Origin: a virus
IMG/VR virus record: IMGVR_UViG_3300023106_000027
Coordinates: 1 to 25,307 of that record
Reading direction: 5' to 3' (one strand)
DNA: 25,307 nt
The notes below the pieces were generated by a model. It made no database searches. It saw only the letters and a program-made list of their open reading frames with translations, and had not been told where the DNA came from. Within the stretch, counting starts at the first letter, position 1, and every line of letters starts with the position of its first letter. Positions 1 to 25,307 of the stretch are shown one piece after another. The position numbers and the translations under genes were made by a program.

Positions 1-2
1 AC

Positions 3-122
3 CTTGGTATGGCTCTACTAATTGCAATCCCAGCATTCGCAATTTCAGTAGCTACACACTACGGTCTCTGGAAGCCTACGGGCGTTTCAGAAGCAGCACA
101 AGACGCTTTCAATAAAGGGTAA
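3..122 (+). CDS. C-terminal end of a small membrane protein (partial)
   Basis: The reading frame is open from the left edge of the window and ends at TAA 120-122, so only the last 39 residues are visible. They begin LGMALLIAIPAFAISVATH, a hydrophobic stretch that looks like a membrane helix, followed by a short polar tail ending in FNKG. The next gene starts 6 bases downstream, so it is the upstream member of a compact run of small membrane-protein genes. The family cannot be recognised from this fragment. Confidence 0.6.
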   Translation, partial: LGMALLIAIPAFAISVATHYGLWKPTGVSEAAQDAFNKG

Positions 123-128
123 CACACA

Positions 129-302
129 ATGAAGAAATTAGGGAAGATAGTTGGATTCGCAATACTTGGCTTACTTGCTACAGTAGGGCTATTCACTATC
201 TCTCTAATTATCTATTACTGGCCTGTAATCGACAGAATGTATGTACGTCCTTGTCATTACTATCCACACACCTTTTCAGATTGCGTAGAAAAAAATAACT
301 AA
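129..302 (+). CDS. Small single-pass membrane protein, unknown
   Basis: A 57-residue protein starting MKKLGKIVGFAILGLLATVG. Residues about 7-33 form one strongly hydrophobic segment preceded by lysines, as in a signal anchor with a short outside tail. The tail contains two cysteines (RPCHYY and FSDCVE) that could pair in an oxidising compartment. It begins 6 bases after the stop of the preceding partial gene and ends 9 bases before the next start, consistent with one operon. The ATG has no strong Shine-Dalgarno and may depend on coupling. No family is recognised. Confidence 0.6.
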   Translation: MKKLGKIVGFAILGLLATVGLFTISLIIYYWPVIDRMYVRPCHYYPHTFSDCVEKNN

Positions 303-311
303 GGAGACTAT

Positions 312-581
312 ATGATTAGTTTATTAGTAACACTATTGCTTGGTGGTATTGCAGGTTGGCTTGCAAGCATCATCGTAAACAGAAATGAACAAATGGGAAT
401 TGTTTGGAACATCATCGTTGGTATCATCGGTGCAGTTATTGCAAACTTTGTTCTAGCACCTATGGTTGGTGTATCAGCAGATTTAAGCACATTTAGTCTT
501 GGCTCATTCATCATGGCCGTACTAGGTGCTTCATTACTACTTGTTATCGTCAACCTAATTACTCGTAAAAGAGTACGTTAG
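312..581 (+). CDS. GlsB/YeaQ/YmgE-type small membrane protein
   Basis: An 89-residue, almost entirely hydrophobic protein with three membrane segments (about 3-20, 30-52 and 60-83) and glycine-rich helices. The pattern GGIAGWLAS near the start and WNIIVGIIGAVIANF in the middle match the GlsB/YeaQ/YmgE (transglycosylase-associated) family. Members are 80-90 residues long, sit in the inner membrane and have no proven enzymatic activity. AAGGAG at 301-306 is a good ribosome binding site for the ATG. In a phage it may alter the envelope; that is inference. Confidence 0.75.
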   Translation: MISLLVTLLLGGIAGWLASIIVNRNEQMGIVWNIIVGIIGAVIANFVLAPMVGVSADLSTFSLGSFIMAVLGASLLLVIVNLITRKRVR

Positions 582-583
582 CT

Positions 584-769
584 ATGGAAACGCCTCGTAG
601 TAATCCTAATGAGGCGTTGACACCATACTTTGTAGGAGACGAAATGGTTTACGTGCCAGTCATAGAATATTATATCTATGCTGGCATGAGACCAGAAGAA
701 GCACTTGCAAGAATCGCTCTGCAAAGAGCAATAGAAGAAAGTAGGGTGGAGACTGCTAGCGATGATTGA
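584..769 (+). CDS. Small acidic protein, unknown
   Basis: A 61-residue acidic protein with a tyrosine-rich middle (VYVPVIEYYIYAGMRPEEA) and a helical, Ala/Glu-rich end. It starts two bases after the stop of the GlsB-like gene without its own clear Shine-Dalgarno, so translation is probably coupled. Its end overlaps the next start. No cysteines, membrane segment or known motif is seen. The continuous operon position supports it as a gene. Confidence 0.6.
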   Translation: METPRSNPNEALTPYFVGDEMVYVPVIEYYIYAGMRPEEALARIALQRAIEESRVETASDD

Positions 770-1118
770 CCGACATCACGTTCTAAACACAAGAAATCAC
801 TGGTCATCAACAAAAGAAGCAAAACAACTAAGGGATAGTTACGTCTATAGAATTGACCGAGAGGTACATAATGATATACACAAATACTGTCCCTCAGTGC
901 CCCTACTGGGCTATTATGCCCTAAGAGGCGTATTAAGAAACATCAATCCAACTGGCGAACCGCTACAAGATTTAGATGAACTATGTTCAGCTATAGACTT
1001 ATCGAACAAACACCCGAATGCTCACCCTATAGAGCGTCAATTAGGTGCTCTCTCAATCGAAGCAATCCGTTTACAGATTCCATTCTTTACGCCAGTAGAC
1101 AGAACAATAATTATTTAA
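762..1118 (+). CDS. Conserved-looking small phage protein, unknown
   Basis: A 118-residue soluble protein rich in His, Arg and Asn. The ATG overlaps the previous gene's TGA by eight bases, and GGAG at about 750 supplies a Shine-Dalgarno. There is no membrane segment, and only two cysteines (HKYCPSVP and ELCSAI) that do not form a zinc motif. It is followed 10 bases later by the glutaredoxin-like gene in the same operon. No family recognised. Confidence 0.6.
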   Translation: MIDRHHVLNTRNHWSSTKEAKQLRDSYVYRIDREVHNDIHKYCPSVPLLGYYALRGVLRNINPTGEPLQDLDELCSAIDLSNKHPNAHPIERQLGALSIEAIRLQIPFFTPVDRTIII

Positions 1119-1128
1119 AGGAGATTGC

Positions 1129-1368
1129 GTGTTTAAAGTATACTCAACTACAACATGTGCATATTGTCAAATGGTGAAGAAGTTTCTCACCCTAAAAGAA
1201 AAAGCTTACGAAGAAGTTAATCTAGATGAGAACCCTGAAGAACGCTCACGTGTTCAGGCTCTTGCAAACGGTATGACATCTGTACCAGTAGTAACAAAGA
1301 TAGAAAATGGTGAAGAAAAGCTAGTTGTTGTGGGCTGGAATCCACAAATAATGATGCAAGCAATCTAA
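1129..1368 (+). CDS. Glutaredoxin / NrdH-like redoxin
   Basis: A 79-residue thioredoxin-fold protein. The active site is CAYC at residues 10-13, after the first beta strand VYSTTTCAYC. VPVV with the cis-proline typical of glutaredoxins lies near residue 52, and the length fits NrdH or mini-glutaredoxin. Such proteins donate electrons to class I ribonucleotide reductase or reduce thiols; no reductase gene is visible here. It starts at GTG 1129 after AAGGAG (1118-1123). It is the last gene of the rightward operon and is followed by a strong hairpin terminator. Confidence 0.85.
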   Translation: MFKVYSTTTCAYCQMVKKFLTLKEKAYEEVNLDENPEERSRVQALANGMTSVPVVTKIENGEEKLVVVGWNPQIMMQAI

Positions 1369-1402
1369 AACATAGCCTCTGGCGTGTTTTAAGCACTAAA
1401 TA

Positions 1403-1430
1403 AGCCCTCTGAATGCCAGAGGGCTATATC
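1403..1430. terminator. Bidirectional terminator between convergent operons
   Basis: A perfect 9-bp stem, AGCCCTCTG (1403-1411) and CAGAGGGCT (1417-1425), with a 5-base loop lies between the rightward operon ending at 1368 and the leftward operon ending at 1485. A-rich and T-rich flanks fit use on both strands. An upstream GCCTCTGGC (1376-1384) could compete for the same arm. Confidence 0.75.
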
Positions 1431-1484
1431 TTTGTGTTCGTTTCTGTAGAGTGCCTTAGAGAGGCTTAGAAACGGTCATAGAGT

Positions 1485-2231
1485 TTAGTAGATATACACA
1501 AACTCTGAAGCAGAAGTGCTTCGAGTGCCTACAACGTTCCAGCCAGCAGCACCATTCATCTCTGAAATGTTCACTGTACCACCACTGACAGACTCAACAT
1601 ACACAACGTGTCCTGCTGAACCAACAAAACTCACACCGATTGCACCAGCACGAGGCTCTGAACCTGTTGCAAAACCAGCTGCTTGAGCTGAAGCATACCA
1701 TTGATTGGCGTTACCCCAGAATGAACCAATATCAGGGCGTTTGTTTTTTACGTACCAAGTACAGTAACCATATCCGTATGAGTTACCAGCTGTTACGTGA
1801 ACATTAGAGCTAGCAGCTGCACGTCCACCACCGATACCACTACCGTATGATTTTAATTCATGATTGAGTTTAATAAGTTCTTCAATCTTCTTTTCAAGCT
1901 CTGCTTGTTTTTGGTTTTTCTCTTCAATTGTCTTAGCGTTCGCCTCAAGTGTTTTTTGCTTTTCACTGACATCATGCTTCAACTCCTCAACATCTTTTTG
2001 AGTCTTTTGTATAACTACTTGATTTTGTTGAATTTTATTCTGAAAGTCTGCTTGCATCTCATTTTGACGATGTACTGCAAGAACTAGAGCTGTTAGCAAG
2101 CCCAGAATTAATACTATACCAACACCGAGTAGAAGACGACGTTGATTCTTCTTTTTCGATAATGTTTTTTTGACCCTTTTCACGGGTCTAAAGCGTTGCT
2201 TCATATTCTTTAATTTTGTTATTAGATTCAT
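1485..2231 (-). CDS. Membrane-anchored CHAP-domain cell-wall hydrolase
   Basis: A 248-residue endolysin-type amidase/endopeptidase. It has a basic N-terminus, a membrane anchor (33-54), a coiled coil (about 56-128), a Gly/Ala/Ser linker and a CHAP domain (150-248). The CHAP catalytic set is visible: Cys157 in YGYCTWYV, His208 in GHVVYVE and an acidic/Asn partner in ISEMN (222-226). GGGAGG four bases upstream fixes the ATG at 2231; a longer open frame would overlap the transglycosylase gene. It is the last gene of the leftward lysis group. A virion-associated hydrolase is the alternative role. Confidence 0.85.
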   Translation of the reverse strand: MNLITKLKNMKQRFRPVKRVKKTLSKKKNQRRLLLGVGIVLILGLLTALVLAVHRQNEMQADFQNKIQQNQVVIQKTQKDVEELKHDVSEKQKTLEANAKTIEEKNQKQAELEKKIEELIKLNHELKSYGSGIGGGRAAASSNVHVTAGNSYGYGYCTWYVKNKRPDIGSFWGNANQWYASAQAAGFATGSEPRAGAIGVSFVGSAGHVVYVESVSGGTVNISEMNGAAGWNVVGTRSTSASEFVYIY

Positions 2232-2277
2232 GTTACCTCCCATGAAATAAGACACTCTTAAAAGAGTGCCTCGTTTA

Positions 2278-3012
2278 CTACCACCAAGTGTGGTCTTTAT
2301 ATGGTGTTGTATTAGTCCGAGGACTGTAACAACTACCTGTACATTTTCTAAAGTTCCATGCAGCAGCCCAACCGCCGTAGCCTTGAGCATACTGATGACA
2401 CCATTTTAATTGTGTAACTGGATTAGTCATGTAATCAGCACCAGCACTTGCCATTTTGCTTGCTGGTAATGCCTGACATAACCCATATGCACCAGAACCA
2501 GTAGTGTTCCACCGTTCTGTTCCGCCCCAGCCACCTTCAGGACTAACCCCTTGACAGCCGTTAATTACACATTCAACAAATTGCCAATCTGATTGCGGAA
2601 TACCAGCTGCAATTAACCATTGTTCTTTACCACCACTAGCAGCAGATGCCGTAGCAGTGCCTGTTGCACCGTTTACGACCTTCTGAGAGGCTTGAGCTAA
2701 TTTAGTTTTAGCCTCTGCTTTAGCTTGAAGTTCAGCCTCAAGACGTAGCTTTTCAGCTTCTAGACGCTTCTTTTCTTCAGACAACTCATCAATTTGTTTT
2801 TGATTAAGTTGCTTATCTTTATTAGCGTCCTTGAGTTTGTTATTCAAGTTATCATACTTAAGATTTAGCTCGTCAACATCTGTAGTGAGACTTTTGACCT
2901 CAATGTTTTTTAGCTTGAGATTATCCCTCTCTTGTATGATATAGTTTGCTCCTAGTCCCACGAATGACATTGCAATCAGTGCGAATAGGAAGATTTTGAG
3001 TTTATTACCCAT
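2278..3012 (-). CDS. Membrane-anchored lytic transglycosylase-like protein
   Basis: A 244-residue protein with the same design as its neighbour: an N-terminal anchor (5-25), a long charged coiled coil (28-110), a Thr/Ala linker and a C-terminal lysozyme-like domain (130-244). SGAYGLCQALPASKMASAG (173-191) and TNPVTQLKWC are characteristic of SLT/resuscitation-type transglycosylases in Gram-positive and Saccharibacteria-like genomes. The likely catalytic Glu is in PEGGW (159), where relatives have ESGW. Cysteines at 148, 153, 179, 205, 224 and 228 suggest disulfides outside the cell. GGGG upstream supports the start. It should act with the CHAP enzyme on peptidoglycan. Confidence 0.75.
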   Translation of the reverse strand: MGNKLKIFLFALIAMSFVGLGANYIIQERDNLKLKNIEVKSLTTDVDELNLKYDNLNNKLKDANKDKQLNQKQIDELSEEKKRLEAEKLRLEAELQAKAEAKTKLAQASQKVVNGATGTATASAASGGKEQWLIAAGIPQSDWQFVECVINGCQGVSPEGGWGGTERWNTTGSGAYGLCQALPASKMASAGADYMTNPVTQLKWCHQYAQGYGGWAAAWNFRKCTGSCYSPRTNTTPYKDHTWW

Positions 3013-3068
3013 GAGTTAGCCCCAGATTAGAGTTGATATTAATATCTACTAATAACTGTTTGAATGGG

Positions 3069-3656
3069 CTATTTTTCCCCTTTTGTTGTAAACGTTACGA
3101 ATACTTTAACTAGCGTGATGAATGCGTGAATCGCAATAGGTGCGACAATCACTTTTGGTACAATTTCATTTTCAGTGCCAATAAAGACAATGGCTGTTGC
3201 TAGAATTTCGCTAGCTACAAGCAGAAAGAGTCCTAATCCAATTATACCACGACCACATGCACCCCAGTTAATGTTGTACCAGTGCTTAGTATTCTCGTTA
3301 GATTTAGTATTAGTTACTGTTGACTTAGTGTCTGTTTTTTTCACGGTGTTTATCCTTTCGTGATGTTTTATCTTACAATAAAGATTGTAAACGAAAACTC
3401 TCAAAAAGTCAACCCTTTTCTTGATAAAACTACCTATCGACTCAAGAACATCAGCAAATCTATCGTTAAACGTCCGCTTGTAAAGACTAAATCCAGCAGG
3501 AGGAAGAGACCAAACACTGCCCCTAAACTTGCCGTCACGTTTAGCGTCTGGTTTAGCAGATTCTGGTACTTCAAGCGTTTCGTATTTAATTTCATTGTCG
3601 CTACTAGACTCATATAAGTCTCCCTCCGTATCGTCATTATTAGAATGGGAGGTCAT
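3069..3656 (-). CDS. Holin-like two-helix membrane protein (start uncertain)
   Basis: The C-terminal 91 residues have an Asn/Lys-rich head (KKTDTKSTVTNTKSNENTK) and two membrane helices (GIIGLGLFLLVASEILATA and KVIVAPIAIHAFITLVKVF) with a basic end. This is the shape of a class II holin, just ahead of the two hydrolase genes in transcription order. Two starts compete. The long frame from ATG 3656 gives 195 residues with a soluble acidic N-terminus and codon use like the neighbours. A GTG at 3344 gives the 91-residue protein and lies behind AAGGAT and a promoter-like TTGACT-17-TACAAT (3384-3412) inside the long frame. Both may be made. The holin role is inferred from topology and position. Confidence 0.55.
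   Translation of the reverse strand: MTSHSNNDDTEGDLYESSSDNEIKYETLEVPESAKPDAKRDGKFRGSVWSLPPAGFSLYKRTFNDRFADVLESIGSFIKKRVDFLRVFVYNLYCKIKHHERINTVKKTDTKSTVTNTKSNENTKHWYNINWGACGRGIIGLGLFLLVASEILATAIVFIGTENEIVPKVIVAPIAIHAFITLVKVFVTFTTKGEK
3384..3412 (-). promoter_or_regulatory. Promoter ahead of the lysis group
   Basis: Read leftward: TTGACT (3412-3407), 17 bases, TACAAT (3389-3384). It lies inside the long holin-like frame and 40 bases before its GTG at 3344, so it could start a separate lysis transcript (short holin, transglycosylase, CHAP). The sequence matches other leftward promoters in this window. Confidence 0.55.
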
Positions 3657-4467
3657 TGTGTCTCTCATTCCATTTGACACCAGTTAGCTCTTCATATAGC
3701 TTTGCATAATCTTCTAGATTAACGCTAAATGAACGCTCTTCAGGTATTGATGTTAATAATTTATGCAGTGCATCTTGAGTAAATTCTACATCTTGACCAA
3801 CTTGTACGTCAATCTCATCACCATAAACGCCACCAAGTTGCTCTTTTGCTTGTTCCCAAGTGCCAATTTTCCAGTTTGCACAAGCATTTGCTATAGCAAG
3901 TATAGTGCCCTTACCAATTTTGTAGCCTTTTTCTTGGTATTTACGTGTACGTATGAGTGAGATGTATGGGAATCGAGTGCCACGGTTGAAGTGCAGCGTT
4001 CGACTAGTAACATCAGACAAGAAATTAGGTGACATTTCAAGTTCACCAGTCTTCAAGTCAATACCAGCCATACAAACAGTGAAGTCAAAGGCTTCAAAGA
4101 CTGATTTAAGACTGTCAAAGTAATCAAAGTGGATAAACTGAACGGTTGCACCAGTCTCTAAGTCACGAATAGTGATAGATTTATCTGTGTGTCCGAGATA
4201 AACATTTTCCCAGTCATCAGTAATCTTGACAAATGCTTTAGTCATAGACTCTTTGTCTCTAAAGTAAATGTCAACGTCTTTAATTTCTGTGTGTGTGAAT
4301 GCACTTGTGAGTGCTCCGCCAGCAATCATAGCTCCTGCTTCAGCACAAGCATCTAGAATAAGACTACCTAACTGACCAAGAACGGTATTCATTTGTGGTG
4401 TGAAGTCAAAAACCATATTGGTCTTTCGGTACTCTTCACCATTTATTATCATCTTATCTTCGTTCAC
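3640..4467 (-). CDS. Nucleotidyltransferase-fold protein
   Basis: A 275-residue protein with a minimal nucleotidyltransferase signature: MIAGGALTSAFTHTEIKDVDIYF at 47-69, i.e. the helix-turn GG (50-51) followed by the DxD pair Asp64/Asp66 used for metal and NTP binding. A third carboxylate is probably in FDFTVCMAG (about 127-135), where it follows the beta strand. It starts at GTG 4467 after a GGGGGAT site and has its own promoter. Relatives in phages include poly(A) polymerase-head-like proteins. Substrate unknown; a tRNA or other RNA end is plausible given the RNA island and the two other nucleotidyltransferases in the window. Confidence 0.65.
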   Translation of the reverse strand: MNEDKMIINGEEYRKTNMVFDFTPQMNTVLGQLGSLILDACAEAGAMIAGGALTSAFTHTEIKDVDIYFRDKESMTKAFVKITDDWENVYLGHTDKSITIRDLETGATVQFIHFDYFDSLKSVFEAFDFTVCMAGIDLKTGELEMSPNFLSDVTSRTLHFNRGTRFPYISLIRTRKYQEKGYKIGKGTILAIANACANWKIGTWEQAKEQLGGVYGDEIDVQVGQDVEFTQDALHKLLTSIPEERSFSVNLEDYAKLYEELTGVKWNERHNDLPF

Positions 4468-4493
4468 TATATCCCCCTGATTAGTATATTTCT

Positions 4494-4522
4494 ATTGTAA
4501 AGTTATATTCTTACAAAGTCAA
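4494..4522 (-). promoter_or_regulatory. Promoter of the nucleotidyltransferase gene
   Basis: Leftward TTGACT (4522-4517), a 17-base spacer and TACAAT (4499-4494), about 27 bases before the GTG start at 4467. It lies in the short gap between the recombination operon and this gene. Confidence 0.65.
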
Positions 4523-4528
4523 TACTTC

Positions 4529-4990
4529 TTACGGTATAAATCTTGCGTTTTGTAACTCTAGTTCTAGCTGTTTCTCTACCTTGTTTGCAAGTTTTCTTGC
4601 AGCAATGAATTGATTACGCCAGTACTCGTATACTGCTTTGGCTTCTTTGATTTGAGTTACACACTCAATTTCAGCGTCCATTGCAGTGATTACAGACTCT
4701 TGCAGTAAAGCCCATGACTCTCTGTCCGTAGCATTAGTAAGCTTGTCTTCCCCTTTAAGCTTTCTTGCAGCTAGAATTTTTCTTGCTTTTTCTCTTTTGT
4801 ATTCTTGGTGCAACTTGAAGCGTTGCTGTTCTAAAGATGCAATTTTTATTTCTAGCCGTCCGATAATAGTAGGGGACATCGTAATAATCTTGTCAATTTT
4901 AACATCGTCAAGTATTGAAAAGTCATCATACTCCTCTTCAGTAAGCACAAAGTTCTTAACAATTATTTCAACTTCTTTATTGACTGTCAT
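4529..4990 (-). CDS. Coiled-coil protein of the recombination operon, unknown
   Basis: A 153-residue, highly charged, mostly helical protein. The central part, LEQQRFKLHQEYKREKARK, followed by a conserved-looking DRESWALLQESVITAMDAE and a long C-terminal helix, suggests an antiparallel helical bundle. The layout resembles small recombination-accessory or mediator proteins (UvsY-like) encoded beside RecT/YqaJ in phages, but there is no decisive motif. It overlaps the exonuclease stop by one base (TAATG) and has AAGGAT upstream, so it is translated in the same operon. Function inferred from context only. Confidence 0.6.
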   Translation of the reverse strand: MTVNKEVEIIVKNFVLTEEEYDDFSILDDVKIDKIITMSPTIIGRLEIKIASLEQQRFKLHQEYKREKARKILAARKLKGEDKLTNATDRESWALLQESVITAMDAEIECVTQIKEAKAVYEYWRNQFIAARKLANKVEKQLELELQNARFIP

Positions 4991-5535
4991 TATATATCCT
5001 TAATTAAACTTTCAAAGCGTTTCATAACTGCTTCATTACGTTCAATTCTTTTGATAATTACTGCTTCTTCAGGGTCTAAGTCTGGATTATAGAAAATAAG
5101 CAAAGCCCATTTTCTCTCAGAGACAAACATACCCCATTGAATTTGTGCAATAATTGTTGTGTCTGGACGCTCTCCGTTTGACAGGTGCCTATCTTTTGAA
5201 AACGCCTTACATTCAACTATACCGTCATCACCGATTAAACCGTCTGGGCTATAGCCAGCACAAGGATATTTGTCATTAGTAATGAACCCTGTGTGATGAA
5301 CTACTACATCTTCTATTGCTTCTAAAAGTTCTACGGCTTCTGGCTCTAGTCGGTGACCCCTTCGTGTTGAGCGATTACCCTTGAAAGAATTACCAACTAG
5401 TTTTGCCAAAAGTATGTCATCTGGGTCTTTACCTTTCAACAATGAGTAAGCATCTGTACCAGTGAGGTAGGAAAGTCTTAACTCCTTCCACTCTGGTGAA
5501 CCTTGCTCAAGGTCGTTATAGTAAGTGACCGACAT
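4990..5535 (-). CDS. YqaJ-family recombination exonuclease
   Basis: A 181-residue lambda-exonuclease-type nuclease (PD-(D/E)XK fold) that resects double-stranded DNA to give 3' single strands for RecT. Visible motifs in order: GSPEWKELR (12-20), GTDA (26-29), RRGHRLEPEA (58-67) with Glu64, GYSPDGL (94-100) with Asp98, VECK (107-110) supplying Glu108 and Lys110, and QIQWGM (131-136). The length is near the short end of the family. It lies immediately downstream of recT with a 3-base gap and no clear Shine-Dalgarno, so coupled translation is likely. Confidence 0.88.
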   Translation of the reverse strand: MSVTYYNDLEQGSPEWKELRLSYLTGTDAYSLLKGKDPDDILLAKLVGNSFKGNRSTRRGHRLEPEAVELLEAIEDVVVHHTGFITNDKYPCAGYSPDGLIGDDGIVECKAFSKDRHLSNGERPDTTIIAQIQWGMFVSERKWALLIFYNPDLDPEEAVIIKRIERNEAVMKRFESLIKDI

Positions 5536-5538
5536 GGT

Positions 5539-6213
5539 TTATTTTTTGTCTTTTTTGTGTGCAGCTAGGATTTTAGCTTTTGTGTCTTCATCGGTAGGAG
5601 CTTCGTCCTCAAGACCGTAATCAGCATTATCAATAAGCTCAAGTTCACGAACTTCTTCGGTGAAGTAAACTTTACAAGCACGTTTGATAACTGACTTACG
5701 CCAAAATTCTGATTCCCACTTGTTCCATGTAGAACTGTTACGGCTAGAACTTCGCATCTTCTCAAAGTCTTCTTTAGTTAGAAGCTCAAGTGATTCATCA
5801 CCACTTTCATTATTCAACTTAACTACACAGTAAGCACCGATAATTGGCTTTGCACCAAATGGGTCTGTGAAGTTGTGAGTGTAGACAACAGAACCGCTTT
5901 CTTTTGCGAACTTGAAGTCATCACCCTCTTTAACAAGCTGAACATCAAAGAACACATCAGGGTGCAGTTGTTTTACTTTATTCATGTAGCCATGAAAAGT
6001 AATGAGTCCCATATTCTTACCAGTGAGTACTACATTCACACCGTCTAGATTCACACCAGCATTAAGGTACTTAGTCACAAGTGAGTAAAGTTCCATGTCG
6101 GTGTGCTTCTGTGTCTGGTCTGCACTGCTTAGGTAAGCAATTGACTTTTCAACTTTTGCAACGTCCTTACCTTTATCAAGTAGAAGTTGTTTAACTTTGC
6201 TTAAATCAGCCAT
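5539..6213 (-). CDS. recT: RecT-family single-strand annealing protein
   Basis: A 224-residue recombinase that coats and anneals complementary single strands made by the adjacent exonuclease. Family features: a central GLITFHGYMNKVKQLHPDVFFDVQLVKEGDDF (about 69-101), FGAKPIIGAYCVVKL, and the signature near the C-terminus, SSTWNKWESEFWRKSVIKRA with a following VYF, equivalent to the W-x4-EFxRKTvIRR block of RecT. The ATG follows GGAG (on the leftward strand). The operon order Gp157-like, RecT, exonuclease, coiled-coil is a common phage recombination module. Confidence 0.85.
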   Translation of the reverse strand: MADLSKVKQLLLDKGKDVAKVEKSIAYLSSADQTQKHTDMELYSLVTKYLNAGVNLDGVNVVLTGKNMGLITFHGYMNKVKQLHPDVFFDVQLVKEGDDFKFAKESGSVVYTHNFTDPFGAKPIIGAYCVVKLNNESGDESLELLTKEDFEKMRSSSRNSSTWNKWESEFWRKSVIKRACKVYFTEEVRELELIDNADYGLEDEAPTDEDTKAKILAAHKKDKK

Positions 6214-6644
6214 TATTTTTTCTCCTTAATCAATACATATTGACTTTTGTTAATTTGAACACCAGCAGGAAGAATATTCATAAGAGTGTAGTCTTCTTTG
6301 ATTGCCTTCAGGTCAACTTCAACAATTGTTTTTTCTTTTTTGTATTCAGCTGGCACTTTTTCTTCATCAGTGACTTTGTACAGGTCTTTTTCTACAAGAG
6401 TAATAGAACCCCATTCACCTTGTAGTTTAGGAATACCGAACTTAATCATTTCATTTTTGACTGACTCACGAAACAGTGTGTCTTGTGTCTTCAGAGACTT
6501 TTGTAGCGTAAGATAATTCTTAAACTCCTCATTCTCTTCAAGCTGCTTTTCAAGCAGTACAAGCTGGCTTTGCTTTTCAAAAAGCTCTGCTGCTTCTTCT
6601 TCTAGCTTCAGCTTTAAAGCTTTCTTATCTTCTTTTTTAGGCAC
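6213..6644 (-). CDS. Gp157-like / recombination-operon protein
   Basis: A 143-residue protein: an N-terminal charged coiled coil (1-65) followed by a small beta-rich domain (GEWGSITLVEKDLYKV...EKVPAEYKKEKTIVEVDLKAIKEDY...GVQINKSQYVLIKEKK). A beta domain with VPAEYK plus an XDLKAIKED segment and a final strand is typical of siphovirus Gp157-type proteins next to recombination genes. GTG 6644 has GGAGGG upstream. It is first in the operon after a promoter. Confident as a gene, tentative in family. Confidence 0.6.
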   Translation of the reverse strand: MPKKEDKKALKLKLEEEAAELFEKQSQLVLLEKQLEENEEFKNYLTLQKSLKTQDTLFRESVKNEMIKFGIPKLQGEWGSITLVEKDLYKVTDEEKVPAEYKKEKTIVEVDLKAIKEDYTLMNILPAGVQINKSQYVLIKEKK

Positions 6645-6672
6645 TTATCCCTCCGTTCTTGGTTATGGTTCT

Positions 6673-6701
6673 ATTATAGATGAATTCGCTTACGAATACA
6701 A
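6673..6701 (-). promoter_or_regulatory. Promoter of the RecT/YqaJ operon
   Basis: Leftward TTGTAT (6701-6696), 17 bases, then a perfect TATAAT (6678-6673), about 29 bases ahead of the GTG at 6644. Likely drives 6644 through 4529. Confidence 0.65.
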
Positions 6702-6704
6702 GGG

Positions 6705-6950
6705 CTAATCCCAACATTCATTCATAACTTTTTCAACATCTTCATCTGTTAAACCTGTGCAAAGAGGGTTGTCACACTCCACTGAATCAAGACCGCCACA
6801 AGCACACTCTATAAAGCCATTAGAGGCTCTGTGAGCGGGCGTACAGCAAGCTTTGACAATAGATGTGTCTTTATGGCTACACAACGGCTTACCGTCATTA
6901 CCAAGTATGTGATATGCTTCAACTTGTTTTGTTTCTGGTAAATTGTTCAT
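6705..6950 (-). CDS. Small cysteine-rich, probably zinc-binding protein
   Basis: An 81-residue protein with eight cysteines and three histidines: LCSHKD, ACCTPAH, ECACGG, VECDNPLC. Their spacing suggests one or two zinc sites. No catalytic motif. AGGGGG before the ATG is a good ribosome binding site. It belongs to the run of small leftward genes 6705-7636 and may bind nucleic acid or protein; no family is recognised. Confidence 0.6.
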   Translation of the reverse strand: MNNLPETKQVEAYHILGNDGKPLCSHKDTSIVKACCTPAHRASNGFIECACGGLDSVECDNPLCTGLTDEDVEKVMNECWD

Positions 6951-6969
6951 GTAACCCCCTATTAATTAC

Positions 6970-7218
6970 TTATGCTATGTGTAAATCTTCTTGAATCTGT
7001 CGCACAATTTCATTGCGGATATAATTCGCTGGGATATTTGCACGTCTTTCAGCTTGAGCTAGCATCTTTGCTTCACGCTTTGGTGAGTTTTTGAATAGAA
7101 CCCCACCAGCTAGTACTGCTGGCCCACCTGTTTGCTGTGGTGGGTGTGCCTCTGGTGGCATCATGTGCTTATGTGTTGTGACCCTCATCTTCGTTTCACG
7201 TAGGTAATCTACGTACAT
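6970..7218 (-). CDS. Small basic protein, unknown
   Basis: An 82-residue protein starting MYVDYLRETKMRVTTHK, with a Pro/His/Gly-rich middle (HMMPPEAHPPQQTGG) and a basic helical C-terminal half (KREAKMLAQAERRANIP). GGGGGAT three bases before ATG 7218 decides the start over an in-frame GTG four codons upstream. Its short spacing to both neighbours indicates one operon. No motif of known function is seen. Confidence 0.55.
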   Translation of the reverse strand: MYVDYLRETKMRVTTHKHMMPPEAHPPQQTGGPAVLAGGVLFKNSPKREAKMLAQAERRANIPANYIRNEIVRQIQEDLHIA

Positions 7219-7239
7219 CTTATCCCCCACTGAACTACC

Positions 7240-7434
7240 CTACTTTCTAATCCAGCTTGCCCAGATTGTTTGCGGCAAAGTGAAATATGTTACTTTTTTA
7301 TATCGGTCAAATTGATGTGTCATCATATCAATCATACCATGATTTTCTAAATTGTTTATGTTTTGTTCAATTGATTTTTCTAGTGGACTTTTTATCCCAA
7401 AGAACCGCTTAACTATTAACTTGTAACGGTACAT
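7240..7434 (-). CDS. Small protein, unknown
   Basis: A 64-residue basic protein (MYRYKLIVKRFFGIKSPLEK) that looks like a short helix followed by an Asn/His-rich segment. AGGAGA nine bases upstream supports ATG 7434, and the start overlaps the previous gene's end by 26 bases. The LEKSIEQNINNLENHGMIDMM segment could be a winged-helix recognition unit, but it is too short to assign. Confidence 0.5.
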   Translation of the reverse strand: MYRYKLIVKRFFGIKSPLEKSIEQNINNLENHGMIDMMTHQFDRYKKVTYFTLPQTIWASWIRK

Positions 7435-7636
7435 ATAGGTTTCTCCTTTTCATCTCGTTATTGTGTTGACGTATAGTGATAGCGTCTTGGATAATGTCCT
7501 TAACCAAAGTGTTGCGAGTGTGTGACAAAACTTCTTTCAACTCTTTCACGGTACATACGCTTTGCAAATAGGTGCTTCCGTCTTGTTCTGACTGGACTAG
7601 CTCTTTTGCTCTTCGTACTTTTTGTGCTGTTGTCAT
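7409..7636 (-). CDS. Small charged protein, unknown
   Basis: A 75-residue, mostly helical basic protein (MTTAQKVRRAKELVQ at the start, IRQHNNEMKRRN near the end). ATG 7636 has AAGG upstream and sits 40 bases after a TTGTGT-17-TACAAT promoter. A longer open frame to 7786 runs through that promoter with AT-biased codons and is not used here. First gene of the leftward small-gene operon. Confidence 0.55.
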   Translation of the reverse strand: MTTAQKVRRAKELVQSEQDGSTYLQSVCTVKELKEVLSHTRNTLVKDIIQDAITIRQHNNEMKRRNLYVPLQVNS

Positions 7637-7675
7637 TTGTTTTGCCTTTCTTGCTTCTTTGTTTATCACATTTTT

Positions 7676-7704
7676 ATTGTAAACATAAACAGTATTAAAC
7701 ACAA
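7676..7704 (-). promoter_or_regulatory. Promoter of the leftward small-gene operon
   Basis: Leftward TTGTGT (7704-7699), 17-base spacer, TACAAT (7681-7676). It faces away from the rightward promoter at 7742, so 7700-7745 is a divergent control region. Confidence 0.6.
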
Positions 7705-7741
7705 GCACTTTTTTACTAAAAAATTTAACAGATAAAAAGGC

Positions 7742-7771
7742 TTGACTTATACACACCTTGCGGGATATAAT
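7742..7771 (+). promoter_or_regulatory. Rightward promoter entering the RNA island
   Basis: TTGACT (7742-7747), 18 bases, TATAAT (7766-7771). Transcription would start near 7778, a few bases before an 8-bp stem formed by CACGGAGT and ACTCCGTG that encloses about 34 bases. Confidence 0.65.
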
Positions 7772-7846
7772 GAATATAAGGGACACGGAGTTTGCTTCTC
7801 GTTATTTATCCTTTCGTGATACTTGACTCCGTGCTCCACCTTAATA

Positions 7847-7855
7847 TGGTATAAT
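7847..7855 (+). promoter_or_regulatory. Extended -10 promoter (TGG-TATAAT)
   Basis: TGGTATAAT at 7847-7855, followed by AAAGATAGG. The same extended -10 with an A/G-rich start recurs before several RNA genes at 10207, 14258 and, in variant form, 14927. Confidence 0.55.
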
Positions 7856-7994
7856 AAAGATAGGTTATGAAAATGATTGTAATAACAGGAACGAAGCGAG
7901 CGGAAGGCACAGAACGTGCCGTGATTAAACATGTCTCAAAACGAACCTTTACAATTTATCCCTCATAAACGAACGCAGCAACAATTCTATCTTT

Positions 7995-8016
7995 AGGAGC
8001 TAGCAGCTCCTTTTTT
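7995..8016 (+). terminator. Intrinsic terminator before the tRNA array
   Basis: AGGAGCT (7995-8001), loop AGC, AGCTCCT (8005-8011) and a run of T. A 7-bp stem plus a T tract. Confidence 0.85.
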
Positions 8017-8029
8017 AATACTCGCTTAT

Positions 8030-8105
8030 GGGTCTGATGCCGAACGGTCAAGGCAACTGCCTTTTAAGCAGTACAGAGTGGGTTCAACTCCCACCAGACC
8101 CTCCA
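8030..8105 (+). tRNA. tRNA-Lys(UUU)
   Basis: Complete cloverleaf. Acceptor GGGTCTG/CAGACCC, anticodon loop CTTTTAA, T-loop TTCAACT, encoded TCCA end. Reads AAA/AAG. First tRNA of the array. Confidence 0.93.
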
Positions 8106-8111
8106 CAATTA

Positions 8112-8188
8112 CGAACGGTAGCTTAGTTGGCTAAAGCATCTGTCCGATACACAGAAGACCGTAGGTTCAAGTCCTACCCGTTCGACCA
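8112..8188 (+). tRNA. tRNA-Ile(GAU)
   Basis: Acceptor CGAACGG/CCGTTCG, D-arm GCTTAGTTGGCTAAAGC, anticodon loop CCGATAC, T-loop TTCAAGT, encoded ACCA. Position 33 is C rather than the near-universal U, which is unusual. Confidence 0.88.
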
Positions 8189-8197
8189 AAAAGATGA

Positions 8198-8272
8198 TGG
8201 CGTATCGTCCAATGGTGAGGACAATAGTCTTATATGCTATGAATCAAGGTTCAATTCCTTGTACGCCGACCA
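8198..8272 (+). tRNA. tRNA-Ile(UAU)
   Basis: Acceptor TGGCGTA/TACGCCG (U1-G72 wobble), anticodon loop CTTATAT, T-loop TTCAATT, encoded ACCA. A UAU anticodon reads AUA directly; most bacteria use CAU modified to lysidine instead. Confidence 0.85.
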
Positions 8273-8284
8273 CATTAACAATTT

Positions 8285-8361
8285 GCCCGAGTAGCTCAAC
8301 TGGCTAGAGTGCTTCCTTTACACGGAAGAAGTTGGGGGTTCAAGTCCCTCCTCGGGTACCA
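8285..8361 (+). tRNA. tRNA-Val(UAC)
   Basis: Acceptor GCCCGAG/CTCGGGT, anticodon loop TTTACAC in stem CTTCC/GGAAG, T-loop TTCAAGT, encoded ACCA. A structured RNA begins two bases after its CCA. Confidence 0.93.
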
Positions 8362-8362
8362 T

Positions 8363-8491
8363 GATTTGACTATAGGTCACACGCTTGGTAGTTTTTAGCA
8401 GCACGGTTTTTTGCGTGTGAAGCCACTATCTACGTTCCCCGAGTTCAAAAGTTAAAACCGTGAGACGGTTTTCGGTGAATATAGTCAAATC
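8363..8491 (+). ncRNA. 129-nt structured RNA inside the tRNA array, unknown class
   Basis: A perfect 12-bp closing stem, GATTTGACTATA (8363-8374) with TATAGTCAAATC (8480-8491), encloses two hairpins: CACACGC (8378-8384)/GCGTGTG (8413-8419), and AAAACCG (8454-8460)/CGGTTTT (8466-8472) with a five-base loop. CACGGTTTT in the first loop (8402-8410) is an exact complement of AAAACCGTG (8454-8462), so a pseudoknot or an alternative fold is possible. No tRNA arms, CCA end or reading frame explains it. It lies between tRNA-Val and tRNA-Met and would be released by tRNA processing. Confidence 0.6.
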
Positions 8492-8498
8492 TAAGTAT

Positions 8499-8574
8499 TG
8501 CGGGTTACAGTTCTGGTTGAACTGGTCGGTCTCATAAGCCGAAGAGCAGGGTTCAATTCCCTGGCCCGCAACCA
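8499..8574 (+). tRNA. tRNA-Met(CAU)
   Basis: Acceptor TGCGGGT/GCCCGCA, anticodon loop CTCATAA in stem TCGGT/GCCGA, T-loop TTCAATT, encoded ACCA. It lacks the C1-A72 mismatch and the GGG/CCC anticodon stem of initiators, so it is an elongator (or a lysidine-modified Ile tRNA). Confidence 0.88.
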
Positions 8575-8579
8575 AATAA

Positions 8580-8656
8580 GCGGGTGTAGCTCAATTGGAT
8601 AGAGCAACTGCCTTCGAAGCAGTAGGTTAGGAGTTCAAGTCTCTTCACCCGTACCA
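8580..8656 (+). tRNA. tRNA-Arg(UCG)
   Basis: Acceptor GCGGGTG/CACCCGT, D-arm GCTCAATTGGATAGAGC, anticodon loop CTTCGAA, T-loop TTCAAGT, encoded ACCA. Reads CGN codons through the wobble U. Confidence 0.92.
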
Positions 8657-8669
8657 ATTAAAAATATAT

Positions 8670-8743
8670 GCCCCCAAAGCATTGAAGTGATGCACCAGTT
8701 TTGTAAACTGGAGAGTACGGAGCGTTACCGTATGGGGGCTCCA
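8670..8743 (+). tRNA. tRNA-Thr(UGU) with unusual T- and D-loops
   Basis: Acceptor GCCCCCA/TGGGGGC, anticodon stem CCAGT/ACTGG with loop TTTGTAA, encoded TCCA. The T-loop is AGCGTTA instead of TTCRANY, the D-loop has no GG pair and position 8 is A, so the usual elbow contacts are missing. Confidence 0.75.
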
Positions 8744-8748
8744 AATTT

Positions 8749-8825
8749 GCGACATTAGTGTTAATGGTTGAGCACGGCTGTCTTCCAAACAGCAAGGTGG
8801 GGTTCAAGTCCTCAATGTCGCACCA
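8749..8825 (+). tRNA. tRNA-Gly(UCC)
   Basis: Acceptor GCGACAT/ATGTCGC, anticodon stem GCTGT/ACAGC with loop CTTCCAA, T-loop TTCAAGT, encoded ACCA. Reads GGA and probably other GGN codons. Confidence 0.92.
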
Positions 8826-8832
8826 AAAATAC

Positions 8833-8903
8833 GCACCTGTCCCACGGACGGGCTGAGGTGTTCTAAGCCGAAAGTCTAGGTTCAATTCCTAGCAGGTGTA
8901 CCA
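8833..8903 (+). tRNA. tRNA-Arg(UCU)-like, irregular
   Basis: Acceptor GCACCTG/CAGGTGT, T-arm CTAGG/CCTAG with loop TTCAATT and encoded ACCA are good. The D-arm is shortened (GTCC/GGAC with a 3-base loop, or CCC/GGG) and the anticodon stem has only three pairs around loop GTTCTAA. At 71 nt it is short; decayed or specialised. Confidence 0.6.
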
Positions 8904-8907
8904 ATAT

Positions 8908-8983
8908 GGGGCGTAATGTTCCAAGGCTGGCGAATCTCCCTTGCACGGAGATTGGGAGGGTTCAATTCCCTCACGCTCCACCA
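8908..8983 (+). tRNA. tRNA-Ala(UGC), weak D-arm
   Basis: Acceptor GGGGCGT/ACGCTCC, anticodon stem TCTCC/GGAGA with loop CTTGCAC, T-loop TTCAATT, encoded ACCA. The D-arm pairs poorly, mostly G-U. The acceptor lacks the G3-U70 identity pair of Ala tRNAs and instead has G3-U70 formed as G·T only at the third pair, so alanine identity should be tested. Confidence 0.78.
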
Positions 8984-8985
8984 TA

Positions 8986-9231
8986 TTACACAGCGTGTTT
9001 AAGCACCTTTTCAATTCGTTTAGATTCTACTCTGTCTGCATAAGACGGACGAATATGACCGATGTGATAGCCGTCACAGTAGTTGCATGAGTAAGCTCTG
9101 ATTCTACCGTTATTTGTTTTGAGATTCATTCTCTTAGCAGCAGCTTTTGCATCTGGCTTTTTAAGATAAGTTCTTTTGATTTTGCAACCACGCACCTCAA
9201 GGTAGTGATTTGTAACGTCTTCCCTATTCAT
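8986..9231 (-). CDS. Small zinc-finger-like protein inside the tRNA array
   Basis: An 81-residue basic protein encoded opposite to the flanking tRNAs. The element CNYCDGYHIGH (about 49-59) gives a CxxC-x4-HxxxH-like set that could bind zinc; the rest is rich in Lys and Arg (KRTYLKKPDAKAAAKRMN), suggesting nucleic-acid binding. AGGAGGG before ATG 9231 and the TTGATT-17-TACAAT promoter give it independent expression. It stops three bases from the 3' end of tRNA-Ala. No precise family. Confidence 0.7.
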   Translation of the reverse strand: MNREDVTNHYLEVRGCKIKRTYLKKPDAKAAAKRMNLKTNNGRIRAYSCNYCDGYHIGHIRPSYADRVESKRIEKVLKHAV

Positions 9232-9259
9232 GTTCCCTCCTAGTTAGTCTTATGTTTAT

Positions 9260-9288
9260 ATTGTAAATACATAAGCACAATAAATCAA
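9260..9288 (-). promoter_or_regulatory. Promoter of the leftward zinc-finger gene
   Basis: Leftward TTGATT (9288-9283), 17 bases, TACAAT (9265-9260), about 30 bases before ATG 9231. Confidence 0.6.
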
Positions 9289-9291
9289 TAT

Positions 9292-9367
9292 GGGCTTGTA
9301 GCTCAACGGTTAGAGTAGCTGCCTCTTAAGCAGTTTGTTGTGAGTTCGATTCTCACCAAGCCCTCCA
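9292..9367 (+). tRNA. tRNA-Lys(CUU)
   Basis: Acceptor GGGCTTG/CAAGCCC, anticodon stem GCTGC/GCAGT with loop CTCTTAA, T-loop TTCGATT, encoded TCCA. Reads AAG; a second Lys tRNA beside UUU. Confidence 0.93.
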
Positions 9368-9372
9368 TATAT

Positions 9373-9447
9373 GGCCCATTCGTCTAGTGGTTAGGACACA
9401 AGATTTTCAATCTTGCAAGGAGAGTTCAATTCTCTCATGGGTCACCA
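9373..9447 (+). tRNA. tRNA-Glu(UUC)
   Basis: Acceptor GGCCCAT/ATGGGTC, anticodon stem CAAGA/TCTTG with loop TTTTCAA, T-loop TTCAATT, encoded ACCA. Confidence 0.93.
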
Positions 9448-9452
9448 TTTTG

Positions 9453-9458
9453 TATAAT
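9453..9458 (+). promoter_or_regulatory. -10 element of a leaderless gene
   Basis: TATAAT at 9453-9458 ends only 6 bases before ATG 9465, placing the predicted transcript start at or next to the start codon. Confidence 0.55.
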
Positions 9459-9464
9459 AAGAGT

Positions 9465-9617
9465 ATGGCTAATCATAAAAGGAAGCCGAATTATCAGGCG
9501 ACACGTTCTTGCGGATTATGCAAACCCCACAAAAGGGTAGGCAACAGCAAAGAAAAGACACAACCTAAATATCGAATGCAAAAAGTTAGCTCTCAAAAGC
9601 TATTGACTTTAGCATGA
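9465..9617 (+). CDS. Small basic CxxC protein, probably leaderless
   Basis: A 50-residue, very basic protein: MANHKRKPNYQATRSCGLCK at the start, then PHKRVGNSKEKTQPKYRMQK. The single CGLC plus His resembles small conserved proteins of phages and actinobacteria whose function is unknown; zinc or RNA binding is plausible. There is no ribosome binding site because the promoter -10 ends 6 bases before the ATG; translation would be leaderless. It sits in the RNA island between tRNA-Glu and a terminator. Confidence 0.65.
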   Translation: MANHKRKPNYQATRSCGLCKPHKRVGNSKEKTQPKYRMQKVSSQKLLTLA

Positions 9618-9694
9618 GCGGCATCTACAATTGAATTAGTAAGCAATTACTGGAACTCACAATTATCCTTAAAATTGTGGCGGGGTGTAGGGAG

Positions 9695-9728
9695 AAAAAG
9701 ACTTTGAAATATAAGTCTTTTTCTTTTT
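9695..9728 (+). terminator. Intrinsic terminator after the small CxxC gene
   Basis: AAAAAGACTT (9695-9704), loop TGAAATAT, AAGTCTTTTT (9713-9722), then CTTTTT. A 10-bp stem. A further stem CACAATT/AATTGTG lies just upstream (about 9659-9680). Confidence 0.85.
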
Positions 9729-9740
9729 GCAATTTTAGTT

Positions 9741-9746
9741 TACAAT
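9741..9746 (+). promoter_or_regulatory. -10 element directly before the next ATG
   Basis: TACAAT at 9741-9746 ends 6 bases before ATG 9753. The -35 region is poor. Same leaderless arrangement as at 9465. Confidence 0.5.
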
Positions 9747-9752
9747 AGAAAT

Positions 9753-10196
9753 ATGAATGAATTTGAAAATCTTAAAGCAAGTGTCAACTCAATCTTTGAT
9801 GACATTGCTGTAACAGAAAACATTATTAAAGCGTTTACAGACCACAATAAAGTGAAGCTAGATAAAAACTTTATGTTGTTTATGCGTTCTGATTACTTGA
9901 CAACTGAACTGCTATATATAAAGCATTGTGAAGAAATGGCGTGGCGTATTGTACGTGATGAAGACACACGACCAGCGACAAATGCTGAATTGCTTAATCT
10001 TACAAGCAGTGCTTCATCTCAAGCAAAGTTTAACGGTGATGGCGTTCTTGTCTTTGATAAACTCTTCACGCTAGTTATGGGTAAAGAGAGTCCAGCACAT
10101 GGCATTTATCCAGAGCCTTACAAGGGTCATACTGATAAACTTATAGATGAGATAAGAAAAAAGTACACAATATCCACCAGAACCCTTGTATTATAG
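9753..10196 (+). CDS. Unknown protein, probably leaderless
   Basis: A 147-residue soluble protein, mainly helical (MNEFENLKASVNSIFDDIAV; YLTTELLYIKHCEEMAWRIV), with codon use like its neighbours. No membrane segment or known motif; a single cysteine. It stands alone between a terminator and the large structured RNA and has no Shine-Dalgarno; TACAAT six bases upstream of the ATG implies leaderless translation. Function unknown. Confidence 0.65.
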   Translation: MNEFENLKASVNSIFDDIAVTENIIKAFTDHNKVKLDKNFMLFMRSDYLTTELLYIKHCEEMAWRIVRDEDTRPATNAELLNLTSSASSQAKFNGDGVLVFDKLFTLVMGKESPAHGIYPEPYKGHTDKLIDEIRKKYTISTRTLVL

Positions 10197-10206
10197 AATA
10201 ACGATA

Positions 10207-10215
10207 TGGTATAAT
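10207..10215 (+). promoter_or_regulatory. Extended -10 promoter of the large structured RNA
   Basis: TGGTATAAT (10207-10215) followed by AAGAATAGAC; start expected near 10222. Confidence 0.65.
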
Positions 10216-10221
10216 AAGAAT

Positions 10222-10663
10222 AGACAACAAGTTTGTATCTTTAAATAGTGTGTTGGTCGCCTAATAAGTTACCGAACGGCTAAGGCCCTAGACAGCTCGA
10301 AAGAGCAGCGAATTCACGGAGTAACCAAGGACGGGAATTCAATCTGTAGAAATACAGTGGATAGTGACAAACCACCTAAACCCAAATAAACTATACAAAA
10401 GATTTACTTCAGCGTACTAGTTCGGAGGTGGTGATATGAGAGACCAGGTGCGAAGGCATATTTCTCTCCCGACACATTTTTTGAAGATATAAGCAAGTTG
10501 CAGAAGAAAACATTATGACATACTCATTACAGCAACAACTCAATTGTAATCACTGGCCGCTAAGTTCAGATTACTTTACATTGGGCGCTTGAGTATATTC
10601 ATATATAGATAATTCTTAGACTGAATAAACCGAGCACCCAGAGAAATCTAGGTGCTCTTTCTT
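10222..10663 (+). ncRNA. Large (~440 nt) structured non-coding RNA, ROOL/GOLLD-like setting
   Basis: No convincing gene lies here, but the stretch is bounded by a promoter and a terminator and is rich in helices. GTTTGT (10231-10236) pairs with ACAAAC (10367-10372); inside it are GTTAC/GTAAC (10268/10321) and two GAAA tetraloop hairpins, GCTC-GAAA-GAGC (10295-10306) and CTGTA-GAAA-TACAG (10344-10357). Next come CCACCT/AGGTGG (10372/10426), a GAGAG/CTCTC arm near 10438, GTAATC/GATTAC (about 10546/10569) and the terminator, which carries a third GAAA loop. Large ornate phage RNAs such as GOLLD and ROOL occur beside tRNA genes; membership is inferred from size, context and architecture only. Confidence 0.6.
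10632..10663 (+). terminator. Terminator of the large structured RNA
   Basis: GAGCACC (10632-10638) and GGTGCTC (10651-10657) enclose AGA-GAAA-TCT, then TTTCTTT. A long, GNRA-capped intrinsic terminator. Confidence 0.85.
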
Positions 10664-10673
10664 TAACAAATCA

Positions 10674-10869
10674 AATCAATGACGGACAAGGCTAAACGTT
10701 ACCTAAGCTGCAAAGTATGGTAACACTACCAAGTAAGGTAGGGGAATATGAGGGAAACCAACACGATTGTGGGAGGCGTGTGGTCATTGATTATGTGGGG
10801 CTAACATTAAGCTTTTGACGGCTTACTTTGTAAGTTCGGACGAGGGGGCGGTACCCTCTAGCTCCACCA
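10674..10869 (+). ncRNA. RNA with a tmRNA-like 3' tRNA domain
   Basis: A perfect 10-bp stem AATCAATGAC (10674-10683)/GTCATTGATT (10783-10792) encloses hairpins GTTACC/GGTAAC and CTACC/GGTAG. After it comes a tRNA-like domain: acceptor GGGGCTA (10797-10803)/TAGCTCC (10859-10865), T-arm GAGGG/CCCTC (10842-10858), and ACCA. The 5' part GGGGCTA...TTTTGACGG and the 3' part TTCGGACG...AGCTCCACCA match the two ends of transfer-messenger RNA, and there is no anticodon arm. The mRNA-like domain between them is absent: only CTTAC-TTT-GTAAG caps the helix. The T-loop GGCGGTA is atypical. Could be a tmRNA relic or a trans-acting half. Confidence 0.55.
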
Positions 10870-10874
10870 AATAT

Positions 10875-10949
10875 AGGGTCGTGGTGAAATGGCTATCATG
10901 TCGGTCTCCAAAACCGTTGTTTCTGGTTCAAGTCCAGGCGACCCTGCCA
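10875..10949 (+). tRNA. tRNA-Trp(CCA)
   Basis: Acceptor AGGGTCG/CGACCCT, anticodon loop CTCCAAA, T-loop TTCAAGT, encoded GCCA. The outermost anticodon-stem pair is a mismatch. Confidence 0.9.
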
Positions 10950-10952
10950 TAA

Positions 10953-11026
10953 CTTGGTATATTGTAGTGGTAACATGAGGCTCTTGGATAGCTTCGTCCG
11001 TGGTTCGATTCCACGTACCTTGACCA
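10953..11026 (+). tRNA. tRNA with UGG anticodon (Pro-like) and mismatched acceptor
   Basis: T-arm CGTGG/CCACG with loop TTCGATT and encoded ACCA are canonical. The anticodon stem AGGCT/AGCTT holds loop CTTGGAT (UGG). The acceptor strands CTTGGTA and TACCTTG pair only at positions 1 and 4-7, with U-U oppositions at 2 and 3. A Gln-type reading is possible if the loop is larger. Confidence 0.65.
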
Positions 11027-11029
11027 TAT

Positions 11030-11106
11030 CAGGATATAGTGTTTAATGGCTAGCACACATGCTTTGGGAGTATGTAGACAAGGTTCAAGTCCTTGTATCC
11101 TGACCA
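11030..11106 (+). tRNA. tRNA-Pro(UGG)
   Basis: Acceptor CAGGATA/TATCCTG, anticodon loop TTTGGGA with G37 as usual for Pro, T-loop TTCAAGT, encoded ACCA. Second tRNA with UGG. Confidence 0.9.
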
Positions 11107-11138
11107 GAAAAGCTATGTACATTTAAATCGTTAATGTT

Positions 11139-11258
11139 TATAATAGAAATTGCGGCATCGTTGTTGTTTTATAGGTTAGAATATTCATCTGTAATACTGG
11201 CGTAAGACGAAACAGATTGGGGGCACTAAATGCAGAAGCGTCGCAAACCCTCTGGTAT
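11139..11258 (+). ncRNA. Promoter and structured leader before tRNA-Phe
   Basis: TATAAT at 11139-11144 predicts a start near 11151. The following RNA folds as TTGCGGC with GTCGCAA (about 11149/11230, one wobble), enclosing ATCTGT/ACAGAT. No reading frame or tRNA arm is seen. It may be a leader that is cut off when tRNA-Phe is processed, or a separate small RNA. Confidence 0.4.
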
Positions 11259-11334
11259 GGCACTCTAGCTCAACTGGTAGAGCACTACGTTGAAGCCGTA
11301 GGGGTTCTCGGTTCAAATCCGAGGGGTGCCACCA
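11259..11334 (+). tRNA. tRNA-Phe(GAA)
   Basis: Acceptor GGCACTC/GGGTGCC, anticodon stem CTACG/CGTAG with loop TTGAAGC, T-loop TTCAAAT, encoded ACCA. Confidence 0.92.
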
Positions 11335-11339
11335 CATTT

Positions 11340-11424
11340 GCTCAAGCGGTACAGTTGGAGAGGTACGCTAGACTGTAAATCTAGTCCTTCGGGTGAGTAG
11401 GTTCAAATCCTACCTTGAGTACCA
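11340..11424 (+). tRNA. tRNA-Tyr(GUA)
   Basis: Acceptor GCTCAAG/CTTGAGT, anticodon stem CTAGA/TCTAG with loop CTGTAAA, long variable arm (class II), T-loop TTCAAAT, encoded ACCA. Confidence 0.93.
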
Positions 11425-11429
11425 AATTT

Positions 11430-11504
11430 GCGGGGTTGACCGAGTGGTTAGGTAGCGGTCTGCAAAACCGTTTAGAGTGAGTTCAAATCTCCTACCTCGC
11501 TCCA
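11430..11504 (+). tRNA. tRNA-Cys(GCA)
   Basis: Acceptor GCGGGGT/ACCTCGC, anticodon loop CTGCAAA, encoded TCCA (U73, as in Cys). The T-stem has an internal mismatch (GTGAG/CTCCT). Confidence 0.87.
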
Positions 11505-11516
11505 CATTAACAATAT

Positions 11517-11594
11517 GCCCTTGTACGCAAACATGGTATAGCGACAGTCCTCAAAAGACTGTGATTATAGGTTCGATTCCTATTGGGGGCACCA
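11517..11594 (+). tRNA. Class I tRNA with CAA anticodon (nominally Leu)
   Basis: Acceptor GCCCTTG/TGGGGGC, D-arm CGC/GCG, anticodon stem CAGTC/GACTG with loop CTCAAAA, variable loop of five bases, T-loop TTCGATT, encoded ACCA. Leucine tRNAs have a long variable arm; this one does not, while the two other Leu tRNAs here do. Confidence 0.85.
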
Positions 11595-11611
11595 AATTAA
11601 CAATACAATAT

Positions 11612-11698
11612 GCACGAGTGGGGGAATTGGTAGACCCGCTAGTCTTAGAAGCTAGTGTCCGCAAGGACGTGCGAGTTCAAGTCTCGCCTCGTGTACCA
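11612..11698 (+). tRNA. tRNA-Leu(UAG)
   Basis: Acceptor GCACGAG/CTCGTGT, anticodon loop CTTAGAA, long variable arm TGTCCGCAAGGACG, T-loop TTCAAGT, encoded ACCA. Class II as expected. Confidence 0.93.
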
Positions 11699-11702
11699 TA
11701 AA

Positions 11703-11773
11703 TTTACTGATGAGTAAAAAAGTAGGTTCAATTCCTACGTCTTGGATAGGGCAGTCCCTAGCTCATCAGTAAA
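11703..11773 (+). ncRNA. 71-nt three-way junction containing a T-arm
   Basis: A perfect 12-bp stem, TTTACTGATGAG (11703-11714)/CTCATCAGTAAA (11762-11773), encloses a canonical T-arm GTAGG-TTCAATT-CCTAC (11722-11738) and a second hairpin TAGGG-CAGT-CCCTA (11747-11760). There is no acceptor pair, anticodon arm or CCA. It l ies between two Leu tRNAs and has the same outline (12-bp closure, two hairpins) as the RNA at 8363-8491. Confidence 0.55.
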
Positions 11774-11783
11774 CCGTGGATAA

Positions 11784-11871
11784 CGTCCTATAGAGGAACT
11801 GGTACACTCAGGAGGCTTAAACCCTCTGCTATGTGAATAGCGTCTTGGTTCAAATCCAAGTGGGACGACCA
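11784..11871 (+). tRNA. tRNA-Leu(UAA)
   Basis: Acceptor CGTCCTA/TGGGACG, anticodon loop CTTAAAC in stem GGAGG/CCTCT, long variable arm, T-loop TTCAAAT, encoded ACCA. Confidence 0.92.
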
Positions 11872-11886
11872 GAGTACATTTTATAA

Positions 11887-12043
11887 CGGGGGCTGGCGAA
11901 ATTTTAGACGCAGCACGAGAATGCTTGTAGGGAATCACAGAACGTATTGCACGTTTTGCCTCAATCAGGCTCTCAGTAAGTTTCAGGCGTGTCGCTAGTT
12001 AGGAAAAGCTAGTGTGTAGGTGTGAGTCCTACGCCCCCGACCA
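11887..12043 (+). tRNA. Class II tRNA-like gene with ~65-nt anticodon-loop insertion
   Basis: A 157-nt gene with perfect acceptor CGGGGGC/GCCCCCG, D-arm GCG/CGC, variable arm CGCTAG/CTAGTG, T-arm GTAGG-TGTGAGT-CCTAC and encoded ACCA. The anticodon stem GCACG (11912-11916) pairs with CGTGT about 70 bases later; the loop between holds hairpins AACGT/ACGTT and GCCT/AGGC. The normal 7-base loop cannot be placed without removing about 63 bases, so an intron or an expanded arm is implied. The amino acid is unassigned; the loop's 3' end TTTCAGG would give UCA if joined directly. Confidence 0.6.
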
Positions 12044-12045
12044 AT

Positions 12046-12135
12046 GGAGAGGTGCGAGAGCGGTTTAATCGGGCAGTCTTGAAAACTGCTGTGGTGTAAA
12101 AGCCACCGTGGGTTCAAATCCCACCCTCTCCGCCA
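12046..12135 (+). tRNA. tRNA-Ser(UGA)
   Basis: Acceptor GGAGAGG/CCTCTCC, anticodon stem GCAGT/ACTGC with loop CTTGAAA, long variable arm, T-loop TTCAAAT, encoded GCCA (G73 as in Ser). Confidence 0.93.
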
Positions 12136-12269
12136 AGAAAAGAACTAGCAAGAAAAACTTGCAAGTTGTGCAAAACATATGGAGACCGAGGACGAAGGAG
12201 ACGAGTCGTTAGCCTGTGAAGCTGAAGAAAGTGGGAGCATGTCCCATCGGTCACCCCAAGAAAAAGCAT
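12136..12269. other. Spacer with fragments of small CxxC reading frames
   Basis: No complete gene is supported. One frame reads RKTCKLCKTYGDRGRRRRVV then stops at TGA without any start codon; a GTG overlapping that stop opens a frame (KKVGACPIGHPKKKHGR) that runs into tRNA-Asp. Small hairpins GCAAG/CTTGC and TGGGA/TCCCA are present. Possibly a decayed small CxxC gene like that at 9465. Confidence 0.3.
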
Positions 12270-12345
12270 GGACGTATGGAGGAATGGTTAACTCACTTCC
12301 CTGTCACGGAAGAGATTGCGGGTTCAAATCCCGTTGCGTCCGCCA
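12270..12345 (+). tRNA. tRNA-Asp(GUC)
   Basis: Acceptor GGACGTA/TGCGTCC, anticodon stem CTTCC/GGAAG with loop CTGTCAC, T-loop TTCAAAT, encoded GCCA. Confidence 0.93.
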
Positions 12346-12354
12346 AATATATAA

Positions 12355-12428
12355 TCCTCTGTAGTGTAGTGGTAACACGTCTCCCTGTTAAGGAGGTATC
12401 ACTGGTTCAAGCCCAGTCGGAGGAGCCA
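12355..12428 (+). tRNA. tRNA-Asn(GUU)
   Basis: Acceptor TCCTCTG/CGGAGGA, anticodon loop CTGTTAA in stem TCTCC/GGAGG, T-loop TTCAAGC, encoded GCCA. Confidence 0.93.
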
Positions 12429-12439
12429 CATTAACATAT

Positions 12440-12512
12440 TCCCTTGTCGTCTAAAGTAGGACGCAGCCCTTTGAAGGCTGTTATCTGGGTGCGAGTCCTA
12501 GCGAGGGAGCCA
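12440..12512 (+). tRNA. tRNA-Gln(UUG)
   Basis: Acceptor TCCCTTG/CGAGGGA, anticodon stem CAGCC/GGCTG with loop CTTTGAA, T-loop TGCGAGT, encoded GCCA. Confidence 0.9.
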
Positions 12513-12524
12513 AATTGATATTTG

Positions 12525-12696
12525 GGGGGTGCGGAAGTAGTCATTAATAAGGGCTGTGAGTAGTGAGTACGTCTTTGAGTAATTAACAAAGAGGTATACT
12601 TGCAAGGGGCAGTCACGAAAAGACAAGCTATGACCAACGAAGCCTGTACAGCTTTACTTATTGTAAGTATGAAGTGTAACTCTTACGCCCCCACCA
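12525..12696 (+). tRNA. Class II tRNA-like gene with ~80-nt anticodon-arm insertion
   Basis: A 172-nt gene. Acceptor GGGGGTG/CGCCCCC with encoded ACCA; a Ser-like 5' half; anticodon stem AGGGCTGT/ACAGCTTT about 85 bases apart; variable arm TACTTA-TTG-TAAGTA; a weak T-arm around TGTAACT. The insertion is itself folded (CTTTG/CAAAG near 12573 and GTCA/TGAC near 12612). Same architecture as 11887-12043 but different sequence. Amino acid unassigned. Confidence 0.55.
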
Positions 12697-12709
12697 TGTG
12701 TCAATTTAT

Positions 12710-12795
12710 GGAAGATGAACTAGCGAGGTGCTAGACCGTCCTGCTAAGACGTGTGCGGTGAAAGCCGTTGGGTTCATGTCCTACGTCTTCCGCCA
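12710..12795 (+). tRNA. tRNA-Ser(GCU)
   Basis: Acceptor GGAAGAT/GTCTTCC, anticodon loop CTGCTAA, variable arm GCGGTGAAAGCCG, T-loop TTCATGT, encoded GCCA. Outer pairs of the anticodon and T stems are mismatched. Last tRNA of the array. Confidence 0.85.
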
Positions 12796-12797
12796 AA

Positions 12798-13652
12798 TCA
12801 GTAATTAACTTTTTCGTGCCAGAGTGCGGTGACTCCTATCGTGGCTCCAATAGTGAGTATCACCCACAAGGCAATAAAACCACCACTTGCCCAAGCAGCT
12901 TCAGTAGCTGCTTTTTTTGTTTTCTCTTCAATAGTATCTGAACCCACATTAATAGCTCCAGAGCCTTCAGCGGGCTTTAAATGGCCTTGTGAGGTGTTTA
13001 CAAAGATGCTTCCAGAAACAGCGCCGTCTCTCACTGAATAATAATATCTAATGTTTCCTTCACGGTCACATTCACCCCATGAAAATATACAAGAGCCTTT
13101 GCCGTTAGGATAATAATAGTGTCCCTCAACACCGTCAATAACTTCACTTGCATCAATACCTCTTTCAGAACCAAAACGGAACATAGATGAAGGATATTCA
13201 CGCTCAAAGAATTTAACCTTTTGACCCTCTAGCGTGTCTGAGCCGTTGAAGTCCCATGAATAACTTACTTCAGTATGGCAAGTTTCACCGTCTACGTTTC
13301 CCTCTGAGTCATATGTGTCTTCACACACTTCTTCTTCATGTCGTGTGTATTCTTCTTCAGTCTTAGTTACTTTAGAAAATTGCTGTTTCATTTCAGGGAA
13401 CTTAACAAAATCAACAAACGTGAAAGTACCAGAAGTCATTATGTTACCTTGTCGTGTGTCGATTGAATAATTAAACTCTTCACCGTTTTCTGTTTTGATA
13501 GCAGTCTGATAGAGACGCTGCTTATCATGATAACCATTCATGATGTTACCGTGAATCCAAATGCCTAAGCTAATGAAGGCAACCATAACGGCTGCCGACA
13601 ATAGCCACAGTAGGGCTTCTTTCTTAGTTAGAGAATAAGTCCCGATGTTCAT
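12798..13652 (-). CDS. Two-helix membrane protein with large outside domain, unknown
   Basis: A 284-residue protein with one membrane helix near each end (about 13-34 and 253-277). The middle is a soluble, Tyr/Glu-rich, probably beta-type domain with four cysteines in two regions (EVCEDT and GETCHTEV; GSCIFSWGEC) that may form disulfides outside the cell. It overlaps the LemA-like gene end by 29 bases and is co-transcribed with it, suggesting the two work together at the envelope. It resembles no family I can name with confidence. Confidence 0.6.
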   Translation of the reverse strand: MNIGTYSLTKKEALLWLLSAAVMVAFISLGIWIHGNIMNGYHDKQRLYQTAIKTENGEEFNYSIDTRQGNIMTSGTFTFVDFVKFPEMKQQFSKVTKTEEEYTRHEEEVCEDTYDSEGNVDGETCHTEVSYSWDFNGSDTLEGQKVKFFEREYPSSMFRFGSERGIDASEVIDGVEGHYYYPNGKGSCIFSWGECDREGNIRYYYSVRDGAVSGSIFVNTSQGHLKPAEGSGAINVGSDTIEEKTKKAATEAAWASGGFIALWVILTIGATIGVTALWHEKVNY

Positions 13653-14181
13653 TTTCTGTAGTCTTTAAATCTAAGTATTTAAAATCTTGCTTTTCGTAGC
13701 CAAATACACCAAGCCATAGGCGTGTCCAGAAGCCACGTGTATATCGTGCATATTCACGTACATCATTGTTGTATTGAGCACGGTTTTCAGCTAGACGGTT
13801 TTCAGTAATACTAAATTCTGTCATTGCTTGCTGGTAGTTTTTCTGTGACTGCAATACTGGGTATTGTTCTACAACTGCTGCAAGCATTAAGCTAGCTTGT
13901 TCAACGTTACCTTGACTAGCAACTTGACGTGCTTCAATAGTACGCTCTAGTGTACCGCCCTCATGCTTGTCATATGACTGAACAGCATCTGCAAGGTTAT
14001 TAAAGAGGTCTGCTCGACGCTTTTCTTCGTTCTTAATGTTACTACCAGAAGTATTAACATTTTCTTCTAGTGAGACTGCACGGTTAAAAGTACCACTACC
14101 GATTGATACAATCAAGATGATTGCCAGTAATGCACTACCACCCCATGCAATTAGTTTTATTAGTCCTGGTGTGAGTGTCAT
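13624..14181 (-). CDS. LemA-family membrane protein
   Basis: A 185-residue protein with an N-terminal membrane anchor (about 7-27) followed by the helical LemA domain. Recognisable points: VSLEENVNTSGSNIKNEEKRRADL then NNLADAVQSYDKHE (the R-x-DL-x-N and Y-x-x-HE pair of LemA), the AR after it, EQYPVLQSQKNYQQAM (ENYPdLka-x-x-x-F in LemA) and ENRLAENRAQYNNDVREY. LemA proteins are anchored helical bundles of unclear function. GGAGAA before ATG 14181 and a consensus promoter drive it. Rare in phages. Confidence 0.8.
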   Translation of the reverse strand: MTLTPGLIKLIAWGGSALLAIILIVSIGSGTFNRAVSLEENVNTSGSNIKNEEKRRADLFNNLADAVQSYDKHEGGTLERTIEARQVASQGNVEQASLMLAAVVEQYPVLQSQKNYQQAMTEFSITENRLAENRAQYNNDVREYARYTRGFWTRLWLGVFGYEKQDFKYLDLKTTENEHRDLFSN

Positions 14182-14218
14182 TTACTTCTCCTGTTTAGAT
14201 GCTTATGTTTCATATTTG

Positions 14219-14247
14219 ATTGTAAAGAAAAAAGGATTGAATGTCAA
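14219..14247 (-). promoter_or_regulatory. Promoter of the LemA operon
   Basis: Leftward TTGACA (14247-14242), 17 bases, TACAAT (14224-14219). Divergent from the rightward RNA promoter at 14258. Confidence 0.7.
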
Positions 14248-14257
14248 TGATATTGTG

Positions 14258-14266
14258 TGGTATAAT
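14258..14266 (+). promoter_or_regulatory. Extended -10 promoter of a small RNA
   Basis: TGGTATAAT at 14258-14266 then AGTAATAGACGC; start near 14273. Confidence 0.6.
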
Positions 14267-14272
14267 AGTAAT

Positions 14273-14447
14273 AGACGCAATCACAAACTACGTGTCATCA
14301 GCTAAAAGATTCATCGCTCGATTAGCTGGCGTAATGCAACCACAGATGGTTCTAGTCCATGGCTAGAACGCCTAAGAAATTTAGGCACAAGAACCGAATA
14401 AAGGGTCTTGATAAAATCCAGCTTCCGAAAGGGAGCTGATTTTGTTT
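14273..14447 (+). ncRNA. ~175-nt structured small RNA, unknown
   Basis: Bounded by the promoter at 14258 and the terminator at 14413-14447. Three hairpins are visible before the terminator: AGCTAA/TTAGCT (about 14299/14322), GTTCTAG-TCCATGG-CTAGAAC (about 14349-14369) and GCCTAAG-AAA-TTTAGGC (14370-14386). No reading frame has a ribosome binding site. Function unknown. Confidence 0.55.
14413..14447 (+). terminator. Terminator of the small RNA
   Basis: CAGCTTCC (14419-14426), GAAA loop, GGGAGCTG (14431-14438), flanked by AAAAT and ATTTT: an 8-bp GNRA-capped stem with a T tract. Confidence 0.8.
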
Positions 14448-14474
14448 ACAAGCATATCCTTTTTCTGGTATACT
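14445..14474 (+). promoter_or_regulatory. Promoter of the cassette gene
   Basis: TTTACA (14445-14450), 18 bases, TATACT (14469-14474) with an upstream TGG. Confidence 0.55.
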
Positions 14475-14490
14475 AAGTATAGTACTTTCA

Positions 14491-14516
14491 CATCTTATAT
14501 TTTCATCACCGCCAAG
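14491..14516 (+). repeat. Left arm of a 26-bp inverted repeat
   Basis: CATCTTAT (14491-14498) and CACCGCCAAG (14507-14516), separated by 8 bases. Matches the right arm (14896-14921) in reverse complement at 22 of 26 positions. Confidence 0.65.
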
Positions 14517-14538
14517 TTTAGTTAAGTTAAGGAAAAAT

Positions 14539-14886
14539 ATGATTGAGATGAAAACACACGGGATAGACCCGTCAAAGATAAACCGATATTACTTCCCAGC
14601 AAATACTCGTCAGTTCGAGGATTTAGTAGGGAAAATGTTGACCCAAGTTGAAGCTATGAATTTACGTGAAAGCGTGGAAAAAGCCAACAAGGACATTGTT
14701 CGTCAGCTGCTATGGAAATGGTGGAATGACGTTCAAGAAAACTCAATGACAAGTTCAAGGTTATGTATTGGCCCGATAATTGCACCGAATGAAACAGGTG
14801 TTGTAAGCGACAAGCCGTATATATGGTACACAAGAAGCGGTGAACTGCAAAAGTTCACAGGCGAGGGTAACGGAGACCCAAGCTAA
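14539..14886 (+). CDS. Small helical protein in an inverted-repeat cassette, unknown
   Basis: A 115-residue protein with a helical middle (QFEDLVGKMLTQVEAMNLRE, then KDIVRQLLWKWWNDVQEN) and a short beta-like tail (KPYIWYTRSGELQKF). GGAAAA upstream of ATG 14539 is a moderate ribosome binding site, and the gene has its own promoter. It stands alone between two structured RNAs and between the arms of the inverted repeat, as an independently acquired gene would. Function unknown; a small protein of this size and context could be an anti-defence factor, which is only inference. Confidence 0.6.
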   Translation: MIEMKTHGIDPSKINRYYFPANTRQFEDLVGKMLTQVEAMNLRESVEKANKDIVRQLLWKWWNDVQENSMTSSRLCIGPIIAPNETGVVSDKPYIWYTRSGELQKFTGEGNGDPS

Positions 14887-14895
14887 ATAAAGCAT

Positions 14896-14921
14896 CTTGG
14901 CGGTGTTGTAAGCATAAGATG
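14896..14921 (+). repeat. Right arm of the 26-bp inverted repeat
   Basis: CTTGGCGGTG (14896-14905) and ATAAGATG (14914-14921), complementary in order and spacing to the left arm. The -35 of the next promoter overlaps it. Confidence 0.65.
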
Positions 14922-14934
14922 TATAAGGTATAAT
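14906..14934 (+). promoter_or_regulatory. Promoter of a small RNA or leader
   Basis: TTGTAA (14906-14911), 17 bases, TATAAT (14929-14934), then AGAAGTAGGC; start near 14941. Confidence 0.6.
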
Positions 14935-14940
14935 AGAAGT

Positions 14941-15060
14941 AGGCAATATGATGCACTGCTAAACTGTATACACAGGGTTACTTATTACAAGAACCAAAGA
15001 GGGGACTCCTGCACGAGTCATACTGCCAGATAGCGTAGATAGTCCCCTCTCCGAGTTTTT
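14941..15060 (+). ncRNA. Small RNA or 5' leader with a 10-bp long-range stem
   Basis: From the promoter at 14906 the RNA runs into AGAGGGGACT (14998-15007) and AGTCCCCTCT (15041-15050), a perfect 10-bp stem around a 33-base loop, then a GAGTTTTT tract that may terminate it. If read through, it is a leader for the gene at 15131, so it could act as an attenuator. No convincing reading frame. Confidence 0.5.
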
Positions 15061-15130
15061 CATTGGCCTCACTAGCCGTGAATTTCATACGTCAATCGAA
15101 TTTATTATTAAAGTCAGGAGGTTTAGTGTA

Positions 15131-15520
15131 ATGAATGTTGAACAATCAAAAGCATATCTAGAAGAACTTCTGCCAGGTTTCACTGTTACTGTCGATGAAT
15201 TTTGGAAAGAAAAACCAAACAACCGATATTTATTTAGTCGTGACGGAGTAGACGCAGCAATGTTATTCGCACAAAAATTACAACTTACAAAAGAAATGCT
15301 GCAAGATGTGGCAAACGCTGTTAGAAAACGATTCGACAGTCCTCAAGCAATTGAAAAAAAGCTTGACGCTGAAGAAAAGAAAGCAGCACCAGAAGCTACA
15401 GCTGAAGCACAACCACAAGTTACTGAATTTGCTGGCTCACCAAGTGAGCTTGAGTTTAGTTTCTACAAAGCAGCAAAAAAAGTCGTTGCAGACTTTGAAA
15501 AGAAATATCCTATGACTTAA
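15131..15520 (+). CDS. Unknown soluble protein
   Basis: A 129-residue protein. Residues 1-75 look folded (FTVTVDEFWKEKPNNRYLFSRDG, then a helix ending NAVRKRF). The middle is an Ala/Glu/Pro linker (KKAAPEATAEAQPQ) and the end a short helix (SFYKAAKKVVADFEKKYP). AGGAGG nine bases upstream decides ATG 15131. No motif recognised; the linker suggests two functional parts. Confidence 0.65.
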   Translation: MNVEQSKAYLEELLPGFTVTVDEFWKEKPNNRYLFSRDGVDAAMLFAQKLQLTKEMLQDVANAVRKRFDSPQAIEKKLDAEEKKAAPEATAEAQPQVTEFAGSPSELEFSFYKAAKKVVADFEKKYPMT

Positions 15521-15553
15521 GTACGCAAATAATCGTACTGAATAGGAGTAGAC

Positions 15554-15982
15554 ATGGCTCGTCTAAAAAGAGACCACTCAGGCTATCATAGTTATGGCCT
15601 ATATGCAAAATACAAACAACCTTCAATAAGCGAAAAGCCAAACGGCAATCGTCTGAAGAAAAAGAACACAAACAAATGGTGCAGAGGCAAAATAGGTACT
15701 GAGCACAAATGGCACAGTTACCAGCAAAAGCGTTGGAGTGATGAACGCTGGGCTTTCATGAATACCTACATTGAAATTAAATGTGTTGAATGCCGTAAAG
15801 AAAAATATATTAAAACTGCACGTGCTGCAATTTATCCATTTCATATTTGGATAGACCACCAGAACGAAGGCTATCAATCAATACAAGTCAAAGTCAATGG
15901 AAAAATCTTACCAATCGCAGAATATCAGTATCACAAAGATAGATACTGGTGCAAAGAATGCGGAACTTGGCATAAGTCATAA
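15554..15982 (+). CDS. Zinc-finger protein, first copy of a tandem pair
   Basis: A 142-residue basic protein. After a Lys-rich head it has WCRGKIGTEH, then KCVECRKEK and CKECGTWH, a C-x2-C...C-x2-C-x3-H set that probably binds zinc. AGGAG upstream fixes ATG 15554. The next frame repeats the same core (WCHGSIGLEH; CVCKNCN; YEIQVCINGRVLGL versus YQSIQVKVNGKILPI). A hairpin follows just after its stop codon, which is the point where the second copy begins. Function unknown, perhaps nucleic-acid binding. Confidence 0.65.
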   Translation: MARLKRDHSGYHSYGLYAKYKQPSISEKPNGNRLKKKNTNKWCRGKIGTEHKWHSYQQKRWSDERWAFMNTYIEIKCVECRKEKYIKTARAAIYPFHIWIDHQNEGYQSIQVKVNGKILPIAEYQYHKDRYWCKECGTWHKS

Positions 15983-16349
15983 ATATAAGGGAGTCTTACA
16001 CCCAGACTCCCTTATTTGGTGTCACGGCTCTATAGGATTAGAGCATGAGAAAACACGTAGATTCAGATACCCATTTTATAAATACTCACATACACAAGAT
16101 GCGAGTGTATATAAGATTATTATTTGTGTCTGTAAGAATTGTAATATGACATTTTACGGCGACCATACAAAATCGGTGCCTTTATCAATCCCCATACAAA
16201 GGCTAGACAGCTATAAAGAATATGAAATACAAGTATGTATAAATGGAAGAGTATTAGGCTTAAAAGGCGAAATAGTGACTCCATTCCGTCAAGCGACCCA
16301 AGAAGAACTCACAGATGAAACACGTGCTTTCATTGAGAGGGTTCAATAG
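15897..16349 (+). CDS. Second zinc-finger copy, no proper start (frameshift or coupled)
   Basis: The frame has homology to the first copy only from about 16014 (WCHGSIGLEHEKT) and keeps one CxxC (CVCKNC). The only in-frame ATG, 15897, lies inside the first gene and has no ribosome binding site, and no start exists between the first stop and the domain. A 9-bp hairpin AAGGGAGTC/GACTCCCTT (15987-16013) follows the stop TCA-TAA. A +1 shift there would fuse both domains. The alternative is a gene that has lost its start. Confidence 0.45.
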   Translation: MEKSYQSQNISITKIDTGAKNAELGISHKYKGVLHPDSLIWCHGSIGLEHEKTRRFRYPFYKYSHTQDASVYKIIICVCKNCNMTFYGDHTKSVPLSIPIQRLDSYKEYEIQVCINGRVLGLKGEIVTPFRQATQEELTDETRAFIERVQ

Positions 16350-16572
16350 TGTTTATTATAGTTGCAATATGTTTGTTCTTTTTATTGAATATAAACAAAT
16401 AAACATCTGATGAACCTTTGACGTGTAGCCTGTAGCCTTTTTCTTCCCTTTTGTACATTGAATGAACCGTGCCGTCTGCATCTTGATATGCTGCATCTTC
16501 TTTTTTGTCTAAATCAATGACCTTTTGTAAATTTATAAGGTCTTGTTTGTCAAAACTTTGTAAATCAGCCAT
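16330..16572 (-). CDS. Small unknown protein downstream of the exonuclease
   Basis: An 80-residue protein: an N-terminal helix (MADLQSFDKQDLINLQKVID) followed by beta-type segments (KGYRLHVKGSSDVYLFIFNK). It overlaps the exonuclease stop (AACTAATGG), so translation is coupled. Its 3' end overlaps the end of the rightward zinc-finger frame by 20 bases. No family recognised. Confidence 0.55.
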   Translation of the reverse strand: MADLQSFDKQDLINLQKVIDLDKKEDAAYQDADGTVHSMYKREEKGYRLHVKGSSDVYLFIFNKKNKHIATIINTIEPSQ

Positions 16573-17360
16573 TAGTTACCTGCAATGTTTCTAAATCGAG
16601 GCTTAACGTCAAATGTTGGGTCAATAGGTCGTGCAGACTGGAAGTATTTCTTACAGACTTTACATTTGTATTGCATGTATAGACCCATTTTGGTAGGACG
16701 ATATTTCTCACGTCCAATAAGTTCTTCATCAGAATTGCCACATTGAGGGCAAGCATCATGTGTATTACTAAGACGTGCCATGTTAGGGTGATTTGAAATA
16801 CCAGGAAGCAGTTTATAGTAAAGCTTTTCAAGCAGCTCAACGTCCATGTTGTTATACTTCTTCATCAGACTAATTGTCTTAGGAGCTGGCTCTTTAGACA
16901 TAAAGTCATCTTCAAGGTCTTTGTAAGTAATGTTTTCCTTGTGACCGAGTTCAAGATAATCAGCAAGCTCATTAAGTGAGTTGCTATGGAATTTATATTT
17001 AGAACGGGCAACTTGACAAGTATCAACGCTGAAGAATGGTGACGGTAAGTCAACGTCATTCTTAACATAGAATCTGTTCATCATCTTGTCATCAAATTTC
17101 TTGCCGTTGTGAGCCACAACAATATCTGCATCAGTTTGCAAGTCACGAAGCGAAGTCAAAAACTCTTTCATGGTGTTGAATTGGTGACGATACACAAATG
17201 TAGGCTTTGCATCACCTTTCCACTTGTATGAATAACACATCAGCTCTTGATGACGTACCCACTTGACAACTTTGAAGTCCCATTTGTTTCCGTAGCCTTC
17301 TACAACGTCCCTACAGACCTCAATATCGTAGAATAGCAATTTTACTTTTCGTTGCTCCAC
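16572..17360 (-). CDS. DEDD-type 3'-5' exonuclease / RNase H-like nuclease with zinc ribbon
   Basis: A 262-residue protein. DEDD nuclease motifs: ExoI LLFYDIEV (8-15; Asp12 and Glu14), ExoII VVAHNGKKFDDKMM (81-94; Asp90) and ExoIII KYNNMDVELLEKLY (168-181; Asp173 with a Tyr), resembling the YprB/DNA-polymerase-B proofreading fold. A C-terminal zinc ribbon has Cys204, Cys207, Cys233 and Cys236. Likely removes nucleotides from DNA or RNA 3' ends; substrate unknown. It starts at GTG 17360 with GGGGAAA upstream, under the promoter at 17405. Confidence 0.75.
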   Translation of the reverse strand: MEQRKVKLLFYDIEVCRDVVEGYGNKWDFKVVKWVRHQELMCYSYKWKGDAKPTFVYRHQFNTMKEFLTSLRDLQTDADIVVAHNGKKFDDKMMNRFYVKNDVDLPSPFFSVDTCQVARSKYKFHSNSLNELADYLELGHKENITYKDLEDDFMSKEPAPKTISLMKKYNNMDVELLEKLYYKLLPGISNHPNMARLSNTHDACPQCGNSDEELIGREKYRPTKMGLYMQYKCKVCKKYFQSARPIDPTFDVKPRFRNIAGN

Positions 17361-17404
17361 CTATTTCCCCTAAATCTAACAGCCATAAGCGGCTTATTTC
17401 TCTA

Positions 17405-17433
17405 ATCATACCATACGGTTTTGCACAGGTCAA
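17405..17433 (-). promoter_or_regulatory. Promoter of the exonuclease gene
   Basis: Leftward TTGACC (17433-17428), 17 bases, TATGAT (17410-17405). Divergent from 17457. Confidence 0.65.
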
Positions 17434-17456
17434 GTCTTTTTGATTATAAAAGGGTA

Positions 17457-17485
17457 TTGAAAATGCTAAAGTTTCAAAGTACAAT
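17457..17485 (+). promoter_or_regulatory. Promoter of the replication operon
   Basis: TTGAAA (17457-17462), 17 bases, TACAAT (17480-17485), 52 bases before ATG 17537. Confidence 0.65.
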
Positions 17486-17536
17486 AAAGAATAAGCTCTA
17501 TGGGTAGAAATATAGCTTAGAATAGGGGGCTAAAAA

Positions 17537-18481
17537 ATGAACAATGCTACTACGGGTAGTCTTGGTTTTGACAGAGAAATAGCCCAACTTGTCGGGGTTG
17601 AATGTGCCGTTTTGTACCAGAACATTAGCTTTTGGGTTGAGACAAATCGTGCTAACAACCGCAACTTTGTTGAGGGTAAATATTGGACGTATAATTCAGC
17701 GAGAGCATTTGCTGAGTTGTTTCCTTTTTGGACATCAAGTAAGGTCGTAAGACTGCTTATTAAGCTTGAAGAAAGTAATCTGATTGAGTCAGGTGAATTT
17801 AACAAACAAGGCTATGACAGGACTAAGTGGTATACCATTTGTCAGAATCGGCAAATGGACTTGCCAGAATCGGTAAATGGAGTTGCCGAAATCGGCAAAG
17901 CAATACCAGATATAAACAAAGATATAAAAACAGATACTAACGTTCGGCAAGACAAGTCTGATAAATATACCAAAGATGATATACGCCTCACTGATTCATT
18001 ATTCTTTACTGTTGCTAAGTTATTCCCTACCTATAAAAAACTAGTTGACCGAAAGCCAACAGACAAAGACTACATTGAAATGAACAAGCTTCACCGCATT
18101 GACGGCAATGAGTACAAATTAATTGAAGATGTAATGAAGTGGCTCTTTACTGGCTATAAGCCAACAGATACTTTTGACTGGAAAGACCAAATCAAATCAC
18201 CGTACAAGTTACGCAAACACTTTGACACTCTCCGTAATCAGTTTGAAAAAGCAAAGAAAACTGGACAGTACCGAAATTACGAGTACAGCACAAAGTCACC
18301 GAGTGAACGTAAGCCAGTGCCAAAGCCTGTTGATGATGAAGTAAAAATTAGTCCTGAAGAGGCTGCAAAGAACCGTTTGATTCTAGATTTAGTCCGTGCA
18401 AAAAAGGCAAGTTTTAGTGACATGAAAACGCTGAAAAGTAAAACATTAGCACAACTTCGTGAGATGCTCAATCCTGTATAA
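17537..18481 (+). CDS. Phage replication initiator-like protein (winged-helix)
   Basis: A 314-residue protein. The N-terminal 110 residues match the winged-helix part of phage replication proteins and replisome organisers: LGFDREIAQLVGVECAVLYQNISFWV, then NSARAFAELFPFWTSSKVVR, then LIKLEESNLIESGEFNK. A linker leads to a C-terminal region resembling the DnaD/phage-O type helical domain (LFPTYKKLVDRKPTDKDYIEM; FDWKDQIKSPYKLRKHFDTL) and a basic tail. Likely binds the origin and loads the host helicase. AGGGGG precedes the ATG. First gene of the long rightward operon. Confidence 0.7.
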   Translation: MNNATTGSLGFDREIAQLVGVECAVLYQNISFWVETNRANNRNFVEGKYWTYNSARAFAELFPFWTSSKVVRLLIKLEESNLIESGEFNKQGYDRTKWYTICQNRQMDLPESVNGVAEIGKAIPDINKDIKTDTNVRQDKSDKYTKDDIRLTDSLFFTVAKLFPTYKKLVDRKPTDKDYIEMNKLHRIDGNEYKLIEDVMKWLFTGYKPTDTFDWKDQIKSPYKLRKHFDTLRNQFEKAKKTGQYRNYEYSTKSPSERKPVPKPVDDEVKISPEEAAKNRLILDLVRAKKASFSDMKTLKSKTLAQLREMLNPV

Positions 18482-18514
18482 TTAGTTATAGACACTTAAT
18501 AAAAAAGGGGCTAT

Positions 18515-18715
18515 ATGGCTACACTACAGGACGTTCAAAACGATACGCTCAACAAAGCAAATTCTATTCTAGATATGGAGGGCATGACTCTCGAACAAAA
18601 GCTAGAAGCAATCAACAAAGCTATGCAAGAAAATGCAGCTGAGTTTAACAAATCTAATCCTTCTTCAGCACCGATAGACCCAATGGACGCACTTCATTGT
18701 GAGGGTTGTCAGTAA
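18515..18715 (+). CDS. Small acidic protein with C-terminal CxxC
   Basis: A 66-residue helical, acidic protein with MTLEQKLEAINKAMQENAAE and a tail ending LHCEGCQ. AAGGGG upstream of the ATG. It lies between the replication initiator and RusA. No family recognised; the CxxC may bind metal. Confidence 0.55.
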   Translation: MATLQDVQNDTLNKANSILDMEGMTLEQKLEAINKAMQENAAEFNKSNPSSAPIDPMDALHCEGCQ

Positions 18716-18724
18716 GACTTTAAA

Positions 18725-19120
18725 ATGCTGAACATCACAATACTGGGACAAACACCAGCACAAAAAAACTCAAAATCAATAGCCTACAACAAAGGCACGG
18801 GCAAGCCGTTTATCATGTCTAATCAGAATGTTAAAGCTTGGCAAAATTCAGCAGATGTTCAGCTATTGTATTACAGAATCAAAGAGCCACTTCAAGAACG
18901 TCAAGAGCTTTCAATCAAGTTCTTTGTAAAAGACAAGAGACGTAGAGACCTTGATAACATGCTCACGACAATTCAGGACGCTTTAGTCCGTGCTGGTATT
19001 CTACAAGATGACTCATGGCAATTTATCCGTATCGGTTTAATAGATGCAGAGATTGACAAAGAAAATCCACGTGCAGAAATAACACTAAAAGCTATTGACA
19101 GCATAAGCGATTTGATATAA
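18725..19120 (+). CDS. rusA: RusA-family Holliday junction resolvase
   Basis: A 131-residue endonuclease that cuts four-way DNA junctions. Family marks: the N-terminal strand LNITILGQTPAQKNSKSIAY, the acidic set RRRDLDNMLTTIQDALV (73-89; Asp75, Asp77 and Asp86) and GILQDDSWQF (91-100; Asp95/Asp96), then a strand AEITLKAI. Length is typical. It starts 9 bases after the previous gene. With RecT and YqaJ it completes a phage recombination set. Confidence 0.88.
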   Translation: MLNITILGQTPAQKNSKSIAYNKGTGKPFIMSNQNVKAWQNSADVQLLYYRIKEPLQERQELSIKFFVKDKRRRDLDNMLTTIQDALVRAGILQDDSWQFIRIGLIDAEIDKENPRAEITLKAIDSISDLI

Positions 19121-19173
19121 ACTAAGATTAGATACTTTTACTAGGAGTATCTATCTGTTAAGCGCCAGTTTCT

Positions 19174-19241
19174 CACAATTTCTGTTCAAAAAATTGTGTT
19201 TTTATCGTAGAGAAAAAGCCCCCAATCAGGGGTTTTTTCTT
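19174..19241 (+). terminator. Tandem intrinsic terminators after rusA
   Basis: CACAATTT/AAATTGTG (19174-19181/19191-19198) followed by TTTTTA, then CCCC/GGGG (19220-19232) flanked by A5 and T6. Two hairpins in a row close the replication operon. Confidence 0.7.
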
Positions 19242-19256
19242 TTGTAATGAAAAGGC

Positions 19257-19286
19257 TTGACACAGGGAATATGCTCATGGTAAGAT
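19257..19286 (+). promoter_or_regulatory. Promoter before the coiled-coil gene
   Basis: TTGACA (19257-19262), 18 bases, TAAGAT (19281-19286). Confidence 0.55.
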
Positions 19287-19306
19287 TAGAGCAACAGGAG
19301 GACATA

Positions 19307-19864
19307 ATGGGTCTATTTACGAATAAAGAAGCAGAGCTTGCTCGTCAGGAGCTAGCGGAATACAAAAAGGAAGAAGCTAAAGAAAAGCGTCTTGCTAATA
19401 ACAAGTTAAAAATACAGCTCCAAGAAGCTGAAGATAAACTTGAAAAAGAAAAACGAGTTAATAAAGACCTTGTTGATGACAAGAAGGTTCTTGAAGCTCA
19501 AGTTAAAAAAGCCACAAATCTTAAGGTTAAAGAACTTGACCTTGATGAGCGTGAAACTTTAATCAAAGCAAAAGAAGAAGGACTTAACAGCTACAAAGTT
19601 GAGATTAAAAAACTCCAAACTGAAGTAACTGAAGCTGAAGACCGAGGCTACAAAAAAGGTTATGCAGACGGCGTATCAGACGGTGTTCGTAAGGGACTTG
19701 ATTCTACTAAAGATGACCGTAAGATGATGGCTCAAATCGCAGCTATTGCAGCAGCAAGCCACACGCCAGAAGCAACATCTATGATTGCACGTGAAGTTGC
19801 AAACGGTATTGCAAAGGATATTGCAGGTGAGCTACCAGCTACCACCCGAAACAAAAACAAGTAA
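19307..19864 (+). CDS. Coiled-coil protein, unknown
   Basis: A 185-residue, extremely charged protein with a continuous coiled coil from about 5 to 125 (Lys/Glu-rich heptads) and a Gly/Ala-rich end (GYADGVSDGVRKGLDS; AAIAAASHTPEATSMI). GGAGG five bases upstream decides ATG 19307; an upstream in-frame ATG at 19247 lies inside the promoter. Possibly a scaffold or structural organiser; family not recognised. Confidence 0.65.
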   Translation: MGLFTNKEAELARQELAEYKKEEAKEKRLANNKLKIQLQEAEDKLEKEKRVNKDLVDDKKVLEAQVKKATNLKVKELDLDERETLIKAKEEGLNSYKVEIKKLQTEVTEAEDRGYKKGYADGVSDGVRKGLDSTKDDRKMMAQIAAIAAASHTPEATSMIAREVANGIAKDIAGELPATTRNKNK

Positions 19865-20384
19865 GCTAGAAAGCTTGCCTGAAGACGCTAGAAAATTAGC
19901 TGAAGAGCTGATTGCTGATAAGTTCGGTCTAGCTGAAGTTGTAGAGAGCGGAGGTCGGCGTGAAGACCCAGCTTTTTTCGGTCAACGTGGTATGGAAAGC
20001 CCATATCCGTTGAACACAATCCGAGGAGAGCTGGTAAGTCACTCAGGGCAGCGGTTCAACTTCATCACTCAACTGTCGCCTTCAATAGGCTGGGAGAATC
20101 CACACACGACCTCGGGAAGCTATTCAGGCACATCGAGCAACTTGTCTCAACTTCTAAGGTACGCTGAAGAAGTAATTAGACGACAGGTATCAGAATTTGA
20201 AAGACGATACGGTGGTTTTGTAGACCAAATTATTCTTGAGATGAATGGCTACAGACAACACATACGAACTAATCGTGATTTAGAAGAACTGTTTTCAAAA
20301 GCATACAGTCAAGACCAGTACAGAATGAACTATCACAAAAACTATTGGGAAACCAGTACAGCAGGAAATTGGAACTATACATGA
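19827..20384 (+). CDS. Unknown protein overlapping the coiled-coil gene
   Basis: A 185-residue soluble protein with SLPEDARKLAEELIADKFGL near the start and a helical tail (EEVIRRQVSEFERRYGGFVDQ). GTG 19827, behind AAGGA, is the best supported start and overlaps the previous gene by 38 bases; a start at 19785 is possible but has no site. Its stop overlaps the next ATG (ATGA). The long, Ser/Gly/Pro-rich middle (PLNTIRGELVSHSGQRF) carries no motif I recognise. Confidence 0.55.
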   Translation: MSYQLPPETKTSKLESLPEDARKLAEELIADKFGLAEVVESGGRREDPAFFGQRGMESPYPLNTIRGELVSHSGQRFNFITQLSPSIGWENPHTTSGSYSGTSSNLSQLLRYAEEVIRRQVSEFERRYGGFVDQIILEMNGYRQHIRTNRDLEELFSKAYSQDQYRMNYHKNYWETSTAGNWNYT

Positions 20385-21043
20385 AACCAGATAATATAAT
20401 CCTAGAGGGAATCACAGGGAGCAAGGCTTACGGTCTTGACCACGCTGATTCAGATACCGACATCAAAGGTATTTACGTTGCACCTACAGAGAAAATCTTA
20501 GGTCTATACAACGTGAAAGAAACCATTGACCACACAGACCCAGACTGGACTTATCATGAAGTTGAGAAATTTATTCAACTTGCAATGAAAGGTAATCCAA
20601 CAATTCTTGAGCTGCTGTTTCTTGACGGCTACACTACGCTTTCAAAAGCTGGTAAGATGTTAGTTGACAACAGACACTTATTCTTGAGTAATATTGTTTA
20701 CAAGTCTTACGGTGGCTATGCACTTTCACAAGCACGTAAATTAAACGCACGTGGTGGAACATACGGTAGTGGACGTGGCAATCGCTATGAAAAACACACT
20801 CGTCACTGTTTCCGTCTTCTGTATCAAGGTAAAGAACTACTTGAAACAGGGACACTAACAGTTCGTGTAACGCCAGCAATGCGTGAAGAACTATTTGCAA
20901 TTGGTAAATCAGAACCGTCTGAAATCATTGACCGATTTGAGAAAGAATTTCTTGAGTTTGACAAGATTAAGTCAGTACTACCTGAAGAGCCAAACAAAGA
21001 AGAAATCAATAAACTACTCTTGAAGATTAGAAAGGGCAACTAA
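20381..21043 (+). CDS. Predicted nucleotidyltransferase (YcgL-type)
   Basis: A 220-residue protein with ITGSKAYGLDHADSDTDIKG (11-30), i.e. GS (13-14) and the DxD pair Asp25/Asp27, then GIYVAP. This is the signature of the COG3541-type predicted nucleotidyltransferases found in many phages. A helical C-terminus has a basic patch (RKLNARGGTYGSGRGNRYEKH). The ATG overlaps the previous TGA. Substrate unknown; one of three nucleotidyltransferase-fold proteins here, so RNA or tRNA modification is a reasonable guess. Confidence 0.75.
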   Translation: MKPDNIILEGITGSKAYGLDHADSDTDIKGIYVAPTEKILGLYNVKETIDHTDPDWTYHEVEKFIQLAMKGNPTILELLFLDGYTTLSKAGKMLVDNRHLFLSNIVYKSYGGYALSQARKLNARGGTYGSGRGNRYEKHTRHCFRLLYQGKELLETGTLTVRVTPAMREELFAIGKSEPSEIIDRFEKEFLEFDKIKSVLPEEPNKEEINKLLLKIRKGN

Positions 21044-21312
21044 TGCGCCTCAAGCTCATAGAAAATCACTCACAAGGTCACGGCAAAAAGCAAGCATTGA
21101 TTGCGGTGAATATTAATGAGCTTGCTCTTCTTCAAGGAATGGCACGTCAAATTTCTGCAAACCTACCGAAGAATGGCCCTACAAAGCGTCTTCATATGGT
21201 TGCTAAAAGTATGGCAAATGAAATGCAAGCTGCAATTGTAGAGCTTGAAAAATCAGGCATTGATGACCGAACAGACAAACTATATCCACATGATGACAGA
21301 GGTGTGTTGTAA
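21043..21312 (+). CDS. Small unknown protein
   Basis: An 89-residue helical protein (NINELALLQGMARQISANLP; LHMVAKSMANEMQAAIVELEKS). It starts on the stop of the nucleotidyltransferase gene (TAATG) and ends on the start of the next, all by coupling. No motif recognised. Confidence 0.6.
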   Translation: MRLKLIENHSQGHGKKQALIAVNINELALLQGMARQISANLPKNGPTKRLHMVAKSMANEMQAAIVELEKSGIDDRTDKLYPHDDRGVL

Positions 21313-22253
21313 TGGCATACAAATACTGGAAACTCATGGACAAAGTAGGCGTTGCTGTTTGCTCAAAGAAGCCTGAAGTGTGGCGTGGTAAAGAACAATT
21401 TGACGGTTATATTTTTGAAGCTGGTGATGCAGAATCACAAAGAAAAGCTGAAGACTGGGCAAGGCGTTACGATGACCGCTATGACAGTACAAAAGAAACA
21501 ATTACCTATGAGCCTAATGTTCATCTATTTGAGAATGAAGGCTTTACAGTAACAATACTTGATTCAGCTGGTGGCTCTTCACAAGGTGGACGCTTATCAT
21601 TTTGGAAGTGTGCTGTTGAAAAAGACGGCATCAAATTTGTAGTTGGTATCAATGACGGCATTTTAGCAGACTTAGTTCGTAACAGTACCTTAGTGAATGG
21701 AACTGTTAAAGAAAAGGTTATGTTTGCTCGTCAATCTGGTCAGCCTGGCTTCATTCATGAAAGCATGGAGTCTTATGCAGAAGCCGTTGCAGACATGAAC
21801 AAAAAAGCAGACATGAAAAAAGCCAAGAAAACTAAAAAGTGGGAAGCTGGTGGAGTTTATCAAAGCCTCACACAAACTTCTATCTGCTTAGGTGAAGTAT
21901 GGGACTACTATGAAGAAAAAGTAGTAAAGGGTGACGGCTGGTATAAGCGTGATGAAACAAAACTAGTCAAGCGTGATAAGCCAATCAAAGTTTTGTCTTG
22001 GGTACACATATATCGTTTTGAAGACGGCATACCTAAAGACTTTAGCGAATTAATGGAAAAAGAACTAAAGGACAGACGGTATATTTACTTTCATACTGGT
22101 AGCCCACCAGCAAGAGCTAAAACTGCCCAACTTGAAATAAAAGAAGAAGATATGAAATCTCTTGACAAGATTTACTCATTACGAGAAGACCAAGAAGAGC
22201 AATATTCATATAACAGCCCTAAAATCAAGGGAAGATTTAAGAGAGTAAAATAA
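21312..22253 (+). CDS. Large unknown protein of the nucleotidyltransferase operon
   Basis: A 313-residue soluble protein. N-terminal half mixed alpha/beta (CSKKPEVWRGKEQFDGYIFE; LDSAGGSSQGGRLSFWKCAV), a Lys-rich middle (KKADMKKAKKTKKW) and a charged C-terminal half. Overlaps the previous stop by one base and is followed 2 bases later by the CCA-adding enzyme. No catalytic motif; function unknown, but it is locked into the operon with the RNA-processing genes. Confidence 0.6.
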   Translation: MAYKYWKLMDKVGVAVCSKKPEVWRGKEQFDGYIFEAGDAESQRKAEDWARRYDDRYDSTKETITYEPNVHLFENEGFTVTILDSAGGSSQGGRLSFWKCAVEKDGIKFVVGINDGILADLVRNSTLVNGTVKEKVMFARQSGQPGFIHESMESYAEAVADMNKKADMKKAKKTKKWEAGGVYQSLTQTSICLGEVWDYYEEKVVKGDGWYKRDETKLVKRDKPIKVLSWVHIYRFEDGIPKDFSELMEKELKDRRYIYFHTGSPPARAKTAQLEIKEEDMKSLDKIYSLREDQEEQYSYNSPKIKGRFKRVK

Positions 22254-22254
22254 T

Positions 22255-23226
22255 ATGGAACAAGCACTAAGAATCCAAAAACAAATCAAAGAAATCTTTG
22301 GTGATGTACCAGTCAACTTGGTGGGTGGTTCTGTTCGTGACATCATTTTAGGTAAGCAGCCTAAAGACTGGGACTATTGCACACCGCTTGACCCAGACAC
22401 GATTGAACAAAAGATACGTGATGCAGGACGTAAGCCATACACAATTGGTAAAAAGTTTGGCACTATCGGCTTTAAGGTTGAAATTATCAATGACTATGAA
22501 CCTATGCTACGCTGGCACTCAAAGTTTATCTTTGTAGAAGTAACTACTTATCGTACTGAAAAGTATGACGGTAATTCACGAAAGCCAGTTGTTGAATTTT
22601 CAGACGATTTGATGCTTGACCTTTCACGCAGGGACTTTACTATAAATAGTATAGTGCTTCAAGATGACGGAGAATACTTTGACCCTTACGGTGGACGGCT
22701 TGATATTCTTGCTAAGAAGATTAAAGCAGTTGGGCGTGGTAAAGACCGTATTCTTGAAGACCCTCTACGTATGCTACGTGCAGCACGTTTCGCTGCTCGA
22801 CTAGGATTTGAAGTTGACCCTAATCTAATGGGCGTAATGCGTCAACATGCTCATGAAATTACACGTGTGAGTAAAGAGCGTTGGGTAATGGAACTAGACA
22901 AGCTTCTTGATTCACCAGACCCTATGTCAGGACTTGAGGTGCTATACAAGACAGACTTGTTGAAATACATGCTCCCTGAGCTTCACACGCTGCTTCTAAT
23001 GGACGGTAACTTCTTTATCGACATATCACATGGTATTCAAGAAGCAGAGACGCTAGACGAGAAATGGAAGGCTCTATTTAATCCTATTGGTTTACCAGTC
23101 GCACGTGAAGAAAGCCGTGGTGAATATAAATATCCAAAGCATGAAGTGATTCGTAAAGAATTGTTGCTTGGTATTTGTGCTCGTCTAAAGTTTTCAAATG
23201 AGCGTGTGAAATGTCTGGTACAATAG
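22255..23226 (+). CDS. cca: CCA-adding tRNA nucleotidyltransferase (class II), short
   Basis: A 323-residue enzyme that adds or repairs the 3' CCA of tRNAs. Class II signatures: LVGGSVRD (22-29), KDWDYCTP (37-44; Asp38/Asp40), EVTTYR (95-100), DLSRRDFTINSI (122-133) and EDPLRMLRAARFAARLGF (168-185). It ends soon after KFSNERVKCLVQ, where longer bacterial relatives continue for roughly 100 residues, so the tail is missing. It overlaps the next gene by 16 bases. Nearly all phage tRNAs already encode CCA, so repair or other RNAs are likely targets. Confidence 0.9.
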   Translation: MEQALRIQKQIKEIFGDVPVNLVGGSVRDIILGKQPKDWDYCTPLDPDTIEQKIRDAGRKPYTIGKKFGTIGFKVEIINDYEPMLRWHSKFIFVEVTTYRTEKYDGNSRKPVVEFSDDLMLDLSRRDFTINSIVLQDDGEYFDPYGGRLDILAKKIKAVGRGKDRILEDPLRMLRAARFAARLGFEVDPNLMGVMRQHAHEITRVSKERWVMELDKLLDSPDPMSGLEVLYKTDLLKYMLPELHTLLLMDGNFFIDISHGIQEAETLDEKWKALFNPIGLPVAREESRGEYKYPKHEVIRKELLLGICARLKFSNERVKCLVQ

Positions 23227-23447
23227 ATAGAGTACCTACTACAGATGAAATGGACAGTATCACGCCAGAAGAGCGTAATGCTTTAGTCGGTTACTGTAAT
23301 AATGATGAAGAGTGGTTTAAGTTTACACGAGGGGTACACCATGAGCGTTGCCCTAAGTGTAAATCTAAATTCTCAAGTGAGGTAGGTTTTCAAATTACTA
23401 CTCAACGCACCTTTAGAGAAGAGAAGAAAAAACGTCGCAAAAGGTAA
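23211..23447 (+). CDS. Small zinc-ribbon-like protein
   Basis: A 78-residue protein. A helical start (TTDEMDSITPEERNALVGYC), then HHERCPKCKSKFSSE with CPKC and a nearby Cys, and a very basic tail (REEKKKRRKR). Probably a single zinc ribbon half that binds nucleic acid. It overlaps the CCA-adding gene by 16 bases and is followed by a promoter. Confidence 0.6.
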   Translation: MSGTIDRVPTTDEMDSITPEERNALVGYCNNDEEWFKFTRGVHHERCPKCKSKFSSEVGFQITTQRTFREEKKKRRKR

Positions 23448-23453
23448 AAACTC

Positions 23454-23482
23454 TTGATTTAAATTGTAAATTAAATTATAAT
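23454..23482 (+). promoter_or_regulatory. Promoter of the AT-hook gene
   Basis: TTGATT (23454-23459), 17 bases, TATAAT (23477-23482), 44 bases before ATG 23526. Confidence 0.7.
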
Positions 23483-23525
23483 ACCAACAAGAGGGTAAAT
23501 AAATTATCTAAAAATTGGAGTTTTT

Positions 23526-23720
23526 ATGAGTACAGAGGTCAATACCCCTAAAGTGGGACGACCCCGTAAGGATAAATCAGAGAAGGCAAAGTATCAGCAC
23601 ATAGCGGTGCATGAAAAAGACTATCTGGCTTTTCTTGAAAAGGTTGAAGAGAGTGGACTAAAAAAAGTGGAGACATTCCACGACATGGTAAAGCAGTACA
23701 AACCGAAGAAAACGGATTGA
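23526..23720 (+). CDS. Small AT-hook DNA-binding protein
   Basis: A 64-residue protein with a classic AT-hook, KVGRPRKDKSEKAK (9-22), whose GRP core inserts into the minor groove of AT-rich DNA. It continues with a helical region (HEKDYLAFLEKVEESGLKKVET) and ends KPKKTD. TTGGAG upstream of the ATG. It may regulate the neighbouring promoters or package DNA; inference. Confidence 0.7.
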   Translation: MSTEVNTPKVGRPRKDKSEKAKYQHIAVHEKDYLAFLEKVEESGLKKVETFHDMVKQYKPKKTD

Positions 23721-23745
23721 CACCATGAGCTTTATCAGGTAGAAT
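23717..23745 (+). promoter_or_regulatory. Promoter of the thioredoxin-fold candidate
   Basis: TTGACA (23717-23722, overlapping the stop codon of the AT-hook gene), 17 bases, TAGAAT (23740-23745). Confidence 0.7.
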
Positions 23746-23765
23746 AAAACAAACAGGAGGTGGAC

Positions 23766-24263
23766 ATGGCTTGTGCAAGTTGTGCAAAAAAGAAAGCAAA
23801 TAGTTATCAGGATATGAAGGCAATTGAAACGCCCCCTTTCCGTGCTACTGATATTACTGTCTATGACATTGAACAGAATGAAGCAAGAAAATTTCAATCC
23901 GATGACTGGAATACAAAGACGAACAATCTATTATTGTTTGTACCTACCGTAGAATCTATTAAAGAAATAGGTGATACGTTAGGAACTGAAGACGTTGAAG
24001 TTACGTATGTGACTAATCAGCCTCTTCATCAAATTAAAGACTACTATGAAAACGGTGCTGAAAAGCCAGTGTTCAATAGAATCTTTGTAAGTTACTTACT
24101 ACCGTCACGAACAGGGCTGTTACATAACGGCTTCACAAAGAAAGCAGCAATGTTTATTGTGAAAGACGGAGATACTTCAATTCAACAATTGTTTTATCAC
24201 AGTAGCTTTAACTACGAAGCTCTTGGTCAGTTCTTGAGTGAGTATCTAAATGATAATCATTAA
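23766..24263 (+). CDS. Thioredoxin-fold / peroxiredoxin-like protein without active Cys (tentative)
   Basis: A 165-residue protein starting MACASCAKKK, with a CxxC at 3-6. A middle region (FQSDDWNTKTNNLLLFVPTVESI) resembles the AhpC/TSA stretch in which a strand leads to VCPT; here that Cys is replaced (FVPTVES). AGGAGG with a five-base spacer decides ATG 23766 over a GTG at 23760. Only the N-terminal cysteines remain as possible redox or metal ligands. The fold assignment is weak. Confidence 0.5.
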   Translation: MACASCAKKKANSYQDMKAIETPPFRATDITVYDIEQNEARKFQSDDWNTKTNNLLLFVPTVESIKEIGDTLGTEDVEVTYVTNQPLHQIKDYYENGAEKPVFNRIFVSYLLPSRTGLLHNGFTKKAAMFIVKDGDTSIQQLFYHSSFNYEALGQFLSEYLNDNH

Positions 24264-24522
24264 AAGAGGGCGTGTGACTTTCTACATTAAAGATGACTCT
24301 GTAGTTGTCTCTAATGGAGATTTTCAATACTCTTCATATAATACTTTTGCATTGGCGAATAAAGGACAGTTTCAGACTTTCAAAGACACTATCCTTAATT
24401 CACAACCACCAGCATTCACTAGCATTGTTGAAGTTGTTGAGCTAAGTAGTCAATGTGAAGTATACGGCTTCAGTACACGAAAGCCAAATCTAGAAGGGAT
24501 TGAATATGAGTACCGACCATGA
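24250..24522 (+). CDS. Small unknown protein
   Basis: A 90-residue, mostly beta protein (RVTFYIKDDSVVVSNGDFQY; SIVEVVELSSQCEVYGFSTR). It overlaps the end of the preceding gene by 14 bases, and its end overlaps the phosphatase start by 17 bases; no separate Shine-Dalgarno, so coupled. No family recognised. Confidence 0.55.
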   Translation: MIIIKRGRVTFYIKDDSVVVSNGDFQYSSYNTFALANKGQFQTFKDTILNSQPPAFTSIVEVVELSSQCEVYGFSTRKPNLEGIEYEYRP

Positions 24523-25024
24523 CCCAACTAAAATAGTTCTTCAAACAAATGTAAGGGCTGATAGAGACCCGACACGAGTACGAATGAGCGGTACAGCAAT
24601 TCACGGTAACACACCGTTTGACGTACCTTTCATGAGTGAGATTGTGCCAGGGCTTTATCAAGGTGGCTGTCAACAAGGTCTCATACTGCCTCATTTCATT
24701 CATCACATTGTAAGTCTCTATCCATGGGAACGTTACAAGATAGAGCATAACGTAGATAGCGAACTCTATGTACGTATGTATGATAGTGAAGAACAGGGCT
24801 TTGAGCAAGTAGAAGAAATTGCTAAGTGGGCTTTCAAATGCTGGCAAGACGGCAATACATTAATTCATTGTCAAGCTGGCTTGAATCGTTCAAGTCTAGT
24901 TGCAGGACGTGTTTTAATGCTTATGGGCTACACAGCAAAGGAAGCAATTGAGAAACTTCGTAAGAATCGCTCACCCGCTTGTCTCTGTAACCCTAGTTTT
25001 GAACAGTACTTATTAAGTTTATAA
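24506..25024 (+). CDS. Dual-specificity protein phosphatase
   Basis: A 172-residue cysteine phosphatase. The P-loop HCQAGLNRSS (121-130; Cys122, Arg128) is complete, followed by LVAGRVLMLMGYTAKEAIEKLRKNR as in DSP/PTP-like enzymes; the general acid is probably Asp93 in MYDSEEQG. AAGGGA before ATG 24506 decides the start. It removes phosphate from phosphoproteins or other phosphate esters; in phages similar proteins may modulate host signalling or act on RNA 5' ends. Last gene of the operon in view. Confidence 0.85.
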   Translation: MSTDHDPTKIVLQTNVRADRDPTRVRMSGTAIHGNTPFDVPFMSEIVPGLYQGGCQQGLILPHFIHHIVSLYPWERYKIEHNVDSELYVRMYDSEEQGFEQVEEIAKWAFKCWQDGNTLIHCQAGLNRSSLVAGRVLMLMGYTAKEAIEKLRKNRSPACLCNPSFEQYLLSL

Positions 25025-25044
25025 AAGAAAATTGCAAAAATCTA

Positions 25045-25074
25045 TTGACTTACATAAGTACTATGCGGTATAAT
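25045..25074 (+). promoter_or_regulatory. Promoter of the right-hand tRNA-like RNAs
   Basis: TTGACT (25045-25050), 18 bases, TATAAT (25069-25074) preceded by CGG; start near 25081. Confidence 0.7.
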
Positions 25075-25097
25075 TATATATAGAACCTTTACATATA

Positions 25098-25238
25098 GAT
25101 TACTTGGGCGACGATTAGTAGAGTTACTTCGTAGCTAAATGGTTTAGCATCAAATTCAAACTTTGACGTTTGTTGGTTCAATCCCAACCGAGACCCGCAA
25201 GGGTATCATACCTCTGCTTGCCTTTTCCCCGAGTAATC
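25098..25238 (+). ncRNA. tRNA-like core nested in a closed structured RNA
   Basis: GATTACTTGGG (25098-25108) pairs with CCCGAGTAATC-type sequence (25228-25238, one wobble and no gap). Inside is a canonical tRNA core: D-arm GCTA-AATGGTT-TAGC, anticodon stem TCAAA/TTTGA with loop TTCAAAC (CAA), five-base variable loop, T-arm GTTGG-TTCAATC-CCAAC. Its acceptor strands pair only at positions 4-7 and no CCA follows. A hairpin GCAAG/CTTGC closes the 3' part. The 5' part (GACGA...AGAGTTACTTCG) is repeated in the next tRNA. Confidence 0.55.
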
Positions 25239-25258
25239 TTGATAATTTTTTGAAATAA

Positions 25259-25307
25259 GCGGGTGACGACCGTGAGAGTTACTTCGACTGTTAATCGAGT
25301 GATGTGG
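25259..25307 (+). tRNA. 5' part of a tRNA-Asn(GUU)-like gene (cut by window edge)
   Basis: GCGGGTG (25259-25265) as 5' acceptor strand, a short D region, and anticodon stem TTCGA/TCGAG with loop CTGTTAA. The T-arm and 3' end lie outside the window. The D region shares AGAGTTACTTCG with the preceding RNA. Confidence 0.6.

What the first reader, a model, noticed from the sequence alone, without database searches (positions are those of the whole stretch)
10674..10869. tmRNA-like tRNA domain without an mRNA-like domain
The 5' piece (GGGGCTA...TTTTGACGG) and 3' piece (TTCGGACG...AGCTCCACCA) look like the two ends of tmRNA joined by an 11-13 base cap, with a correct 7-bp acceptor and 5-bp T-arm and no anticodon arm. 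A 10-bp stem-closed domain precedes it. A stand-alone tRNA-like domain could be a tmRNA decoy, a split tmRNA partner, or a relic.
Basis: partly seen in the sequence, partly recalled or inferred. Interest (0 to 1): 0.75.

Follow-up and report, generated by a model that had tools for sequence, protein, structure and literature searches.

The report
Stand-alone tmRNA head in phage
A phage genome fragment carries, inside its tRNA gene cluster, only the tRNA-like head of the ribosome-rescue RNA (tmRNA) with the message part replaced by a tiny hairpin, probably a competitor of the host's rescue system; one such phage RNA (DS6A) was known before, and a search here found more than 30 others plus a separate, uncatalogued structured RNA next door.

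Summary
Window 10797-10869 is a 73-nt stand-alone tRNA-like domain (TLD) of tmRNA: 7-bp acceptor with G3-U70, A73-CCA, GACGG/CGGAC, 5-bp T-arm, no anticodon arm, and a 13-nt hairpin where the message domain should be. It lies 5 nt before tRNA-Trp in a phage tRNA cluster. A covariance model built from 11 other phage TLD-only genes, window excluded, finds it at 41.2 bits (E 1.7e-8; best ordinary tRNA in the window 23.8). Scans of viral and bacterial contigs gave 34 distinct TLD-only genes in 17 clusters. Rfam's tmRNA model scores such genes above its cutoff in 17 of 18 phage contigs tested, with no second tmRNA over the cutoff. The window copy is derived (no GG in the D-loop, alphaproteobacterial-type T-loop GGCGGTA) and falls below Rfam cutoffs. 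The kind is known from one phage: DS6A's TLD-only RNA, and a similar molecule was reported to inhibit tmRNA in E. coli. Best guess: a decoy for host SmpB/AlaRS. A relic cannot be excluded. The 'stem-closed domain' upstream (10674-10792) is a separate structured phage RNA, unmatched in Rfam, found in about 30 other viral loci with covariation, never beside a TLD elsewhere.

The parts
10797..10869 (+). Stand-alone tRNA-like domain of tmRNA (TLD-only gene), encoded CCA
10797..10803 (+). 5' acceptor strand GGGGCTA (G3 pairs with U70)
   Evidence: exact 7-bp complement
10804..10821 (+). D-loop (13 nt, no GG) and conserved GACGG
10822..10834 (+). 5-bp hairpin CTTAC-TTT-GTAAG in place of the message domain and pseudoknots
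   Evidence: sequence; pairing is one of several folds predicted
10835..10841 (+). TTCGGAC, 3' strand of the conserved junction
10842..10858 (+). T-arm GAGGG-GGCGGTA-CCCTC; T-loop of the alphaproteobacterial/permuted tmRNA type
10859..10869 (+). 3' acceptor strand TAGCTCC, A73, CCA
10875..10949 (+). tRNA-Trp(cca), 5 nt downstream; the unit lies in the tRNA cluster
10674..10792 (+). Separate structured phage RNA ('domain 1'), not matched in Rfam, closed by a 10-bp stem
   Evidence: (35.6 bits, E 3.1e-7)
10632..10660 (+). Hairpin plus T-rich tail upstream of domain 1; a similar hairpin lies at the same place in L020-L022

Best explanation
10797-10869 encodes a mini-tmRNA: the tmRNA head alone, its message domain replaced by a short hairpin. 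It is probably cut out of the tRNA-cluster transcript by RNase P and 3' trimming like the tRNAs beside it, charged with alanine through G3-U70, and bound by host SmpB and EF-Tu. Lacking a template, it would compete with host tmRNA for SmpB, AlaRS or stalled ribosomes and so damp tagging and trans-translation during infection. Shown here: the anatomy, the existence of the class, no SmpB found in the phage contigs. Inferred: processing, charging, SmpB binding and competition.
For: R1, built without the window, hits it at 41.2 bits, E 1.7e-8. 23 TLD-only genes not used in the model score 52-81 bits; ordinary tRNAs reach at most 32.5. The 34 TLD-only genes keep 7 acceptor pairs, A73, 5 T-stem pairs (33 of 34) and a P2-like stem with many compensating pair types, although the message domain is gone. 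In the scan that left the acceptor free, all 20 true loci kept G3-U70, including L104 with C4-G69. RF00023 scores such genes over its cutoff in 17 of 18 phage contigs, with no other match over the cutoff there, and in five of eight further loci. No SmpB was found in 43 phage contigs, so host SmpB would be used. [quoted passage not shown] 2009, not read here).
Against: The window copy is the lowest-scoring member and its score overlaps that of permuted-tmRNA 3' pieces (25-40 bits with R1), so the score alone does not prove the 5' half. Its D-loop lacks GG and is the longest of the set. It falls below RF00023 and RF04321 cutoffs. Its nearest relatives have no TLD, so selection on this copy cannot be shown. 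Its own fold is not exceptional (z -1.55). No expression or biochemical data.
Confidence: 0.5

Rival explanations
1. Relic: a decaying remnant of a phage-borne tmRNA of the alphaproteobacterial type, no longer functional.
For: D-loop without GG, longest D-loop of the set, lowest model score; TLD not found in related contigs.
Against: All 7 acceptor pairs, all 5 T-stem pairs, G3-U70, A73 and CCA are intact, and a perfect 5-bp cap has formed. Random decay would break stems. The same MLD-less architecture recurs in 17 clusters.
Confidence: 0.25
2. Tagless rescue: Ala-TLD with SmpB enters stalled ribosomes and accepts the nascent chain, and the peptidyl-TLD drops off and is hydrolysed, so ribosomes are freed without tagging or proteolysis of phage proteins.
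For: Keeps the features expected for charging and A-site entry. Mitochondrial tmRNAs without a tag frame co-occur with SmpB and are thought still to help with incomplete mRNAs (PMC11915505).
Against: The only reported test of a TLD-only molecule shows inhibition of tmRNA (PMC4131195). Without a template there is no known release step.
Confidence: 0.15
3. Acceptor piece of a permuted two-piece tmRNA whose coding piece lies elsewhere; the upstream GGGGCTA is chance.
For: The 3' half matches alpha_tmRNA (RF01849) at E 2.8e-7 and tmRNA_permuted at 31.8 bits. The T-loop GGCRGTA is that of permuted phage tmRNAs with plausible tags, such as L189, L197, L199.
Against: The strict acceptor plus GACGG has chance 2.5e-4. 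No 5' piece follows: tRNA-Trp begins 5 nt after the CCA, and the one GGGGCTG nearby, at 11889, belongs to a different tRNA-like element. No tmRNA called in the window.
Confidence: 0.05
4. Domain 1 and the TLD form one composite RNA.
For: They are 4 nt apart in the window, on the same strand.
Against: Domain 1 occurs in about 30 other viral loci without a TLD beside it, and a domain-1 model finds nothing in 36 TLD-only loci.
Confidence: 0.04
5. An ordinary class I tRNA or a chance fold.
For: Weak thermodynamic z-score (-1.55).
Against: No anticodon arm; ARAGORN and the Rfam tRNA model do not call it; it fits tmRNA models.
Confidence: 0.01

Closest known systems
Mycobacteriophage DS6A TLD-only tmRNA (reported by Mao et al. 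2009; cited in PMC4131195 and PMC11915505)
   Same: Phage-encoded tmRNA head with little or nothing else
   Different: Different phage; the window has an alphaproteobacterial-type T-loop, a 13-nt cap and sits in a tRNA cluster. The DS6A record was not held here, so no direct alignment was made.
Permuted (two-piece) alphaproteobacterial-type tmRNA, RF01849/RF04321, as in marine phages
   Same: TCGGAC, T-loop GGCGGTA, CTCCACCA in the 3' half
   Different: The window has both acceptor strands in direct order, no intervening segment, no message piece
Standard one-piece tmRNA, RF00023
   Same: Acceptor with G3-U70, GACGG, GGAC, T-arm, CCA
   Different: No message domain, tag or pseudoknots; D-loop GG missing
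Tag-less mitochondrial and CDS-less plastid tmRNAs (PMC11915505)
   Same: tmRNA reduced towards its TLD; two Mallomonadaceae plastid genes are only about 65 bp
   Different: Organellar, not phage

Membership tests
tmRNA (full molecule, RF00023) | mRNA-like domain with tag reading frame and pseudoknots | tested here: not met
   13-nt hairpin between GACGG and TTCGGAC; no tmRNA called by ARAGORN or by Rfam at cutoff
tmRNA (full molecule, RF00023) | Score over the Rfam cutoff | tested here: not met
   RF00023 not reported at this site; RF04321 31.8 against 47 bits, RF01849 28.2 against 50 bits
tmRNA tRNA-like domain | 7-bp acceptor with G3-U70, A73, CCA, no anticodon arm | tested here: met
tmRNA tRNA-like domain | GACGG and GGAC junction sequences | tested here: met
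   10817-10821 and 10838-10841; invariant or nearly so in the class, though partly demanded by the search patterns
tmRNA tRNA-like domain | T-loop TTCRA | tested here: not met
   GGCGGTA instead; the same loop is used by permuted phage tmRNAs
tmRNA tRNA-like domain | D-loop with GG | tested here: not met
   ACATTAAGCTTTT; most of the 34 others keep GG, and so do permuted tmRNAs with GGCRGTA loops
Phage TLD-only tmRNA (DS6A kind) | Both acceptor strands and T-arm with the message domain replaced by a short stem-loop | tested here: met
   R1 built without the window: 41.2 bits, E 1.7e-8; same anatomy as 34 genes
Phage TLD-only tmRNA (DS6A kind) | Inhibits host tmRNA | not testable with these tools
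   reported for DS6A-like molecules only (PMC4131195, PMC11915505)
Phage TLD-only tmRNA (DS6A kind) | Direct sequence match to DS6A | not tested
   record not held
Permuted two-piece tmRNA | 5' acceptor piece downstream of the CCA | tested here: not met
   tRNA-Trp starts 5 nt after the CCA; no matching 5' piece with GAC.GG follows
Class I tRNA | Anticodon arm | tested here: not met

The most novel reading that the evidence does not exclude
TLD-only tmRNAs are a widespread class of phage counter-rescue RNAs, arisen or spread in at least 17 sequence clusters, that switch off host trans-translation by occupying SmpB, AlaRS or stalled ribosomes, and the window carries an alphaproteobacterial-type version built by rejoining the two halves of a permuted tmRNA.
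Probability: 0.35. Interest if true: 0.8.

Novelty: new member of a known kind. Interest (0 to 1): 0.55.

Why it matters
One phage TLD-only tmRNA (DS6A) is named in the papers read, and the 2025 tmRNA database lists only 9 unpermuted no-CDS sequences among 97,179 (PMC11915505). Finding 34 more, most of them in phage contigs, turns a curiosity into a class, and makes 'do phages disarm host ribosome rescue with RNA decoys?' directly testable. The common gene finders handle the class unevenly: ARAGORN called no plausible tmRNA at these loci, while RF00023 recognises many of them. The neighbouring domain-1 RNA is a separate candidate for a new structured phage RNA family.

Tried and rejected
Nucleotide searches of phage and plasmid collections with the window region found nothing but the tRNA-Trp. 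TLD-only loci have no nucleotide relatives in the phage collection beyond tRNA matches. A made-up consensus TLD query hit named phages; the six examined did not contain TLD-only genes: five carry permuted tmRNAs by ARAGORN and Phage Phass-1 (L301) got no call. The first MAFFT alignment of all 34 TLDs shifted the acceptor strand, so the model was built on 11 with equal D-loop length. Beta-proteobacterial and clostridial hits of the genome scan fail the pairing filter or sit inside ordinary tmRNAs and were dropped. ARAGORN 'tmRNA' calls at L025 and L026 were treated as doubtful because the tags look implausible; L025 was kept in the set of 34, L026 left out. The possible tag reading frame in domain 1 (AKRYLSCKVW) was rejected because domain 1 recurs without a TLD. 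DS6A records could not be fetched.

Full report
OBSERVATION. The window is a 25,307-base virus record with 23 tRNA genes called by ARAGORN on the + strand. At 10797-10869 the sequence reads GGGGCTA-ACATTAAGCTTTT-GACGG-CTTACTTTGTAAG-TTCGGAC-GAGGG-GGCGGTA-CCCTC-TAGCTCC-ACCA: a 7-bp acceptor whose only wobble is G3-U70, a 5-bp T-arm, A73 and CCA, the tmRNA junction GACGG/CGGAC, and a 13-nt hairpin in place of an anticodon arm or message domain. tRNA-Trp begins after a spacer of five bases. ARAGORN and Rfam at cutoff do not call it. Given only 86 bases, Rfam finds alpha_tmRNA (28.2 bits, E 2.8e-7) and tmRNA_permuted (31.8 bits, E 1.5e-5) in its 3' half.

IS IT MORE THAN CHANCE. With the 3' half fixed, shuffling the 75 bases upstream gave a strict acceptor with GACGG at D-loop distance in 0.025% of 20,000 trials. 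Of 86 acceptor pieces with the same T-loop type, only one has a complete 7-bp acceptor upstream, and that one is a TLD-only gene.

A CLASS OF TLD-ONLY GENES. Pattern scans of viral contigs and bacterial contigs found many loci with the same anatomy. After pairing filters, 34 distinct genes of 68-83 nt remain, in 17 clusters at 80% identity: 30 from viral contigs and 4 from bacterial MAG contigs (L122 twice, L124, L163). All have 7 acceptor pairs and A73, 33 have 5 T-stem pairs, and the linker of 15-29 nt mostly folds as a P2-like stem capped by a loop. Stems vary in sequence while staying paired. Most scans demanded G3-U70 and the filter selected for pairing, so these counts are partly by construction; the scan left the acceptor free, and all 20 true loci in it still keep G3-U70, one with a C4-G69 pair. 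Rfam's RF00023 scores these about 80-nt genes over its cutoff in 17 of 18 phage contigs, and nothing else in those contigs passes the cutoff; five of eight further loci also pass. PF01668 (SmpB) was absent from 43 phage contigs, many of them fragments, while the control genomes rang. Seven of 35 genes (window included) lie within 300 nt of a tRNA. One member (L046/L137) lies on a contig titled Prochlorococcus.

THE WINDOW COPY AS A MEMBER. Model R1, built from 11 TLD-only genes without the window, finds the window at 41.2 bits, E 1.7e-8; the next hits in the window are ordinary tRNAs at 23.8 and below. TLD-only genes outside the model score 52-81, ordinary tRNAs up to 32.5, permuted-tmRNA 3' pieces mostly 25-40. 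So the score shows tmRNA kinship, and the 5' half rests on the acceptor match. The copy is derived: 13-nt D-loop without GG, and T-loop GGCGGTA. That T-loop is typical of permuted phage tmRNAs, several of which ARAGORN calls with tags such as ANDNTFAGADRVAA. An alphaproteobacterial-type ancestor whose halves were rejoined is possible (inference). The related contigs (L020-L022 with RecT 57-58% identical, and others found through domain 1) show no TLD.

THE UPSTREAM DOMAIN IS A DIFFERENT RNA. The stem-closed domain 10674-10792 matches a pattern found in 33 viral loci. In 28 of them, window excluded, pair 14-144 forms in 27 with six pair types, pair 22-139 in all 28 with A-U and G-C, and an inner helix covaries. 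Model R2 built from these finds the window at 35.6 bits, E 3.1e-7. It finds nothing in 36 TLD-only loci. The RNA appears inside tRNA clusters and between protein genes. Rfam 15 searches of the window and of several of these loci gave no matching family. Its function is unknown to me; the position suggests an independent transcript or leader.

MECHANISM. Most likely the TLD is processed with the tRNAs, charged with alanine via G3-U70, and competes with host tmRNA for SmpB, AlaRS or stalled ribosomes. The reviewed literature reports that a DS6A-like TLD-only molecule, whether or not chargeable, strongly inhibits tmRNA, perhaps by titrating SmpB (PMC4131195, PMC11915505; the original, Mao et al. 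2009, could not be read here). The phage carries its own tRNA nucleotidyltransferase (window 22255-23226). Processing, charging, binding and competition are inferred. Rivals are relic, tagless rescue and permuted-piece readings, listed separately.

NOVELTY. The kind is known (DS6A); the window is a new and derived member. The number of further members and the neighbouring RNA are the new parts. Literature searches cover open-licence papers only and showed no report of such a wide class.

Noticed in passing
window 10674-10792: Structured phage RNA not matched in Rfam 15, with covariation across 28 viral loci; pattern GACGGACRAGGC ... GGGNRGCG ... GGTC.
   Followed up: partly
L020 2480-2700, also L021, L022, L083, L074, L075, L088: Related contigs carry a second conserved RNA-like stretch between domain 1 and the next tRNA (tRNA-Trp in most) (GGTTGTACGAC ... 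GGCTCAT..AGACTACC); no Rfam match for the L020 copy.
   Followed up: no
window 11887-12043: 157-nt tRNA-like element: 7 Watson-Crick acceptor pairs CGGGGGC/GCCCCCG, T-arm GTAGG-TGTGAGT-CCTAC, ACCA; not called by ARAGORN or Rfam; maybe an interrupted tRNA.
   Followed up: partly
window 11703-11773: 12-bp perfect stem enclosing a T-arm-like hairpin GTAGGTTCAATTCCTAC, fold z-score -4.97.
   Followed up: no
window 8363-8491: 12-bp perfect stem closing a 105-nt domain between tRNA-Val and tRNA-Met, z-score -3.11.
   Followed up: no
window 8670-8743: tRNA-Thr(UGU)-like gene missed by ARAGORN, T-loop AGCGTTA, D-loop without GG.
   Followed up: partly
window 8833-8903: Divergent tRNA-like gene at the place where relatives have tRNA-Arg(tct); missed by ARAGORN.
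   Followed up: no
L096 3491-3558: DUF3800-VIII RNA (Rfam RF03075) close to a copy of domain 1.
   Followed up: no
L122 4393-4473 and 5098-5178: Two TLD-only genes in one Victivallales MAG contig, with T-loops ATTGATA and ATCGTTA.
   Followed up: no
L181-L297: Many viral contigs carry tmRNA 3' pieces with T-loop GGCRGNA; several are permuted tmRNAs with clear tags, others get no ARAGORN call.
   Followed up: partly
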